A stretch of 62,797 nucleotides of DNA from Candidatus Eiseniibacteriota bacterium. GTDB lineage: Bacteria > Orphanbacterota > Orphanbacteria > Orphanbacterales > Orphanbacteraceae. The stretch spans positions 1 to 62,797 of the forward strand of contig JAJRWB010000022.1 of NCBI GenBank assembly GCA_024276995.1. Reading direction: 5' to 3'. Shown here piece by piece: positions 1 through 62,797 of the stretch (position 1 is the first letter of the stretch; every line of letters begins with the position of its first letter). The notes below the pieces were generated by a model. It did no database searches. It was not told the DNA's origin and saw only the letters and a program-made list of their open reading frames with translations. Position numbers and translations under genes: made by a program.

Positions 1-3
1 CCG

Positions 4-450
4 ATGATGGATACTCTAAGGGCGACCGCACCGATTCCACCGGCCGAGGATCCGTACCGCCCGATCCTCAGGGGGGATTGGACCGGCCTTGTTCCGGGTC
101 ATCACTTCCTTTCGGCGCCGCTGGTGCGCGCCCTCTCGCCCAGTTCCAGGGAAGACCTGGCCCTCCTTCTCGCGGCGGGGAGGGGGGGGGACGATCTGCG
201 GGATGTGGTGAAGCGCATCGCCCGGGTCCGATCCGGGGATAGCCGGGGAACGATCCGCGGGAAGCGGCTTCGCGCCATTCTCGATGAAACGGAAGGGGTG
301 CCGGTCTTCCGCGACCAGATCGTTCGCTGCATCGGGGCGCTTACCGGAATGGACGGAGAAGAAAGCGAATCGTTCTTCGAGAGGATCGCGGGAAGGAACG
401 CGGCCGGGAGATCGGCGGAGCGGACGCTCTTCCTCAGGAAGGGTCTCTAA
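4..450 (+). CDS. DnaE-type DNA polymerase alpha-subunit fragment (5' part of a split pair; may be 5' partial)
   Basis: The frame is open to the left edge, so the ATG at 4 may be internal. The 148 residues resemble the part of bacterial DnaE/DnaE2 polymerases just after the catalytic palm: a VFQxES-like stretch (GLVPGHHFLSAPLVRAL, residues 28-44) and the block GVPVFRDQIVRCIGAL (98-113), which matches the family helix GVPLFQEQ(V/L)M, followed by a degraded LRRAMGKK position (SFFERIAGRN). The catalytic aspartates of the family lie upstream of this piece and are not present. The protein ends at 450, and the next gene restarts 12 bases later with its own Shine-Dalgarno and carries the next section of the same fold. 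Seen: motif order. Inferred: a split or degenerate error-prone polymerase linked to lexA. Confidence 0.55.
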   Translation: MMDTLRATAPIPPAEDPYRPILRGDWTGLVPGHHFLSAPLVRALSPSSREDLALLLAAGRGGDDLRDVVKRIARVRSGDSRGTIRGKRLRAILDETEGVPVFRDQIVRCIGALTGMDGEESESFFERIAGRNAAGRSAERTLFLRKGL

Positions 451-462
451 GAGGGGGTTCCC

Positions 463-1122
463 ATGTCATTCCTCGAAAAGATATTCTCCCTTTTCCTCTC
501 GCTGGCGCCGGCCGCTCCGGATAGGGGAGAGGTGGAAGCCTTCGCGTCGAGAATGCTCATCCTCGCCGGCAGGAAAGCGGCCGACCCGGTACGCTTCGCC
601 CAGAGAACGCTGAACGCGTCGCTCCATCACAGGCAGAAGCTGCACCAACTGATCGAAGGATTCCAACGTGAGGGGATCGATATTCTTCCCCTCGACCGGA
701 ACCGGAGCGGCTACGGCTTCACGTTGGAACGGGAGGAAGAAGGGGGAGTGCTGCGGGCGGGATTCGCTCTCGTCCCCGGTTTCACGGAAGAACTCGCTTT
801 GCGGGTGCGGGAGGAGAGGGACCGGGTTGGAGAGTTCCCGACGCTCGCCGAGTTCCTGCTGCGCCTCGCAGACCTGCGCTTTCCGAGACCGGCTCTTCTT
901 CGCCTGGCGAAGGCGCTCTACGGGGGGGAAGCTCATCCGTCGCGTTCCGCGGTGGATCGATCCGCCCGCGCCACGGCCCGGCGACACGTTGCGGCGGGAA
1001 AGGTGGATCGGGCCGGAAGGCCGTCGGGATGGAATGAACGGAAGGGAAGGAAGGGGAGGCGAACGAGGAAGAACGCCCAGATCGCATTACCGCTCGACGT
1101 GGATGCGCCTGCCGCGTCATGA
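463..1122 (+). CDS. DnaE-like C-terminal fragment with (HhH)2 region and putative beta-clamp motif
   Basis: A 219-residue protein that continues where the upstream piece stops. DPVRFAQRTLNASLHHRQKL (41-60) and GIDILPLDRNRSG (71-83) match the DnaE/DnaE2 segments that read PaaFlaalLN and GvrvLPpDvNrS. Residues 100-135 (GFALVPGFTEELALRVREE, then GEFPTLAEFLLR) match the helix-hairpin-helix region of the same polymerases. The tail is basic and low in complexity, then ends in QIALPL (206-211), close to the beta-clamp hexapeptide QLxLPL. The start ATG follows GAGGGGG with normal spacing, so this is a separate translation unit and not a simple frameshift. It could be an accessory subunit of an SOS mutasome or a remnant; no catalytic residues are visible. 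Confidence 0.6.
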   Translation: MSFLEKIFSLFLSLAPAAPDRGEVEAFASRMLILAGRKAADPVRFAQRTLNASLHHRQKLHQLIEGFQREGIDILPLDRNRSGYGFTLEREEEGGVLRAGFALVPGFTEELALRVREERDRVGEFPTLAEFLLRLADLRFPRPALLRLAKALYGGEAHPSRSAVDRSARATARRHVAAGKVDRAGRPSGWNERKGRKGRRTRKNAQIALPLDVDAPAAS

Positions 1123-1161
1123 TGTTCACCGGATTGAGGGAACCGCCGGAGGGAGCAGCCG

Positions 1162-1773
1162 ATGAAAGGTCTTACCGCCCGACAGAAGGAGATATACGAG
1201 TTTCTCGTGGAGCACTGCCGGGAGAACGGCTATCCGCCGACGATCCGGGAGATCGGTTTTCGGTTCAAGATCCGGTCGACTAAGGGTGTGGTCGATCACC
1301 TGACGGCCCTCGAGAGAAAGGGGTACATCCGCAGGGCGCTCGGCAAGTCGAGGGCTCTCGAGCTGAGCCGTCCGTTGAGGGAAGAAGAGGAGGCGGGCGT
1401 CCCTCTCGTCGGGCAGGTCGCCGCCGGACCGCTCCTGCTCGCGGAAGAGAATATCGAGGAACGGATTGTCGTCGATCCGCGATACCTGAAGGGTAAAGGG
1501 GAATTCCTCCTGCGGATACGAGGGGAGAGCATGATCGACGCACAGATCGCCGACGGCGATCTAGTCCTCGTCCGGCCGTCGGTCGAGGCGTGTGAAGGGG
1601 ACATCGTGGTCGCTCTCGTGGGAAGTGATGCCACGGCGAAGCGCTTTCATCGCGATCGGCAGGGTATCGAGCTCAGGCCGGCGAACCGTTTGATGAAACC
1701 GATCCGTGTTTCCCCGGAGGATGGGGAGTTCAGGATCATCGGAAAAGTGGTGGCGCTCTTCCGGAAGATGTAG
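1162..1773 (+). CDS. lexA: LexA repressor (SOS regulator, self-cleaving)
   Basis: A 203-residue LexA of normal length. An N-terminal winged helix (LTARQKEIYEFLVEH, PPTIREIGFRF) is followed by the S24 peptidase domain. The autocleavage bond is Ala88-Gly89 in QVAAGPLLL; the catalytic serine is Ser123 in GESMIDAQIADGD and the lysine is Lys160 in ATAKRF. LexA represses DNA-repair genes and cleaves itself when RecA filaments form. The gene sits 39 bases after the DnaE-like fragment in the same direction, with a GGAGG-type ribosome site, so the three genes probably form one SOS transcript. No clear operator palindrome is visible in the short gap before it; the main promoter probably lies left of the window. 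Confidence 0.95.
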   Translation: MKGLTARQKEIYEFLVEHCRENGYPPTIREIGFRFKIRSTKGVVDHLTALERKGYIRRALGKSRALELSRPLREEEEAGVPLVGQVAAGPLLLAEENIEERIVVDPRYLKGKGEFLLRIRGESMIDAQIADGDLVLVRPSVEACEGDIVVALVGSDATAKRFHRDRQGIELRPANRLMKPIRVSPEDGEFRIIGKVVALFRKM

Positions 1774-1819
1774 CCGGATCGTTCCTTTGGCGTCATGAGA
1801 GATCCGCGGGTCGGCGCGC

Positions 1820-2947
1820 TCAGTTTCTCGTCGACGCGATCTCCCTGTAGAGGGAGAGGAGTTTCTCTTCCTCCCTGGCCCACTGGAGATCGTCGATCGC
1901 GGCTGCGCACTTCTCCTTCATGAGTGCGATCGCTTCCGGATCGGAAGCGAGACGATTCATCTCTCGGGCGAAAGTCTCTTCGTCGCAGGGGTCGACCACC
2001 CGGCCCACGGAGTAGCGCTCGACGAGCCGGGCGACCTCGGGGAGGGGAGAGGTGAGGACGGGTACTCCCGCCATGATGTACTCGAAAAACTTGTTCGGAA
2101 GTGCGTAGGCGAAATTGAGAGAATCGGTGGAGTAGGCGATCAACCCGACGGTCGCGGCGGCGGTGCGGGAGGGGAGTTCCGCGATCGGAACGGCGGGGAG
2201 GATATGAACCCGCTCTTGGAGACCGAGAGTGGAGACGAGATCAACGAGATCGGCGGTGAGTTCCCCGTCGCCGAGAAGGACGAGCCGTCCCCTCGGGACG
2301 TGGCGCATCGCCCGCACGAGCATCGGAAGGCCCCGCCCCGGCTGAAGGTAGCCCTGGCATAGGAAAAGGGGGGTGTCGCCGGCCGTTTCGAAGAAGGGCG
2401 CCGGTTCGGGTGGGTCGATCTTCGCCGGGATATTCCTCACTACCGCAGGGAGATCGACGGCGTAGCGCCTTCGCAGTTCCTCGGCGATCGGATCGGATAC
2501 GGTGATCACTCTGTCGGCCTGGCGGATCAGGTGGCGCTCGAGGAAGTTCCAGATCGCCTGCTCCATTTTCCGCCCGATTAGGAAGTGGGTCTCGCTGTAG
2601 AGTTCGTGTGAATCGTAGACGAGGGGGGCTCGACGGCGACGGGAGGCGAGAAAACCGGGGAGAAGTGTATCGAGGTCGTGACAATGGTAGACGTCGGCAT
2701 CGATTCGCCACCCTTCCATCGCGGCGCGAAGGAAGTATTCAAGGAAACGGCCTTTTCGAAAAGGCCAGCGGTGGAGTCGGATTCGTCGGACTTCGATTCC
2801 CTCTTCCCGGGCCACCGCCGGCAGTGAATCCGACTCGCGTGCGGCTACCAGAATCACTTCGTTTCCTTCGTCGATGAGGGAACGTGCCTCTTTCAGCACC
2901 CTGTGATCGTTGTGGAATGTGTGGAAGAGGAACATTGCGATCCGCAT
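1820..2947 (-). CDS. GT4-family glycosyltransferase
   Basis: A 375-residue GT-B glycosyltransferase of group 1 (GT4). The N-terminal Rossmann half starts MRIAMFLFHTFHNDHRVLKEA and contains VYHCHDLDTLLPG; the C-terminal half carries the nucleotide-sugar site with GDGELTADLV and the EX7E-type region around NKFFEYIMAGVPVLTS. It probably transfers a sugar in surface polysaccharide assembly at the cytoplasmic face of the inner membrane; donor and acceptor cannot be read from sequence. The ATG follows GGAAGGGGA. It lies 18 bases downstream of a Nudix hydrolase on the same strand, and both likely share the divergent promoter near 3760. It converges on lexA without a clear terminator. Confidence 0.88.
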   Translation of the reverse strand: MRIAMFLFHTFHNDHRVLKEARSLIDEGNEVILVAARESDSLPAVAREEGIEVRRIRLHRWPFRKGRFLEYFLRAAMEGWRIDADVYHCHDLDTLLPGFLASRRRRAPLVYDSHELYSETHFLIGRKMEQAIWNFLERHLIRQADRVITVSDPIAEELRRRYAVDLPAVVRNIPAKIDPPEPAPFFETAGDTPLFLCQGYLQPGRGLPMLVRAMRHVPRGRLVLLGDGELTADLVDLVSTLGLQERVHILPAVPIAELPSRTAAATVGLIAYSTDSLNFAYALPNKFFEYIMAGVPVLTSPLPEVARLVERYSVGRVVDPCDEETFAREMNRLASDPEAIALMKEKCAAAIDDLQWAREEEKLLSLYREIASTRN

Positions 2948-2965
2948 GACGCGTCCCCTTCCGGA

Positions 2966-3718
2966 TCAGCGCGCCGCGGACCGTTTCACGGCGCGGCGGA
3001 GTATGGGCCGGAGATTGGGGAAGGAAACGATTTCGCATGCGTTCCCGGCCGGAAACCAGCGTGCATCGGTGATCCCCTCTTCGATGCGCGGAGTCAACTC
3101 TCCCCCCGAGTCCGATTCGAGGAGGAAGTAGTGAACCGTCTTAAAGTAGAGATTCTCCTCTTCGGTGAGAAAAAGGTAGTCGACCTTGCCGAGCGGTTCG
3201 ATCGAGCGGATTCGACCGGCCAGTCCCGTCTCTTCGCTCACTTCGCGGATCGCCGCGTCCCGGAGGCTTTCGTGGCGTCGAATCTTCCCCTTCGGGATTT
3301 CCCATCGAAGGGTTCCCTTCCGTCTCACCTGGATGAGGGCGTGCATCGCCCCCTCTTCCGTCTGGTGGCGCACCACTCCACCGGCACTCACCTGGCGCCT
3401 CGTCTCCATGTGGAGATTGAGCGCGTAGCGGCGGTGGACGTCCCCTTCGATCCAGTAGGCCCCCTTCTCGCCGAACACCGGGATACCGTCATCCATGATC
3501 GCCGGTCCGTTCAGAATGAGGAACTTCGTTTTCCTCCGCCACTTCCGCCGGGAGTACGCGGCGGCCGCCTCCCACGTATCGAAGGCGGGCATTTTCCCCG
3601 ACTTCCAGAGGCGTTCGTCTCCGGAGCTTTGCATCGCCCGCGCGGCGCCTTCCCGAATCGGAACGATGAGAAACGGGGGGACGGCACCCGCAAGGAATCG
3701 CTGGGGACGAGTCGTCAT
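2966..3718 (-). CDS. Nudix hydrolase with N-terminal extension
   Basis: A 250-residue protein. The first 100 residues are an extension of unknown role containing the motif FDTWEAAAAYSRRKW and a segment resembling a regulatory pre-domain. The Nudix fold follows, with a complete box GX5EX7REVXEEXGL beginning GKIRRHESLRDAAIREVS. Nudix enzymes hydrolyse nucleoside diphosphates linked to another moiety; the IPKGKI context resembles Ap4A/diadenosine-polyphosphate hydrolases, but the substrate is not certain. The ATG follows GGGAGTGAC. It is the first gene of a two-gene minus-strand unit with the glycosyltransferase. Confidence 0.85.
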   Translation of the reverse strand: MTTRPQRFLAGAVPPFLIVPIREGAARAMQSSGDERLWKSGKMPAFDTWEAAAAYSRRKWRRKTKFLILNGPAIMDDGIPVFGEKGAYWIEGDVHRRYALNLHMETRRQVSAGGVVRHQTEEGAMHALIQVRRKGTLRWEIPKGKIRRHESLRDAAIREVSEETGLAGRIRSIEPLGKVDYLFLTEEENLYFKTVHYFLLESDSGGELTPRIEEGITDARWFPAGNACEIVSFPNLRPILRRAVKRSAAR

Positions 3719-3754
3719 GTCACTCCCATGGTAGGACGTTCCACACGATGCTCC

Positions 3755-3783
3755 ACGATACCGGACAAGTCATTCATTGTCAA
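3755..3783 (-). promoter_or_regulatory. Sigma-70-type promoter for the Nudix/glycosyltransferase unit
   Basis: Read on the minus strand: a perfect TTGACA (-35), a 17-base spacer and TATCGT (-10, four of six). It sits about 37 bases upstream of the ATG at 3718 and diverges from the promoter at 3800. Confidence 0.5.
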
Positions 3784-3799
3784 AGGGGCGCCCGCGCGG

Positions 3800-3828
3800 T
3801 TGTGACCACTCCCTCCCGGCTGTATACT
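3800..3828 (+). promoter_or_regulatory. Sigma-70-type promoter for the downstream ADP-ribose pyrophosphatase-like gene
   Basis: TTGTGA, a 17-base spacer and TATACT, about 28 bases before the start codon at 3856. Confidence 0.5.
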
Positions 3829-3855
3829 CGGATGACCGCGCAGGGGGGAGGCGAC

Positions 3856-4401
3856 ATGAATCGGGAGATCTGGAATAAGAGAGGGTCGACGAGGGTGGGG
3901 AATTTCCGGATCTTCTCGGTTCGCCTCGACCGCGCCGTCTCGCCCGACACCGGGTACGAGAACGATTTCACCATTCTCGAGACGGTCGACTGGGTGAACG
4001 TGGTGGCGCTCACCGCCGAGGGCGATTTCATCCTGGTGCGGCAGTTCCGTCACGGCACCGAGGAATATACCGTGGAGATTCCCGGCGGCGCCATCGATCC
4101 CGGCGACACCGATCCGGCGGCATCTGCCGTGAGGGAACTGGAAGAAGAGACCGGTTACATCGCCGAGCGGATCGAGCCGATCGGCGTGGTGGAACCGAAT
4201 CCGGCGTTTCAGACGAACCGGTGCTACACTTTTCTCGCCCAAGATGCACGCCCCGTCGGGACGGTTCGGCCCGACCCGGGCGAAGAAATCGAGGTTTTTC
4301 TCGCCACCCCCTCGCAGGTCGACCGAATGGTGAGGGATGGCGAGATCCGCCACGCTCTCGTGATCGCCGCCCTCTTCTGGCTCGACCGCCGGAGGGGGTA
4401 A
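3856..4401 (+). CDS. Nudix hydrolase, ADP-ribose/ADP-sugar pyrophosphatase type
   Basis: A 181-residue Nudix protein. The VEIPGGAIDPGD segment followed by AVRELEEETGY is typical of ADP-ribose pyrophosphatases (NudF-like). The first acidic residue of the Nudix box is Asp and its spacing is one residue longer than GX5EX7REUXEE, a variant also known in this family. The likely reaction is ADP-ribose to AMP plus ribose 5-phosphate. The start at 3856 was chosen because GGGGGGAGG lies just upstream and the protein then begins at the family's usual place; the longer frame upstream has no ribosome site. Confidence 0.82.
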   Translation: MNREIWNKRGSTRVGNFRIFSVRLDRAVSPDTGYENDFTILETVDWVNVVALTAEGDFILVRQFRHGTEEYTVEIPGGAIDPGDTDPAASAVRELEEETGYIAERIEPIGVVEPNPAFQTNRCYTFLAQDARPVGTVRPDPGEEIEVFLATPSQVDRMVRDGEIRHALVIAALFWLDRRRG

Positions 4402-4536
4402 GGTCGGGCGGGAGACGGCCTTCGAATGTTGGAATGTTGCAATTCGTTGTATAATAATATGTTGGGGCCGTCACCTCTTGTTCTGCTTAAGGTTTTTCGC
4501 CACGAACGGGGCGGTACGATTTACAGGAAAAACGAA

Positions 4537-4566
4537 TTGACATGTCAACGGCGGGCAGTATATACT
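4537..4566 (+). promoter_or_regulatory. Promoter of the RiPP operon with palindromic -35 operator
   Basis: TTGACA (4537-4542) with TATACT (4561-4566, 18-base spacer) or TATATA (4559, 16-base spacer). The -35 hexamer is half of the perfect 12-base palindrome TTGACATGTCAA (4537-4548), so a dimeric repressor could occlude it. A second, weaker promoter-like pair (TTGGAA at 4429, TATAAT at 4450) lies further upstream in the same 215-base gap, in which no other gene is visible. Confidence 0.55.
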
Positions 4567-4616
4567 TAGTTTGAATAGTAGCCGGAGGGGAAGCTACCTC
4601 CAGGAAGGGCATCCGA

Positions 4617-4748
4617 ATGAGGCACGAAAAGGAAAACTACGTAAAGCCCGAATTGAAGAGGCACGAGAATCTGAAGACGATCACCCTGGTCTCCGATCCG
4701 AAGCTCCACCTCGAGAGGCATGAGCTGTACGTCGGAGACGAGCTGTAG
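4617..4748 (+). CDS. Putative RiPP precursor peptide with lasso-type leader
   Basis: A 43-residue peptide (ATG 4617, AGGAAGGG eight bases upstream). Residues 8-23 (YVKPELKRHENLKTIT) fit the lasso leader pattern YxxPxLxxxGx(4-6)T, which is recognised by the RRE (B1) protein; the usual Gly is Glu17 here. If the conserved leader Thr at -2 is Thr23, the core starts at Val25 (VSDPKLHLERHELYVGDEL, 19 residues). It then has an acidic residue at core position 9 (Glu33), the position used for a lasso ring bond. The peptide also shows an internal echo (KRHENL / ERHELY). It lies directly before PqqD-, HprK-, B2- and nucleotidyltransferase genes. Product structure is unknown; no cyclase is encoded nearby. 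Confidence 0.62.
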   Translation: MRHEKENYVKPELKRHENLKTITLVSDPKLHLERHELYVGDEL

Positions 4749-4775
4749 ATCGATTTTTCGTTTTCGAACTCTGCG

Positions 4776-4825
4776 GGATGGGAAGGACTCCTCCGAAAAG
4801 GAGGAAACACTTTCCATCCCTTTTT
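4776..4825 (+). terminator. Intra-operon hairpin with T-run after the precursor gene
   Basis: A ten-base stem (GGATGGGAAG at 4776-4785 with CTTTCCATCC at 4810-4819, one G-T) encloses a second small hairpin and is followed by CTTTTT. It would let the short precursor transcript accumulate over the biosynthetic genes, a common arrangement in RiPP operons. Confidence 0.6.
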
Positions 4826-4886
4826 CTTGTTGTAGTATTGTTTTTTCGTCGCAGCCGTCCCTGAACGGGTTGGTGGGGAGAGATCG

Positions 4887-5171
4887 ATGAATTGTACCCC
4901 CGAGTCCGTGTTCGTCCGTTCTCCCGATGTTCCGTCGCGCGCCATCGCGGGGAAGGGGATCCTCGTCGACCTCGAAAGCGGCTACTACTTCAGCCTCAAC
5001 CGCACCGGCCAGGTGATCTGGGAATTGTTCGATGGCGATCGAACGCTCGGCGATATCGCGCGGGAACTGGCGACCCGGTTCGACGTGAGCGAAGAGATCG
5101 TCCTTGCCGACTGCATCGAGCTGGCGGAGAGACTTCTTACCGATCGCCTGGTGATCCCGGCCGGAACGTGA
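4887..5171 (+). CDS. PqqD-like RiPP recognition element (lasso B1 type)
   Basis: A 94-residue PqqD-fold protein: a three-stranded winged-helix core with ILVDLESGYYFSLNRTGQVI and WELFDGDRTLGDIA, the signature of stand-alone RREs. These bind the precursor leader and hand it to the modifying enzymes. It lies 138 bases after the precursor and its stop overlaps the kinase start (TGATG), so translation is coupled. It resembles both the B1 proteins of lasso-peptide clusters and the PqqD proteins described for HPr-kinase-related (HPr-rel-A) systems. The RRE assignment is strong; the specific product class is inference. Confidence 0.85.
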   Translation: MNCTPESVFVRSPDVPSRAIAGKGILVDLESGYYFSLNRTGQVIWELFDGDRTLGDIARELATRFDVSEEIVLADCIELAERLLTDRLVIPAGT

Positions 5172-6136
5172 TGGGAACGGAGAACCTCCACCTGGAACTG
5201 CTGGGCGAGCGTTTCCATCTGCGCGCGACGAACCGGGAGACGATCGACGCGATTCTCGCGGCGGCGGTTCTCCTGGCCGACGGAGCGAACGACTCGACCG
5301 GGAAGAAACCACACCTCACCTTCACCTTCCGCGATGCGCCGGATGGGTATGAGCCGCGAGTCCCCGGCGGAGCGCCGCGTGCCGTATCGGGGCAGCGTGA
5401 TTTCGTCATTTTCGCGGACGGGGAGGAACTTCTCGTCGTGGTGGAGAACCGTTCGATGGCTCGCTGCCGCTTCGACGCAGGCGAGGTGACGGTCGATATC
5501 CACCCGGTGCACCGCACGAACGGCTGGATCATCGGTCACAGGCTCTTCTTTCTTCCCCTGTTGGAATGGATGCGGTTCCGCGGCTGGTATCCTATCCATG
5601 GATCGTGCTTCCAGGTGGACGGGCGTACCGTTCTGGTAAGCGGGGCGAGCGGGGCCGGAAAATCGACGGCGGCGCTCGCCGCTCTCGCTTCGGGATGTCC
5701 CATCGTGTCGGACGATACCCTCTTCGCCTGCCGTTCGGGGCGCTCGGTTCTTCTCGACCCGTTTCCCGAACCGATCAAGATCGGCAAGGGTTCGATGCGG
5801 TTCTTTCCCGAGTGGGAGGGGAAACTGCATGAGCGGTTCAACAAATTCATCATGCCTGAAGAGAATCTTCCGGGAGGTCGCCGCCTTTTCGGTGTCTCTC
5901 CCGACATCCTTCTTTTTCCCCGGATCGTGGAGAGCGACGCGACGACTTTCTCATCCCTCTCCGGCGAGGAAGCGCTTGTGCGGCTCCTCCCGCAGTCGGT
6001 CCTGCCCGCCCCTCACGGCACGATGCAGCGTCATATCGACCTGCTCGGCGAACTGGTGGAGCAGGTCGAATCGTATCGCCTCCTTTTCGGGCGGGACGTG
6101 CGCGCCCTTCCCGATCGGATCAGGACACTCCTGTGA
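5171..6136 (+). CDS. HprK-like P-loop kinase associated with RiPP modification
   Basis: A 321-residue protein. An N-terminal domain (1-135) precedes an HPr-kinase-like C-terminal half with His143 (PIHGS), the P-loop GASGAGKST (158-166) and the paired aspartates VSDD (181-182). In lasso clusters such as paeninodin, kinases of this family phosphorylate the peptide; related genes define the HPr-rel-A system. Here the substrate is probably the precursor or its product. The start ATG overlaps the stop of the RRE gene. There is no HPr-like protein nearby, which argues against a role in sugar phosphotransfer control. Confidence 0.8.
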   Translation: MGTENLHLELLGERFHLRATNRETIDAILAAAVLLADGANDSTGKKPHLTFTFRDAPDGYEPRVPGGAPRAVSGQRDFVIFADGEELLVVVENRSMARCRFDAGEVTVDIHPVHRTNGWIIGHRLFFLPLLEWMRFRGWYPIHGSCFQVDGRTVLVSGASGAGKSTAALAALASGCPIVSDDTLFACRSGRSVLLDPFPEPIKIGKGSMRFFPEWEGKLHERFNKFIMPEENLPGGRRLFGVSPDILLFPRIVESDATTFSSLSGEEALVRLLPQSVLPAPHGTMQRHIDLLGELVEQVESYRLLFGRDVRALPDRIRTLL

Positions 6137-6155
6137 GGAAAACCCGGGCGGGCCG

Positions 6156-6641
6156 ATGAACGAAAAGGAATTGCAGGAACTCATCATGAAATACCCGCTT
6201 CCTCCGTCGGTCCTCGCCCGGCCGACGACGGCTTTCTTCATCGTCCGATCGATCGTCACGGCGTTTCTTCTCTTCGCGGCGCTCCCGTTCCGTCCCGTCC
6301 GGGAACTCTTCCCCCGCGCCGGGGGGAAGGAGCGGAAGCTCTCCATCGAAAGGGCCGCAGTTTCCTGCAGTCTCACCGAGGCGCTTCTCCGTTTCCCGCT
6401 CTTTCCTTTCCGGAGAACGTGCCTCAGGCGGTCGCTTCTCCTGTCGCACCTTCTGAGGAAGTGCGGGATTCCCGTGCGGGTCGCATTCGGCGTCGATCCT
6501 GCGGAAGGGGGATGGGAGGGGCATTCGTGGCTCGTGCTGAACGACCGCCCCTTCCTCGAAGAGGGCGGGGAGAGTCGCTCCTTCGTGCCGGTATTCTATC
6601 TACCCGAACAGGAGGGGCGGCTGGACGGGGGAGGCCGATAA
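6156..6641 (+). CDS. Lasso B2-type transglutaminase-like leader peptidase
   Basis: A 161-residue member of the McjB C-terminal (B2) family. An N-terminal membrane-prone helix (about 24-45) is followed by the papain-like core: Cys89 in the TCLRRSLLLSHLLRK helix, VAFGVDP, His123 in GHSWLVLNDRPFLE, and an acidic residue after it (Asp130 or Glu135) as third member of the triad. Such enzymes cut the leader from lasso precursors, using ATP and the RRE. It starts 19 bases after the kinase stop, and its TAA overlaps the next ATG (TAATG). Confidence 0.8.
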   Translation: MNEKELQELIMKYPLPPSVLARPTTAFFIVRSIVTAFLLFAALPFRPVRELFPRAGGKERKLSIERAAVSCSLTEALLRFPLFPFRRTCLRRSLLLSHLLRKCGIPVRVAFGVDPAEGGWEGHSWLVLNDRPFLEEGGESRSFVPVFYLPEQEGRLDGGGR

Positions 6642-7825
6642 TGGAGATCCGCCTCGCCCGGGAGACGGCCCTTCTCCGGGAGATGCTCCGTCCCGAACAC
6701 AACGGGAAGAGGATCGCCGAGCTGATCGGGCCGGCCGACTCCTTCGAATGGGATCTTTTCGAAGAGATTCTTTTTCGCTCCCGTCTCGTTCCTCTCGTTT
6801 CGGCCACCGTGGCCGGCTTGGGGGAAGAGGCCGTGTTCCTTCCCGAAAAGCTGCGCGTTCGGCTTCGGCTCGAGGAGGAGAGGGCGGCCGTCCGATCGCT
6901 CCTGAAGTCCCATGAACTCGGACAGATCGCGGACCATCTCCGAGGGAGCGGCGTGCGTGCGATGGTGCTGAAAGGGATTCCCTTCGCGCAGCGCTTTTTC
7001 GGCGATCCAGCGCTACGGGATATCCGGGATCTCGACCTTCTGATCGCGCCGGAACAACTCCGGCCGGCCGAACGGGTATTGAGAAACCTAGGCTATTCTC
7101 TCTTCGAAGTGGTCCATTCCCGCGATTTCTACAGGCGCCACCACTTTCACGTCGTCTACGTTCGCAAGTCGAAGAGTATTGATGTGGTGGAACTCCACTG
7201 GAATCTTCTCCGCCATCCGTACGGTCTCCACCTGAACACCACCGACCTCTTCCAGAATAGCAGGCTCTATGAACTGGACGGCCGCTCGATCGAGATTCTT
7301 CCCGTTCTCGACGAACTCGTGTACACCGTGGCGAGTCTGCGGAGCGCCCATTTTCGATCCCTGAGAAGACTGGTCGACCTCGATCGCGCAATGAGGAGCG
7401 TCGCTCCCTGCGTGAGGGCATTGGACGTGGTTCGCCGCGCCGCATCGTGGGGGATGGAAGAAGAGGCGATCGCCGCCTTTCATTTCCTGCTCCGTTTCTG
7501 GGGCGACGAAGCGTATCGCCTCGATACGCCCCGGCGGATACGCAGGTTCGCCTCCCGCTACAGGGGGAGCGATTTCTTCGGAATCTCATCGGGCCGGGAG
7601 ATGCGACTGAGGATCTGGTGCGCCGCCTTCTTCGGCAAGTGGGGCGGTCTCGAGTTCGGCAGGCAGGTGGTTTTTCCTGATGAAGAGGCGGGGGCGGAAC
7701 TGTACTATCACCGGGAACGGAGCCGCACGAGATCGATGAAAGTCCGCCAGACGCTGACCGGCGTCGTGTCGCTGCTCGATCTTTCCGCCAATCTGGCAGC
7801 CGCTCCTTTTCGCCGGATGGGCTGA
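6641..7825 (+). CDS. Nucleotidyltransferase-fold protein (NTP_transf_5 type) of the RiPP operon
   Basis: A 394-residue protein. It contains an MVLKGIPFAQRFFGDP segment (108-123) and the metal-binding pair in RDIRDLDLLI (Asp130, Asp132), hallmarks of the uncharacterised pol-beta-like nucleotidyltransferases found beside lasso and HprK-like genes. It may transfer a nucleotide or phosphate group to the peptide or to a sugar; the reaction is not established. The start ATG overlaps the B2 stop, so it is translationally coupled. Its position between B2 and the exporter makes a tailoring role likely. Confidence 0.75.
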   Translation: MEIRLARETALLREMLRPEHNGKRIAELIGPADSFEWDLFEEILFRSRLVPLVSATVAGLGEEAVFLPEKLRVRLRLEEERAAVRSLLKSHELGQIADHLRGSGVRAMVLKGIPFAQRFFGDPALRDIRDLDLLIAPEQLRPAERVLRNLGYSLFEVVHSRDFYRRHHFHVVYVRKSKSIDVVELHWNLLRHPYGLHLNTTDLFQNSRLYELDGRSIEILPVLDELVYTVASLRSAHFRSLRRLVDLDRAMRSVAPCVRALDVVRRAASWGMEEEAIAAFHFLLRFWGDEAYRLDTPRRIRRFASRYRGSDFFGISSGREMRLRIWCAAFFGKWGGLEFGRQVVFPDEEAGAELYYHRERSRTRSMKVRQTLTGVVSLLDLSANLAAAPFRRMG

Positions 7826-7852
7826 CCGCCGACCGAGGAGAGAATCGCCCCC

Positions 7853-8851
7853 TTGCACGCCGCCGAATTCATTCATGTATCCAAGACATATCCGATTCGC
7901 GGGGGACTCGATCGCCTGTTCCGGAACCCGTTCCGCCGGGAAAGCCTGGTGGCGCTGTCGGATGTTTCCTTCAGCGTGGACAGTGGAGAGGTGGTCGCCC
8001 TTCTCGGCCCGAACGGTTCGGGAAAATCGACCGCCCTGAAGATACTCGCGTCGCTCATCCTCCCAACGGCGGGGATCGCCCGAATCGAGGGAAGGGACAC
8101 GTCGAAGGAGAGTCTTGCCACGCGCGGCCGGATCGGGTACTGCATGGCTGAAGAGCGCAGCTTCTATTTCCGTCTTTCGGGGAGACAGAATCTCCGTTTC
8201 TTCGGGAAGCTCCGCGGGCTTTCCGACGCCCGCATCGAAAGGGATATCGACGACCTGGCCGCCCTTCTCGCCCTGGATGAGGTGGATGAACGGTTCATGA
8301 CCTATTCCACCGGTACGCGCCAGAAACTCTCGGTGGCGCGATCCCTCATGGGAGACCAGCCTGTTCTTCTCCTCGACGAGCCGACCCGGGGGCTCGATCC
8401 GTACACTTCATCCCTTTTCCTGGAAAGACTTCGTCTTATCGCTTCGACGGGCAAAACGGTGATTCTCGCCAGCCACGATCTCGGCGCCGTCGACCGGATC
8501 GCCGACAGGCTGATCTTCCTGCACAAGGGGGAAATGCTGGCGGAAGGATCATCCGAGGAAGTACTCAACCGTTTCGACGTGCCGAGCGAGATCGAGCTCG
8601 AAGTGGCCGGTGCGAAGGAAGGGTGGACCGCCCCCCTGAAAGAGGTGCCCGGAATCGATCTGGTCGAGGAGAAGTCCGCTCCGGGCGAGGGGGCGAGCCG
8701 CTGCCGGATCGTCCTGGGCGGTGGGGGGATCGAGCCGGACGAACTCCTCCGGCTCCTCCGGGGCCGCTTCCGGACGGTGAGCCGGCTGAGCCTCCGGAAA
8801 GGTTCACTCGAGGAACTCTACAAACGCTTTTCCCGCGGGGAGGAGACATGA
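7853..8851 (+). CDS. ABC exporter ATPase
   Basis: A 332-residue ABC ATPase of the ABC-2/DrrA class: Walker A GPNGSGKST, a signature of the STGTRQK type and Walker B VLLLDEPTRGLD, then a C-terminal extension of about 100 residues as in drug-exporter ATPases. It begins at TTG 7853; GAGGAG lies 13 bases upstream and no better start is available. Its stop overlaps the permease ATG (ATGATG). It probably exports the modified peptide or a lipid-linked product of the operon. Confidence 0.88.
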   Translation: MHAAEFIHVSKTYPIRGGLDRLFRNPFRRESLVALSDVSFSVDSGEVVALLGPNGSGKSTALKILASLILPTAGIARIEGRDTSKESLATRGRIGYCMAEERSFYFRLSGRQNLRFFGKLRGLSDARIERDIDDLAALLALDEVDERFMTYSTGTRQKLSVARSLMGDQPVLLLDEPTRGLDPYTSSLFLERLRLIASTGKTVILASHDLGAVDRIADRLIFLHKGEMLAEGSSEEVLNRFDVPSEIELEVAGAKEGWTAPLKEVPGIDLVEEKSAPGEGASRCRIVLGGGGIEPDELLRLLRGRFRTVSRLSLRKGSLEELYKRFSRGEET

Positions 8852-9669
8852 TGCTCGACCCGGTGCGCGGGAGACCGTGGGCCTTTCTGCGGAAAGACCT
8901 CCAGGTGGCGACGAGCTACCGGCTCGCTTTCGTGCTTCAGCTCTTCGGGATCGCCCTCACGCTGGCGCTCTTCTACTTCCTCGCCCGGCTGATCGACACC
9001 ACCATGAATCCTTACCTCGACCGGTACGGCGGAGATTATTTCTCCTTCGTTCTTATCGGTGTCGCGGTGAGCAACTACCTCTCCACCGGGCTGAACGCGT
9101 TCGCCTCCCGGATCCGGGACGAACAGGTGCTCGGCACTCTCGAGGCGATCCTATCCACGCCGACCCGTTTCTCCACCTATCTTCTCTCGTCCGCGATCTG
9201 GAACTTCCTGTGGGCATCGTTCACCATCGTGATCTACCTCGTGTTCGGGGTGCTCTTCTTCGATCTGAAAATGGTGAATCCCAATCTTCCGGTGGCGCTC
9301 CTCTTCTTGAGCCTCACGGTGATCGCCTTTTCGAGCCTCGGAATTCTGGCCGCCAGCTTCATTCTGGTGATGAAGCGGGGCAATCCGGTGAACTGGGTCT
9401 TCACTTCCCTCTCTCGGCTGCTCGGCGGCGTCTACTTTCCCGTTTCCGTGCTCCCCGTCTGGTTGCAGAAGGCGGCGTTTCTCCTCCCTCTCACCTATTC
9501 CCTCGAAGGGATGCGAATGGCTCTTCTCACCGGTGTGGCGCTGGCGGATCTGAAGAAGGAACTGCTCGCGTTGGTCGTGTTCACCGCGGCGGCCCTGTTC
9601 TTCGGCATTCTCTCGGCCCGTTTCGCCATCCGGAGGGCGAGGAGAGACGGGACGCTCGGACAGTATTGA
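8848..9669 (+). CDS. ABC-2 type exporter permease
   Basis: A 273-residue membrane protein with six predicted helices and the ABC-2 pattern (helices near VLQLFGIALTLALFYFLAR and SFVLIGVAVSNYLSTGL, and a C-terminal pair ending in basic residues). It partners the ATPase it overlaps by four bases. The pair closes the RiPP operon; 133 bases separate it from the next start. Confidence 0.86.
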   Translation: MMLDPVRGRPWAFLRKDLQVATSYRLAFVLQLFGIALTLALFYFLARLIDTTMNPYLDRYGGDYFSFVLIGVAVSNYLSTGLNAFASRIRDEQVLGTLEAILSTPTRFSTYLLSSAIWNFLWASFTIVIYLVFGVLFFDLKMVNPNLPVALLFLSLTVIAFSSLGILAASFILVMKRGNPVNWVFTSLSRLLGGVYFPVSVLPVWLQKAAFLLPLTYSLEGMRMALLTGVALADLKKELLALVVFTAAALFFGILSARFAIRRARRDGTLGQY

Positions 9670-9802
9670 GAAGGAGCATCCGCCGGCCGGAACCTCCGTC
9701 CGGTAGGAACGGGCGGCCCGCGCCGGATTGTGCTACCATGGGCGCGATTTTTCTCAGGCGGCGCGGACCGGATGGGATAGTGAACAGGGAAGGAGCTTCC
9801 TC

Positions 9803-11413
9803 TTGGAAGAAAAACACGATTCGTTGACGGAAGAAGCGTCGGAGCGCGCCGGGGCGAAGCCGATCCTTTTCCCGGTTTTCGGTGTGCTCCTCGGAGCGGG
9901 GGGCGCACTTCTGCAGCTGAAAGCGCTCCGATTCGGCGCGATCGCCCCGGGCCAGCTCCCAATGTTCTGGGCGTTCTTCCTCGGCGTCGGCGCGCTTCTC
10001 GCTTTCGTCGTCGGAATCGCCGCGCGGCGGCTCTTCCGCTCGGCCGGCGGCGCGTACGGCATCGCCATCGGAGTCACCGCGATTCTTCTCGCGATCTTCG
10101 TTCCTCTCAACAGCCGTTCTCTTACAAACGTCTATCTCCTCATCACCGACACCACCCGGTCGGATCATCTCTCGCTCTACGGCTACGACAGGGAGACGAC
10201 CCCCTTTCTCGACGAGCTTGCCTCCGAGGGTGTCACCTTCCGGCAATCGATATCGACCGGCACTCATACGATCGTATCCACGCCGTGCATCGTCGCATCG
10301 ATCTATCCGAGCGAACACGGGATCGTCGGCTATTCGAATGTCCTTTCCAACCGGTTCACCCTCCTATCGGAATACCTCCACGAGTGGGGATACCGAACGT
10401 ACGGTTACGCCACGAATCCGCACCTCGGTCCCCGTCTCGGCTACGCCCAAGGGTTCGACAAGTATGAGCACGACCCGGGTTGGGCGCAGACGCCCGCGGG
10501 GGACGTGAACCGGAGGTTCCTGCGGTGGATCGACGACGGAAACGACGTGGACGGACCGCTCTTCAGTTTTCTTTTCTACATCGATCCCCACAACCCCTAT
10601 GAACCGCCCCCGGCGTTCCAAACCCTTTTCGATCCGGGATGGAAGGGCGCGGTGATCTCCGACTGGCGTCACGAGGACGGGAAGCCGGAGCCGGGGAAGC
10701 TGAGGAATCTCATCGCCCAGTATGACGGCGCCATCGCGTACTGGGACGCCGAGCTTCGGAAACTCGTCGGGGAACTGAAGGCGAGGGGGTTGTGGGAAAA
10801 CTCTCTTCTCGTCTACACTTCCGACCATGGCGAGGGCTTCTGGGAACACGGTTTCTGGGGACATAATGTAACTATGTATGAAGAATTGTGCCGTGTTCCT
10901 CTCTTCTTCTCCTTTCCCGTTCCGGTGCACTTTCCGCCCCTCCGGCGGACATCGGGTTCGGTGGACGAAATCGTGTCGAGCATCGATGTGGTACCCACGG
11001 TTCTCGAGTTTCTACGTATCGCCCCGGACGAAACGGCGAGGGGAAGGAGCGCCCTCCCGCTCGTGTTCGGCGGCGAGACGGGACCGGAGAGGATGGCATA
11101 CTGCGAGGAGATCTTGAAGCGCTACGGCCCGTACGATATTCGGGCCATCCGCACGAAAACGCACAAGTACATCCGGATTTTCAACTACGAAGGGGATACC
11201 GGCCGGGGCGATCTCTTTTTCGACCTGGAAAGCGATCCCGGCGAACTGAAGAATCTCGCTTCCGTCGAATCGGAGGAACTCGATATGCACAGGCGGCTCC
11301 TCGATCTCAAGATGGCGGAGATCGCCGGCAAGGGGAGCGTGAAAACCGACACCGTCGAGGTGGAGCCCGCCGTGCTCGAGCGGCTGAAAGCGCTCGGCTA
11401 CCTCGGAGACTGA
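9803..11413 (+). CDS. Membrane-anchored sulfatase/phosphotransferase-fold enzyme
   Basis: A 536-residue alkaline-phosphatase-superfamily protein with three N-terminal membrane helices and a periplasmic catalytic domain. Metal-site motifs are LLITDTTRSDHLSLYGY, YTSDHGEGFWEHG and a C-terminal ERLKALGYL tail. The usual sulfatase motif CxPSR is replaced by VSTPCIVASIYPSEHG, so the nucleophile is likely Ser/Thr and no formylglycine is expected; a lipid-to-sugar phosphotransferase or hydrolase is as likely as a true sulfatase. The start is taken at TTG 9803, preceded by GGAAGGAG. It follows the RiPP exporter in the same direction and may belong to the same transcript. A paralogue with an in-frame stop lies at 38917-40863. 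Confidence 0.72.
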   Translation: MEEKHDSLTEEASERAGAKPILFPVFGVLLGAGGALLQLKALRFGAIAPGQLPMFWAFFLGVGALLAFVVGIAARRLFRSAGGAYGIAIGVTAILLAIFVPLNSRSLTNVYLLITDTTRSDHLSLYGYDRETTPFLDELASEGVTFRQSISTGTHTIVSTPCIVASIYPSEHGIVGYSNVLSNRFTLLSEYLHEWGYRTYGYATNPHLGPRLGYAQGFDKYEHDPGWAQTPAGDVNRRFLRWIDDGNDVDGPLFSFLFYIDPHNPYEPPPAFQTLFDPGWKGAVISDWRHEDGKPEPGKLRNLIAQYDGAIAYWDAELRKLVGELKARGLWENSLLVYTSDHGEGFWEHGFWGHNVTMYEELCRVPLFFSFPVPVHFPPLRRTSGSVDEIVSSIDVVPTVLEFLRIAPDETARGRSALPLVFGGETGPERMAYCEEILKRYGPYDIRAIRTKTHKYIRIFNYEGDTGRGDLFFDLESDPGELKNLASVESEELDMHRRLLDLKMAEIAGKGSVKTDTVEVEPAVLERLKALGYLGD

Positions 11414-11434
11414 CGCCCCGGATCGACGACGCGC

Positions 11435-11463
11435 TTTCCAAACCGGACGAAATACGCTATAAT
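11435..11463 (+). promoter_or_regulatory. Sigma-70-type promoter of the secreted peptidase gene
   Basis: TTTCCA (11435), a 17-base spacer and a perfect TATAAT (11458-11463), about 92 bases before the start codon. Confidence 0.55.
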
Positions 11464-11555
11464 CGAATTATGTAACGGTAATGTCCGTCCGGCCCGATCC
11501 CCCTGGGCCGGCCGATCGATCTCCTGATGGCCCACATCCGACGAGGTGAACCGCA

Positions 11556-14540
11556 ATGCGCAACCGTGTACGCACACTCCCATCCGTCCCTGCATCCTAC
11601 GGGCGGATCCTGGCGACCGTGATCACACTCCTTCCGCTTTTCCTGGGCGTATCGGTCCGCGCCGCTTTCGCTTTCGTCGATCCGGTCGGCGGAACGGCCG
11701 CTCCGACGGTGATCGCCGTTCCCGAGGGCGACCCGACGCTGTTCGGTCGTTTCGTGCGGAGCGAGGAGCGGATCGATTCCGGGCTCGCTTCGTTCCGCTC
11801 GGCGGTGGGGGGAAGTTGGGCGATCCAGAGGAATCCGGTGACCGGAACACCCCACCAAGTGGTAGGAAGCGGCATCGACTACGCGTCGACGCCCCTTTCC
11901 GGAAACGACGACGCCCTGCGCGTGGCGAGACGGTTCCTGTCGGAGCACGCCGCTTTCTTCCAGGTCGACATCGATCGGCTCGGAGAGCCGTGGATCGAGC
12001 GGAGCGGCGGCAAGTGGTCGGTCGTGTTCCGTGAAACATACGGTGGAATCCCCGTTCGCGGCGGAAGGGCGCATGTCGTTTTCACGGAAGGCGGTCGCAT
12101 CTTCGCGGCGGGGTCCGACTTTCATCCCTCGATCGTCGCCGATGTGGCGAACCTGATGCCGTCGTCCGACGCGGTGGCGATCGCGAAGGGGGAGATGGGG
12201 TTCGTCGATGGATCCGATTTCATGCGGGAGGAGCCGGAGCTGTTCATCTACCCGGTTCGCTCGGGGAGCGGTTTCCTCTATCGGCCCACGTGGAAAGTGA
12301 TTCTCCATATGCAGAATCCTTTCGGAGGCTGGGAGAACTGGGTCGACGCCAACACCGGCGAGATCTACGCGCGGCGCGATATGTACGAGTACGTCGATGT
12401 CACGGGTGTCATCCACGGCGCGGTGAGCGATCCCGAATACTGCGTTCCATCCGCCGACCTTCCCCTGAAAGGGATGAACGTCAACTTGAACGGCGGGACC
12501 GCGGTGCAGTCCCTCGATGACGGCTCCTTCGTCATCCCGTACGGCGGCGCGGACAGCGTCGTCGTTACCACCCGTTTTCGGGGGCCCGATTTCCGCCAAT
12601 ACAACAACGCGGGGCCCGTCGCCCGGGATACGGCGAGAATCATCGCGGGGGAGACGGCCGATCTTTGGTTCGACGACACCAACTCCGACGCCACCGAGAG
12701 GGCTGCATGGTATCAGCATTATGTGGTGCGAGACTTCATCAAGAGCATCGATCCCGGTCTGTCCGCCGCCGATTACCAGATGCCCGTGACACTGAACCGA
12801 ACGGACGGGTACTGCCCGGGAAACGCCTGGTTCGACGGCACGGGTACGAATTTCTGTCTCGGTTCCGGGGGGAACGCGAACACCGGCGAACTGGGCGGCG
12901 TGATCTATCACGAATACGGTCACGGCGTGAACGGCTGGACATACAACGGAGGCGGATTCAGCGGCGCCCTCAGCGAAGGGAACGCCGACGTACTCACCTT
13001 GATGATTCTTCACCGGCCGACCATGGGGATCGGCTTCTCCCAGGGCGAGTGCAACCGCGGAATCCGGAGCGCGAGCCAGGGCTTCCGTTTCCCCGACGAT
13101 CTCGTCGGCGAGGGACACACCGACGGCCAGGCGATCTCCGGTTTCTTCTGGGAAGTGCGCAACCGGATGATCACGAGTTACGGAGAGGCGTACACCGATT
13201 CCGTCCTCCCGCGACTGTGGCATTTCTCCAGGAAACTCGGTAAGCCGTACACCCTCCAGGACCAGGTGACGTGGGCGTTCATCTATGACGATGTGGACGG
13301 AAACCTCGACACCGGCACCCCGAACTTCACCGAACTCGCCGGCGCTGCCGCGGAGATCGGTTTCACCGTGCCGACAATCAGCCAGGGAGTCCAGATCGTC
13401 CATGCCGGACTTCCTTCCACCACCGATACGCTTTCCACGAGGGTGGTAACCGGCGTGGTTACCGGCCTGTCGGGCGGTATCGATCCTTCCTCCGTTCTGC
13501 TCCACTACCGCGTCAACGGTTCGGCGTTTACCGATGTTCCGATGACGCCCACGGCGAACCCCGGCGAGTATGCGGCGTCGATCCCTGCGATGCCGGAAGA
13601 TTCGCGTGTGGAGTATTACCTCGAAGCGGCCGACTCCGCTTCCCACATCGACTTCAGCCCGACGAACGCGCCGGCCCGTCTCCACTGGTACGACGTCGCT
13701 TTCATCTATGACCCGTGCGAGTCCGCAGCCGGATGGACGCTCGGCGATTCGCTCGACGACGCCACGAAGGGCACGTGGATCAACGCCGATCCTGTGGGGA
13801 ACGTGACGCGCCCGGAGGATGATGTGACTCCCGATGGCGTGAACTGTTTCGTCACGGGGAACAGCGGCAATGTGAACGGCGGTACGACGACGCTCTATTC
13901 GCCCTTCTACCAGCTCGGCGGGACGAACCAGGCGACGGCGCGCTACAGGCGATGGTACTCGAACAACTACGGAGCGAACGGTGTGCTCGCCACGCTCGAC
14001 GACTGGTGGATCGTCGACGCCTCGGCCGACGGCGGGATGACGTGGAGCATGGTGGAAAACGAGCCCGCCGGGAGCGAGTCGTGGGTGGAGGTGGAAGTCG
14101 ATCTGGGCGCTCTATTCGGCGTGGTCGACAGTGTGCAGTTCCGTTTCACCGCCCGGGACACCGGTGAGGCGACGAGGGTTCATGCGGCCGTCGACGAGGT
14201 TCGGTTCGTGAAGCCTCTCGCCACCGATGTGGCGTCCACCGGAGGCGGAAGGGAAGCACCGGGCGTGTTCCGGCTCGAGGCAAACCGTCCGAATCCGTTC
14301 AATCCGCTCACGACGATCGCCTTCGATCTTCCCGTGCGCTCACAGGTCCGACTCGAGGTTTTCGATGTCGCCGGGCGGCGCGTGAAGAGTCTCCTCTCCG
14401 GATGGCGCGACGCGGGCCGGCACGAGGTGAGCTGGAATGGAACGGACGACCGGGGCGCCGAGGCTGGATCGGGCGTCTATTTCTACAGGTTGGAGAGCGG
14501 TTCGAAAAGATCGGTGAAGAAAATGACTCTCGTTCGATGA
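11556..14540 (+). CDS. Secreted M36/M4-like zinc metallopeptidase with FlgD-like sorting tail
   Basis: A 994-residue exported protein. The signal peptide (about 1-40) is followed by an FTP-like propeptide, then the peptidase with zinc motif HEYGH (452-456) and third ligand Glu474 in SEGNAD, typical of fungalysin/M36. A beta-sandwich region follows, and the last 85 residues form the FlgD-Ig-like C-terminal domain (NRPNPFNPLTTIAFDLP, VFDVAGRRV, GVYFYRL) used as a secretion/anchoring tail in FCB-group bacteria. It degrades protein outside the cell, probably for nutrition. The gene is monocistronic, bounded by its own promoter and a strong terminator. Confidence 0.88.
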   Translation: MRNRVRTLPSVPASYGRILATVITLLPLFLGVSVRAAFAFVDPVGGTAAPTVIAVPEGDPTLFGRFVRSEERIDSGLASFRSAVGGSWAIQRNPVTGTPHQVVGSGIDYASTPLSGNDDALRVARRFLSEHAAFFQVDIDRLGEPWIERSGGKWSVVFRETYGGIPVRGGRAHVVFTEGGRIFAAGSDFHPSIVADVANLMPSSDAVAIAKGEMGFVDGSDFMREEPELFIYPVRSGSGFLYRPTWKVILHMQNPFGGWENWVDANTGEIYARRDMYEYVDVTGVIHGAVSDPEYCVPSADLPLKGMNVNLNGGTAVQSLDDGSFVIPYGGADSVVVTTRFRGPDFRQYNNAGPVARDTARIIAGETADLWFDDTNSDATERAAWYQHYVVRDFIKSIDPGLSAADYQMPVTLNRTDGYCPGNAWFDGTGTNFCLGSGGNANTGELGGVIYHEYGHGVNGWTYNGGGFSGALSEGNADVLTLMILHRPTMGIGFSQGECNRGIRSASQGFRFPDDLVGEGHTDGQAISGFFWEVRNRMITSYGEAYTDSVLPRLWHFSRKLGKPYTLQDQVTWAFIYDDVDGNLDTGTPNFTELAGAAAEIGFTVPTISQGVQIVHAGLPSTTDTLSTRVVTGVVTGLSGGIDPSSVLLHYRVNGSAFTDVPMTPTANPGEYAASIPAMPEDSRVEYYLEAADSASHIDFSPTNAPARLHWYDVAFIYDPCESAAGWTLGDSLDDATKGTWINADPVGNVTRPEDDVTPDGVNCFVTGNSGNVNGGTTTLYSPFYQLGGTNQATARYRRWYSNNYGANGVLATLDDWWIVDASADGGMTWSMVENEPAGSESWVEVEVDLGALFGVVDSVQFRFTARDTGEATRVHAAVDEVRFVKPLATDVASTGGGREAPGVFRLEANRPNPFNPLTTIAFDLPVRSQVRLEVFDVAGRRVKSLLSGWRDAGRHEVSWNGTDDRGAEAGSGVYFYRLESGSKRSVKKMTLVR

Positions 14541-14549
14541 GCGAATAAG

Positions 14550-14590
14550 GCGCCGGGGCGGCGCTTGCGAAGATTCGGCCGCCCCGGCGC
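14550..14590. terminator. Bidirectional terminator between convergent genes
   Basis: A perfect 13-base stem: GCGCCGGGGCGGC at 14550-14562 pairs with its reverse complement at 14578-14590. It lies between a plus-strand gene ending at 14540 and a minus-strand gene ending at 14599. Confidence 0.75.
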
Positions 14591-14598
14591 TTGTCGAT

Positions 14599-14847
14599 CT
14601 AGACCCTGTTCCACCTCGCCATGAACCGGGCCCACGCTTCGAGCTGCCACCAGAAGAGCGTACCGTCGCCGAACCAGCGAACCAACCCTCTCTCGTCCTG
14701 GTCGTTCCCGAGGGTCGTGGTGCCGGCGCTGATCGCCGATGCGTCGTCCGCCCGTTCCCTGACGGGCGACTTTCCGGCCCAGGCGATCTGCGGGACGATC
14801 ATCATCGTCAGCAGAACGCCCACGAGCAGCAGTTTTCCGAGTTTCAT
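14599..14847 (-). CDS. Small secreted Trp-rich protein under a sigma-54 promoter
   Basis: An 82-residue protein with a clear signal peptide (MKLGKLLLVGVLLTMMIVP, cleavage near AWA-G) and a mature part of about 60 residues ending in an aromatic amphipathic stretch (LFWWQLEAWARFMARW). The start at 14847 has GAGGAGG at the right distance; the longer frame does not. I recognise no family. A sigma-54 promoter sits 57 bases upstream, so expression depends on an enhancer-binding protein. The Trp-rich tail could bind membranes or peptides, but that is only suggestive. Confidence 0.65.
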   Translation of the reverse strand: MKLGKLLLVGVLLTMMIVPQIAWAGKSPVRERADDASAISAGTTTLGNDQDERGLVRWFGDGTLFWWQLEAWARFMARWNRV

Positions 14848-14903
14848 CCCGTACCTCCTCGTGATGTTGTCTCGTGCGGTCATGAGGTAACGCCGTTCGA
14901 CAT

Positions 14904-14919
14904 CGCAATCGTCGTGCCA
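14904..14919 (-). promoter_or_regulatory. Sigma-54 (-24/-12) promoter
   Basis: On the minus strand TGGCACGACGATTGCG fits TGGCACGNNNNTTGCW at all but the last base, with the GG-N10-GC spacing intact. It faces the small secreted protein. The rest of the roughly 330-base gap to 15177 shows no gene. Confidence 0.7.
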
Positions 14920-15176
14920 AAAGGGTTGGTGGGGGTGTCGTTTGTAACATTCATGATGCCAATCGGTTAGAGGGGCCGATTCCGGTCCGGGAAGACAGGC
15001 TCCGCCGCCGCACGAACCGAAGGGACACCAAGGGAAAACCGGATCAATCGATCGGGCTTTTCCGTTGCAGAAGGTCGCGATGTCGTTGCAGAACGCCTCG
15101 CCCGATCACACCGGTTGCGCCGCCGCCGAGCGGTGCATAGAATTCACTCAGACGCCGCGTCGAAATGGAGGAGCGA

Positions 15177-16514
15177 ATGCCCGCCGGTGTACTTGTGGAA
15201 AACGTGGCCGCCGGCATGCCGGCCGAACGCTCGGGACTCCGGCCCGGGGATCGTCTCCTCGAGGTGAACGGGAGGAAAGTGGACGACCACCTCGACGTCC
15301 GGTTCCACGCGGCCGACTGCGACGTGATTGTCGACGTCCGGCGGGGAAAGGAGAGAATCGCCCTTCGAATCGAGGGGGAAGACGACCCGTTTCGAGGTGT
15401 CGTCTTCGAGGAGATTCGCCCGCGTGTTTGCGCCAGCAAGTGCGTCTTCTGTTTCATCGATCAGCTTCCCGCCGAGGTGCGTCCGTCACTGAAGGTTAAG
15501 GACGAGGATTTCCGCCTCTCTTTCCTTCACGGCAACTACATGACCCTCGGCAACCTGAAGGATCGCGATCTCGCCAGAATCCTCGAGCAGCGGCTCTCCC
15601 CCCTGTACGTATCGATTCACGCCGTCGACGAGAAGGTGCGCGCCGTCTTGCTCGGCAGACCTCCGCGCCGTCCGTTGCTGCCGACGATGGAGGCGCTTCT
15701 GGAGGGGGGCATCGAACTGTACGGGCAGATCGTCCTTTGCCCGGGGCTGAACGACGGCGCCGTGCTCGACGAAACGATGACGGTACTCTCCTCGTATCAT
15801 CCCGGGCTGAGGGGTGTGGCGGTCGTTCCCCTCGGTCTCTCATCGCACAGGGAAAAGGACGACTTGCTGAGCCCGGTGACTCCCGCCGTGGCGGCGGATG
15901 TGATCGATTCGATTGAAAGGAAGCAGGATGTCTTTCGCGCCCGCCTGGGAACGAGGTTCGTCTTTCCCGGGGACGAGTTCTATCTCCTCGCCGGGAGGGA
16001 TCTTCCTCCGGCGGCCTTCTACGAGGAATACGATCAGGTCGAGGACGGCGTCGGCATGGTCCGCCGATTTCGGGAACGGTTCGACGATGCCGTCGCCGAA
16101 AGAAGCGGCCGTCCGCCCGCAGTCGATCGCCTCGCCCTGGTGACCGGCACACTCTTCGCCGGCACCCTCGAATCGTGCCTCGGGAAAGTGAGTGCTCTAA
16201 ACGATATCGATCTCAAGGTCGTTCCCGTGAAGAACCGTTTTCTCGGCAGCACGATCACCGTGGCCGGACTCCTCGGGGGGAGGGATGTGGCGACCGCTCT
16301 TCGTGAGGAGGCGCCCGGCTACCCGGCGGTCATCCCCGCAGAAATGGTCTCCCGCGCGAACGGTCTGCTTCTCGACGATTACACCCCGCACCGGCTGCTC
16401 GAGGAATCGGGCGCTGCGGAGCTTTTCATCGCGGACGGCGGCGAAGGGTTGGCGCGGCGGATCTGGGATGGGGATGGCCGTGACGAGCCTGCGGGAACGT
16501 ACCCCCACCGGTGA
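15177..16514 (+). CDS. PDZ-radical SAM protein, DUF512 family
   Basis: A 445-residue protein. The PDZ-like N-terminus (VENVAAGMPAERSGLRPGDR) leads into the motif CASKCVFCFIDQLP, the Cx3Cx2C cluster site of the DUF512/TIGR03279 radical SAM family, then the family core (SLHGNYMTLGNL, YVSIHA, GQIVLCPGLNDG, FPGDEFYLLAGRDLP). The biochemical function is not known. The start at 15177 is preferred over 15165 because GGAGGAG lies six bases before it. It stands alone and converges on the next gene. Confidence 0.88.
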   Translation: MPAGVLVENVAAGMPAERSGLRPGDRLLEVNGRKVDDHLDVRFHAADCDVIVDVRRGKERIALRIEGEDDPFRGVVFEEIRPRVCASKCVFCFIDQLPAEVRPSLKVKDEDFRLSFLHGNYMTLGNLKDRDLARILEQRLSPLYVSIHAVDEKVRAVLLGRPPRRPLLPTMEALLEGGIELYGQIVLCPGLNDGAVLDETMTVLSSYHPGLRGVAVVPLGLSSHREKDDLLSPVTPAVAADVIDSIERKQDVFRARLGTRFVFPGDEFYLLAGRDLPPAAFYEEYDQVEDGVGMVRRFRERFDDAVAERSGRPPAVDRLALVTGTLFAGTLESCLGKVSALNDIDLKVVPVKNRFLGSTITVAGLLGGRDVATALREEAPGYPAVIPAEMVSRANGLLLDDYTPHRLLEESGAAELFIADGGEGLARRIWDGDGRDEPAGTYPHR

Positions 16515-16530
16515 ACCAACCCGGAGGCGT

Positions 16531-17241
16531 TCAGCGCCCTTCGTCCGGTTCGGGAACGTTATTGATCTCGTAGAGCCACGCCGCCGGAATGGTGACCGTC
16601 ACCGTCTTCCCATCGAGAGTCGGATCGAGGTCGAGCACCCTCCCCGCATCGTCTGCGGCCTGCAAACGGAAGAACGGACCGACCCACTCTCCGCCGGCGT
16701 CATAGAACTGCACCGTTCCTCGCTCTTTTCTCGCCTCGAGGGTGGTGAGGATCTCTCCCTTCACGATGAGATCTCCGCCCTCCCAGAGCGGATTGTCGTG
16801 AAAAAGCCACGTTTGAAAGACCTTCTCCCGGTCGCCTCCGTACGTCTCGTCGATCAGCGACGTGCGCCGATAAACCACGCGGTCTCCGTCGATGATGAAA
16901 GAGAGGGTTTTCCGGCTCCTCGTCCAGAAAACCTGTCCCCGTGTGCCGCGGATTTCGACGACCCAGAACGCGAACTGTTCATCCCCGGGCTGCCAGTGCC
17001 AGATCACCCCTTCGGGGATGAACTGGGCCGAGAAGTCGTCGCCCGAGATCAGGAATCCTTCGGGAAGATCGGGCGGCATGATCGGCGGGTTGAAGGATTC
17101 AGGGATGGATGGTTCACGAATCAGCTGTCCGGGCTGTGATTTTTCCGTCGCCGCCGTCGGAGTGGAAACGAGGAAGAGAACGAGGAACGCAACGAGGATC
17201 GGCGGAATCGCCGGCGGGAGCCTCAAGTGAAACCGTGGCAT
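16531..17241 (-). CDS. Secreted protein of unknown function
   Basis: A 236-residue protein with a signal peptide (LPPAIPPILVAFLVLFLVS) and a beta-rich mature domain of about 200 residues. The pattern (LISGDDFSAQFIPEGVIWHW, a regular run of short strands, WLFHDNPLWEGGDL) loosely recalls LolA/outer-membrane lipoprotein sorting folds, but I cannot assign a family. The start at 17241 has GGAGGAGG upstream; an upstream in-frame ATG lies inside that ribosome site. Confidence 0.6.
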   Translation of the reverse strand: MPRFHLRLPPAIPPILVAFLVLFLVSTPTAATEKSQPGQLIREPSIPESFNPPIMPPDLPEGFLISGDDFSAQFIPEGVIWHWQPGDEQFAFWVVEIRGTRGQVFWTRSRKTLSFIIDGDRVVYRRTSLIDETYGGDREKVFQTWLFHDNPLWEGGDLIVKGEILTTLEARKERGTVQFYDAGGEWVGPFFRLQAADDAGRVLDLDPTLDGKTVTVTIPAAWLYEINNVPEPDEGR

Positions 17242-17400
17242 GACGCCTCCTCCTTCCATGCGCGGCCGGGAACGACCCTCTTGTTCACCGTACGGGAGTT
17301 CGAACGCGCCTGTCAAGCATCCACTCGCGCCGCTCTTGACGACGGAGCGAAAATGTTATCCCCTTGAGCGAACACGCCGCTGCGCGGGAGGATGATGCGG

Positions 17401-18429
17401 ATGAATATCGGGATACTGACCGGAGGCGGGGACTGCCCCGGGCTGAACGCGGTGATTCGGGGGGTGACGCTCAGGGGGATACGGAAGTACCGCGACTCTG
17501 TGGTGGGTATCCTCGACGGATGGCAGGGACTCGTGGAAAACAGGTCGAGACCCCTCGGGTTGCAGGACGTGGAGCGCATCCTCCCCGATGGAGGGACGAT
17601 GCTCGGCACGTCGCGGACGAATCCGATCGGCGACCCGGCGATGATGAGGCGGATCGGCGCGACGATCGACCGCCTCGGTCTCGACGTGGTCATCGCCGTG
17701 GGCGGTGACGATACCCTCCGTGTGTGCTGCGAACTCCACGCCGGTGGAAGACGGACGGTGGGCGTGCCGAAGACGATCGACAATGATGTGAGGGGCACCG
17801 ACTACACGTTCGGATTCCAGACGGCCGTGTCGATCGGCGCGGAAGCGGCCGACCGGTTGCGCACGACCGCCGATTCGCACCATCGTTTCATGGTGCTCGA
17901 GGTGATGGGTCGGGACGCCGGATGGATCGCCCTCGAGGCGGGCATGGCGAGCGCTGCGGACGCCATCCTGATACCCGAGTTTCCCTTCGATATGGACGAA
18001 CTCTGTTCCACGCTGATCGCCCTCCACAGACGGAAAGGCCACGCCGTGATCGTCGTGGCGGAGGGGGCGCGGGAGAAGAGCATGAAAGATGCGCCGACAC
18101 AGCACGCGAAGACCGATGCGTTCGGTCATGTCATGCTGGGCGGAATCGGCCACTGGTTGGCGGAAAGGGTATCGAGGGAAACCGGTATTCCGGCCAGGGC
18201 GACGCAACTCGGGTACATCCAGCGCGGGGGGATTCCCGTCTCGTACGACCGCGTGCTGGCGAGTCGACTCGGCATAGCGGCGGCCGACGCGGCGCACCGG
18301 AGTGACTTCGGAAGCATGGTGGCGCTGCGGGGAGAGAAGATCGGTCTGACGCCGCTCGAGGAAGCGGTGCGGGAACCGCGGCTGGTCGATCTCGAAACGT
18401 ACGAGGCGGTCCTCTCGCTCCTCGGCTGA
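17401..18429 (+). CDS. PPi-type 6-phosphofructokinase
   Basis: A 342-residue PFK family protein with GILTGGGDCPGLNAVIR at the start, PKTIDNDVRGTDYTFGF and a C-terminal QLGYIQRGGIPVSYDR. The two positions that separate ATP from PPi enzymes (Gly104 and Gly124 in E. coli PfkA) are Asp in VGGDDTL and Lys in PKTIDND, so pyrophosphate is the likely phosphoryl donor for fructose 6-phosphate and the reaction would be reversible. The ATG at 17401 is chosen because GGGAGG lies nine bases upstream; the ATG at 17392 abuts it. Confidence 0.87.
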   Translation: MNIGILTGGGDCPGLNAVIRGVTLRGIRKYRDSVVGILDGWQGLVENRSRPLGLQDVERILPDGGTMLGTSRTNPIGDPAMMRRIGATIDRLGLDVVIAVGGDDTLRVCCELHAGGRRTVGVPKTIDNDVRGTDYTFGFQTAVSIGAEAADRLRTTADSHHRFMVLEVMGRDAGWIALEAGMASAADAILIPEFPFDMDELCSTLIALHRRKGHAVIVVAEGAREKSMKDAPTQHAKTDAFGHVMLGGIGHWLAERVSRETGIPARATQLGYIQRGGIPVSYDRVLASRLGIAAADAAHRSDFGSMVALRGEKIGLTPLEEAVREPRLVDLETYEAVLSLLG

Positions 18430-18461
18430 CAGTATGGTGCGGGGGGGGAAAGGGAGTCGTC

Positions 18462-20387
18462 ATGCGCACCGCTGACCGCAAGCAACGTCCCCTCGGTGCA
18501 CTCGGCGCGGGGACGGTCGCTTTCGTCATCCTTCACACGATGGCGGCGATCTTCTTTCCCGGGTCGCTCTGGGGCTTCAGCCAGGCGCGTTATCTCCCCC
18601 CGGCGCTCCAACTCGTATTCGGCGCGCTCGCGCTGTTCCTTGTCGCGGTGGCGTGGGGGAAGATCCCGTCCGGGCGGTTCGCGCCGAGGCGGCCCGCCGC
18701 GGGTCGCGCGCTTCTGGCGGCGGGCGGATGCGCCGGCGTGGCGATCTTCGTCCTGCTGCGTTCACGCAATCTCTTCCTCGGCGACGGCTATCTCATCGAA
18801 AAGCTCGTCTCCGGAGGAGGAAGCGACGCGGCGGGCCGGGCGGGATTCGGAAGCGTCCTCCTGTACGGAGCCACGCTGCGGGCGATCCGTCTCTTCATGC
18901 CCTCCGCCGGCGGGGCGGCACCTTTCGTGCTATTGAATCCTCTCGTCGGGGTAATCGGTCTTTTTCTCGCCGCCGCGCTCGCCCGGGAACTGACCGCCGG
19001 CACGTGGGGCCGGATCATCCTCTTCTTCGCCTTCGCCTTTCCGGCGATCCTTCTCTTCTGGTTCGGATACGTCGAGGATTACGCCCTCATGCATATCGCC
19101 TCCGCCGGGGCGATGCTCCTGATGATCCGTTCCCTCCGCGGCAGGGGGGGGATCGCCGCGCCCCTCGCGCTTCTCGCGCTCGCCGTGGCGCTTCATCTTT
19201 CGGCGGTGGTCTTCTTCCCCGCGTACCTGATCGCTTTCGTGGGATCCCGCCGGAGTCCGCGTGCCCGGGCGACGCTCGGTGCAATCCTCGTTCTCGGAGC
19301 GATCGCGGGGTCGATCGGTGTGCTTCGCTACACACAGGCCGGGTACAAGGGGGCGGGCGCCCTCCTACCCCTTTTCCGTTCGGGGAGTCATGCCTTCACT
19401 CTTCTCAGCGCTCCCCATCTCCGCTTCTTGCTGAACGAGATCGTTCTCATCCTCGGCGGCGCGCTGCTCCTCCCGTTCCTGGCGGGGGGAGCGCGGAGGA
19501 AGGGGAAGAAGGATCCCGCCCAGTCGTTTCTCGTGATCCTCGCCCTTTCCGGACTTGTTTACATGATAACGATCGACCCCCTTCTCGGCAGCAGGGACTG
19601 GGACCTGATGAGTCTTCCGGTGGTGGCCTGGATCGCCCTGATGGGGAGGCTTTTCCTCGCCGGCCGTGCCGATCCTCCTCCCGCCGCGGTGCTTCTCGTG
19701 GCGGGGGCGTGTGTGCTCCACACGATGCCCTGGGTGGTGGTGAACAGCGACAAGGAGAGGGGACTCGCCATGACCCTCGACATGGTGAGTCGCGACGGCC
19801 ACTACACCGAACCGGGCGCCTGGGCGAACCGCGCCTTGGGTTACCTCCTCCTCGAGAAGGGGTACACGGACGAGGCGGCGGAAGTGGCCGCCCGTTCCGT
19901 CGCCGTGGCGGGCGACGCGCGCGACTACTACGGCGCCGGCGTCGTCGCCGTGCGGCGCGGCGATCTCGAGGCGGGTGAAGAGTGGTTTCGCCGCGCCATC
20001 GATGTCAGGCCGAACTACGATCTTCCGTACCACGAACTCGCCTCCCTCTACATGGACAACGGCCGCCTCGAAGAAGCGGAGACCCTCCTGCGGGGCCATC
20101 TCGAAACCGCCTCCACCGACGCGCGCGCGTGGTATCTCCTCGGTCTCGTCTTGGGACGCACCGGCCGGGTGGATGAATCGATCGAAGCGGTGGAAACAAG
20201 CGTGAAGCTCGACTCTTCGAACGCCGAGGCGTGGGGAACCCTCGGGGTGGGGCGTGCGTCGGTGGGCCGCGCCGGTCCGGCAAGACGCGCCCTCGAGAAG
20301 TCGCTCGAACTCGACCCGACGAATGAGCGGGTGCGAGCGTTCCTCGAGTCGATGGAGAAGGAGACAAGTCCCGCGGGAGGTCGATGA
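18462..20387 (+). CDS. Polytopic membrane protein with C-terminal TPR repeats
   Basis: A 641-residue protein: about 430 residues with 10-12 hydrophobic helices, then five or so tetratricopeptide repeats (GYLLLEKGYTDEAAEVAARS, ELASLYMDNGRLEEAETLL, LGLVLGRTGRVDESIEAVE). This architecture is common among O-mannosyltransferase/GT39-like and related membrane proteins. An acidic FWFGYVEDYAL motif between helices resembles the catalytic loop region of GT-C enzymes, but no definite assignment is possible. It starts 32 bases after the phosphofructokinase with a GGGGGGAAAGG ribosome site. Confidence 0.65.
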   Translation: MRTADRKQRPLGALGAGTVAFVILHTMAAIFFPGSLWGFSQARYLPPALQLVFGALALFLVAVAWGKIPSGRFAPRRPAAGRALLAAGGCAGVAIFVLLRSRNLFLGDGYLIEKLVSGGGSDAAGRAGFGSVLLYGATLRAIRLFMPSAGGAAPFVLLNPLVGVIGLFLAAALARELTAGTWGRIILFFAFAFPAILLFWFGYVEDYALMHIASAGAMLLMIRSLRGRGGIAAPLALLALAVALHLSAVVFFPAYLIAFVGSRRSPRARATLGAILVLGAIAGSIGVLRYTQAGYKGAGALLPLFRSGSHAFTLLSAPHLRFLLNEIVLILGGALLLPFLAGGARRKGKKDPAQSFLVILALSGLVYMITIDPLLGSRDWDLMSLPVVAWIALMGRLFLAGRADPPPAAVLLVAGACVLHTMPWVVVNSDKERGLAMTLDMVSRDGHYTEPGAWANRALGYLLLEKGYTDEAAEVAARSVAVAGDARDYYGAGVVAVRRGDLEAGEEWFRRAIDVRPNYDLPYHELASLYMDNGRLEEAETLLRGHLETASTDARAWYLLGLVLGRTGRVDESIEAVETSVKLDSSNAEAWGTLGVGRASVGRAGPARRALEKSLELDPTNERVRAFLESMEKETSPAGGR

Positions 20388-20442
20388 ATCATTCCGGCCC
20401 GTGCGGAGAGGGGCGGATCCGGTGCGGTCGGGCGGCGAAAAG

Positions 20443-20515
20443 CGTCCCCAAGGGGAGTCGAACCCCTGTTCCCGCCGTGAAAGGGCGATGTCCTAGGCCA
20501 CTAGACGATGGGGAC
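20443..20515 (-). tRNA. tRNA-Glu (anticodon UUC)
   Basis: Read on the minus strand it begins GTCCCCATCGTCTAG, has the anticodon loop CTTTCAC, the T-loop GGTTCGACTC and an acceptor stem GTCCCCA/TGGGGAC with discriminator G. CCA is not encoded. All four stems pair. Confidence 0.95.
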
Positions 20516-20630
20516 GTAACCGAATGATCCGAGAAGGATAGGGAAGAGACGCCCGGTTGTCAAGGAGCGGTGCGCGGATCGGGCGTCGACCGGGCCGGGC
20601 GGCTCTCCCCGGTGTCTGCGCGAAGTCGGC

Positions 20631-20660
20631 TTGACACCCCTTTCTCCATTCGGTTATACT
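20631..20660 (+). promoter_or_regulatory. Sigma-70-type promoter with long leader before the enhancer-binding protein
   Basis: TTGACA (20631-20636), an 18-base spacer and TATACT (20655-20660). The start codon is about 100 bases downstream, leaving an untranslated leader in which I see no clear structure. Confidence 0.65.
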
Positions 20661-20763
20661 ATATAAGAATCAATTCGGCATCGTGGAGCGACCACGATCA
20701 CTCCCCCCGATCGGACGAAACTCGTAGCAGGGCGGCGATCCTCTCGGCGCCCGAAGTATTGTG

Positions 20764-22179
20764 ATGACGAAACTTCATGTCATCCTCTGCGGCTCCGCCG
20801 GCGGTAGAGCTCGTGCCGTTCTCGAGCGGTCGGGCATCGTGGGGCTTCGTCTTTCGGCGGCCCGCGACTCGTACGATCTGCCCGGCATCGATCCGACCGA
20901 TCCTCCCGACATGCTGATCGCCAACGGCTACTACTCGGAGGACCCGATTTTCAAGAACTGGCGCCGTCGCCGGTCGACGACGCTCCAGGTCATTTGGATC
21001 GTCAAGAAGCGCGACGCGAGGCCGAGAAGCGAGGGGGACGGAGAGGGGATCGTTTTGCCTGAGAGCGATCTGGCGGCGCTTCCCTACATGGTGGAGTTCG
21101 CCCTCAGGGAGAAGGGACGGCCGGCCACCGACGCGTCCGAACGCTCCGCGAAGCCGGATGAGGGACCTGTTCGGCGGATCGTCGGGAGATCCCGGGCGAT
21201 CCAGAAGGTCATCGCCAGCGCCCGGAAGGTGTTGAACGTCAACTCTTCCGTTCTTGTCCTCGGCGAGAGCGGAACGGGCAAGGAACTTGTTGCATCAATG
21301 GTGCACAGGGAAAGCGCCAGGCTGAACAAGCCGTTCGTCAAGGTGAACTGCGCGGCCATTCCGGAAACCCTTCTCGAGAGCGAGCTGTTCGGCATCGAGA
21401 GGCGGATTGCCACCGGCGTCGACCGGCGGATCGGCAAGTTCGAACAGGCGCACGGCGGGACGATTTTCCTCGACGAGATCGGCGACATGACGCTCTTTAC
21501 CCAGGCGAAGATCCTCAGGATCCTGCAGGAGAAGGAATTCGAGCGCGTGGGGGGTACCGAGTCGATCCGGGTGGACGCGAGGATCATCGCCGCCACGAAC
21601 AAGGACCTTTCGGTGGAGATCGCCGCCGGGAGGTTCCGGTCCGACCTGTTCTACCGGTTGAACGTGATCAACATCCGTATTCCACCCCTTCGGGAGAGGA
21701 GGGAGGACATTCCCGACCTGGTACGTCACTTCGTCGACACGTACAGCCGGGAGAATTCCCTTCCGCGGAAGAAGGTGCCCGACGACATCATGAACGTCTT
21801 GATGCAGTACGAATGGCCGGGTAATGTGCGTGAACTGGAAAACGCCGTCGAACGGGCCGTGGTGATCGGCGACGAGGATCAGATCCGCAGGCACGACCTC
21901 CCGGCGACGATCCTCAACGCGCTCAACTTGGCGCCCGAATCGCCCGAGAATCCCGATTCTTTCAACACGAGGGTCGCCGACTTCGAGAGGAGCCTTCTCA
22001 TCGACGCCCTCGAAAGGTGTAACTGGGTTCAGGCGAGGGCGGCGCGGAAACTCGGCATGAGCGAGCGGAGCATGTGGCACCTCTTCAAGAAGTACAACCT
22101 CGAGGAGCTGAAAGCGGAGGGCCGGGGGAGGAGGAGGGGACGCCGACAGAATCCGATGCAGGAGCGGGGGACGCTATGA
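20764..22179 (+). CDS. AAA+ sigma-54-type enhancer-binding regulator with altered GAFTGA loop
   Basis: A 471-residue protein: an N-terminal pseudo-receiver-like domain (about 1-120) without the usual phosphorylation aspartate site, a complete AAA+ domain (GESGTGKELVASMVH Walker A, GGTIFLDEIGDM Walker B, FYRLNVINIRIPPLRER sensor region, YEWPGNVRELENAVERAV) and a Fis-type helix-turn-helix (ARAARKLGMSERSMWHLFKK). The loop that normally reads GAFTGA and contacts sigma-54 is RIATGV (bases 21403-21420). The conserved Phe is absent, so sigma-54 contact may differ or be lost. A GTG at 20761 is an alternative start; no strong ribosome site decides it. Confidence 0.85.
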   Translation: MTKLHVILCGSAGGRARAVLERSGIVGLRLSAARDSYDLPGIDPTDPPDMLIANGYYSEDPIFKNWRRRRSTTLQVIWIVKKRDARPRSEGDGEGIVLPESDLAALPYMVEFALREKGRPATDASERSAKPDEGPVRRIVGRSRAIQKVIASARKVLNVNSSVLVLGESGTGKELVASMVHRESARLNKPFVKVNCAAIPETLLESELFGIERRIATGVDRRIGKFEQAHGGTIFLDEIGDMTLFTQAKILRILQEKEFERVGGTESIRVDARIIAATNKDLSVEIAAGRFRSDLFYRLNVINIRIPPLRERREDIPDLVRHFVDTYSRENSLPRKKVPDDIMNVLMQYEWPGNVRELENAVERAVVIGDEDQIRRHDLPATILNALNLAPESPENPDSFNTRVADFERSLLIDALERCNWVQARAARKLGMSERSMWHLFKKYNLEELKAEGRGRRRGRRQNPMQERGTL

Positions 22180-22608
22180 AACCGGATCGGCGGCCGCCGC
22201 AGGAAGCGATTGCCCAAGACCTCACAACCAGGGGGTAATGCCGACTCAGTGGGCCGGGTAACCTGGGTAACGACAAACGCAGCGACCGCCTTTCCAGTGT
22301 TCCATCGGAAGAACCGATTTCTGTATCCCGCCTCGGCACGATTCGCCTGCAGTCGGGTAGCGGGAGCGATTCCTTTGTCGGGAGATCGAGCGGGGGGAGC
22401 CTCGTGAACTTCGTCTGTCAATAACTATAACAACAAAACACCCCGCCGTCGACGCGGGCCGGTCGAATGCCGAACCGGAGCGGGGGCGCGCCTTCCTCAA
22501 GTAGACCCGCAGATGATCGGACTAACCTACTTTCCCCGAATGGACTGGAACCTGAGAAACTTTCGCTTTTCGGTCGGCCGTTTCTCCGTTATCGTGGTAC
22601 GGAGAAAA
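22180..22608 (+). other. Non-coding interval with possible structured RNA
   Basis: No reading frame with credible start, ribosome site and codon pattern is present on either strand. The stretch 22200-22400 contains several short complementary GC blocks (for example GGGTAACC near 22257), a weak -10 (TATAAC, 22426-22431) and a small GC hairpin near 22441-22460. It may hold the leader of the fusion gene at 22609, but I cannot name a motif. Confidence 0.3.
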
Positions 22609-23817
22609 ATGGAAACCCACGACGAAAGAGAGATCTTCCGAGTCCTTTACGACGAGCACTCCCGTCCTGTCGGGGTGCTTCTCTTCTCCATGCTCGCCGA
22701 TCCGCTCGACGCAGAGGATCTCTGCTACGAGGTGTTCCTTCACCTGTGGGAGAAGTGCGGCGATCCCGCCACGCGCCGGGAGGTCCTTCGGGTCGTGCTG
22801 CGGCTATTGCGCAGGCAGAGGAGGCGGGCCGCCGGGGCGAGGTACGCCCCCCTCGCCACACCGGAACCGGCGGCGACGGGCACGCCCGCCGCACGACTCC
22901 GCCGCGCGTGGGATCGCCTCCCCCGCCCGGAACGGCTCGCGATTCTCCTCGATGGATTCGCCGGCGTTCCGGCGCCCGTTGCGGCGGTTCTCCTTCGCAC
23001 GGGGGACGCCGCCCTCAGGAAGAGGGTGGTGCGTGGTGTCCTTCGTCTCGGGGCGAAGGAAAGGGACTGCGCACCCGCCCACTTCCCCTCGCTCTGCCGG
23101 GCGGGGGAGAAGAAGCTCCTCCACCATGAGTGGGAATCCCATGCCGCCGGCTGTCCCGTTTGCTCCAGTGCGGCGAGCGTCGCCGGGCGGGGGATTCGCG
23201 CCGCCAAACGGATCACGAAGAGCGCTTTTCCCGCGAGAGTGAGACGGCGGCTTCTCCGCCGACTGCTCCGTGACCTCCCCTCCCTGACCGGAACGCTCTA
23301 CCACGACTCGGTGGAAACGCCGATCGGCACGGTGCGTATCGCCATGCTCGGCGGGGCGGTGGTGGGTATCGGCATCTCGGGCGGGACGGAGGAGCAGTGG
23401 CTCTCACGGCTCATTCCGCGCCTGGCGCTCCGCGCCGCCCGGGATCCGAAGAGACTCCGCCCCGCGGTGCGCCAAGTGAAGGAATACTTCGCCGGACGGC
23501 GACGGATCTTTTCGTTCCCCTACCGGCTTCTCGGCGTGAGCCCTTTCCAGGCGGAAGTTCTCGCCGCCTGCTCGGAGGTGCCGTACGGATCGGTATCGAG
23601 CTACGGCGACCTTGCGGAAAAAGTGGGCCGCCCCCGCGCCACGCGCGCCGTCGGCGGCGCCCTCGGCGCCAACCCGCTCCCACTGGTGATCCCGTGCCAC
23701 CGAATCCTCTCAAGCCGCGGAGGGCTCCAGGGGTTTTCCGGGGGGCTCGAGATGAAGGAGAAACTCCTCGCCCTCGAGGGGAGGGGAGGACTCTTCGCCC
23801 CCTTCCCGGCGACTTGA
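22609..23817 (+). CDS. Fusion: ECF sigma-like region, zinc anti-sigma-like motif and O6-alkylguanine-DNA methyltransferase
   Basis: A 402-residue three-part protein. Residues 1-75 resemble sigma region 2 (EIFRVLYDEHSRP, DAEDLCYEVFLHLWE) and 95-148 resemble region 4 (RAWDRLPRPERLAILL, helix-turn-helix-like VPAPVAAVLLRTGDAAL). At 178-185 comes HAAGCPVC, the HxxxCxxC of zinc anti-sigma domains, in a helix with an upstream Cys163. Residues 228-395 are a full Ogt/MGMT: FQAEVLAACSEVPYG, RAVGGALGANPLPLV, the acceptor Cys363 in PCHR and the FSGGLEMKEKLLALEG end. It repairs O6-alkylguanine by suicide transfer; the N-terminal part may let the protein act on transcription after alkylation, by analogy with Ada. 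The start at 22609 has GGAG upstream. Confidence 0.78.
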   Translation: METHDEREIFRVLYDEHSRPVGVLLFSMLADPLDAEDLCYEVFLHLWEKCGDPATRREVLRVVLRLLRRQRRRAAGARYAPLATPEPAATGTPAARLRRAWDRLPRPERLAILLDGFAGVPAPVAAVLLRTGDAALRKRVVRGVLRLGAKERDCAPAHFPSLCRAGEKKLLHHEWESHAAGCPVCSSAASVAGRGIRAAKRITKSAFPARVRRRLLRRLLRDLPSLTGTLYHDSVETPIGTVRIAMLGGAVVGIGISGGTEEQWLSRLIPRLALRAARDPKRLRPAVRQVKEYFAGRRRIFSFPYRLLGVSPFQAEVLAACSEVPYGSVSSYGDLAEKVGRPRATRAVGGALGANPLPLVIPCHRILSSRGGLQGFSGGLEMKEKLLALEGRGGLFAPFPAT

Positions 23818-23834
23818 GGGGAAGCGGAGTGGTC

Positions 23835-25061
23835 ATGGGAGAACTCAACCTCACGTGGATCGTGTTCCGGCACGAACTTCGCTCGGCGCTGCGCGACCGG
23901 AACACGGTGATCTACTCCATCGTCATCCCTTTCGTCCTTTACCCGGCACTCATCTGGGGCGTGACGCAGTGGATGGAATACCGCGAAGGGACCCTCGAGA
24001 AGCAGGTCTCCCGCGTGGCGCTCGAGGGTGGGGATCGGCTTCCCGAATTCACGGAACTCCTTCGCGCCGACCCGGGGATCGACCTGGCAGAGCGCCCGTG
24101 CCCCCCGGGGGGGCTCGAAGAGGAGACGGTCGACGCGTGCCTCGTCCTTTCCGATCCGGTCGGATCGGGACCGCCGCTCCTCGAGGGGCGTTTCGATCTT
24201 TCCCGCGACCGCTCCGAACACGCGAGAGAGCGGATCGCCTCCCACGTGGAGGAGTACCGCCGGTCGGTCGCGGCGGACCGCCTCGAGGGGTACGGCGAAA
24301 CGGACGATTCGTTCGACATCATCCGGGTGGAAGAGAAGAACATCGCCACTGCGGAAGAGATGGGGCGCTTCTTCCTTTCGCTCATTCTTCCCCTTCTCCT
24401 GGTGATCATGCTTTCCATCGGCGCCATGCACCCCGCGGTCGACGTCCTCGCCGGTGAGAAGGAGAGGAAGACGATCGAGAGCATCCTCGCCTCGGGGGCC
24501 CCCCGGCTCAGCATCCTCGCGGGAAAGTTTCTCGTCGTGACGGCGGCGTCGCTGGCCGCTCTCTTCCTCAATCTCGCCGGCATGATCCTCGCCCTCGCCC
24601 ACCTCGTGAAGATGATGGGCGAGCGGATGGAAATGAACATCGCCGTTCCGTGGAACGCGATTCCGGTGATCTTCATCGCCGGTCTTCTCCTCGCCATGTT
24701 CCTCTCGGCGACGATGATCTTCCTCTCCTCCTTCGCTCGTTCGTTCAAGGAGGGACAAAGCTACGTCACTCCGTTCTACCTGTTCACCCTTCTTCCGGCG
24801 CTGGCCGCGTCCGTGCCGGGCATGAAACTCGACGCCGGGACGGCCCTCATACCGATCGTCAACGTGGTGCTCCTTTTACGGGAGGCGATGAACGGCGTCT
24901 TTCATCCTCCCTTGATCGGTCTCGTCGTTTTTTCCCTCGCCCTTTGCGCCGCGGCGGCTCTTTTCGTGGCGGGAGCCGTGTACGGCGACGAAGGGGTGCT
25001 TCTCGGCGCCGGCCGTTCTCTTCGCTCTTTGCCCGAAATCATGAGGCAAAGGAAAGGATAA
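23835..25061 (+). CDS. ABC-2/NatB-type exporter permease
   Basis: A 408-residue membrane protein: one N-terminal helix, a long extracytoplasmic domain (about 45-165) and five to six C-terminal helices, with the family motif AGEKERKTIESILASGAPR after the second helix. This matches NatB-like permeases that export Na+ or amphipathic toxins. The ATG at 23835 follows GCGGAG. It begins 17 bases after the methyltransferase fusion and precedes its ATPase by six bases. Confidence 0.84.
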   Translation: MGELNLTWIVFRHELRSALRDRNTVIYSIVIPFVLYPALIWGVTQWMEYREGTLEKQVSRVALEGGDRLPEFTELLRADPGIDLAERPCPPGGLEEETVDACLVLSDPVGSGPPLLEGRFDLSRDRSEHARERIASHVEEYRRSVAADRLEGYGETDDSFDIIRVEEKNIATAEEMGRFFLSLILPLLLVIMLSIGAMHPAVDVLAGEKERKTIESILASGAPRLSILAGKFLVVTAASLAALFLNLAGMILALAHLVKMMGERMEMNIAVPWNAIPVIFIAGLLLAMFLSATMIFLSSFARSFKEGQSYVTPFYLFTLLPALAASVPGMKLDAGTALIPIVNVVLLLREAMNGVFHPPLIGLVVFSLALCAAAALFVAGAVYGDEGVLLGAGRSLRSLPEIMRQRKG

Positions 25062-25067
25062 GGAACC

Positions 25068-25826
25068 GTGTCGAAAATGATCGCGGCCCACGGGCTGACC
25101 AAGGTGTACCACGACGGGAAGAGGGGGGACGTGACCGGGGCCGATTCGATCACCTTCGAGTGTGTCGAAGGGGAGATCTTCGGCCTTCTCGGTCCGAACG
25201 GCGCAGGCAAGACGACCACGCTCCGCCTGATGGCCACCATTCTGAATCCGTCGTCCGGCACGGTGACGCTCAACGGTTACGATGTGAGGTCGCAGCCGGA
25301 AAGGGTGCGCGCCTCGATCGGCTATCTGTCGGGAGAAACGGGGCTGTACGGCAGGCTGACCCCTCGCGAGATCCTGCGATATTTTGCGAGACTCAACCGC
25401 TACCCGGACGGAAAGAGAGAGGGGCGGATCGAGGAGTTGGTGACCCTTTTCGAGATGGGGGAGTTCGCCGATGTCCGGTGCGAAAAACTTTCCACCGGAA
25501 TGAAACAGAAAGTATCGATCGCCCGCGCGGTGGTTCACGATCCGCCGATTCTGATCTTCGACGAGCCGACATCCGGTCTCGATATCCTCGTGGCGGACAC
25601 CCTTCTCACCTTCATCGAGGAATGCCGCGACGCGGGAAAGTGCATCGTCTTTTCCACCCACATCATGAGTGAAGCGGAGAGGTTGTGCGACCGGATTTCC
25701 GTGATCGATCACGGCAGGATCCTCGCCACCGGGACGCTCGATGAACTGCGCCGCCGCACCGGCGAGCGGTATATCGAAAAGGTTTTCCGCGCCCTCGTCG
25801 GAAGAGAACGCCATGCGGAAGGTTGA
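25068..25826 (+). CDS. ABC exporter ATPase (NatA-type)
   Basis: A 252-residue ABC ATPase with Walker A GPNGAGKTTTLRL, signature LSTGMKQKVSIARA, Walker B ILIFDEPTSGLD and the H-loop FSTHIMSEAERL. It uses a GTG start with AAGGAACC upstream. It energises the flanking permeases; its 3' end overlaps the next gene by 14 bases, which couples translation. Confidence 0.92.
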   Translation: MSKMIAAHGLTKVYHDGKRGDVTGADSITFECVEGEIFGLLGPNGAGKTTTLRLMATILNPSSGTVTLNGYDVRSQPERVRASIGYLSGETGLYGRLTPREILRYFARLNRYPDGKREGRIEELVTLFEMGEFADVRCEKLSTGMKQKVSIARAVVHDPPILIFDEPTSGLDILVADTLLTFIEECRDAGKCIVFSTHIMSEAERLCDRISVIDHGRILATGTLDELRRRTGERYIEKVFRALVGRERHAEG

Positions 25827-27777
25827 TGTATTGACGGTATTTCGGAAGGAGATGACCGATCTCCTCCGGGACAGGAGGAGCGTGATCGCCACGATCGTCC
25901 TTCCGATGCTCCTCTTCCCGATACTCCTATTCGGATCGAAGCGGCTCGAGGAACTCCGGGCGGGGCGGCTCGACGAGGAGACGGTGGTCGTCTCCCTTTC
26001 CGGATCGCAGCGCGGTGTCGAGACGTTGATCGAAGCCGATCCTTTTCTCGAGAGGCGGGACGTCGCGGATCCAGAAAAGGCGCTTCGGCGCGACGAGATC
26101 CAGGCGGCTCTTCTCCTGCCCGGCGCCCTTCCCTCCCCGGGGGGGGCGGCGGTGGTCGTCACCCTCTACTACGACGAGTCGGACGAGCTTTCCCGTCTCG
26201 CCAGGGAGAGACTGAACGGTCACCTGGAAACGTGGCGCGAGAGTCTCCAGGCAGAGCGTCTCGCTGCGATCGAAGCGCCTGCCGACGTGCGCGACGTGCT
26301 CGATCTCGAGATGACGAACATCGCCTCCGAGGCGCGCATGGCGGGTGGGCGTCTGGGCAAGGTGTTCCCGATGATGCTCGTGTTTCTCCTCCTCAACGGC
26401 GCCGCCTATGCGGCGGTCGATCTTTTTTCGGGCGAAAAGGAGAGAAAGACCTTAGAAACGCTTCTCACGTCGCTGGCCGATAGGCGCTCGGTGGTGCTCG
26501 GAAAATTTCTCACCGTGTTCGTCGTGGCGGAAACGTCGACCGTCCTTTTCGTCCTTTCGAATCTCGTCTCCACGAAACTCGGTCTCACCGGTGCCGAGGC
26601 GGGGCGCACCACGCTCGCCTTATCCCCCGGCGTCGCTCTGATCGTCTTCGTCGTCACCCTTCCGCTCGGCATCCTGATGAGTGCGATCCTCTCGTACCTT
26701 TCGAGCTGCGCGCGGACCTACCGGGAAGCGCAGACCCTCATCCTCCCGTTCACGTTCGGCGCGATCCTTCCCGCCGCTCTGGGGACGTTGCCCGGCATCC
26801 GGATCGATTCGGTGGTCGCCGTCGTCCCCGTGGCCAACGTTTCCGTGGCGGTGAGGGAGGCGCTGATCGGCCATTTTCCCCCGCTCCCCCTGGCGGTGGT
26901 GATCGTCTCCAACCTCGCCTATGCCGCGTGGGTTCTCTCCCGCGCGGCGCGCCTCTTCGACGGCGAGGCGGTGATCCTCGGTTCGTCTTCCGCGATCCCC
27001 ACTCTTTTCAGGAGGGAACGTCCCCTGGTGAGGGAAGCGATGATCTTCTATTCCGCCGAGCTGCTCGCGCTCTACTACATCGGCTCTTCCCTCCAGGCGA
27101 AGAACCTGATGGTCGGGCTGTTCATCACCTTGTACGGCATGCTCCTCGTCCCGTCGCTCCTTTTCGCGCGGTACCACCGCCTCCCTTTGCGCGCCGCCTT
27201 TTCTCTGCGCCGCGCACCGGCGCTCACCCTCGTGGCCGCACTCCTCATGGCGCCCGGCACCCTCCTCGTCGCCAACGGTCTCTTCCGGCTCCAAAGCCGG
27301 TTCGTCCCGGTTCCGGAGGAGCTTTTCAGCAGCATGGAGGGGCTTCTCGGATCGTCCGACCGGAGCGTGCTGCTCACGTTCTTCCTCGTCGCTCTCAGTC
27401 CCGCGATCTGCGAGGAGATCCTTTTCCGGGGCCTCCTTCTCGGGCGGCTCCGGCGTGCGATGGCGCCCTGGCGCGCCGCTCTCGCGGGGGGCCTCCTCTT
27501 CGGCCTCTTTCACCTGAGCATCTACCGGATTCTTCCGACGGCGTTCATGGGCATCACGGCGGGCGCCCTGGTGCTCCTCTCCGGGTCGATCTTCCCCGCC
27601 ATGGTGCTTCACGGTACCTATAACGGCATGGTGATCTTCGGCGAACACTTCGATGTTCTCCGGCGGCTCGACGGACACGACCCCTCGCTGATCGCGATCG
27701 CGGCGCTCCTCGGCATCGGGGGAATCGTTCTTCTTCTTCACGGGCGGCGTGCCGGAAACAGCGTTCCCACGCCCTGA
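25813..27777 (+). CDS. NatB-type permease fused to a CPBP intramembrane protease
   Basis: A 654-residue membrane protein. The first 400 residues repeat the NatB plan (FSGEKERKTLETLLTSLADRR after helix two). The rest is a CPBP/Rce1-like domain with the motifs EEILFR (Glu534, Glu535, Arg539), FGLFH (His567) and HGTYN (His600, Asn604), all catalytic positions present. CPBP proteases cleave in the membrane; fused to an exporter the domain may process or protect against the exported compound. Such fusions are known as a family, but their substrates are not. Confidence 0.85.
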   Translation: MRKVDVLTVFRKEMTDLLRDRRSVIATIVLPMLLFPILLFGSKRLEELRAGRLDEETVVVSLSGSQRGVETLIEADPFLERRDVADPEKALRRDEIQAALLLPGALPSPGGAAVVVTLYYDESDELSRLARERLNGHLETWRESLQAERLAAIEAPADVRDVLDLEMTNIASEARMAGGRLGKVFPMMLVFLLLNGAAYAAVDLFSGEKERKTLETLLTSLADRRSVVLGKFLTVFVVAETSTVLFVLSNLVSTKLGLTGAEAGRTTLALSPGVALIVFVVTLPLGILMSAILSYLSSCARTYREAQTLILPFTFGAILPAALGTLPGIRIDSVVAVVPVANVSVAVREALIGHFPPLPLAVVIVSNLAYAAWVLSRAARLFDGEAVILGSSSAIPTLFRRERPLVREAMIFYSAELLALYYIGSSLQAKNLMVGLFITLYGMLLVPSLLFARYHRLPLRAAFSLRRAPALTLVAALLMAPGTLLVANGLFRLQSRFVPVPEELFSSMEGLLGSSDRSVLLTFFLVALSPAICEEILFRGLLLGRLRRAMAPWRAALAGGLLFGLFHLSIYRILPTAFMGITAGALVLLSGSIFPAMVLHGTYNGMVIFGEHFDVLRRLDGHDPSLIAIAALLGIGGIVLLLHGRRAGNSVPTP

Positions 27778-27782
27778 GAGGG

Positions 27783-27801
27783 CCGCCGGTGGCGTTTTTT
27801 T
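27783..27801 (+). terminator. Terminator of the exporter operon
   Basis: A small GC hairpin (GCCG, loop CCGG, TGGC, one G-T pair) is followed directly by seven T residues. The next gene has its own TTGACA at 27805. Confidence 0.5.
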
Positions 27802-27892
27802 CTATTGACACCATCGCAGCGCGGGCCAATGATAGCTTCCGTCACCGGGGAAGGACCCCTTTTTGAACACATTTTCCGGAGGGTTTTAGAAC

Positions 27893-28063
27893 ATGGCGGA
27901 CTTGATCATTTCGAAGAGCAGAACGAAAGACGCGGCGAAGAAATGCAACGTGTCGGGCGATTTCTATGACGCCCTCGATAAGAAAGTGCGCGACATGATC
28001 GCCGACGCCGAGAAGAGGGCGACGGCGAACAACCGGAAGACGCTCAAGCCGCAGGACCTGTAG
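27893..28063 (+). CDS. Bacterial histone-fold protein (DUF1931/HMf-like), 56 residues
   Basis: A 56-residue basic protein (ATG 27893, GGAGGG ten bases upstream). It matches the short bacterial histone-fold family: MADLIISKSRTK as short first helix, FYDALDKKVRDMIADAEKRA as long median helix, and NNRKTLKPQDL as the loop and last helix with the RKT-x(4)-D signature seen in archaeal histones and in the Bdellovibrio protein Bd0055. Histone-fold dimers bind DNA; here it is likely a nucleoid protein. A TTGACA with a weak -10 lies upstream and a perfect hairpin terminator downstream, so the gene is expressed alone. It is shorter than archaeal histones (about 67 residues). Confidence 0.72.
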   Translation: MADLIISKSRTKDAAKKCNVSGDFYDALDKKVRDMIADAEKRATANNRKTLKPQDL

Positions 28064-28097
28064 TCGACGGGGATCTGTCGGTCCCCCTCGCGGCGAT

Positions 28098-28129
28098 ACG
28101 GCCCGAAGCCCTTCACCGCTTCGGGCCGT
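28098..28129 (+). terminator. Strong hairpin after the histone-like gene
   Basis: A perfect 12-base stem (ACGGCCCGAAGC / GCTTCGGGCCGT) with an eight-base loop, 34 bases after the stop codon; only a short T-rich tail follows. Confidence 0.7.
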
Positions 28130-28280
28130 TCCGTATCTCCTCCCGCCCTCTCTCCCCGATGTTCCACGTGGTACGGTTTCATTTCCCTCCGCACGAAAAG
28201 GTCGTCTCGGACAGGGATCGGCCACAGGTTCCTTCATGGTAACATCATTATTTGAAATCAGTTAGACGGTTCTACCTTTC

Positions 28281-28296
28281 TGGCACGGCGGTTGCA
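28281..28296 (+). promoter_or_regulatory. Perfect sigma-54 (-24/-12) promoter
   Basis: TGGCACGGCGGTTGCA matches TGGCACGNNNNTTGCW at every fixed base. The lipoprotein start codon is 47 bases downstream. No tandem enhancer repeat was recognised in the 150 bases before it. Confidence 0.85.
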
Positions 28297-28342
28297 ATCA
28301 CCGGGCGGCAGGTGCTCAGTCACAGCAAAGGGAGGATCGAAC

Positions 28343-29206
28343 ATGAATCGCAGAATCGGAACATGGCTTGCCGGGTCGGTGCTCTTCCTCTTCGCCGGAT
28401 GCAACGGATCGAGCAACCCGGCCGCTCCGGCGACGGAGCCGTTATCGGATGAAGAGGAGATCAACCAGATCATGGAAGAGGAGATGTCGGAATACTTTAC
28501 ATCCGATTTTCTCGCATCGGACGAGACGTCCGCGTCGAACAAGACATCCGACGCGATCGATACCGATAGGTGGCATCGCCGGATCGAGGAACGGTCGGGG
28601 AACGTGAATATCGAGTTCCCCGGTGACGGGACCGCCGAAGTGGTGGTGAGAACGTACGTCCAGGGGACGCTCTTCCTGGTGGACGAGATCGATTCCTTCA
28701 CCACGGTGGAATACCAGAAGCCGTTCGCCGACTCGATCGTCCGCCGCGCGGTGATGCGCCGCCTTCCCATGCAGGAGAACCGTCCGCCCCATCGGCGCTG
28801 GTATCTCGAGAGCGTCTCCATGGGCGAGGCGGTGTCGCAGCCGGCCTCGAGTGTTTCGATTACGTCGGTGGAGGTTACCAACCTCACTTCCGGCTACAAC
28901 GAAGTGTGGACCGATCCGTACGCCCTGATGGACAGGGAAACGGAGATCCCCCTCTTCGACGCCGGCGACGAGATCGAGGTGGTGGTCACCACCGGATCGT
29001 CCGGTCTTCTCGGATTCCTCCATGTCGATCATCACCGTCTCGAGATGACCGACAATGGGGACGGCACGTACAGCGGCACGTGGGTCGTTCCCGAGCGGAG
29101 CGGGCCGCATACCGCCGCCTTCGACATGCTCACGTCGGGAACGATTCTCGACAACAACGAAGCGTATGACGGAAATGCATGGGCGGCTCACTACCGGGTG
29201 CAGTAA
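28343..29206 (+). CDS. Lipoprotein of unknown function, sigma-54 controlled
   Basis: A 287-residue protein with a type II signal (LAGSVLFLFAGC, lipobox FAGC) and a Ser/Asp/Glu-rich linker. Two beta-rich domains follow: about 75-150 has VNIEFPGDGTAEVVVRTYV, and 190-285 has an Ig-like pattern (TSVEVTNLTSG, HRLEMTDNGDGTYSGTW). No family is recognised. The start follows GGGAGGA. It probably leads an operon with the next small secreted gene, 36 bases downstream. Confidence 0.7.
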   Translation: MNRRIGTWLAGSVLFLFAGCNGSSNPAAPATEPLSDEEEINQIMEEEMSEYFTSDFLASDETSASNKTSDAIDTDRWHRRIEERSGNVNIEFPGDGTAEVVVRTYVQGTLFLVDEIDSFTTVEYQKPFADSIVRRAVMRRLPMQENRPPHRRWYLESVSMGEAVSQPASSVSITSVEVTNLTSGYNEVWTDPYALMDRETEIPLFDAGDEIEVVVTTGSSGLLGFLHVDHHRLEMTDNGDGTYSGTWVVPERSGPHTAAFDMLTSGTILDNNEAYDGNAWAAHYRVQ

Positions 29207-29242
29207 GCGGAGCGAAGAACGAAGACGAGGGAGGAACGAGTA

Positions 29243-29491
29243 ATGAAGCGCAACACCATCATCACCACCGGACTGGCCGCGGTCACCGCCCTTCTGCTGA
29301 TCGCTCCTATCTCGGAGGCGCACCGGAGATGCGCGAAGCCGAAGGCGGTGCGCGTCGTGATCGCCCCCCGGCCCGCGCCGGTGGTGAGGGCGACCTTCAC
29401 CGTCCGGTCGGAATGGGTGGCGGGGCACTGGGCGTGGCGTGGTCCCACGGCAGGCTACCGGTGGGTACCGGGCCACTGGGTCCGCCGCTGA
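29243..29491 (+). CDS. Small secreted YXWGXW-like repeat protein
   Basis: An 82-residue protein with a signal peptide (IITTGLAAVTALLLIAPIS-EA) and a short basic mature part. The C-terminus (WVAGHWAWRGPTAGYRWVPGHW) carries the WxxGHW / YxWVPGHW pattern of YXWGXW-repeat proteins. These are periplasmic or outer-membrane-associated; their function is unknown. The gene is followed by a strong terminator. Confidence 0.7.
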   Translation: MKRNTIITTGLAAVTALLLIAPISEAHRRCAKPKAVRVVIAPRPAPVVRATFTVRSEWVAGHWAWRGPTAGYRWVPGHWVRR

Positions 29492-29513
29492 CCGAACGGC
29501 CGGCACGAGTCGA

Positions 29514-29548
29514 GAAAGCGCCGGGGGGTGGATCCTCCCGGCGCTTTC
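29514..29548 (+). terminator. Hairpin terminator after the YXWGXW gene
   Basis: A perfect 12-base stem GAAAGCGCCGGG / CCCGGCGCTTTC with an 11-base loop, 22 bases after the stop. Confidence 0.7.
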
Positions 29549-29701
29549 GCGTGTGTCAGGGGTGCGAAGCCGCGCGGGAAGACGGCGGCGAAGGAGGGAC
29601 GTGTCGTGGGCCGGAAGGCGGAAACGGTTGCAATTCCTGTAGTTCTGGGGTATTCTTATTCATGTGGTCTCAGTAGGGCCCCTTCTCGCGGGAGGTGTGA
29701 C

Positions 29702-30715
29702 GTGTTCCACAGGACAGCCGTTCCGATTCTCTCTTTTCTTCTCCTTTCCGCTTCCGTCGGATTCGCCGCTCCGGTGGAGATCGATGACGTAGTGAATCTT
29801 CTCGAGGCGGGGGTGGGAGAGAGGGTCGTGATCGCGCAGATCGAGGCGAACGGCGTCGCCTTCAGGCTCACCACGGACCAGATTGTCGCCCTAAAGGATC
29901 GGGGGGTCGGAGAACCGGTCATCGAGGCGATGATCCTCGCCGCGGCGGGCGACGGCGCTCTTCCGGAAGAAGGCGCGAAGAACCCGGCCGACGAGACCTC
30001 CGGAGTGCCGGCCCAGTACGGATACGACCGGTACGACTCCCCGCAGTCGGTGGAAGTCGCCCTCGTTCCGTACGCCGTTCCACGGGTTTCCTATTACGCG
30101 TACGATCCGTGGTACATCGATTATTTCTGGTACGACCCGTGGTATTACACATCGGCCTTCTATCCCGGATCGTATTGGAATTACTCCTACTGCTCGCCCT
30201 ATTACTCCTCGGGCCTCTACCTCGGTTACTATTACGGGAGCGGATACGGCTCCTACGGCTGGTCGTGGTATGGAGGGTATTACAACGCCCACCACTACGG
30301 CGATGCTTACGGCTACAGCGGCGCCGGTCGCCACACCGAATACCGAACCACCCGCTACTCGCGGGAGGGAACGAAGTATAAGAATACGAGGGCGCGGACC
30401 GTTTCGACTCGGGATGCCGCCCTTTCCGGCCGGAGCCGGTACGCCGCGAGCCGCTCCGCAGGGACGAAGACCCGTTTCGGAAAGGCCTTCACACGGGCGG
30501 GTCGTGGCGGCGGCCGGCCGTCGTCCGCATCCCTTTCGACAAGGAAGGCGACACGGGGATCACCTTCCCGGTCGTCGATCGGCCGGAGGGGCACCGGCGT
30601 TTCGCGGCAAGGCAACGGAGCCTCGCACATCTCCCGCGGTTCTTCCCGTGGGGGAGGGGGAAGGGCCGCCGCTCCGCGGTCGAGCCATTCGGGAGCGAGG
30701 AAAGCAAGGCGCTGA
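29702..30715 (+). CDS. Secreted Tyr-rich / Arg-Ser-Gly-rich low-complexity protein
   Basis: A 337-residue protein, GTG start with GGGAGGTGTGAC upstream. Signal peptide (1-22), then a 55-residue helical motif (VEIDDVVNLLEAGVGERVVI, DQIVALKDRGVGEPVIEAM) found in many exported proteins. A Tyr/Trp/Ser/Gly-rich stretch (about 110-215, with many YY and WY pairs) leads into a strongly basic R/S/G/A-rich tail. The tail composition suggests an RNA-, DNA- or polysaccharide-binding disordered surface; the tyrosine region suggests aggregation or cross-linking. Function unknown. Confidence 0.62.
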   Translation: MFHRTAVPILSFLLLSASVGFAAPVEIDDVVNLLEAGVGERVVIAQIEANGVAFRLTTDQIVALKDRGVGEPVIEAMILAAAGDGALPEEGAKNPADETSGVPAQYGYDRYDSPQSVEVALVPYAVPRVSYYAYDPWYIDYFWYDPWYYTSAFYPGSYWNYSYCSPYYSSGLYLGYYYGSGYGSYGWSWYGGYYNAHHYGDAYGYSGAGRHTEYRTTRYSREGTKYKNTRARTVSTRDAALSGRSRYAASRSAGTKTRFGKAFTRAGRGGGRPSSASLSTRKATRGSPSRSSIGRRGTGVSRQGNGASHISRGSSRGGGGRAAAPRSSHSGARKARR

Positions 30716-30820
30716 CCGCCCGGGAAACCGGGTGACCAGAGAGGGAAACGGAGCCGTCCCGTCCGGGGCGGCTGCGTGCGAAAATCGATAACGTTCAGGA
30801 GAAAACCGGGAGATGGATGC

Positions 30821-31435
30821 ATGAAGTTTACGGGAAAACGGATCGCCATGGCACTTGCCGTGCCTCTCATCATCGGCCTCGTGTCCGCTACGGCGTATTC
30901 GGGGGTCGTATACCAGGCGGACGGAAAGGGTGGCTCGTCGCAGTGCTCGTACCATAAAGCGTCCGGCGATATGGACGGTGCGAAGTGCGGCGCGAAGAAG
31001 GCCGCCGCCGGCTGTTCGAAGATGAAGATGAAGAACGGCTCGTGCGGAATGATGAAAGGCGCCGCCGCCGGCTGTTCGGGGAAAGCGTCTCCCCGCTGCT
31101 CCTCCATGGGTGGGGCGGACCGCGCGTCGGGAGAATCGTGCAAGGCCGACGCATCCTCGTGCCCGCTGAACATTGTCCGCGCCGACGGCGCTTTGAAGGT
31201 ATACCTCCTCGGCGACGTGAAACGCACCGGCGAGTGGCTCGATAAACTAGCCGACCGTCTCTCCGGCGGCCAGGGAATGGAAGCCGAGGTGTTCGAGGCG
31301 AAGGACGGCTCGTGGATCGAGATCCGCCCGGGCTCGAACCCCAAGGCGTATGCCAGGCTCATAAGCGCTTCGTCCGATCCGAAGGAGTGCTGCAAGATCC
31401 TCTGCGGCAGTGCCGGCTGCCCGCCGAGGGCGTAG
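30821..31435 (+). CDS. Secreted Cys/Met-rich protein, putative metal binder
   Basis: A 204-residue protein with a signal peptide (AMALAVPLIIGLVSATAYS). A Cys/Met/Lys-rich middle follows, in which AAAGCS recurs (KKAAAGCSKMKMKNGSCGMM, then KGAAAGCSGKASPRCSSM). A compact C-terminal domain (KVYLLGDVKRTGEWLDKLAD) ends in CCKILCGSAGCPP. The Met/Cys clusters suit Cu(I) or other soft metals. No family is recognised. The start follows GGGAGATGG. Confidence 0.62.
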   Translation: MKFTGKRIAMALAVPLIIGLVSATAYSGVVYQADGKGGSSQCSYHKASGDMDGAKCGAKKAAAGCSKMKMKNGSCGMMKGAAAGCSGKASPRCSSMGGADRASGESCKADASSCPLNIVRADGALKVYLLGDVKRTGEWLDKLADRLSGGQGMEAEVFEAKDGSWIEIRPGSNPKAYARLISASSDPKECCKILCGSAGCPPRA

Positions 31436-31460
31436 GACGCCGGAAGAACCACTGATCGCA

Positions 31461-31496
31461 GGAACAGGATCCGCCCCGATGGGTGGATCCTGTTTC
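31461..31496 (+). terminator. Hairpin terminator after the Cys/Met-rich gene
   Basis: GGAACAGGATCC pairs with GGATCCTGTTTC (one mismatch or G-T) around a short loop, followed by TTCT. Confidence 0.6.
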
Positions 31497-31590
31497 TTCT
31501 GGTGTGCGCTGCGCGCCATAGGTCGCGGATGCCCGTGACGGCGTCCGGGCGCGCCAAGAACCGATCGCGCCGCATCGGTGTGAAAAAGAT

Positions 31591-31619
31591 GCGACAAGGG
31601 TTCGGAAAGTTTGTATAGA
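31591..31619 (+). promoter_or_regulatory. Sigma-70-type promoter of the prkA operon
   Basis: GCGACA, a 17-base spacer and TATAGA, about 95 bases before the chosen start codon of prkA. Confidence 0.4.
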
Positions 31620-31712
31620 AAATCAAGGATTAGGCTCCCCGCGCCGATGAAAGGTGTAGAAGAACTCGGGCTTTTCGCGGCTCAGCGTTTCGGGAAGGGG
31701 GACCAGCCTGAC

Positions 31713-33752
31713 ATGTCCAGAGGATCGGAGTTATTCGAAAGGATTCGTTCGGAGCAGGACAAGGAGCGGTTCCGGCAGCTCAGCTGGACCGGCTCGTTCC
31801 TGGAGTATATCGATATCGTCCACGACAATCCGAAGGTGGCGCGCACCGCTTTCCAGCGGGTGTACGATATGATCCTGTCGTACGGCAGCCGGGAGTACCA
31901 AGACAGCAAGAAGTCGATCCTCCATTACGATTTCTTCGACGATCCGGTGGGCAGCGGTCGGGACGCGATCTACGGGCTCGATATCCCGCTGATGAAGCTC
32001 GTGAATATCTTCAAGGCGGCGGCGTACGGGTACGGCCCCGAGAAGAGAATCCTCCTCCTTCACGGGCCGGTGGGCAGCTCGAAATCGACTATCGTCAGGC
32101 TTTTGAAGAAGGGGCTCGAGGCGTATTCGCGCACTCCCGAGGGAGCGCTCTACACGTATGGCTGGAAGGATCCGGAAACGGGCCTCGTCGAATGGTGTCC
32201 CATGCACGAGGATCCCCTCCGTCTCCTCCCCGAGCGAAACCGCCTCTCTCTGGTGGAGGAACTCGCCTCCGACGCGGAGTACCCCTTGGTGCTCGAGGGG
32301 GAACTCTGCCCCTTCTGCCGCTTCCATTTCAACGCGAGAAACGACGCCGCCCTCGGTGACTGGACGAAAGTGGTCGACCAAGTGGTGGTGCGCCGGCTGC
32401 TCATCTCGGAGAAGGACCGCGTCGGCATCGGCACGTTCCAGCCGAAGGACGAAAAGAACCAGGACTCCACCGAGCTGACCGGCGACATCAACTATAGGAA
32501 GATCGCCGAGTACGGCTCCGAGTCGGATCCGAGGGCATTCAATTTCGACGGCGAATTCAACGTGGCGAACCGGGGCATCGTGGAGTTCGTGGAGGTGCTG
32601 AAGCTCGACGTGGCGTTCCTCTACGATCTCCTCGGCGCTTCCCAGGAACACAAGATCAAGCCGAAGAAGTTCCCCCAGACCGACATCGACGAAGCGATCA
32701 TCGGCCACACGAACGAACCGGAGTTCCGCAAGCTCCAAAAGAACGAATACATGGAGGCGCTCCGGGACAGAACGGTGAAGATCGACATCCCGTATATCAC
32801 GAAGTTGAAGGATGAGATCCGGATCTACGAGAAGGACTACAACCCGAAGAAGATCCCGAACAAGCATATCGCGCCGCACACGGTGGAGATGGCCGCCATG
32901 TGGGCCGTGCTCACGCGGCTCGAGGAGCCGAAGAAGGGGCAACTCACCCTCCTGCAGAAGCTGAAGCTCTACGACGGCAGGTCGCTTCCCGGCTTCACCG
33001 AGGAGAATGTGAAGGAACTGAGGAAGGAAGTGAAGCGCGAGGGGATGGAGGGGATCTCGCCGCGATACATCCAGGACAAGATCAGCAACTCGCTGGTGAG
33101 CGAACTCGACGAGGATTACATCAATCCGTTCATGGTGCTCAACGAACTCGAGAGCGGGTTGAAACACCATACCCTCGTCAGCTCGGATGAGAAACGGAAG
33201 CACTTCATCGAACTGCTCGGAGTGGTGAGACAGGAGTACGAGGACATCGTGAAGAACGAGGTGCAGCGCGCCATTTCGGCCGATGAGGAGTCGATCATGA
33301 AGCTGTGCGCCAACTATATCGACAACGTGAAGGCGTACACCCAAAAGGAGAAGGTCCGCAACAAGTATACCGGCCAGAGCGAGGACCCGGACGAGAGGCT
33401 GATGCGCTCCATCGAGGAGAAGATCGATATCCCCGAGAGTCGGAAGGACGATTTTCGCCGGGAGATCATGAACTACATCGGCGCTCTCGCGGTGGACGGG
33501 AAACAGTTCGATTTCCGGGCGAACCCGAGGCTGCAGAAAGCACTCGAACTGAAACTGTTCGAAGATCAGAAGGACACGATCAAGCTGACCAGTCTCGTCT
33601 CCAACGTGGTCGACCAGGAGACGCAAGAGAAGATCGACGTCGTCAAGAGCCGGCTGATCGAGAACTTCGGCTACAACGAAGCGAGCGCCACCGACGTCCT
33701 CAACTTTGTCGCTTCGATCTTCGCGCGCGGCGACATCAAGGAGAGTTCCTAG
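31713..33752 (+). CDS. prkA: PrkA-family serine protein kinase (YeaG-like)
   Basis: A 679-residue protein, slightly longer than E. coli YeaG. It has the PrkA AAA+ domain with Walker [10 protein letters not shown] (about 118-126) and the later [20 protein letters not shown] region, then the C-terminal kinase-like domain. PrkA/YeaG proteins act in stress and stationary-phase responses. The ATG at 31713 follows GGGAAGGGGGA; an upstream in-frame ATG (31647) has no ribosome site. It leads the conserved prkA-yhbH-spoVR order. Confidence 0.92.
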
Positions 33753-33809
33753 GGACCGAGTCCGCACACCCCGCTCGGCGGTGTTGTCGCAAACAGGGGA
33801 GGAACCGGG

Positions 33810-34889
33810 GTGCTGAAGATACATCGTGACCATGCGAGGTTCCGGAAGATCGTCCGGGGCAGTATCAAGAAGAACCTCAGGCAGTACATCACCAAGGGCG
33901 AGATGATCGGGAAGAAGGGGGGGAAGTTCGTCTCCATTCCCGTTCCCCAGATTGAAATCCCCCGCTTTCGTTTCGGGAAGAACGAAGGCGGCGGCGTCGG
34001 CCAGGGTGACGGCGAGGAAGGGGAGAGCGTCCGGGGCGAAGCGGGCGACCGGGAAGGAACCCATATTCTGGAGGTGGAAGTCTCCCTCGACGACCTCGCC
34101 GCCATCATGGCGGAGGAACTCGAGCTGCCCCGGATCGAACCGCGCGGCCGGATGGAGATCGAGGAGCATCGCGACCGGTACACGTCGCTCCGTCGCACGG
34201 GCCCCGAGTCGCTCCGCCAGTTCAAGAAAACCTACACCGCGGCGCTGAAACGGCAGATCGCTTCCGGTATCTATGATCGAGAGAACCCGGTGGTCGTGCC
34301 GATCCGCGAGGACAGGCGTTACCGGTCGTGGCGCACGGTGGAACAGCCCGAGTCGAGCGCCGTGATCATTTACATGATGGATGTCTCCGGTTCGATGGGA
34401 GACGAGCAAAAGGAGATCGTCCGTCTCGAGTCGTTCTGGATCGACACGTGGCTTTGCTCGCAGTACAAGGATATCGAGACGCGGTACATCATCCATGACG
34501 CCGTCGCCCGCGAGGTCGACCGGGAAACGTTCTACGCCACCCGTGAAAGCGGCGGCACCAAGATCTCGTCGGCGTACGAGCTTTGCGCCGACCTGCTCGA
34601 TCGCGAGTTCCCCGTGACCGAGTGGAACATCTACCCGTTTCACTTCTCCGACGGCGACAACTGGGGAGGGGGCGACACCGAAATCGCCCTGTCCATTCTC
34701 AGGGAAAAACTTCTCCCCGTGGCGAACCAGTTCTCCTACGGCCAGGTGAAGAGCCTCTATGGAACGGGGCAGTTCATCAAGGATCTTCGTGAGAAGGCGA
34801 AGGACGAGGAGAACCTGGTGCTGTCCGAAATCGGATCGAAAGACGAGATCTACGAATCGATCCGCGATTTCCTCAAGAGCGGAAGATGA
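33810..34889 (+). CDS. YhbH/YeaH family protein (DUF444, VWA-like)
   Basis: A 359-residue DUF444 protein. The N-terminal third is charged ([20 protein letters not shown] and an acidic/glycine patch); the C-terminal VWA-like domain has the MIDAS motif DVSGSMG. The GTG start at 33810 follows GGGGAGGAACC. Its last four bases overlap the SpoVR start (ATGA), showing coupled translation. It works with PrkA in a stress pathway whose target is unknown. Confidence 0.92.
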
Positions 34890-36382
34890 GTCTTTCACCC
34901 GAACTGTCGCGGATTCGTGACCAGGTCGAGTCGGTCGCCCGATCGGTGGGGCTCGACTTCTTCGAGACCATTTTCGAGATGGTCGACTACGACACGATGA
35001 ACGAGATCGCCAGCTACGGCGGTTTCCCCTCCCGCTATCCCCACTGGCGCTTCGGCATGGACTACGAGCAGATGTCGAAGGGATACCGGTACGGCCTGCA
35101 GAAGATCTACGAACTGGTGATCAACAACGATCCGTGCTACGCGTACCTTCTCGACTGCAACAAGACGGTGGACCAGAAGATGGTGATCGCCCACGTCTAC
35201 GGCCACAGCGATTTCTTCAAGAACAATTACTGGTTCTCGAAAACCAACCGGAAGATGATGGACGAACTGGCGAATCACGGATCGAGGATCCAGCGCTACT
35301 CCGACCGGTTCGGCGAAGAGGAGGTGGAGGCCTTCCTCGACGCCACCCTTTCGATCGAGGACCTGATCGATCCGCACTCCGCCTTCGAAGTCGCCTCGGC
35401 CGGCGTCGATCTTTCCGGAAGCGAGGAGGAAGAAGAGGCGGGGAGACTCGAGGCGAAGTCGTATATGGACCGGTATATCAACCCTCCCGAGTTCCTCGAG
35501 GAGCAGCGGGAAAGGCTCGTGGAGAAGAGGCTGGAGCGGGAAAAGGGCTTCCCCGCCGACCCGGTGCGCGACGTGATGCTCTTCCTCATCCGCTACGCTC
35601 CGCTCAAGGACTGGGAAAGGGACATCCTTTCCATGATCCGAGAGGAGGCGTACTACTTCGTTCCCCAGGGGCAAACGAAGATCATGAACGAAGGGTGGGC
35701 GACGTTCTGGCACTCCCGGATCATGACGGAGCACTGCCTGAAGGACTCGGAGATCATCGACTACGCGGATCACCATTCGGGCACCGTCTTCACCTCTCCC
35801 GGCCGGCTCAACCCGTACAAGCTGGGGCTCGATCTCTTCCGCGACATCGAAAGCCGGTGGAACACCGGCCGGTTCGGGAGGGAGTACGAGGAGTGCGATA
35901 ATCTCGCGGCACGGTCGGCGTGGAACCGCGATCTCGGCCTCGGCCTCGAGAAAGTGTTTGAAGTGAGGAAGACCCACAACGACGTGACGTTCATCGACAC
36001 GTTCCTCACCGAGGAATTCTGCAGGGAGCACAAGCTCTTCACCTTCCACCGCGATGAGAAGACGGGGCGCCACGAAATCGTCTCCCGCCGATTCGAAGAG
36101 GTCCGGCGGCAACTCCTCTTCTCGTTGACGAACCTGGGCCGGCCGTTCATCTTCGTGGAGGACGCGAACTTCGACAACCGGGGAGAACTGCTCCTCGCCC
36201 ACAGGCATGAGGGGATCGACCTGAAGGGCGATCACGCGCAGCAGACGCTTCGGAACATCCACCGCTTCTGGCGAAGGCCGGTGCGATTGAGAACGGTGCG
36301 AGACGGAAAGGGGCTCCTCGTGACGTTCGACGGCAAAGACGTCACCGAAGAGGGCGCCGATCCTCCCGCGGCCGATTCATAA
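34886..36382 (+). CDS. SpoVR family protein
   Basis: A 498-residue SpoVR/YcgB protein with the family blocks [46 protein letters not shown] and [10 protein letters not shown]. In sporulating bacteria SpoVR affects cortex formation; elsewhere it belongs to the PrkA stress module. No sporulation gene is seen here. It overlaps the preceding gene by four bases. Confidence 0.93.
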
Positions 36383-36400
36383 GCGAAATGGAGAGAGGAA

Positions 36401-37321
36401 ATGCCATCGATCGCGCTGACCGATCTCTTCCCGCCTGAAGTGTATGCGCTTCTCAAGAAGGCGGGATGGGAAGCGGTGGACTGAACATCGTGGACGGCGG
36501 AGGCGCTCCTCGGAGAGATCGGCCGGTTCGACGCGCTTCTCGTTCGGAGCGGCACGAAGGTGACCGCCGACGTTATCCGGGCCGGGAAGCGCCTGGCGAT
36601 CGTCGCGCGCGGCGGCGTCGGCCTCGACAATATCGACCTCGATGCGGCGAGGGAGAATGGGATACGCGTGCTGAACACACCGGGCGCCAGTGCCGTCGCG
36701 GTGGCCGAACTCACGCTCCTCCACATGCTCGCCCTCGTCCGGCGCTTGCCCGAGGCGGATCGTTCGATGAAGGAGGGGCGCTGGGAGAAGAAGACCCTCC
36801 GTGGAGGAGAGTTGAGCGGCAAGGTGCTCGGTGTGATCGGCTTCGGCGGTATCGGACGGGAGGTGGCGAAGCGCGCCCTCGCCTTCGACATGACCGTATG
36901 CCGCCACGATTCCGCTCCGGTGGACGCCCCTCCTCTCACCGACGTGTGCGAGAGTCTTTCGCTCGACGATCTTCTCGGAAACTCCGACATGGTGACGCTC
37001 CACATTCCCCACACGGAAGAGACGCATCACCTGATCGGGAGCCGGGAGTTCGCCCGGATGAAACACGGCTCCTTCCTGGTAAACTGTGCGCGCGGCGGGG
37101 TGGTCGATGAAGCCGCCCTTGCGGCGGCCCTCGACGAGGGGCGTCTCGCCGGCGCGGCGCTCGACGTGTTCGAGAGCGAGCCGCCGGTGGGGGAGGGGAT
37201 CGCGGCGAGGGCCGATGTGATCGCCACGCCCCATCTCGGCGCCGCCACGGCGGAAGCGCAGTCGCGCGTGGGAGAGGAAATTGTGGAACGAATCGTGCGG
37301 ACGTGGCAGAATATCGCCTGA
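36401..37321 (+). pseudogene. 2-hydroxyacid dehydrogenase (3-phosphoglycerate dehydrogenase-like) with in-frame TGA
   Basis: The frame opens at ATG 36401 (GAGAGGAAA upstream) with a typical N-terminus (IALTDLFPPEVYALLKKAG). It is interrupted by TGA at 36482-36484 (codon 28), then continues in the same frame with the expected substrate-domain and Rossmann parts: DALLVRSGTKVTADVIRAG, GRGGVGLDN-like ARGGVGLDNID, GVIGFGGIGRE, the catalytic Arg in NCARGGVVDE and His in TPHLGAAT. Everything except codon 28 is intact over 306 codons. A point mutation (for example CGA or TGG to TGA), a sequencing error or readthrough would explain it; restart at the ATG at 36560 would lose the substrate-domain start. 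Confidence 0.7.
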
Positions 37322-37345
37322 AACCGGTCACAAGAGGAGGACCCG

Positions 37346-37738
37346 ATGAGCAGCGAACACGACGACCGTCGCCGGCACAGAAGAGTGGACAGCCGGTTCG
37401 AGATCCAGCTCGGCGGAAAGGGGGAACCTTCCGACCGGGTCGCCACTTCGGGCCTGAATATCAGCATGGGCGGGGTGTACTGCGAAGTCCCCTACTACGT
37501 CCCGATCATGACGAAGCTCGCCGCCACACTCGTCCTTCCGATGCGCCCCGGCCACGACGAGGCGGTGCTCGAAACCGAGATGATCGTCGTCTGGATCGAG
37601 CCCGAAGTGGAAGTTCCCGGCTGTGATTCGTACCAGATCGGCTGTGCGTTCCTCCCGATGGACGACGAGCAGAAGGCGCTGCTGAGCCGCCACATCGATG
37701 CCACCACGGGCGAGTACTCGACCGAGCCCGTCCAGTAG
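37346..37738 (+). CDS. PilZ-domain c-di-GMP-binding protein
   Basis: A 130-residue single-domain PilZ protein with both ligand motifs: DRRRHRR (RRxxR type) near the start and NISMGGVYCE (NxSxGG) at about 38. It should bind cyclic di-GMP and switch a partner. It starts 24 bases after the dehydrogenase with AAGAGGAGGA upstream, probably in the same transcript. The GGDEF protein at 60598 is a possible source of the signal. Confidence 0.86.
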   Translation: MSSEHDDRRRHRRVDSRFEIQLGGKGEPSDRVATSGLNISMGGVYCEVPYYVPIMTKLAATLVLPMRPGHDEAVLETEMIVVWIEPEVEVPGCDSYQIGCAFLPMDDEQKALLSRHIDATTGEYSTEPVQ

Positions 37739-37995
37739 ATCCGAAACGAATCCGACAGATTGGCCCACATCGGGCTCCGATCCTGTCAACCTGTCAGGCC
37801 GTCGGAGATCCTCGTCGGTTCCGGCGGGGACGATCACCTCGCTGAAGCATTGTTATTCCTTATCCTGCAATAAGTTAAGAAAAACGCGTCAATTCGTGCG
37901 TGCTGGTATGCGACTTGAATAGGGATGGGGGTGAACAACAATCCGCGGCGGAGCCGGGGACAGCTTTCGTGCAGCTTCAGAGGGAAAACGGAACG

Positions 37996-38862
37996 ATGCA
38001 GAATACGTCTCACAAGAGCCGCTTCGAATCGGACGACGAACAGTCGCTGCAGACCTACTTCCGGGAGATCGCCGAGGTCGATCTCCTCAGTCGCGAGGAA
38101 GAGGTGGAAATCGCCCGGCGGATGCGCTCGGGCAGCTCCGAGGCGAGGGAGCACCTGATCCGGGCGAACCTGAGGTTCGTCGTGTCCGTGGCGAAGCGCT
38201 ACAGGAACCAGGGGCTCTCTCTCGCCGACCTGATCCACGAGGGGAACCTCGGGCTGATCGAGGCGGCGCGCCGGTTCGATGAAACCCGAGGGAACCGGTT
38301 CATCTCGTACGCCGTCTGGTGGATTCGCCAGTCGATCCTGAAGGCCCTCGCCGAGAAGGCGCGGCTCATCCGGCTGCCGGTCAGCCGAACCGGCACGGTG
38401 CAGCGCATCCTGAAGGAGACCGAGCGGCTCCGCCAGGTGTTCGGCCGGGAGCCGACCTCCGGAGAGGTGGCCGACGCCGTGGCGCTTTCCGAATCGGAGA
38501 TCCGCGAGACACTGAATCTCTCGTCGATCTGTCGCTCCCTCGATGTTCCCGAGGGGAACGGTGAAGGGGAGAACAGCCTGCAGGACTACCTCGAGGACAC
38601 GCTCACCCCCGCGCCCGACGAGGAACTGATCGAAGGGCGGATGCAGCGCGATGTCGGCGCTGCGCTCCAGTCGCTGAGCGGCCGTGAAGTGGATGTGCTG
38701 CGGTCGTACTTCGGTTTCGAGGAGAACGGCGGCGAGACGCTCGAGCAGATCGGACGGCGGATGAACCTCTCCCGGGAGCGTGTCCGGCAGATCAAAGAGC
38801 AGGCGATCGGCCGTCTCCGCCAATCGCGCAGCGGGAAGGCACTGAGAAGCTACCTCTCCTGA
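37996..38862 (+). CDS. RNA polymerase sigma-70 family factor (short SigA/RpoD-like)
   Basis: A 288-residue sigma factor with region 1.2 (DEQSLQTYFREIAEVDLLS), region 2 (ANLRFVVSVAKRYRNQGLSL, FISYAVWWIRQSI), region 3 and a region 4 helix-turn-helix (LEQIGRRMNLSRERVRQIK). It lacks region 1.1. Length and order match the short primary factor of Bacteroidota-type bacteria or a group 2 factor; which one cannot be decided. The start at 37996 follows AGAGGGAAAACGG. Direct CCTGTCA repeats near 37785 could be regulatory. Confidence 0.9.
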   Translation: MQNTSHKSRFESDDEQSLQTYFREIAEVDLLSREEEVEIARRMRSGSSEAREHLIRANLRFVVSVAKRYRNQGLSLADLIHEGNLGLIEAARRFDETRGNRFISYAVWWIRQSILKALAEKARLIRLPVSRTGTVQRILKETERLRQVFGREPTSGEVADAVALSESEIRETLNLSSICRSLDVPEGNGEGENSLQDYLEDTLTPAPDEELIEGRMQRDVGAALQSLSGREVDVLRSYFGFEENGGETLEQIGRRMNLSRERVRQIKEQAIGRLRQSRSGKALRSYLS

Positions 38863-38916
38863 CGCCGGGCAGGGCCGGGGCGTATTGCGAGCTGCGCCGG
38901 CATACCCCCTGCGCGG

Positions 38917-40863
38917 CTACTTCATGTAGCCAAGGGCGCGAAGCCTCTTCTCGGTCACCGGGTCGAGCGTCGAGGCGGCGCCCTCGTCCCGCCCCTCCCG
39001 CGCCCGCCGCATCATCTCTTCCAGTTCGCCGAGTCTTTCGGCGGTTCGCTCCGGTTCGGTGGGCGAAAGATCGTTTCTCTCGGCGGGGTCGCTCAGCACA
39101 TTGAAGAGGTAGACCACCTCGTTTCCGCCGGAGCGGACATGGATCACCTTCTCCCCGTCGCTTCTGAGGAACATCTCCGCTTCCTTCCCCCGCGTCCTGT
39201 GAAGCTCGGCGTACGCGAAGTCGATGCCCGTTTCCTCCCTCTCCCCGAAGATCACCGGGAGGAGGTTGATCCCGGCGGTGCCCTCGGGAGGATCGATGCC
39301 GGCGAGCGATGCGAGGGTCGGGGCGACGTCGATCAGCCGGGCGATCGATGTGACCCGGCGTGGCGCTGCGCCGCGACCATGGAAGATGAGCGGCACCCGT
39401 ACGAGTTCCTCGTAGAGTGAATTGCCGTGGCCCCACCCGTGATGATCCCAGAATTCCTCCCCGTGATCCGCGGTGAGCACGAGATAGCCGCGATCGAGGA
39501 GTCCCCGTGCCTCGAGGCCCTTTTCGATCGACGCGAAGACACGGTCGGCACTCCACACATTGTCGTCGTACCGGCCGAGAAGTGTTTCGAGATACTCCCC
39601 CGAAGGTTCAGTATGGGCGTCGAACGGCAGGAGAGGAGCGACGCCTACCATCTCCGCCTTCGATGAACCTTTACGTCCGAATATTCCTCTTCCCACGTAC
39701 GGGTCGTGGGGTTCCATGATCTGGATATGCGCGAAGAATGGTCCCTTCTATTCGCCGTCGATCCAGCGGAACAGCTCTCTTTCGAGTTCGTCCCCCTCGA
39801 TCCACTCCTTCTTCAGCGCCGGGCGCCAGAACGATTCGTAACGGACGACCCACCTGTCGGAATCGCCCGAAAAGAAACCGAGCCGCGCGTACGTCCGTTG
39901 CAGATAGAGGGGAAGGTAGAAGAGTCTCAGGTACATCGGCCTGGTCGTGGCGTGAATCGTATCGAATCCTTTGCCGAAACCGAAATTCGGCTCCACGAAC
40001 GGGTTTCCCGAGAACAAACCGGTGTGGTAGCCGGCGTGTCGTAGAATCTCGGGAAGTGTCTCCACCCGTTCGGACAGGGCGTCCGCCCTCTCCTGCACGC
40101 CGTGGTTCGACGGGTAGCGTGAAGTGAGGAGCGACGCGGTGGAGGGAAGAGTCCACGAAGAGGAAGCGTAAGCCCTGTCGAACACCACGCTTGTTCGGGC
40201 GAGAGAGTCGATGGCCGGCGTCGTGGCGCGGCAATAGCCGTACGTGCCGGTGTGATCGAAGCGGAGCGTATCGAAGACGAAAAGAAAGATATTCGGCCCG
40301 GCGCTCGTAGTGCCGCTTCGCGGGGAAGGGTCTCCGCCGCGGCGTTCCGGCACGAGCTGCAGGGGGAGGGAGACGGCGATGATCAGTACGGGAAGAAGCG
40401 TAAAGAGCGCCGGACGCGCCCGGTGGGAGGGGGGGATCACTTTCCGGAAGAGAAGAAAGAGGGGTACCGTGGCGAAAAGTGCCGCGCCGAAGAGAAGAAT
40501 CGTCCACGGCCGGCGGAGGTCGATGAGGAAGTGAGTCACCAGCACGGCGTGGCCTGTGAGTGCTACCGCCGCGGCGGCGAGAAGCGCCGCCTGTGTTCTC
40601 TCCGGGAGCGCCCCACGAAGCGGCGTCGCTCGGAGCGCCGCCAGGATCACGGCAGTCACCAGGCCGGTGATCAACCAGTAAAGTATGTAGAGGATCAGCA
40701 TGCCGGGGAGGAGGGACGGGAGGAGGAGAGGGGTCCCCCGCACCATGTGAGCGATATACTCGGTCAGGGCGAGAACAGTCCCGACCAACGGACCGACCGA
40801 CACGTCGCGACCCAGCCTGGCGCTTCCCTCGTTCATCGGGATCACTCTAGACACCGACGTCAT
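38917..40863 (-). pseudogene. Membrane sulfatase-like enzyme with in-frame TAG
   Basis: On the minus strand the first part ends FRWIDGE at a TAG (39750-39748), and the same frame continues KGPFFAHIQIMEPHDPYVG to the end at 38917. Together it is a sulfatase-fold protein of about 648 residues: four to five N-terminal helices, VFDTLRFDHTGTYGYCRATT, SWTLPSTASLLTSRYPSNHG (Ser/Thr in place of the CxPSR cysteine), LTADHGEEFWDHHGWGHG and the tail RLRALGYM. It is a paralogue of the gene at 9803. The start is uncertain (ATG 40863 or 40836). Either the gene is broken, the sequence has an error, or a shortened membrane part and a separate catalytic piece (ATG 39717) are made. Confidence 0.7.
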
Positions 40864-41063
40864 TCCGGTCAACAAGCGGGAGGCTCACCGGTCGAAAGAT
40901 GGCCGCATCCGCCGGATGGAAATGAGACGACCGGCAAGGAATCTGCCGGTTCGCCCGGGCCGGCCGCCGCCGGGCGACGCCACGACTTCGATTATCTTTT
41001 CCCGTTGTAAAACAAGAAGTTACCCCCTTCGCCCTCTAGGGGATCGCCCCCCCGACGATCGTG

Positions 41064-41079
41064 TGGCACGGCGTGTGCA
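41064..41079 (+). promoter_or_regulatory. Sigma-54 promoter of fliW-csrA
   Basis: TGGCACGGCGTGTGCA fits TGGCACGNNNNTTGCW except one T, with exact GG-N10-GC spacing, 26 bases before the fliW start codon. Confidence 0.72.
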
Positions 41080-41104
41080 TTGCGATCGCTCCAAGGAGGT
41101 GGCC

Positions 41105-41560
41105 ATGCCGCTCGGACCGGATTCGAAAAAGAACGATAACGGTGAAGTCGAAGGCGCCGTCTGGTTCCCCCACGGCGTGATCGGGTATCCGGGCCCGTGC
41201 CGGTTCGCCGTCGTCGAGGGGACCGAGGAAAACCCATTCGTCCTCCTCGTCACCGAGGAACATGGCGGACTCCGTTTTCCGATGATCGACCCTCTCCTCA
41301 TTCGCCCCGACTACGGGGTTTCTCTCTCCGCCGAGGAGATCGACGAGATGGAAATCGAAAGCCGCGCCGACCTCGCCCTCTACGTGATTGTTACCCTCCC
41401 CGAGGATGGGGGGGAGGCGACGGTCGATCTCCGGGCGCCGATCGCGGTGAGCCGCGCGAACCGGGTGGGCATGCAGATACTCCTGCCCGAATCGGCGCTC
41501 CCCGTGGCCGCGCCCCTCGCCGAAGAGGTGGAGCGGGAAGAGGCGGAGGCGGTCCTGTGA
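41105..41560 (+). CDS. fliW: FliW, flagellar assembly factor and CsrA antagonist
   Basis: A 151-residue FliW with VWFPHGVIGYPGPCRFAVVE at the start (family GlpGfe), DPLLIRPDYGVSLSAEE, and the YVIVTLP core. FliW binds flagellin and CsrA, releasing or holding CsrA according to the cytoplasmic flagellin level. A near-perfect AAGGAGGTGG ribosome site precedes the ATG. It overlaps csrA by four bases (GTGA). Confidence 0.9.
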   Translation: MPLGPDSKKNDNGEVEGAVWFPHGVIGYPGPCRFAVVEGTEENPFVLLVTEEHGGLRFPMIDPLLIRPDYGVSLSAEEIDEMEIESRADLALYVIVTLPEDGGEATVDLRAPIAVSRANRVGMQILLPESALPVAAPLAEEVEREEAEAVL

Positions 41561-41802
41561 GGCGGGGGAAGGAGTGCCGCCTGGTGCGAAGGGCGGGGGA
41601 GAGCGTGATGATCGGACACTCGGTGGAAGTGATCGTCGAATCGATTGACGGCGACCGGGTGCGACTCGTCTGCCGGGCGCCGTCGATGCTCCCGGTGGGG
41701 GAGCGGGAGGTAGTGGAGAAAGTGGCCTCGGAAAACCGCCGGGCGGCGCAATCGAGGCTTCCGCGTCTCGAGGATCTCTTTCACGTCCGTACGGGGGAGT
41801 GA
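41557..41802 (+). CDS. csrA: CsrA RNA-binding regulator (divergent N-terminus)
   Basis: An 81-residue CsrA with GESVMIGHSVEVIVESIDGD and RVRLVCRAPSMLPVGERE; the latter holds the RNA-binding Arg. The first strand reads CRLVRRA instead of the usual MLVLTRK, so the start is a GTG overlapping the fliW stop. The C-terminal extension is longer than in E. coli. CsrA represses translation of flagellin mRNA in species with FliW. Confidence 0.85.
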   Translation: MRRGKECRLVRRAGESVMIGHSVEVIVESIDGDRVRLVCRAPSMLPVGEREVVEKVASENRRAAQSRLPRLEDLFHVRTGE

Positions 41803-41806
41803 TGTC

Positions 41807-42262
41807 ATGAGCAGCCGCATCGCCGGCGACGGAATGATTCCCGCCTACCAGAAGGCGGAGGCGATGTTTCGCCAGGCACTGAAGAAAAACGGCGAGAGCC
41901 CCGATCTCCTCGCGCAGCTCGGCAAGTGCGTCGCCCTCCAGGGACGGACCGACGAGGCGCTCGAGCTTTTCCTCTCGAGTCTGGAGATGAACCCCGCCCA
42001 GCCGATTCTCCTCCTGAGGACGGGAGACCTCTATTTCTCCCAGGGGTGCTACGAGGAGGCGATGCGCTTCTACGAGCACTACGAACGGCTCCGGCCGGAG
42101 CGCGCCCGCGGTTACGCCCGCATGGGGGATTGCCTCCTCGCCCAGGGATATATCTGGTCCGCCGCCGATGCGTACTCCCTCGCCGTCGACAGGGATCCGG
42201 ACGACCCGGGTCTCAGGCGGCAGCTCCAGGAGATGATGGAGATCTGCCTCTCCGACATCTGA
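41807..42262 (+). CDS. TPR-repeat protein of the flagellar regulatory cluster
   Basis: A 151-residue protein built of about three and a half TPRs (KAEAMFRQALKKNGESPDLL, KCVALQGRTDEALELFLSSL, DLYFSQGCYEEAMRFYEHYE, GDCLLAQGYIWSAADAYSLA). It begins four bases after csrA. It is probably a protein-protein adaptor; its partner is unknown. Confidence 0.75.
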   Translation: MSSRIAGDGMIPAYQKAEAMFRQALKKNGESPDLLAQLGKCVALQGRTDEALELFLSSLEMNPAQPILLLRTGDLYFSQGCYEEAMRFYEHYERLRPERARGYARMGDCLLAQGYIWSAADAYSLAVDRDPDDPGLRRQLQEMMEICLSDI

Positions 42263-42405
42263 GTCGCCGCGAAGAAGCCCCCGAAGATACCTCAAGCAGA
42301 TTCTTCCTCCTGTCGATCCTCCGAAGAGGGAAGAGGACACCGGCCGGTGGCGGACATCCGTCCCTGTCCGATCGGGTCTATCCGTCCCGGAGGGGAGTGC
42401 ACCGG

Positions 42406-42600
42406 ATGGCCGGCAACGGCGAGAAGGAGAGGCCGGACATGAAGACCGCCGGCGGCGGGAAGAAAAATCCGGGAGAGGACTCCTCCTGGAGAGTGCTTCG
42501 GATCCGGAGGCGGATCAAGGCGGGCTACTACAACCGGCCCGAGGTGCGTGCGAGAATCGTCGAATCGCTCCTCGACGCGCTCATGGAAGGGGGACGATAG
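42406..42600 (+). CDS. FlgM-like anti-sigma-28 candidate
   Basis: A 64-residue polypeptide. After a disordered N-terminal half, the C-terminal half (LRIRRRIKAGYYNRPEVR, then IVESLLDALMEGG) fits the FlgM pattern (I..aI..G.Y......VA..LL). It lies between csrA and fliA in a flagellar regulatory block, as expected for an anti-FliA factor. GGAGGGGAG precedes the ATG. The protein is shorter than E. coli FlgM (97 residues), so the assignment is tentative. Confidence 0.6.
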   Translation: MAGNGEKERPDMKTAGGGKKNPGEDSSWRVLRIRRRIKAGYYNRPEVRARIVESLLDALMEGGR

Positions 42601-42677
42601 GCGAGAAACCGTTTGCCCCTCCCCCGACACGCCGATAGAATGCCCCTGAACCGCCAGGATAAATCGCCGGAGGCACC

Positions 42678-43352
42678 ATGGAAGCACGCATCGAGGTCGA
42701 TCAGGTTCTCGATATCACCATCGGAGGCAGGACGGATAACAAGGTGTTCCGCGCGCAGGTGGCGCGCATGAACGGGAAGGAGATCGTCCTGCATGTCCCA
42801 GGCTTCGATCCGCTCCACTTCGTCGACCTCCTCAAGGGGACCGAGGTGGTGCTCCGCGCCTCCCGCGGCGAGGAGCGGATGATCGCCCGTTCGAAGATGA
42901 CCCGCCATTTCAAGAACACGTCCCCCTACCTCCTCGTGCGCCGCCCGGACGGGATGCGCCCGATCCGGCGCACGGCGGTTGCGGTATTCTCCCGAAAGCT
43001 GGATATTGAGTATGCGCCGCTGGAAGGGCACATGCTTCGCCGTTCGGCTCGGAACGACGGGAGTTCCCTGGGAACGATCGTCCTCCGCTCGGTGCCCGAG
43101 CCGTTCGATGTCGGCACTCCCCTCGAGGTGAGAGTGCGCCGCGCGGGCGGCGCGCCGGTCATCCTGGAAGGACATGTTGCCGGGATTTCGACCGACGGCC
43201 TCTCCGGGCGCGACGAAGCGCGATACGAGATTCTCTACGCGATCGACAAGATCGCCGAAGAACATGTGGCCGCTCTTTTCGGTATGCTGATCTCCCCGCC
43301 GGAAGAGCGTTCGGAATCGGATTCGAACGGGGATGAAGGAAGGGGCCTTTGA
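42678..43352 (+). CDS. YcgR-like flagellar brake candidate (PilZN/degenerate PilZ)
   Basis: A 224-residue protein with a beta-rich N-terminal domain (IEVDQVLDITIGGRTDN, IVLHVPGFDPLHF, GTEVVLRASRGEERM) that resembles the PilZN/YcgR_2 domain. The C-terminal half has an RRPDGMRPIRR segment at the place of RxxxR but no clear NxSxGG. Position inside the flagellar block supports a YcgR-like role, c-di-GMP binding is uncertain. A GCCGATAG sequence near 42631 resembles a FliA -10 but has no convincing -35. Confidence 0.5.
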   Translation: MEARIEVDQVLDITIGGRTDNKVFRAQVARMNGKEIVLHVPGFDPLHFVDLLKGTEVVLRASRGEERMIARSKMTRHFKNTSPYLLVRRPDGMRPIRRTAVAVFSRKLDIEYAPLEGHMLRRSARNDGSSLGTIVLRSVPEPFDVGTPLEVRVRRAGGAPVILEGHVAGISTDGLSGRDEARYEILYAIDKIAEEHVAALFGMLISPPEERSESDSNGDEGRGL

Positions 43353-43354
43353 TC

Positions 43355-44731
43355 ATGTCGCACTGTCGGTTCCGGATCGTGGTGGTGGAGGGGGAGGGAA
43401 CCGTGCGCCGGTCGATCGGTGCGGCGCTTCGGAAGGAAGGATGTGAAGTCGATGCGGCCCGCTCACCGGCCGAGGCGAGAAAGACGATCGATCGGGTCCG
43501 TCCGGCGGCGGTTCTTATCGATCTTGACACGGGGGAGAAGCCGTCCCTCGAACTGGTGAAGGAGATCGCCGGCGGAAAGATCGTGGTTCTCCTTATCGCG
43601 TCGGAAGAGGCGGCCGCCGCGGCGGCCGAGGGAGTCAAGATGGGTGCGGTGCGCTGGTTTCCCAAACCGGTGGATGTGAAACAGATCCTGCGCGTCCTTC
43701 CCGACCTGGTGGCCGAATACGAAATCCGGCACGGTGCGAAACGATCGGAGCCGATCGTGGTGGGCAACCGGGAGACCGACCGGTTCATCCTCGGCAGTGA
43801 TCCGAAGATGAAGGAAGTGTTCCGAGTGGTAAATAAGCTCGCCGCCAGCCCCGGGTCGACGGTGCTGATCGAGGGAGAGAGCGGCGTGGGAAAGGAAATG
43901 ATCGCCAAGGCGATCCATTACAACACGTCGGCCAGTCGGGGCCGTTTCGTGGAGATCAACTGCGGCTCTCTTCCGTCGAATCTCTTGGAAAGCGAACTGT
44001 TCGGACACGAGATGGGAGCGTTCACCGACGCGAAAACGATGAAGAAGGGGCTTGTGGAGATCGCGTCGGGGGGAACGCTCTTCCTCGACGAGATCGGCGA
44101 GATGCCGATCGAACTGCAGGCCACGCTCTTGAGGGTGATCGAGACGAAGCGTTTCAAGCGGGTCGGGGGTGTCTCCGATATCGAGGTCGATCTCCGGTTC
44201 ATCGCCGCCACGAACCAGGATCTGAAGCAGGCGGTTTCGCAAAAGAGATTCCGGAACGATCTCTATTACCGTCTCAACGTCGTGCCGATCCATCTTCCGC
44301 CGCTGCGGGAAAGGCTGGAGGATATCCCGATTCTCGCCACGTTCTTCATCGATTATTTCAATCGTGAATTGTCTCGAAATATCCGCGGCCTCTCCCCGTC
44401 TGCGCGAAACCGTCTCCAGGAATACGACTGGCCCGGAAACGTGCGGGAGTTGAAGAATGTGATCGAAAGGGCGATCCTTCTCGAGTCGGACGATCTGATC
44501 CTCCTGGAGCACCTCCCCCTCGAGATCTCCACCGGGTTGTCCGAAGGGGTGATGGGGGAACTCGCCGAGGAAGAGGACGAGTTCGTGCCGATCACCCTTT
44601 CCGAGGCGGAGCGGAGGCAGATCCTCAAGACGGTCGACTGGGCGAGGGGAAACAAGACGAAGGCCGCCAGGACCCTCGGGATTTCCCGGCAGACGCTCCG
44701 GGAGAAGCTGAAACAGTACGAAGCGAGCTGA
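43355..44731 (+). CDS. Flagellar-type sigma-54 response regulator (REC-AAA+-Fis)
   Basis: A 458-residue NtrC-family regulator. The receiver has Asp56 in LIDLDTG and Lys104 in FPKP, with Glu in place of the usual acid-pocket Asp pair. The AAA+ domain has GESGVGKEMIAKAIH, GAFTDA (the second G of GAFTGA is D), GGTLFLDEIGEMP and YDWPGNVRELKNVIERAI; a Fis-like helix-turn-helix ends the protein (KAARTLGISRQTLREKLKQY). It stands just before the sigma-54 promoter and tandem repeats that precede fliA, so it is the likely activator of fliA, like FlrC/FleQ-type proteins. It overlaps no gene but starts three bases after the YcgR-like stop. Confidence 0.88.
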   Translation: MSHCRFRIVVVEGEGTVRRSIGAALRKEGCEVDAARSPAEARKTIDRVRPAAVLIDLDTGEKPSLELVKEIAGGKIVVLLIASEEAAAAAAEGVKMGAVRWFPKPVDVKQILRVLPDLVAEYEIRHGAKRSEPIVVGNRETDRFILGSDPKMKEVFRVVNKLAASPGSTVLIEGESGVGKEMIAKAIHYNTSASRGRFVEINCGSLPSNLLESELFGHEMGAFTDAKTMKKGLVEIASGGTLFLDEIGEMPIELQATLLRVIETKRFKRVGGVSDIEVDLRFIAATNQDLKQAVSQKRFRNDLYYRLNVVPIHLPPLRERLEDIPILATFFIDYFNRELSRNIRGLSPSARNRLQEYDWPGNVRELKNVIERAILLESDDLILLEHLPLEISTGLSEGVMGELAEEEDEFVPITLSEAERRQILKTVDWARGNKTKAARTLGISRQTLREKLKQYEAS

Positions 44732-44795
44732 CCGATCTCACGGGGATGACCTTTTCGTGCACACCGCAACGCCGGTGGGCCGGTTTCCCCGGCGA

Positions 44796-44826
44796 CACTG
44801 CTCAAAAATCTACCACTGCTCAAAAA
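44796..44826 (+). promoter_or_regulatory. Tandem upstream activator repeats
   Basis: CACTGCTCAAAAA occurs exactly twice, at 44796-44808 and 44814-44826, 18 bases apart, about 190 bases before the fliA sigma-54 promoter. This is the usual place for enhancer-binding-protein sites. The rest of the 365-base gap between 44731 and 45096 has no gene. Confidence 0.6.
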
Positions 44827-44998
44827 CTGGCCGGTCGGCGGAACGGGACACAACCGTTTGCCTGACAACGGGATAGAAGATTCGCGGTGAATCTCCGTTC
44901 GCTGAACGGCGCTTCACGCCCGGACGTCGCCGGCAGGGGCCAATCCGTAAGTCGATTCTATTCAATGAGTTGAAGTTACGATCTCGATCAAAATCCGG

Positions 44999-45014
44999 TG
45001 GCATATTCGTTGCT
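44999..45014 (+). promoter_or_regulatory. Sigma-54 promoter of fliA
   Basis: TGGCATATTCGTTGCT matches TGGCAYRNNNNTTGCW at every position, 82 bases before the fliA start codon. Confidence 0.85.
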
Positions 45015-45095
45015 CTAGGGTACACCCGCGAGGTTGGACCCGGAATACAACAAGCAAGTTGATTTCTTTATCCAGGAGCGACGGAGGAGCCGACT

Positions 45096-45956
45096 ATGGA
45101 TTCGATCGAAACCGTCTGGAGGAAGTTCAAGAAACGTCACACGAAGCGGCTCCGGGATCGGCTGATCCTGGAGTACATGCCTCTCGTCAAGTATGTAGCC
45201 GGGCGGCTCGCCGTGGGGCTTCCTCCTTCGGTCCAGATCGACGACCTGATCGGCTCGGGCACCATGGGGTTGATGACCGCCGTGGAGCGGTACGATCCCG
45301 GAAGGGACAACAAGTTCTCCACTTTCGCCATCTCGCGGATCCGCGGGGCGATGCTCGACGAACTCCGGTCGATGGATTGGGTCCCCCGAAGCGTGCGCCG
45401 CAAGGCGCGCCAGCTCGAGGACGCCTACAACCGGATCGAGGGACAGAAGGGCCGTCCCGCCTCGGATGAAGAGGTAGCGAAGGAGATGGCCATCGACCTA
45501 CGCGATTACTTCCACCTTCTCGAGGATGTGAGGGGCGCGACGCTCCTTTCCCTCGACGAGCACTGCTCCGCCGATGACGGCAACACGCCGAACCGGATCC
45601 ACGATACCGTGCAGGATACGAGCCAGGTCGATCCGATCGCCACGCTGGAAGTGCAGAAGATGCGCAAAGTGCTCGACGAGTCGCTCGATCACCTTCCCGA
45701 GCGGGAACGGCTCGTGCTGATCCTCTACTACTACGAGGAGATGACGCTGAAGGAGATCGGTTCGATCCTCGGCGTCTCCGAATCGCGGGTCTCCCAGATC
45801 CACACGAAATCGATCGGGAGGCTCCGGATGAGGCTCCGCCCTAACCGGGAAGTTCTTGCGTCGGCAAGGACCGAGCACCGCGCCATTGCGAAGGTCGGGA
45901 ATCGCCACGAGCAGATCAAGCGGACATACGCACGGGCGGCGCTCGGCATCGCATGA
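45096..45956 (+). CDS. fliA: RNA polymerase sigma factor FliA (sigma-28)
   Basis: A 286-residue FliA/WhiG-type factor with YMPLVKYVAGRLAVGLPPS, DLIGSGTMGLMTAVERYDP, RIRGAMLDELRSMDWVPRSV (the FliA-specific block) and a region 4 helix-turn-helix (LKEIGSILGVSESRVSQIH). It directs late flagellar gene transcription. The ATG is preceded by GGAGCGACGGAGG. Its end overlaps the next gene by four bases. The C-terminal tail is longer than in enteric FliA. Confidence 0.93.
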   Translation: MDSIETVWRKFKKRHTKRLRDRLILEYMPLVKYVAGRLAVGLPPSVQIDDLIGSGTMGLMTAVERYDPGRDNKFSTFAISRIRGAMLDELRSMDWVPRSVRRKARQLEDAYNRIEGQKGRPASDEEVAKEMAIDLRDYFHLLEDVRGATLLSLDEHCSADDGNTPNRIHDTVQDTSQVDPIATLEVQKMRKVLDESLDHLPERERLVLILYYYEEMTLKEIGSILGVSESRVSQIHTKSIGRLRMRLRPNREVLASARTEHRAIAKVGNRHEQIKRTYARAALGIA

Positions 45957-46618
45957 GCGGTTCGACGGACACGACGGCGCCCCCACGGCTCCGCCTCGTC
46001 CCGGGCAGAGGCGCGGTCGATCCCGGCGGGCTGAACGCCGGCCTTCTCGAATCGGTGCGCGAAGCCGAGCGGGAGATCGATTACTTTCTCGCCGGCGATG
46101 CCGGAACGCTGAAGAACGTCCAGCGGCAGCGGCTGTTCAAGATGCGCGAGACGATCTCGTCGGCCCATTCCCTAATCGACCTGGCGACGTGGAAGAGCCG
46201 GTCCGAAGCGGGCCGCATCGACCGGCGGGCGGTGGACCTTCGTTTTTCTCTCCGCGACGCCCTCGAGAAGCGTGCCCCTTCCCTCCGGGAAAGGGGGGTT
46301 CGATTCGAATGGGAAATGCCCGCCCGGCCCGCCGGCGTGACGGGAGACCCGGGGCTGTTCGGCGCGGTGATCGACTTCATTCTTGCGGAATTCCTGCGTG
46401 GTGTCGCCCCGAGGAGCGTGATCCGCGCGCATCTCAAGAGACGGGAGGGCCGCTTCGCACTCCGCCTCGAAGTGAGAGGCCGAACCTTCCCGCGGTGGCG
46501 TTTCCGGCGCGCCGGGGCGCTTCTCGCCGGCGGCGCCCTCCATCCCCTGGGCGGGCGGATCATCGTCGCCCCCGCCGGTACGACGGTCGAGATCCTCGTT
46601 CCCTCCGCGGTGGGCTGA
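45953..46618 (+). CDS. Protein with degenerate GHKL-ATPase-like half, coupled to fliA
   Basis: A 221-residue protein. Helical N-terminal half (about 20-80, SVREAEREIDYFLAGDAG, MRETISSAHSLIDLATWKS) followed by a domain that recalls a histidine-kinase ATPase fold (DPGLFGAVIDFILAEFLR at the N-box place, LGGRIIVAPAGTTVEILVP at the end) but with ATP-binding residues missing. It may be a sigma- or histidine-phosphotransfer-related regulator. It overlaps fliA by four bases. Confidence 0.5.
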   Translation: MSGSTDTTAPPRLRLVPGRGAVDPGGLNAGLLESVREAEREIDYFLAGDAGTLKNVQRQRLFKMRETISSAHSLIDLATWKSRSEAGRIDRRAVDLRFSLRDALEKRAPSLRERGVRFEWEMPARPAGVTGDPGLFGAVIDFILAEFLRGVAPRSVIRAHLKRREGRFALRLEVRGRTFPRWRFRRAGALLAGGALHPLGGRIIVAPAGTTVEILVPSAVG

Positions 46619-46729
46619 TCGCCCCGCCGATCGGGTGCTTTTTCCCGGTCCCTTGATCGAATTTCTCCACGAATCGGCCTAAGCCGTTGAAAACAGGTGA
46701 CGCGATCTCCCCCGAATCAGCAAAGCTTT

Positions 46730-46745
46730 CGGCCCGTTCCTTGCA
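46730..46745 (+). promoter_or_regulatory. Sigma-54-like promoter
   Basis: CGGCCCGTTCCTTGCA keeps GG-N10-GC and the full TTGCA, with two substitutions in the -24 half. It is 26 bases before the start of the next gene. Confidence 0.55.
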
Positions 46746-46771
46746 TTTCCACCTGCAAACGAGGAGGAGCG

Positions 46772-47056
46772 ATGGACCGGGGAGGAGATCCCTACGGAGT
46801 CGAGGGACGCAAGAGGATCATCGGCGAATACATGGATCGGTTCCAGCTCTATCGCCGGGCCGGACGGATGGACGAGGCGCTCGCCCAGCTCCGGACCGCA
46901 TCGCGCCTGGCGGGGGAGTCGGTGGAACACGCACTCGAGGTGGCGGCGAGACTCTTGAGCCGGATCGAGGATCTTTGCATCGAACGGGATCGCTTGGAAG
47001 GGGGGAGGGAAGGCACCGAAAGAGAGGGGCCTCGGCGCGACAACCGTCCCGGGTGA
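46772..47056 (+). CDS. Small helical protein, probably sigma-54 controlled
   Basis: A 94-residue protein with one TPR-like helical pair (FQLYRRAGRMDEALAQLRTA, SVEHALEVAARLLSRIEDL) and a charged tail. GAGGAGGAG precedes the ATG. Family not recognised; the place beside fliA suggests a flagellar chaperone or regulator, which is inference only. Confidence 0.55.
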   Translation: MDRGGDPYGVEGRKRIIGEYMDRFQLYRRAGRMDEALAQLRTASRLAGESVEHALEVAARLLSRIEDLCIERDRLEGGREGTEREGPRRDNRPG

Positions 47057-47123
47057 GCCAGCCAGGGAGACCGCTCCGGTGGTGAAGCAGGTTGCGGGCC
47101 CCCCCGGCTGGTCCGGGAGGTCT

Positions 47124-47243
47124 CTACAGGAACAGATGAATCACATCGCCGGTAAAACCCCGTTCAAACCAGTTCATCAGATCGGGACCGAATGATAAGA
47201 GCGCCAAGATCCCGAGTCCTATCGTGGCCGCCCACTGTTTCAC
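47124..47243 (-). CDS. Micropeptide with one membrane helix (39 residues)
   Basis: A 39-residue peptide read from GTG 47243 with AGGAGG ten bases upstream. It has one hydrophobic helix (WAATIGLGILALLSFG), then an amphipathic part (LMNWFERGFTG). No family recognised. It follows another, 19-residue, peptide on the same strand and both could be expressed from the FliA-like promoter at 47475-47502. Evidence is a strong ribosome site plus clean hydrophobic pattern. Confidence 0.4.
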   Translation of the reverse strand: MKQWAATIGLGILALLSFGPDLMNWFERGFTGDVIHLFL

Positions 47244-47283
47244 AGGAAGACCTCCTGATCGAGTTTCGAATCAACGCTGCCGG

Positions 47284-47343
47284 TTATCGCATCCAGTAAA
47301 AGATGTCCGACACGCTCCAGAATGTGAAGAGGAACAGTCCCAT
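47284..47343 (-). CDS. Very short hydrophobic peptide (19 residues)
   Basis: ATG 47343 with AAGGAGGTGAC just upstream encodes MGLFLFTFWSVSDIFYWMR; GTG at 47349 is an alternative start. The near-ideal ribosome site is the main evidence. It may be a membrane micropeptide or a leader for the 39-residue one. Confidence 0.35.
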   Translation of the reverse strand: MGLFLFTFWSVSDIFYWMR

Positions 47344-47474
47344 GTTCACGTCACCTCCTTCGGTTGAAGTCGGAATCGTCGAAGTGACGTTTGTCGCATG
47401 CATAGGCATCACCCCTCTCTTCTTCCCCCGGTCGATCACCGGCCTGGCGCGGGCCGATCCCGTCCCTGTACTTC

Positions 47475-47502
47475 TTATCGGCCGGTACGTTTCGTCCCCT
47501 TA
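47475..47502 (-). promoter_or_regulatory. FliA (sigma-28)-type promoter reading toward the micropeptides
   Basis: On the minus strand TAAG (-35), a 16-base spacer and a perfect GCCGATAA (-10). The fliA gene is 1.5 kb away. The interval 47344-47692 shows no other gene. Confidence 0.5.
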
Positions 47503-47692
47503 GCACCGGAACCGGTTGCATATTCGGGGCCGAACGGGGAGGATTCGATTCAACGTTCCTTATTTCAGGCGGTTGCAGGATCGGAGCGATCGGAAGAGGG
47601 ATCGCGGCCCGGGAAGAAACCGGCAGAGAATCGGCCGGGTGGCGGGAAATCGACCGGTGCGGACACGGACGGGGCCGCAGGGATGCGAGGGG

Positions 47693-50221
47693 CTACGTCT
47701 TCTTCACGACGACCAGGGTGACATCGTCGTTCGGCGCCTCGCCGAAGAACCGGATCGCTTCCCTGTAGACGGCGTTGGAGATCATGCTGCACGACGATTC
47801 GCGGTTTCCGCGCACCAGGCGGGTCAGCCGGTCGACACCGAAGCTCTCGTCGCGGTGGTTCGGCTCGTCGGTGAGTCCGTCGGTGAACAAAAGGAGAATT
47901 TCTCCCGGGGCGATCACCGTATCGAACTCTTCGTAGGGGACATCTTCGTTCACGCCGAGGATCAGGTCGCCCCCGGGAAGGGTCTCGGCGCGCCCGTCGG
48001 AACGGATCACCACCGGTGGGTTGTGACCGGCGTTGGCGTAGCGGAACAGGCCGCTCTTCCTGTGGAGAACGCCGTAGAACGCGGTGAGAAACCTGCCGCC
48101 GGGATGGGTCCGGGTGTAGAGCTGGGCGTTGATCTCCCGGAGCGTCGCGGCGGGGGACTTCTCGCAGCGCGCCTCGGCATGGAACGCCGCCTGGAGACTC
48201 GCCATCAGGAGCGCCGCGCTCACCCCGTGTCCGACGGCGTCGCCGATCACCACGCCGAGGGTATCGTTCTCGCCGACGACGTAGTCGTAGAAGTCGCCGC
48301 CCACAACCTCGGACGAGATATTGAGCGCCGCCACGTCGATCTCGGGCAGGGCCGGTGGCGCCTCCGGAAGGAACTGCAGCTGAATCTCGCGGGCGAGGTG
48401 GAGCTGCTGCTTCATCCGCTCCTTCTCGACCGTGTCTCGATGGAGTTTCGCGTTCTCGATGGCGAGGGTCGCCTGGTTCGCCAGCGTATTGAGGAGCTGC
48501 CGGTCCTCGCCGGAGTAGTAGCCGCCCGATTGTTTCCGTCCCAGCGAGACGATCCCGGAAAGACGCTTCCCGGAAAAGAGTGGAACGAGAAGAGCGGAGT
48601 TCAGCCGCGTCAGATTGAAGCGTTCCTTCTCGGGGAGAAGGAGGGTCCCCTCGCCGTCCGAGATCTTCTCCACCGGGAGGGCCTCCCGGTGGAACTCCAG
48701 ATGACGGACGATCCGGTCGTCGGCGTGAAAGCGTATCTCGTCGGAATCGAGGGCGTCGAGCCCCGTTTCGGCTTGAAGCGTATGGGCCCCGTCGCTGTCG
48801 GCGAAGAGGAAGACCGCCACTTCGGGCACGTGGAGGGTGGTGGATATGCGCTGCACGAGCACTTCGACGAGCGTTCCGAGGTCGAGGATCGACGTGATCG
48901 CCCGGCTGAACTGGTGTAGTGTGGTTCGATAATGAAATTTCTCTCTATAAAATGTCCGGTCGACCCACCCCTGGATCAGGTTCCGCACCGGCGAAAAGAG
49001 AAGCGCGATCAAGAAAAGGGAGAGGAACGTGGCGGGCAGATCGGTGCGTCCTCCGGCTGCGCGAACGAACCTGCCGGCGAGGGCGACGACGGTGATATAC
49101 GCCATGGCGAGAAAGGCGGTGAGCAGCGTGTAGAGAATGCTCCGCTTGATGATCAGCTCGATATCGAGAAGACCGTACCGGATGATGGCGTGGCCGAAGC
49201 TCAACGGGAGGAGCACGGCGAGGAGAATGAAATACGGTCCCCCCACGATTTCCGTCCCCGGTCGCGCCAGTTTCAGCACGTTCACGAAGGCGATCGGGAG
49301 GAGGGCGGCGGTGGTGCCCCACACGACGCCCCGCAGCTTCCGTTTCATCTCGACCGAGCGTGTCGTCGTGTAGCTGTGAAGGAATGCGCCGATTCCCGCG
49401 AGAACGCAGAAGAGAAGATAGATGGCGCATGCGAACTGCACCGCGAGGATCACGGCGGGATGGAATCTCCCGGTGAAGAAGAGGGCCGTATTCATGGCGA
49501 GGCTCGCCGTGAAGAGAACGGTGCTCACCGCATAGAGAGGGAAGCGGAGACGACCGATGCCCGGGAGGCGCAAAGGCCTCAGGAGGAAGAGCGATCGGGG
49601 AATTCTCTTCTCCCTCGGGAAGATCAGGAAGAGCCTCAGGAAGAGGGGTGGGGCGAAGAGGACGGCGAGGTCGACGGATACCTTGATGAGGAACTGGAGT
49701 CGCACGCTGGCCGTGGGAGGGGGGTCGAGAAGGAGAAAGCCGAACGAGAGGCTCGAGAGGTAGAAGAGTGTCGCCACGCGGTCGTGACGGTTCCAAAAGA
49801 CGATCAGGGCGAGAAGAAAGAAGCAGGCGGCGGTGATCGTCCTGAGGGTGACCCACGTGCGGAACTCGCGACCCCGCGTGCCGGCGATCTCGGTGATTTC
49901 GATCTTCTCGCCGTCGCGCTCCACGGTGTAGAGGATCGTGTCACCCGGGCGGATGCGGCTGAACTCGCGGAAGATCCGTACGCCCTCTCCGGTCGGGATC
50001 CCGTTGAGCGAGACGATCCGGTCGCCGGCGCGCAGCCCGGCGCGGTCCGCGGGACCGCCCTTGCGCACATCGGTCACGGAGAACCGGGCGGGGCGGAAGC
50101 CGATATCGACGACCCGGGGGATACCGAGCCAGCTGAGCAGGGCGTAGGCGAGGAGGAGCGGCGTAGCCGCCGTTAGGACGGCTCTGAGGGGGTTGATCGG
50201 GCGCGGCTTCCAGCGGTCCAT
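47693..50221 (-). CDS. PDZ-membrane-GAF-PP2C (RsbU/SpoIIE-type) phosphatase
   Basis: An 842-residue protein: one N-terminal helix, PDZ domain (GGPADRAGLRAGDRIVSLNG), seven to eight further helices (to about 380), a GAF domain and a SpoIIE-type PP2C phosphatase with EVVGGDFYDYV, GDAVGHGVSAALLMA, LLFTDGLTDEPN and NDDVTLVVVK. Such proteins dephosphorylate STAS anti-anti-sigma factors; the STAS protein at 61762 is a possible substrate. The start at 50221 has GGGGAGG upstream. A TATAAT reading in this direction lies at 50285-50280. Confidence 0.9.
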   Translation of the reverse strand: MDRWKPRPINPLRAVLTAATPLLLAYALLSWLGIPRVVDIGFRPARFSVTDVRKGGPADRAGLRAGDRIVSLNGIPTGEGVRIFREFSRIRPGDTILYTVERDGEKIEITEIAGTRGREFRTWVTLRTITAACFFLLALIVFWNRHDRVATLFYLSSLSFGFLLLDPPPTASVRLQFLIKVSVDLAVLFAPPLFLRLFLIFPREKRIPRSLFLLRPLRLPGIGRLRFPLYAVSTVLFTASLAMNTALFFTGRFHPAVILAVQFACAIYLLFCVLAGIGAFLHSYTTTRSVEMKRKLRGVVWGTTAALLPIAFVNVLKLARPGTEIVGGPYFILLAVLLPLSFGHAIIRYGLLDIELIIKRSILYTLLTAFLAMAYITVVALAGRFVRAAGGRTDLPATFLSLFLIALLFSPVRNLIQGWVDRTFYREKFHYRTTLHQFSRAITSILDLGTLVEVLVQRISTTLHVPEVAVFLFADSDGAHTLQAETGLDALDSDEIRFHADDRIVRHLEFHREALPVEKISDGEGTLLLPEKERFNLTRLNSALLVPLFSGKRLSGIVSLGRKQSGGYYSGEDRQLLNTLANQATLAIENAKLHRDTVEKERMKQQLHLAREIQLQFLPEAPPALPEIDVAALNISSEVVGGDFYDYVVGENDTLGVVIGDAVGHGVSAALLMASLQAAFHAEARCEKSPAATLREINAQLYTRTHPGGRFLTAFYGVLHRKSGLFRYANAGHNPPVVIRSDGRAETLPGGDLILGVNEDVPYEEFDTVIAPGEILLLFTDGLTDEPNHRDESFGVDRLTRLVRGNRESSCSMISNAVYREAIRFFGEAPNDDVTLVVVKKT

Positions 50222-50350
50222 ATGGATACCTCCCCGGCGCGCCGGAATCGTACGGGGAGGGAGGGGGCCGGTCAAGTACATTATAATGGCCGCATTTCCC
50301 TATACCGTATCGTCGGCCGGTGACGGGAGATTTTCGGAGGGAAAACGCTC

Positions 50351-50379
50351 TTGCCCCGGCAGTCTTTCCATGCTAAATT
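50351..50379 (+). promoter_or_regulatory. Sigma-70-type promoter of the TPR-like gene
   Basis: TTGCCC, a 17-base spacer and TAAATT, about 40 bases before the start codon at 50419. Confidence 0.45.
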
Positions 50380-50418
50380 GGCAAAGTTAATGTCGAACCG
50401 GAAAGGAGTGACCGGGCC

Positions 50419-51117
50419 TTGGCTGCCAAGAAGAGAATCACGAAGCGTCAGCTGAAAGAAGACCAGTTCGTAAGCACCGCGTTCCATTTCGCGGAATACT
50501 ACCAGCAGAACCGCGCGAAGGTCCTCATCGCGGCGGGCGGCGCCATCGCGATACTGCTCGTGGTCACTCTCATGGTTCGTTTCCGAGTGTCGTCGGCGAG
50601 ATCGTCGGCCGCGCTTCTCGGTTCAGGCGTCGGCCTCTACCAGAACGGCCGCTACGACGAAGCCAGCCTGAGGCTCGCGAACTTCCTCGATGCTCATTCC
50701 GGCAGCAAGGACGCCGCCTACGCGGCTCTCCTATGCGGCGACTCGTACTACTATCTCGGTCGTTACGATGAGGCGGAGGAGAAGTACAGGCTCGCCATGG
50801 ACAAGGCGGAAGAGGGAAGCGATCTGTCGCTGTCGGCGAGCGCCGGGACGGCCGCCGTGGACGAAGCGAAAGCGAAACCCCTCGCCGCCGCCGAAACGTA
50901 CGCCTCCCTGGCGGAGCGCTACGAAGATCCGATCGAGAAAACCCACATGCTCTATTCCGCGATCCGCTGCTACCGGCAGGGGAACGATTTCATGAAGGCG
51001 GCCGAGCTGATCGCCCGCCTCGACGAGAAGAACCTCGACCCGATCGATGCCGCCTCATTCCAGTGGCATAAGCGCGAAGTGGAGATCGCCACGGGAAATG
51101 CCTCTCAGGCCCGGTAG
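50419..51117 (+). CDS. YfgM-like membrane-anchored TPR protein
   Basis: A 232-residue protein with a basic N-terminus, one membrane helix (VLIAAGGAIAILLVVTLMV) and a periplasmic TPR-like domain (LANFLDAHSGSKDAAYAALL, YLGRYDEAEEKYRLAMDKA). This plan matches YfgM/tetratricopeptide-like proteins that work as periplasmic chaperone partners. TTG start at 50419 with GGAAAGGAG upstream. Confidence 0.78.
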   Translation: MAAKKRITKRQLKEDQFVSTAFHFAEYYQQNRAKVLIAAGGAIAILLVVTLMVRFRVSSARSSAALLGSGVGLYQNGRYDEASLRLANFLDAHSGSKDAAYAALLCGDSYYYLGRYDEAEEKYRLAMDKAEEGSDLSLSASAGTAAVDEAKAKPLAAAETYASLAERYEDPIEKTHMLYSAIRCYRQGNDFMKAAELIARLDEKNLDPIDAASFQWHKREVEIATGNASQAR

Positions 51118-51533
51118 CGGGCCGAACCGCCCGGCACCGAATCCCTCGAAACCCTGATTCTTCTCGTCGTCGCCGTGCGATGCGGCATCTTTGTGGTTGC
51201 GGCGCGTTCGGCGGAAGCATCTCCATGGAAGGGCGAAGCGGCACGGATCGTCCGGCACGTCGGTCGCGGAATGTTGCGAGACGATCAGCTGATTCCATTG
51301 GCATAGCATCCGTTACAGGGTCTCCGCCTGAGGGGATCGAATCGTTTCGAGAGGAAGAAGCGGGATTATCCACAAACCGGGAATGTCGTAGAATCTATAT
51401 TATGTTAACCTGCGGCGGGGGTGGAAAAGGTGTGGACACTTTTGACGGCCGTGAAGGCCCCCTCTCGTCGATAGGTCGACGTGGGTGATCCCGTTGGGGA
51501 TGATCGTTTCGATGTGGTTTCGCGGGTGGGTGG
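51118..51533. other. Intergenic region with one DnaA box
   Basis: No gene is supported on either strand. TTATCCACA at 51366-51374 is a perfect DnaA box, followed by an AT-rich stretch near 51390-51408. Only one clear box is present and dnaA, dnaN or rpmH are not nearby, so it is not an origin by itself. Confidence 0.35.
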
Positions 51534-53954
51534 TCAGTGGGCGATGACGTTCACGATCCTGTCGGGAACGACGATCCAGCGGACGATCTTCTTACCGTGG
51601 AGATGCTTTTCGATCGGTGCGGCGGCATGGATCAGCGAACGGAGTTCCTCCTCGGCGGCGCCGGGCGCGGCTTCGATGGTCCCGCGCATTTTTCCGTTGA
51701 CTTGCACGGCGATCGTCACCGTGTCGCGAAGGATGAGGGAATCGTCGGCGGAGGGCCAGGAGGAGCGGAAAATCGATTCATCGCATCCGAGGCGGCTCGA
51801 GAGTTCCTCGGCGAGGTGGGGCGCGTAGGGCGCGAGGAGGGTCAAGAAGGTGAGGAGCGTCGCCCGGTCGAGGCGATCCTCGTCCTTGCGCAAGGCGGTG
51901 TGCAGCTCCATCAGCGCGGCGATGGCGGTGTTGTATTTCAGCTCGGCGGTGTGATCGGTCACCTTCCGGATCACCTTGTGGAGCTCCGACAGCGTCTCGC
52001 GCGATGGAGATACCCCCTCCTTCTCCTCCCACCGCCCGATCATCTGGTAGATCCTGTCGAGGAAGCGCTCGATTCCGACGATGCCGTCATCGCGGAAGTC
52101 CCCCCCTTCCGTATACGGGCCGAGGAACATGAGGTACATGCGGAACGTGTCGCTCCCATACTTATCGAGAAACGAGTCGGGATTGACCACGTTTCCCCGC
52201 GACTTGCTCATCTTGGCGCCGTCCTTGATGATCATGCCGTGGGCGCGGAATTTCGGGAACGGCTCCTCGAAGTGGAGATAGCCGAGGTCGTGGAGCGCCA
52301 TACAGATGAAGCGCGTATACATCAGGTGGAGCACGGCGTGTTCGTTTCCGCCGATATACAGATCGACGGGCAGCCATTTCCGAGCGAGATCGGGATCGAA
52401 CGGGGCGTCGTCGCGCTCCGGAGAAGGGTAGCGGAGGAAGTACCACGCGGAATCAAGGAAGTTGTCGAGCACGTCGCCGTCCCGTTTCGCCGCGCCGGCG
52501 CACCTCGGACACGTCGTATCGATGAAATCGTCGATCCTCGCGAGGGGCGATAGGCCCGAGTCATCCGGCTTGTAGTCGTCGGTGACCGGAAGAAGGACGG
52601 GGAGGTCTTCCTCGGGCACCGGCTGCGGCCCGCACTTCGGGCAGTGGATCACCGGGATCGGCGGTCCCCAGTAGCGTTGGCGCGAGACGCACCAGTCGTG
52701 GAGGCGGAACTGCACGGTCCTCTTCCCTTTCCCTTCCTTTTCAAGCCACTCGGTGATCTTCGAAACCGCTTCCTTGGAGGGGATCCCGGTGAAGCGGCCG
52801 GATGAGATGAGCACCCCTTCCCCGGTGTATGCCTCTTCCAGTTTTCCGCCTCCCTCCTCGGTGGCCGGCGCGATCACCTGGCGCACGGGGAGGGAGAAAC
52901 GCGCTGCGAATTCGAAGTCGCGCGGATCGTGGGCGGGGACCGCCATGATCGCGCCCGTCCCGTACGTGATGAGAACGTAGTCGCTCACCCAAATCGGGAT
53001 CTCCTCGCCGGTGGCGGGATTGATGCAGTGCCGCCCGGTGAAAACACCCGTCTTTTCCCGCTTGGTGTCGGTCCGCTCGCGGGCGTTCGACCGGGCCGCC
53101 TTCTCCCGGTAGGCTCTCACCTCGTCCGCCCTCTCGGGGAGGGTGATCGCGTCGATCATCGGATGTTCGGGGGAGATCACCATGTAGGTGGCGCCGAAGA
53201 TCGTGTCGGGCCGCGTCGTGAAAACGGTGAGTTTCTCCCGCATGCCGGCGATCGGAAAGTCGAGCCGTGCCCCCTCGCTCCTCCCGATCCATCGCCGCTG
53301 CGCGTGCTTTGTGACGGGCGACCAGTCGAGATCGTCGAGGTGGTCGAGCAACCTCTGGCTGAAATCGGTGATGGTGAAATACCACTGGTCCATCTCGCGC
53401 TGCACCACTTCACTCGAGCATCGTTCGCATTCGCCGTCGACCACCTGCTCGTTGGCGAGCACCGTCCGGCACGACGGACACCAGTTGACCGCGCCCCCCC
53501 TCCTCTCGGCGAGACCGTTCTTCATGAGCGTGACGAAGAGCCATTGCGTCCACCGGTAGTACGCCGGATCGGTGGTGTTCACCTGGCGGGACCAGTCGAA
53601 CATGGCGCCCATCCGTTTCAGCTGGTTTTCCCGGAAATTGGCGATGTTCCGTGGAACCAGTTCGGAAGGATGGATTCCCATTTTAAGCGCGAAGTTCTCG
53701 CTGTGAATGCCGAAAGCGTCGAAACCGATCGGTTCGAACACGTCGTAGCCGAGCAGCTTGTGGAACCGTCCCTGGATATCGGCGCCGGTGAAGGCGAAGA
53801 AGTTTCCGACGTGGAGACCCTCCGCCGAAGGATAGGGGAACATCATCAGGTTGTAGAAAGGCATCTTCGCGCCGGCGAGGTCGGCGGTGTGGTCCCCCCT
53901 CTCCTCCCAGAGACGCTGCCACTTCTCCTCGATTTCGTGGAACGGATACGCCAT
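51534..53954 (-). CDS. leuS: Leucyl-tRNA synthetase
   Basis: An 806-residue LeuRS. The class I signature is GLHVGN in place of HIGH, the editing domain has FTTRPDTIFGATYMVISPEH, and KMSKS occurs near residue 580 (GAKMSKSRGNVVNPD). It charges tRNA-Leu. It lies downstream of an lptE-like gene and an SGNH hydrolase; leuS-lptE proximity is conserved in many diderms. Confidence 0.97.
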   Translation of the reverse strand: MAYPFHEIEEKWQRLWEERGDHTADLAGAKMPFYNLMMFPYPSAEGLHVGNFFAFTGADIQGRFHKLLGYDVFEPIGFDAFGIHSENFALKMGIHPSELVPRNIANFRENQLKRMGAMFDWSRQVNTTDPAYYRWTQWLFVTLMKNGLAERRGGAVNWCPSCRTVLANEQVVDGECERCSSEVVQREMDQWYFTITDFSQRLLDHLDDLDWSPVTKHAQRRWIGRSEGARLDFPIAGMREKLTVFTTRPDTIFGATYMVISPEHPMIDAITLPERADEVRAYREKAARSNARERTDTKREKTGVFTGRHCINPATGEEIPIWVSDYVLITYGTGAIMAVPAHDPRDFEFAARFSLPVRQVIAPATEEGGGKLEEAYTGEGVLISSGRFTGIPSKEAVSKITEWLEKEGKGKRTVQFRLHDWCVSRQRYWGPPIPVIHCPKCGPQPVPEEDLPVLLPVTDDYKPDDSGLSPLARIDDFIDTTCPRCAGAAKRDGDVLDNFLDSAWYFLRYPSPERDDAPFDPDLARKWLPVDLYIGGNEHAVLHLMYTRFICMALHDLGYLHFEEPFPKFRAHGMIIKDGAKMSKSRGNVVNPDSFLDKYGSDTFRMYLMFLGPYTEGGDFRDDGIVGIERFLDRIYQMIGRWEEKEGVSPSRETLSELHKVIRKVTDHTAELKYNTAIAALMELHTALRKDEDRLDRATLLTFLTLLAPYAPHLAEELSSRLGCDESIFRSSWPSADDSLILRDTVTIAVQVNGKMRGTIEAAPGAAEEELRSLIHAAAPIEKHLHGKKIVRWIVVPDRIVNVIAH

Positions 53955-54035
53955 GACATCACCCCGGTTCGCGCCATCTTCTCCCGGTATTCGCCGGGCC
54001 GATCGGGGAATAGTAGTACCGCACCGGGGAAGGCG

Positions 54036-55130
54036 TCAAGGAGCGCGCGGGCGATCGCGCAGGCTCGGCGTCGTGCGTGATTCGATCGCCCTCCATATCC
54101 GGGCGGCGGCGACACGGTGTCCCTTCCCCGTTGGATGGGTCCCTCGATATCTGTCGGGCACCCGCCGGAACGGGTCGAGAAGATCGATCAGCGGGATGTC
54201 GAGGCGATGGCAGATCGACCGTATGGAGTCTTGGAAAGCGGTGGATCCAGTCATTCCGCGGACCTGGTTGGGAGAAGGAAATACCACGCCCACCAAGTCG
54301 GCGCCAATCGCCCGGGTGTCCGCCCGGACCCGCCCGACGGCGTCCGCCGTTCTGCGCCAGTACATCACGAGGAGCTCGGGGTTGCTGTCGCTGAAGGCGA
54401 CCTCCGCCTTGGAGACGCCGAATTCCTTTCGCGCCACCGTGCGGGAGCGTTTTCTCTGGAATTCCTCCGCCGGTCGATCGACTCTTTCCCCGGGATGATC
54501 TCTCATCCGTTCCCGGATCTTTCCAACAAGACGGAAGAGATTCGATCGTTCGATCCGGATTCTCCAGGGTGAAAGCCTGCGGTAGGTGCCGTTTTCGATC
54601 AAGTCGTTCGGAGAAAACTGGAGAATCACGATGTCGGGCTTCAGCCGGGGCCCCGAAGCCTTCAGGAGCGCGTCTTCCTGGAAAGTTCCGTAGCCGATCA
54701 CCCCCCCGTTCACCACTTCTGTTTCGGGAGGGGGTTTGCCGGGTGAATTCGCCATCGACTCCAGAATCCGGGGCCAGCACGAATCTTCGGGTACCCCCAG
54801 GCCGAACGCGATCGAATCGCCCAGCACGAGGATTCTTCTGACCGATCCTTTTCGTTCGCGAACGGGAGGGCCCCGAAATCCCGATGCGTTCGTCCGGATG
54901 ACCTCTCCCCCGGCGAGAACGCCCGAATAGTCGGGCACCAATCTCCACAGGCGATCCGGATCCCGCAGATACAGGCCGGATTCGAAGGAGGAGAGGCCGA
55001 GCGATCTCCCGATCAGCGGGGCTGTCGCTTCGAGGGCCGCCAGGACGATCGCGACGAGGGCGATCGAGAGGACGCACGCTCCGGCGGGAGAGAGACGGCC
55101 TGCTCGGTGTCCGTCACCGCTCAGGGGCAC
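54036..55130 (-). CDS. Membrane-anchored SGNH hydrolase/acyl-esterase
   Basis: A 364-residue protein with one N-terminal membrane helix and a periplasmic SGNH domain: block I LGDSIAFGLG, a Gly-containing loop (GGVIGYGTFQ), block III FSPNDL, and HPTGKGHRVAA with the catalytic His. It could add or remove acyl/acetyl groups on surface polysaccharides or lipids. The start is GTG 55130 or CTG 55124; the latter is better spaced from AAGGGGGG. Confidence 0.8.
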   Translation of the reverse strand: MPLSGDGHRAGRLSPAGACVLSIALVAIVLAALEATAPLIGRSLGLSSFESGLYLRDPDRLWRLVPDYSGVLAGGEVIRTNASGFRGPPVRERKGSVRRILVLGDSIAFGLGVPEDSCWPRILESMANSPGKPPPETEVVNGGVIGYGTFQEDALLKASGPRLKPDIVILQFSPNDLIENGTYRRLSPWRIRIERSNLFRLVGKIRERMRDHPGERVDRPAEEFQRKRSRTVARKEFGVSKAEVAFSDSNPELLVMYWRRTADAVGRVRADTRAIGADLVGVVFPSPNQVRGMTGSTAFQDSIRSICHRLDIPLIDLLDPFRRVPDRYRGTHPTGKGHRVAAARIWRAIESRTTPSLRDRPRAP

Positions 55131-55197
55131 CCCCCTTCTACCGGAAAGCCGCCTCGCCCGCTCCGCTCCGATTCTTGAAATCTCCCGACCATGCCTC

Positions 55198-55686
55198 CTA
55201 CCATCCTTCCACGGTTTTCGTCTTGATATCCTCGGCGAGCATCTGGGCGGCTCTCAGCTGAGCGTCCGACTCCTCCTCCACTTCCTGCCCCGCCGTTTCG
55301 ATAACGAAGTATGTCCCCCAGCCGAGCATCCGCTCTTCCTTCCAGAGAGTCTTCCGTTTCTTCCGGTCGTCGTACTCCACGCGGACGATGATCTCCACCT
55401 TGTATTCCTGCACCTCTTCATTGGCGTCGTATGAATAAGGAGTCTGCTTGTACTCGATGATCTTTCCGAGAATCACGGAGTCCGCCGATCGTTCGCCGGT
55501 GATGGTGAGTTGCCGGTTTTCCTGGAGCACGTCGATCAGTTCGTCGGTGACCATCTCCTCGATTCCCTTCTCGAGGGTCACATTCTCGAAGAGGGGCACC
55601 GCCACCGTCTTGATGTGGGGGTTCAACTTCGACGAGAGGCCGTAGCCGCACGAAAGAGAAAGAAGAACGGGCGCAAGGGCGATCAA
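55198..55686 (-). CDS. lptE: LptE-like lipopolysaccharide-assembly lipoprotein
   Basis: A lipoprotein with lipobox SLSC followed by GYGLSSKLNPHIKTVAVPLF and NVTLEKGIEEMVTDELIDVL, the pattern of LptE, which partners LptD in the outer membrane. The start is uncertain: TTG 55686 overlaps the stop of the response regulator by four bases and leaves a short signal; upstream codons give a basic n-region but have no ATG/GTG/TTG. Its place between the regulator and leuS agrees with LptE. Confidence 0.75.
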   Translation of the reverse strand: MIALAPVLLSLSCGYGLSSKLNPHIKTVAVPLFENVTLEKGIEEMVTDELIDVLQENRQLTITGERSADSVILGKIIEYKQTPYSYDANEEVQEYKVEIIVRVEYDDRKKRKTLWKEERMLGWGTYFVIETAGQEVEEESDAQLRAAQMLAEDIKTKTVEGW

Positions 55687-57098
55687 ACCACGGGCGCGGA
55701 ATCGGCGTCGAACCGGTATTGCCTCATCCGATAGCGGAGCTTGTCCCGGTTCATGTGGAGGAGCTTCGCCGTGCGTGTCTGATTCCAGCCGGTCTTCTCC
55801 GAGGCGAGCCGGATGATCTCCCGTTCCACGTTTCCGAGCGTCTCCTCGAGGGGGAAACCCTCGGAGGGGATCGAGCCGGCGAGCACTCGTCCGAGCCGGT
55901 CGGCGAGCGATCCCGCCGTTGTCGAATTCCCCAGAGCGAGCCCGAGATCGTCCGCGCCGATCCATTCCCCGGTGCCGAGGAGCACCGTCCTTTCGAGGAG
56001 GTTTCTCATCTCTCGGATATTTCCCGGCCACGGGTATGAGAGGAGCTGCTCGTTCGCCTCGGGGGTGAAGCCGAGGAAGTGTTTCCGGAACTGGGCGTTG
56101 AATTTCTCGAGGAAGTGCATCGCCAGGAGGGGAATGTCGTCCGGCCTCTCGCGGAGGGGAGGCAGGTGGATCGGCACCACCTTGAGACGGTAGTAGAGGT
56201 CTTCCCGGAAGCGCCTGCAGCGGACTTCCTCCATCAACTCCCGGTTCGTGGCCGAGACGATTCGTACACGGACGCCGATGTCACGCACCCCGCCGACGCG
56301 GCGGAACACCATCTTCTCGAGTACGCGCAGCAGCTTGACCTGGATAGTTAAGCTCATCTCCCCCACTTCGTCAAGAAAGAGGGTTCCCCCGTCGGCGAGT
56401 TCGAGGAGGCCTTTCTTCTGCGCGTGGGCGTCGGTGAAAGCACCTCTTTCGTGGCCGAACAGCTCGCTTTCGAGGAGTTCTTCCGGGAGCGATGCGCAGT
56501 TGATGTCGAGCATCGGCCCACCGGAAATGCCGCTGAACTTGTGGATGAGATGGGCGATCAGCTCCTTTCCCGTGCCGCTATCCCCCTCGATCAGGACGCT
56601 CGTCGTGTCGCTCGTCGCGACGCGGCGCACCATTTCGATGATCGGTCGGATCGGACTCGTGCGACTCATCACGATATCGGCGCCGAATTCGCGATCCTGG
56701 TGGCGCCGGAGATGGTCGAGGACGCCGGCGTCCCTTTGCATGCGAAGCGCCCGGTTCGCCACGAGAAGGAGGTGATCGAGATCGACCGGTTTCGGCAGAT
56801 AGTCGAACGCACCGAGGCGCATCGCCTCGACGGCGGACTCGAGGTCGCTGCTCGCCGTCACCATGATCACCATCGCCTCGTTTCGTATGCGGCGGATCTC
56901 GCGGAGGACATCGAGGCCGGAGCCGTCGGGCAGATGGAGATCGAGAACCACAAGGTCGATGTCGGCCGAGCGGAACCGTTCGAGCGCCTCGACGGCGGTC
57001 TCGGCGGTGGTCACCGCGTGACCTTTTCCCTCGAGGGTTTTTCTGAAGAAATGGCGCGCCGATTCCTGGTCGTCTACAACGAGGATGTTCGCCTGCAT
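55683..57098 (-). CDS. NtrC-family sigma-54 response regulator
   Basis: A 471-residue REC-AAA+-Fis protein: Asp53 in LVVLDLHLPDG, Lys in YLPKPVD, GDSGTGKELIAHLIH, GAFTDA, GGTLFLDEVGEM, YPWPGNIREMRNLLERTV and a C-terminal helix-turn-helix (RTAKLLHMNRDKLRYRMRQY). It pairs with the histidine kinase 15 bases upstream. Targets are unknown; candidates are the sigma-54 promoters found in this window. Confidence 0.93.
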   Translation of the reverse strand: MQANILVVDDQESARHFFRKTLEGKGHAVTTAETAVEALERFRSADIDLVVLDLHLPDGSGLDVLREIRRIRNEAMVIMVTASSDLESAVEAMRLGAFDYLPKPVDLDHLLLVANRALRMQRDAGVLDHLRRHQDREFGADIVMSRTSPIRPIIEMVRRVATSDTTSVLIEGDSGTGKELIAHLIHKFSGISGGPMLDINCASLPEELLESELFGHERGAFTDAHAQKKGLLELADGGTLFLDEVGEMSLTIQVKLLRVLEKMVFRRVGGVRDIGVRVRIVSATNRELMEEVRCRRFREDLYYRLKVVPIHLPPLRERPDDIPLLAMHFLEKFNAQFRKHFLGFTPEANEQLLSYPWPGNIREMRNLLERTVLLGTGEWIGADDLGLALGNSTTAGSLADRLGRVLAGSIPSEGFPLEETLGNVEREIIRLASEKTGWNQTRTAKLLHMNRDKLRYRMRQYRFDADSAPVV

Positions 57099-57113
57099 CG
57101 TTCCTCCTTCCCC

Positions 57114-58229
57114 CTATTTCCCCGGAGGGGTGTAAGGGAAGCGGGCGACGAAAGTCGCGCCCTTCGACGTATTCCTCTCGAGCCAGAGCGCGCCGCCGTG
57201 GCGCTCGACGATCTGGAACGAGATGTATAGTCCCAGGCCGGTCCCTTTCTTCTTCGTCGAATGGAACGGCCGGAAGATCGTCTCGCCGTCCTCCTCCGGA
57301 ACGCCGGGACCCTCGTCGGTCACGACGAACTCCATGGCGGCCGGTTTTTCCGCGGCGGGGAGAATCCCGCTGCGCGGCGACGCGGCGGAAGGTCGGGTGG
57401 CGATCCGCACTTCGCCCCCCCCGGGGCTCGCCTGGACGGCGTTGCGCGCGAGATTGAGGAGAACCTGGCAGGCGAGATCGGGATCGATCGAGATCGGCGG
57501 GAGCGTAGGGTCGCATTGCAAGGAAAGATTCACCTTCGCCTCGTCCGCCTCGCGCCGTGCCAGGGCGACCACCTTCGCGCAGATCTCCTTCGGGTCGACG
57601 ACGGCGTACTCGATCTCCGGCGGGCGCGCGGCGCCGAGGAGATCGGTTACGAGACGGTTGAGCCGGTCGACCTCATCCCGGATGATACGGAATGTGGTTT
57701 CCTGTTCATTCGTTTCCAGGTCAAGGGTTTTCTCGAGATATTGCACGCCTGCGTAGATTCCCATGAGAGGGTTTCGGATTTCGTGGGCCACGCTCGAGGC
57801 GAAGCGCCCCATCATCGCGAGCCGGTCGAGATTCTCCACCTCCCTTTCGAGACGGGCGATGTCGCTCACGTCCTCGAAGTGGCACGCGGCGCCGATCCGC
57901 CCGCCCCCCTCGCCGCGAAGGACGGTCGAGCGGCAGCGCACCATGACGCCGGGAGAGTCGCCCTCGACGGCGGGGCCGATTCTTTCCGCCACGCCCCGCC
58001 CGTCGGCAGACGTTTCGAGAAGGACGGCGCGCACCACGCCGTCGGGAAGAACGTCCGCCGCCGGCCTACCGGCCGATCGGGCGTCGTCGAGCTTGAGAAG
58101 TCTTGATGCCGCATCGTTCCATTCGACGATGATACCGCGGCGGTCGGCGACGACGACGCCGATGGAAAGGGAGTCGATCACTTCCCGGCCGATCCGGCTC
58201 CGGCCGATCGATGGCGCGGTGCGGTTCAT
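57114..58229 (-). CDS. PAS-histidine kinase (NtrB-like)
   Basis: A 371-residue soluble kinase: PAS domain (20-140), H-box SSVAHEIRNPLMGIYAGVQY, N-box NLARNAVQASPGGG, G-box DEGPGVPEE and F-G2 IFRPFHSTKKKGTGLGLYIS. No membrane helix is seen, so it senses a cytoplasmic signal. ATG 58229 overlaps the stop of the epimerase (TGATG). Confidence 0.92.
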   Translation of the reverse strand: MNRTAPSIGRSRIGREVIDSLSIGVVVADRRGIIVEWNDAASRLLKLDDARSAGRPAADVLPDGVVRAVLLETSADGRGVAERIGPAVEGDSPGVMVRCRSTVLRGEGGGRIGAACHFEDVSDIARLEREVENLDRLAMMGRFASSVAHEIRNPLMGIYAGVQYLEKTLDLETNEQETTFRIIRDEVDRLNRLVTDLLGAARPPEIEYAVVDPKEICAKVVALARREADEAKVNLSLQCDPTLPPISIDPDLACQVLLNLARNAVQASPGGGEVRIATRPSAASPRSGILPAAEKPAAMEFVVTDEGPGVPEEDGETIFRPFHSTKKKGTGLGLYISFQIVERHGGALWLERNTSKGATFVARFPYTPPGK

Positions 58230-59185
58230 CACCGTCCGGGCGGTCCGGGCCCGAGCTTCTCCCCGTACCACCGGGCGGTTTCCTCCAGGCCCTCCTCGAA
58301 GTCGACGAGCGGCTCGTAGCCGAGCGTTTCGCGGGCGAGAGAGATGTCCGCCTTCGAGTGTTTCACATCCCCCGGACGGGGATCGGCGTATTCCGGATCT
58401 CGCCTGACTCCGAGGGCGAGGGCGAGTTTCGCGGCGAGTTCATTGAGGTCATAACTTCCCCCGCACGCCACGTTGATCGAGCGGCCGACGGCACCCTCCT
58501 TTTCCGCGGCGAGGAGATTGGCGTGGACCACGTTGGCGACGTAGGTGAAGTCGCGGCTCTGCCTGCCGTCACCGAAGATCACCGGCGCCTTCCCCTCGAT
58601 CAGGCGCCGTGCGAAGATCGGGATCACCGCGGCGTAGTCGGAGTTTTCGTCCTGGAACGGCCCGAAGACGTTGAAGTAGCGGATCGCCACGAAGGGGAGA
58701 CCGTGGAGACGGTGGAAGACGTGGCCGTACATTTCACCCACCTGCTTCGTAACGGCGTACGGCGAGAGGGGGTTCAGCGTCATATCTTCGCGCTTCCACT
58801 CCCCTTCCTGGTCGCCGTAGACCGACGAGGAGGAGGCGAAGACGAAGCGGACCACTTCTTCGGCGGTCGCCGCCTGGAGGAGATGGAGCGTGCCGTTGAT
58901 GTTCACTTCGCTCGTCGAAACGGGATCGGCGATCGAGCGGGGCACCGAGGCGAGGGCGGCCTCGTGGAACACGACCTCGATCCCCTTCATCGCGGCGCTT
59001 ACCGCGCCGGCGTCGCGCAGGTCGGCCTCGACGATCTCGACGTCGTCTCGAATCGCCTCGAGATTCTCCATGTGCCCGGTGGAGAAATTGTCGAAAACCC
59101 GAACGCGATTTCCCTCTTCAACGAGTTTTTTCGCAATATGGGAGCCGATGAAGCCCGCCCCCCCGGTCACCAGATACGATCCCAT
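58229..59185 (-). CDS. NAD-dependent sugar epimerase/dehydratase (GalE/WbpP-like)
   Basis: A 318-residue extended SDR with TGGAGFIGSHIA, SSSSVYGDQ and the catalytic YAVTK. It probably acts on UDP-GlcNAc/UDP-GlcNAcA or UDP-Glc for capsule or O-antigen, alongside the adjacent UDP-sugar 6-dehydrogenase. Confidence 0.88.
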   Translation of the reverse strand: MGSYLVTGGAGFIGSHIAKKLVEEGNRVRVFDNFSTGHMENLEAIRDDVEIVEADLRDAGAVSAAMKGIEVVFHEAALASVPRSIADPVSTSEVNINGTLHLLQAATAEEVVRFVFASSSSVYGDQEGEWKREDMTLNPLSPYAVTKQVGEMYGHVFHRLHGLPFVAIRYFNVFGPFQDENSDYAAVIPIFARRLIEGKAPVIFGDGRQSRDFTYVANVVHANLLAAEKEGAVGRSINVACGGSYDLNELAAKLALALGVRRDPEYADPRPGDVKHSKADISLARETLGYEPLVDFEEGLEETARWYGEKLGPGPPGR

Positions 59186-59226
59186 TCCCCTTCGCCTCTC
59201 CCTTCGCTCCGACGGTTTTCCGCCTC

Positions 59227-60522
59227 CTAGAGGAGGTGGATATTTGCGGCGGTGATCCCCTTCAACGCATTCCTCGTATCGACAATCGCGCGGCTCTCCT
59301 TTACCACTGTCCGGTAGTCGAACGTGGTGTGGGCGGTGACGATCACCACGCAGTCGGCGTCGCGCAGCGCCTTGGGGGTCGGCTCGACGAGGGGGCAGTC
59401 GACGCCCGGCACATCGAACCTCTCCACGTTAGGATCGGCGGCCGAGAGAATCGCTCCCTTCCGGGCGAGGAGAGTGATGATATCGAGTGCGGGCGACTCC
59501 CGGATGTCGTCGATGTCCGCCTTGTACGATATACCGAGAATGAGGATCTTCGATCCCCGGACGCTCTTTTCCTGCTCGTTCAGCACGTCGGCGATCCGGT
59601 CGGTCACGAAATGGGGCATGAAGCCGTTCACCTGGCCGGCGAGTTCGATGAACCGGGCCTCGAAACCGAACTGCCTCGCCTTCCACGAGAGATAGAACGG
59701 ATCGATCGGGATGCAGTGCCCGCCGAGGCCGGGGCCGGGGTAGAACGGCATGAAGCCGAAGGGCTTCGTCGCCGCGGCGTCGATCACCTCCCATACATTG
59801 ATGCCGAGGGTGTGGCTCATGCACGCCAGCTCGTTCACTAGTCCGATGTTGACGCTCCGGAAAGTGTTCTCCAGGAGTTTCACCATCTCCGCGACCCTCG
59901 TGGAGGAGACGGGCACCACGTGATCGACGGAAGAGCGGTAAAGGGCGAGGGCGTGCCGCGTGCACGCCGGCGTGACGCCGCCCACCACCTTCGGGATGTT
60001 TCGTGTCTGAAATTGTTCGTTCCCCGGATCGACGCGCTCGGGCGAAAAAGCGAGAAAGAAATCCTTCCCCACGCGAAAATCGCCGTCGGAGAGAATGGGG
60101 AGGATCACCTCGTCGGTGGTGCCGGGATAGGTGGTGCTCTCCAGGATGACGAGCTGGCCGGCGTGCAGGTGCTTCCGGATCTCCTGCACCGCGGCGTGGA
60201 TGAAGGAAATATCGGGATCGCGCGTCTTTCTCAGCGGCGTGGGAACGCAGATGTTCACCGTGTCGAGTTCGGCGAGGGCGGTGAAATCGGTGGTCGCCTC
60301 GAGATGTCCTTGCTCGACCACGGCGCCGACTTGTTCGTCCGGCACGTCGCGCACGTACGAACGACCCGACCGGAGAAGATCGATTTTCTCCCGGTTCGTG
60401 TCGATGCCGGTGACGTGAAAACCGGCGCGGGCGAATTCCACCGCCAGCGGGAGGCCGACGTAGCCGAGGCCGATCACGCCGAGGCGCGCCTGTTTCGTTT
60501 CGATCTTTTCGAGAAGCGTCAT
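59227..60522 (-). CDS. UDP-N-acetylglucosamine/UDP-sugar 6-dehydrogenase (WbpA-like)
   Basis: A 431-residue nucleotide-sugar dehydrogenase with LGVIGLGYVGLPLAVEFA at the NAD site, the catalytic Cys in GPGLGGHCIPIDP and KILILGISYKADIDDIRESPA. It oxidises UDP-GlcNAc (or similar) to the uronic acid for surface polysaccharide. Confidence 0.92.
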   Translation of the reverse strand: MTLLEKIETKQARLGVIGLGYVGLPLAVEFARAGFHVTGIDTNREKIDLLRSGRSYVRDVPDEQVGAVVEQGHLEATTDFTALAELDTVNICVPTPLRKTRDPDISFIHAAVQEIRKHLHAGQLVILESTTYPGTTDEVILPILSDGDFRVGKDFFLAFSPERVDPGNEQFQTRNIPKVVGGVTPACTRHALALYRSSVDHVVPVSSTRVAEMVKLLENTFRSVNIGLVNELACMSHTLGINVWEVIDAAATKPFGFMPFYPGPGLGGHCIPIDPFYLSWKARQFGFEARFIELAGQVNGFMPHFVTDRIADVLNEQEKSVRGSKILILGISYKADIDDIRESPALDIITLLARKGAILSAADPNVERFDVPGVDCPLVEPTPKALRDADCVVIVTAHTTFDYRTVVKESRAIVDTRNALKGITAANIHLL

Positions 60523-60597
60523 TCTTGAAAGCCTCCGGGACGGGATAATCCGGTCTTCCCCCGCCCATTTTCCAATCGGGCCGCCGCGGGGCGGGCG

Positions 60598-61548
60598 TCA
60601 CGCCACGACGGCGCGTCCCCCCTTCGCCTTGGCCCGGTAAAGTGCCCTGTCCGCATGCTCGATCAGCGTTCTCGCCTCTTCGCCGTCCTCGGGGCAGCCG
60701 GCGATCCCCATGGAGGCGGAAACGCCCCCTGGCCCCGCGGCGGTGCACAGGGTGTGTATCTCGCCGAGAAGCCGGCGCGCGAGCTTCTCCGCCCCTTCGC
60801 GCCCGGTGTCGGGCACGATAAGAAGAAACTCGTCGCCGCCGTACTTGGCCGCCGTATCTACTGATCGGACGGAGCGGCGAAAAAGTTGGGCGATTTCGCG
60901 AAGCGCGTCATTTCCCTTCAGATGTCCGTACCGGTCGTTGAACTCCTTGAATCGGTCGACGTCGATCATGATGATCGAAAAGCGGCGTCCGTACCGCCGG
61001 GCGCGATCCACCTCCCCCTGGAGCGCCTCCATGGCGAAACGGTAGTTGTAGATCCCCGTCAGGTGGTCGATCCGGCTTTCCATGCGGATCTCGTCGAGAA
61101 GGGCTACGTTGTCGAGGGCGATCGCGAGGAACGAAGCGAAACTCTTCAGGTGGGGATAGAGCGAGTGGTCCCGCGCACCGGTCGGGATGCCGACGAAGAG
61201 CGCCCCGAGGAGTGCTCCCTTGCCCGTTACGGGAAAGGCGAGGATCTCGTCGCCGTCCGGGCGGATCGCGCCGGGGAGGCCGCCGGTGAACAAGTCGTCC
61301 CCGCCGAAAGGACGCTGGTCGGTCTCCTCCGTTTCGTCGCAATGGAGGAGGTCGCCGTCGAGGTGGTAGTAGAGCATCCGGCCCCCGCCGAGGCGGATCA
61401 GCACGAGAGCATCGACGATCCGGTCGTCGCCGGCGAGTTCGGCGAGAAAGCGTCTAACGAGGCCGTCCCTCGATCCGGCGTAGTCGCGGAGGGAGGCGAT
61501 CCGTGTGAGGGCGTCCTCGCCGGGTGGCGCGGGCGGGTCCGCCTTCAA
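60598..61548 (-). CDS. GAF-GGDEF diguanylate cyclase
   Basis: A 316-residue protein with an N-terminal GAF-like sensor and a GGDEF domain with the intact active site YGGDEFLL and an RSVD inhibitory I-site five residues before it. It makes c-di-GMP; PilZ proteins at 37346 and perhaps 42678 could respond. ATG 61548 overlaps the stop of the previous small gene. Confidence 0.92.
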   Translation of the reverse strand: MKADPPAPPGEDALTRIASLRDYAGSRDGLVRRFLAELAGDDRIVDALVLIRLGGGRMLYYHLDGDLLHCDETEETDQRPFGGDDLFTGGLPGAIRPDGDEILAFPVTGKGALLGALFVGIPTGARDHSLYPHLKSFASFLAIALDNVALLDEIRMESRIDHLTGIYNYRFAMEALQGEVDRARRYGRRFSIIMIDVDRFKEFNDRYGHLKGNDALREIAQLFRRSVRSVDTAAKYGGDEFLLIVPDTGREGAEKLARRLLGEIHTLCTAAGPGGVSASMGIAGCPEDGEEARTLIEHADRALYRAKAKGGRAVVA

Positions 61549-61745
61549 CGGTGCAGCCCCCGGCGGATGCTCCTCGCGGTGCGGACCACGGCGTAGAGGG
61601 TGGCGAGAATAGCAACACCGAACGCCGCGGGAAGGAGGTAGAGCATCACGCTGCTCCGGGCGAACGGGTAGATGCCGGAGAGGAAGGCGTAGAGCGCCCG
61701 GCCGAGGAGGAAGCAGAGCGCCACGAGGAGGAAAAGGCGGATCAT
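61545..61745 (-). CDS. Small two-helix membrane protein
   Basis: A 66-residue protein with two hydrophobic helices (IRLFLLVALCFLLGRALYAF, VMLYLLPAAFGVAILATLYA) and a basic C-terminus. It lies between the STAS protein and the cyclase, overlapping the cyclase start. No family recognised; the ribosome site is weak. Confidence 0.5.
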   Translation of the reverse strand: MIRLFLLVALCFLLGRALYAFLSGIYPFARSSVMLYLLPAAFGVAILATLYAVVRTARSIRRGLHR

Positions 61746-61761
61746 CGCGACATAGGCGTCG

Positions 61762-62130
61762 CTACGACCGGTTCGATTCGTATCGATCCGCGGCTGAAAA
61801 GCTGTCGATCGCCGCCTTCTCATCGTCGTGCACCTCGAGGATATCGATCAGCTTCGTGGTGACCAGGATCGCGCGGACACGATCGGGCACATGAAGGAAC
61901 TTCATCACACCGCCGTACTCGCGCAGGCGGATGAACGCCGCCAGCAGAATGCCGAGGCCGGAACTGTTCATCCAGGGAACCCGTTCCAGGTCGAGGAGGA
62001 TCCCCCTCCCCTTCGCCTCGATGACGCCGTCCATCTCTCGGTCCAGGGCTGCCGAGTCGTTTCCCCCGAGAATCTTGCCGGTCACCTCGAGAACCGTGAC
62101 CCCGTCGCATTCCCTTTTCGAAAGCTCCAC
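61762..62130 (-). CDS. STAS-domain anti-anti-sigma factor
   Basis: A 122-residue SpoIIAA/RsbV-like protein with the phosphorylatable serine in MNSSGLGILLAAF. It would bind an anti-sigma kinase when dephosphorylated by an RsbU-like PP2C (47693). The start is GTG 62130 (GAGGAG upstream) because the longer frame runs into the tRNA-Arg gene. Confidence 0.88.
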   Translation of the reverse strand: MELSKRECDGVTVLEVTGKILGGNDSAALDREMDGVIEAKGRGILLDLERVPWMNSSGLGILLAAFIRLREYGGVMKFLHVPDRVRAILVTTKLIDILEVHDDEKAAIDSFSAADRYESNRS

Positions 62131-62158
62131 CGGCCATATCTCCTCGGCTCTTGAAAAA

Positions 62159-62232
62159 TACCCCCGACAGGACTCGAACCTGTGCACCCGGTTTAGGAAA
62201 CCGGCGCTCTATCCTGACTGAGCTACGGGGGC
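62159..62232 (-). tRNA. tRNA-Arg (anticodon CCU)
   Basis: On the minus strand GCCCCCGTAGCTCAG..., anticodon loop TTCCTAA and T-arm GGTTCGAGTCC. The acceptor stem pairs with a G-U at the end; discriminator A; CCA not encoded. Confidence 0.94.
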
Positions 62233-62501
62233 GTATCCCAAGGTTCGCTCCACTTCCGCGACACCGCGATTTCGCCCCAGAACGATACACGGTTTGCGGC
62301 GAAAAAAACAAGGAGTTCCGTGGAGATCGTCCAGCATACTTGCCTTTTGCCGATTGTCCGTGCAACTTCACATGAGACTTTTCCCATTCTGCCTGCAATG
62401 CTCGAAATCGATCACGCCACATTTTCTGCTGGTTCATTCCTGATCATGCATGTAAAATAACCATAATTCATCTACTTTCTTCCTCTTGTCTGGAGGTTCT
62501 T

Positions 62502-62797
62502 TTGATCTGGAGAGTTCGTATCGCGACCGTGTCTTTGATCCTGATGCTTGGCAGTGCGAAACCTGCGGTGGGCCAAGGCGATGTATACATCGGATTCGAT
62601 TCGAATGCCGACACCCTCTGCGATGGCTCTTCAGACATGAACGTCGTCGGAGCGAACGCCGGCGATCCGGTATCGATCCAGGTCTTCTGGGAGGCGGCGA
62701 GCACCGGCCTTTACTCGTTCAACTGCACGTTCTGCGTGGAAGATTCGACCATGGTGGATGTGGCGAGCGAGCTGTGGACGCCCGGCCAGGAGATTAC
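62502..62797 (+). CDS. Secreted protein, cut at the right edge
   Basis: A frame open to the end of the window from TTG 62502, GGAGG six bases upstream. It encodes a signal peptide (VSLILMLGSAKPAVGQ-G) and the start of a mature domain (DVYIGFDSNADTLCDGSSDM). Family not recognised; cohesin- or FlgD-tail proteins often begin like this. The 269 bases between it and the tRNA hold no other gene. Confidence 0.65.
   Translation, partial: MIWRVRIATVSLILMLGSAKPAVGQGDVYIGFDSNADTLCDGSSDMNVVGANAGDPVSIQVFWEAASTGLYSFNCTFCVEDSTMVDVASELWTPGQEI

Follow-up and report, generated by a model that had tools for sequence, protein, structure and literature searches.

A gene cluster in the 62.8-kb window (the whole stretch of DNA that was analysed) probably encodes the maturation and export of short linear phosphopeptides; the product would be a linear RiPP that is phosphorylated on serine, then capped, and released by a B2 peptidase. 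The original prediction of a lasso-like system that lacks a cyclase and yields a modified linear product stands as the best-supported reading, its chemistry being predicted from sequence.

An operon with lasso-type parts is conserved in the sampled phylum

The gene list and coordinates first given for the lasso-like operon were recovered in full by profile matches and ORFs:

4537 to 4566, + strand: sigma-70-like promoter, TTGACA-N18-TATACT, near-consensus (11/12 matches), 5' of the precursor gene.
4617 to 4748, + strand: precursor peptide A, 43 aa, MRHEKENYVKPELKRHENLKTITLVSDPKLHLERHELYVGDEL, with homologues in 6/7 phylum genomes.
4617 to 4688, + strand: predicted leader with Y(-17), P(-14), L(-12), T(-2) and L(-1), in the register of lasso leaders (PMC10885120, PMC10368454).
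4689 to 4745, + strand: predicted core, VSDPKLHLERHELYVGDEL; the codon of Ser2, the proposed phosphorylation site, lies at 4692-4694, and this Ser is invariant in 11/11 precursors.
4775 to 4828, + strand: terminator- or attenuator-like hairpin (11 + 6 bp) followed by TTTTTCTT, between the precursor and the enzyme genes (-34.3 kcal/mol, z -2.35).
4887 to 5171, + strand: B1, a discrete RRE of the PqqD family (PF05402, 60.7 bits).
5171 to 6136, + strand: K, an HprK-like kinase with the His-P-loop-Asp-Asp motif (H143, GASGAGKS, D181 D182).
6156 to 6641, + strand: B2, a transglutaminase-like cysteine leader peptidase (NF033537, 53 bits, above cut-off) with C89 and H123 invariant.
6641 to 7825, + strand: N, an NTP_transf_5 nucleotidyltransferase-fold enzyme (PF14907, 145 bits; VLKG...RDxRDLDLL, VVELHWN).
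7853 to 8851, + strand: DrrA-like ABC exporter ATPase, 51-60% identity in all family genomes.
8848 to 9669, + strand: DrrB-like ABC-2 permease, 72-82% identity in all family genomes.

The tight coupling of the genes was likewise present, as start/stop overlaps TGATG (5169-5173), TAATG (6639-6643) and ATGATG (8848-8853). We compared seven genomes of this small candidate phylum, all belonging to one family. The six-gene machinery occurs in the same order in all seven, preceded each time by a Nudix gene, and the kinases of the family genomes are 41-52% identical to that of the window. In six of the seven genomes a profile of the 43-aa ORF retrieved homologues, with E values from 1e-5 to 1e-23. 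Since the operon is syntenic in 6/6 related genomes and its precursor has homologues at these E values, it lies far beyond chance. Both where it lies and where it is present argue for vertical inheritance within the phylum, and its occurrence in every sampled genome suggests an everyday role, not that of an occasional weapon. Where relatives have names, these are MAGs filed as Candidatus Eisenbacteria, as Gemmatimonadetes or simply as 'bacterium'.

Precursors are encoded in cis and in trans

Residues M, Y8, P11, I22, T23 and S26 of precursor A are invariant among its homologues. Precursors in cis besides that of the window were found in G004 (two in tandem) and G002 (one), and none was detected upstream of PqqD in G001, G003, G005 and G006. 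A profile built from these four cis peptides identified seven further precursors in trans, one each in G000 (contig C20), G002, G003, G004 and G006 and two in G001, giving a total of 11; the same profile found none in G005, a genome 82% complete. The trans locus has the same neighbours in 6/6 genomes: upstream, a secreted protein of 980-1389 aa with Ig/FlgD-like domains, and downstream, a Sortilin/BNR-type protein of ~730 aa. The trans peptides follow the pattern YEKPxxxxHGxLKEIT[LM][TI]S[FV]...., and two of them score above the cut-off of the 'lasso leader' model NF033521. Tyr, Pro, Ile and Thr occur in all 11 precursors, as does a Ser at the third position past the Thr, and the cores of cis and trans peptides share little except Ser2. 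From leader similarity alone, both groups may be served by the same enzymes. These second, trans precursors and the phylum-wide conservation lie beyond what a single window displays.

A promoter pattern (TTGAC[AG]-N16-18-TANNNT) lies within 160 nt upstream of 9/11 precursors, against 1.3% of random positions. A strict test for a hairpin followed by a T-run was positive for eight precursors (random, 1.7%), the rest being a tandem copy and two with irregular hairpins. The 43-aa ORF is thus very likely a genuine gene with a transcript of its own. Since the HprK and NTP_transf_5 families are broad and for the most part uncharacterized, it could be argued that the substrates of both enzymes are sugars or another protein, the small ORF being incidental. 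We consider this extremely unlikely, given an ORF with strong, conserved homologues, its own promoter, a hairpin and an RRE-binding motif; moreover, we know of no sugar role for B1 or B2.

No lasso cyclase accompanies the operon

Counting the leader Tyr as -17 puts Pro at -14 and Thr at -2, the same spacing as in lasso leaders. There it is Thr(-2) that is recognized when B2 cleaves (PMC10885120, PMC10368454). The matching register predicts cleavage after Leu/Met(-1), which would leave cores 9-23 residues long, each with Ser as its second residue. Asp or Glu at core positions 7-9 is present in six precursors and absent from five. One core of G001, TSFQPPPPK, has nine residues and no acidic residue at all, so a lasso ring is impossible for that core.

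Genome-wide statements rest on profile searches, and the home genome is 96% complete. As first reported, the 62.8-kb window contains no Asn_synthase match. The search of the whole genome that the original prediction called for returned one full-length Asn_synthase protein and two weak partial matches, and no lasso cyclase. The full-length protein (MCGITGIYHF...) bears Cys2, is of the glutamine-hydrolysing AsnB type and lies between glycosyltransferase genes. B2 and PqqD each occur once in this genome, both within the operon. No lasso cyclase was present at the operon locus in any of the seven genomes. With a lasso-C profile, Asn_synthase proteins of the phylum scored 10-295 bits versus 490-800 for true lasso C, a gap somewhat flattered by the profile having been built from other phyla's cyclases, with the 490-800 scorers as its training set.

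The earlier suggestion of a ligase encoded elsewhere therefore did not hold, given the AsnB-type protein as the only one in the genome and the five precursors that lack an acidic residue at core 7-9. B1, B2, kinase and NTase are all parts of lasso clusters, and six of the cores do carry a possible ring acceptor. However, the AsnB-only genome, the low lasso-C scores, the five acceptor-free cores (TSFQPPPPK among them) and the absence of a cyclase at all seven loci make a lasso peptide, with its macrolactam ligase elsewhere or missing from the assembly, very unlikely. What the system has in common with lasso peptides, judged by presence in sequence, is a B2 leader peptidase of the RRE-dependent type and a leader with YxxP and T(-2). 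It differs in having no Asn-synthetase-like C protein and no consistent Asp/Glu at core 7-9. The phosphorylated lasso peptides paeninodin, pseudomycoidin and Bsf (PMC9266682, PMC10368454) also combine B1, B2, a kinase and an NTase, and BsfK phosphorylates a core Ser near the N-terminus with help from the RRE (PMC10368454). In contrast to them, the operon lacks a cyclase, its ring acceptor is not conserved and its kinases fall outside the sampled lasso-kinase clade.

Leader-binding and catalytic residues are intact

The PqqD profile of B1 matches the lasso RREs TbiB1, PbaB1 and TfuB1 as well as LppB, the RRE of the linear polyphosphorylated peptides (LPPs). Residues N38 and D75 of B1, invariant in the seven genomes, align gaplessly to LppB N33 and D70, which hold the Pro kink and the Tyr of the leader. 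In the kinase, the His, P-loop and Asp-Asp positions described for lasso-peptide kinases are retained, and these too are invariant in seven genomes. The same holds for the Cys and His of B2 and for the acidic motif of NTP_transf_5.

A single-sequence search of genome contigs with B2 retrieved no relatives, and sequence searches with B2 and NTP_transf_5 against solved structures gave no matches. Foldseek with the B2 model returned weak cysteine-protease-like matches, the best relevant one being LapG (E 0.05). The AlphaFold model of N (pLDDT 83) resembles the nucleotidyltransferase-fold proteins MenAT1, ANT(2'') and LnuA, with a weaker match to another of them, the ribitol-phosphate transferase FKRP. 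SipW-like peptidase (TIGR02228) was found in 0/7 genomes, which leaves B2 as the dedicated leader peptidase.

The operon probably resembles LPP clusters in function but not in descent

The combination of an RRE, an HprK-like kinase and an NTP transferase without a cyclase has a precedent. In LPP clusters of Bacillota, which also encode an NTP transferase, the RRE, the HprK-like kinase LppK and a peptidase of the SipW-like type instead of B2 were shown to produce linear peptides polyphosphorylated on core Ser3, in a cyclase-free system (Popov et al., Nat Commun May 2026; PMC13381572). We took LPP loci for comparison from the bacterial family of G332, a genome with a paeninodin-like locus (L093). 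Their precursors, for example YHAPKVLKHQPIRFETSQS, align with those of the phylum at Y1, P4, H9, I/L12, T16 and S19, and their Tyr-to-Ser spacing of 18 residues is the same. Both systems thus have a YxxP leader with the motif YxxP...H..[LI]...T..S in register, a discrete RRE, an HprK-like kinase for an early core Ser, an NTP transferase, an exporter and no macrolactam cyclase. They differ in that the FE before the Thr of LPPs is missing here, the leader peptidase is B2 instead of SipW-like, the exporter is a DrrA/DrrB-like ABC-2 pair instead of MsbA-like, and the kinase lies outside the LPP clade. Conservation is phylum-wide here, whereas LPPs have been reported as confined to Bacillota, with a patchy spread among Bacilli (PMC13381572).

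We surveyed B2 in 386 genomes and examined the loci outside the phylum. Three main architectures emerged: 13 loci carry a lasso cyclase, 11 carry a radical SAM enzyme and no cyclase, and some are remnants; 10 of the 11 radical SAM loci also encode an HprK-like kinase within the stretch read. The cyclase-free loci L092, L094, L112, L114 and L117 were set aside, as they have no adjacent precursor with the motif and seem to be remnants or incomplete clusters. In the kinase tree the phylum kinases form one clade (100/100) joined to the radical SAM type (97/97; 98/98 in an earlier tree), and LPP (100/100) and lasso (93/93) kinases stand apart. The LPP NTases also form a separate clade (100/100). 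The B2 tree leans toward the radical SAM type with weak support. On the kinase trees, we rejected a lasso cluster that has lost its cyclase.

The loci that combine radical SAM, HprK, PqqD and B2 (for example L103, L107 and L102) provide the nearest kinase relatives and have in common with the operon a similar leader with T(-2) and a B2 without a cyclase; their radical SAM enzyme is missing here. A radical-SAM-modified RiPP whose enzyme acts in trans would account for the joining of the two kinase types and for the similar leaders (L102: YTKPTLTKHKPLRDIT). Yet no radical SAM gene was found at the operon or at the trans-precursor loci, and a profile of the enzymes of such loci gave nothing below 1e-20 in five of the seven genomes, the other two having weak partial matches inside frames of 848-927 aa. 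We regard this alternative as very unlikely. A true LPP cluster acquired from Bacillota, with B2 in place of the SipW-like peptidase, would explain the same enzyme roles, the missing cyclase and the Y1-P4-H9-[LI]12-T16-S19 spacing. Such an origin is highly improbable, because the LPP kinases and NTases occupy separate 100/100 clades while the phylum kinases join the radical SAM type, the exporter differs, and location and presence point to vertical inheritance. Membership in the HPr-rel-A systems was not borne out either: a PqqD-family protein and an HprK-related kinase are common to both, but the kinase scores 31.7 bits against the TIGR04352 cut-off of 200.

On this evidence, the operon most likely does not descend from LPP clusters, nor from a lasso cluster whose cyclase was lost. 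Most likely it works like an LPP cluster without being one by ancestry; its novelty was checked in the open-access literature.

Proposed maturation pathway

For the linear phosphopeptide reading, we infer the chemical steps, their order and the cleavage site from sequence comparison. The RRE (B1) would bind the YxxP motif of the leader and present the precursor to the HprK-like kinase, which would phosphorylate, perhaps polyphosphorylate, the invariant Ser at core position 2. NTP_transf_5 may then add a nucleotidyl or a sugar/polyol-phosphate group to that Ser phosphate. B2 would cut C-terminal to residue -1, which comes straight after T(-2), liberating a core of 9-23 residues for export by the ABC-2 transporter. 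The same machinery would serve the cis precursors and those made in trans from separate short transcripts beside the conserved secreted-protein genes.

Transfer onto the Ser phosphate would fit the precedent of PsmN, which reportedly adds hexose to phospho-Ser in vivo, its authors leaving alternatives open (PMC9266682). Capping is the weakest step of the mechanism, as deletion of lppN caused no change in a heterologous host (PMC13381572).

Discussion

We suspect that the peptides have a conserved surface or signalling function and are not antibiotics. More tentatively, the operon may belong to an independent line of linear phospho-RiPPs that arose from the radical SAM/kinase/B2 branch and came to resemble LPPs by convergence. 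A single fixed operon for maturation and export would then modify peptides from scattered loci as part of the core physiology of the whole phylum, at the cell surface or in signalling.

Our results suggest that the proteins which read and cut lasso leaders also serve where no lasso ring is made. They extend predicted linear RiPPs with phosphorylated Ser beyond Bacillota, in a second form of separate derivation. Concrete precursors, down to a core of nine residues, are now available for testing the NTP_transf_5 reaction. Vertical conservation in all seven genomes, together with precursors encoded beside conserved surface proteins, makes the purpose of such phosphopeptides directly approachable.

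B2 loci of other phyla

Another cyclase-free type of locus, combining a radical SAM enzyme with the transglutaminase-like leader peptidase B2, was encountered in 11 of the B2 loci sampled from other phyla (L031, L033, L039, L101-L103 and L106-L110). Most of these loci also carry an HprK-like kinase and PqqD, and their precursors, for example YTKPTLTKHKPLRDITAGDISGARG, have the leader with Thr at position -2 in common. Among the enzymes of this locus type, only B2 passed its NCBIfam cut-off. We found no description of the type in the open-access literature searched.

Several B2 loci occur in the single genome G104. One of them, L092, has the gene order NTP_transf_5 protein, PqqD-type RRE, B2, kinase and is a close relative of the lasso locus L089, yet no cyclase was found in the 12 kb read, possibly reflecting recent cyclase loss. 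In the 15.5-kb stretch L111, two RREs and several kinases accompany three or four genes for lasso cyclases, apparently a stack of lasso clusters.

Genes adjoining the operon and the trans-encoded precursors

9728-11413, same orientation as the operon and directly downstream: sulfatase/phosphoethanolamine-transferase-superfamily protein
11556-14540: secreted protein of large size that carries the metalloprotease motif HExxH (here HEYGH) and ends in a FlgD-like C-terminal tail
L055:9554-9673, on contig C20 of the same genome: trans precursor of the second family, whose other members are in L056-L060

In six genomes, large conserved secreted proteins (Ig/FlgD-like; Sortilin/BNR) adjoin the trans-encoded precursor family. 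Sulfatase/phosphoethanolamine-transferase-like genes likewise lie downstream of the operon in G001, G004 and G005 of the same phylum. An exported phosphopeptide might be a substrate of the sulfatase-superfamily protein; alternatively, the two might be unrelated.
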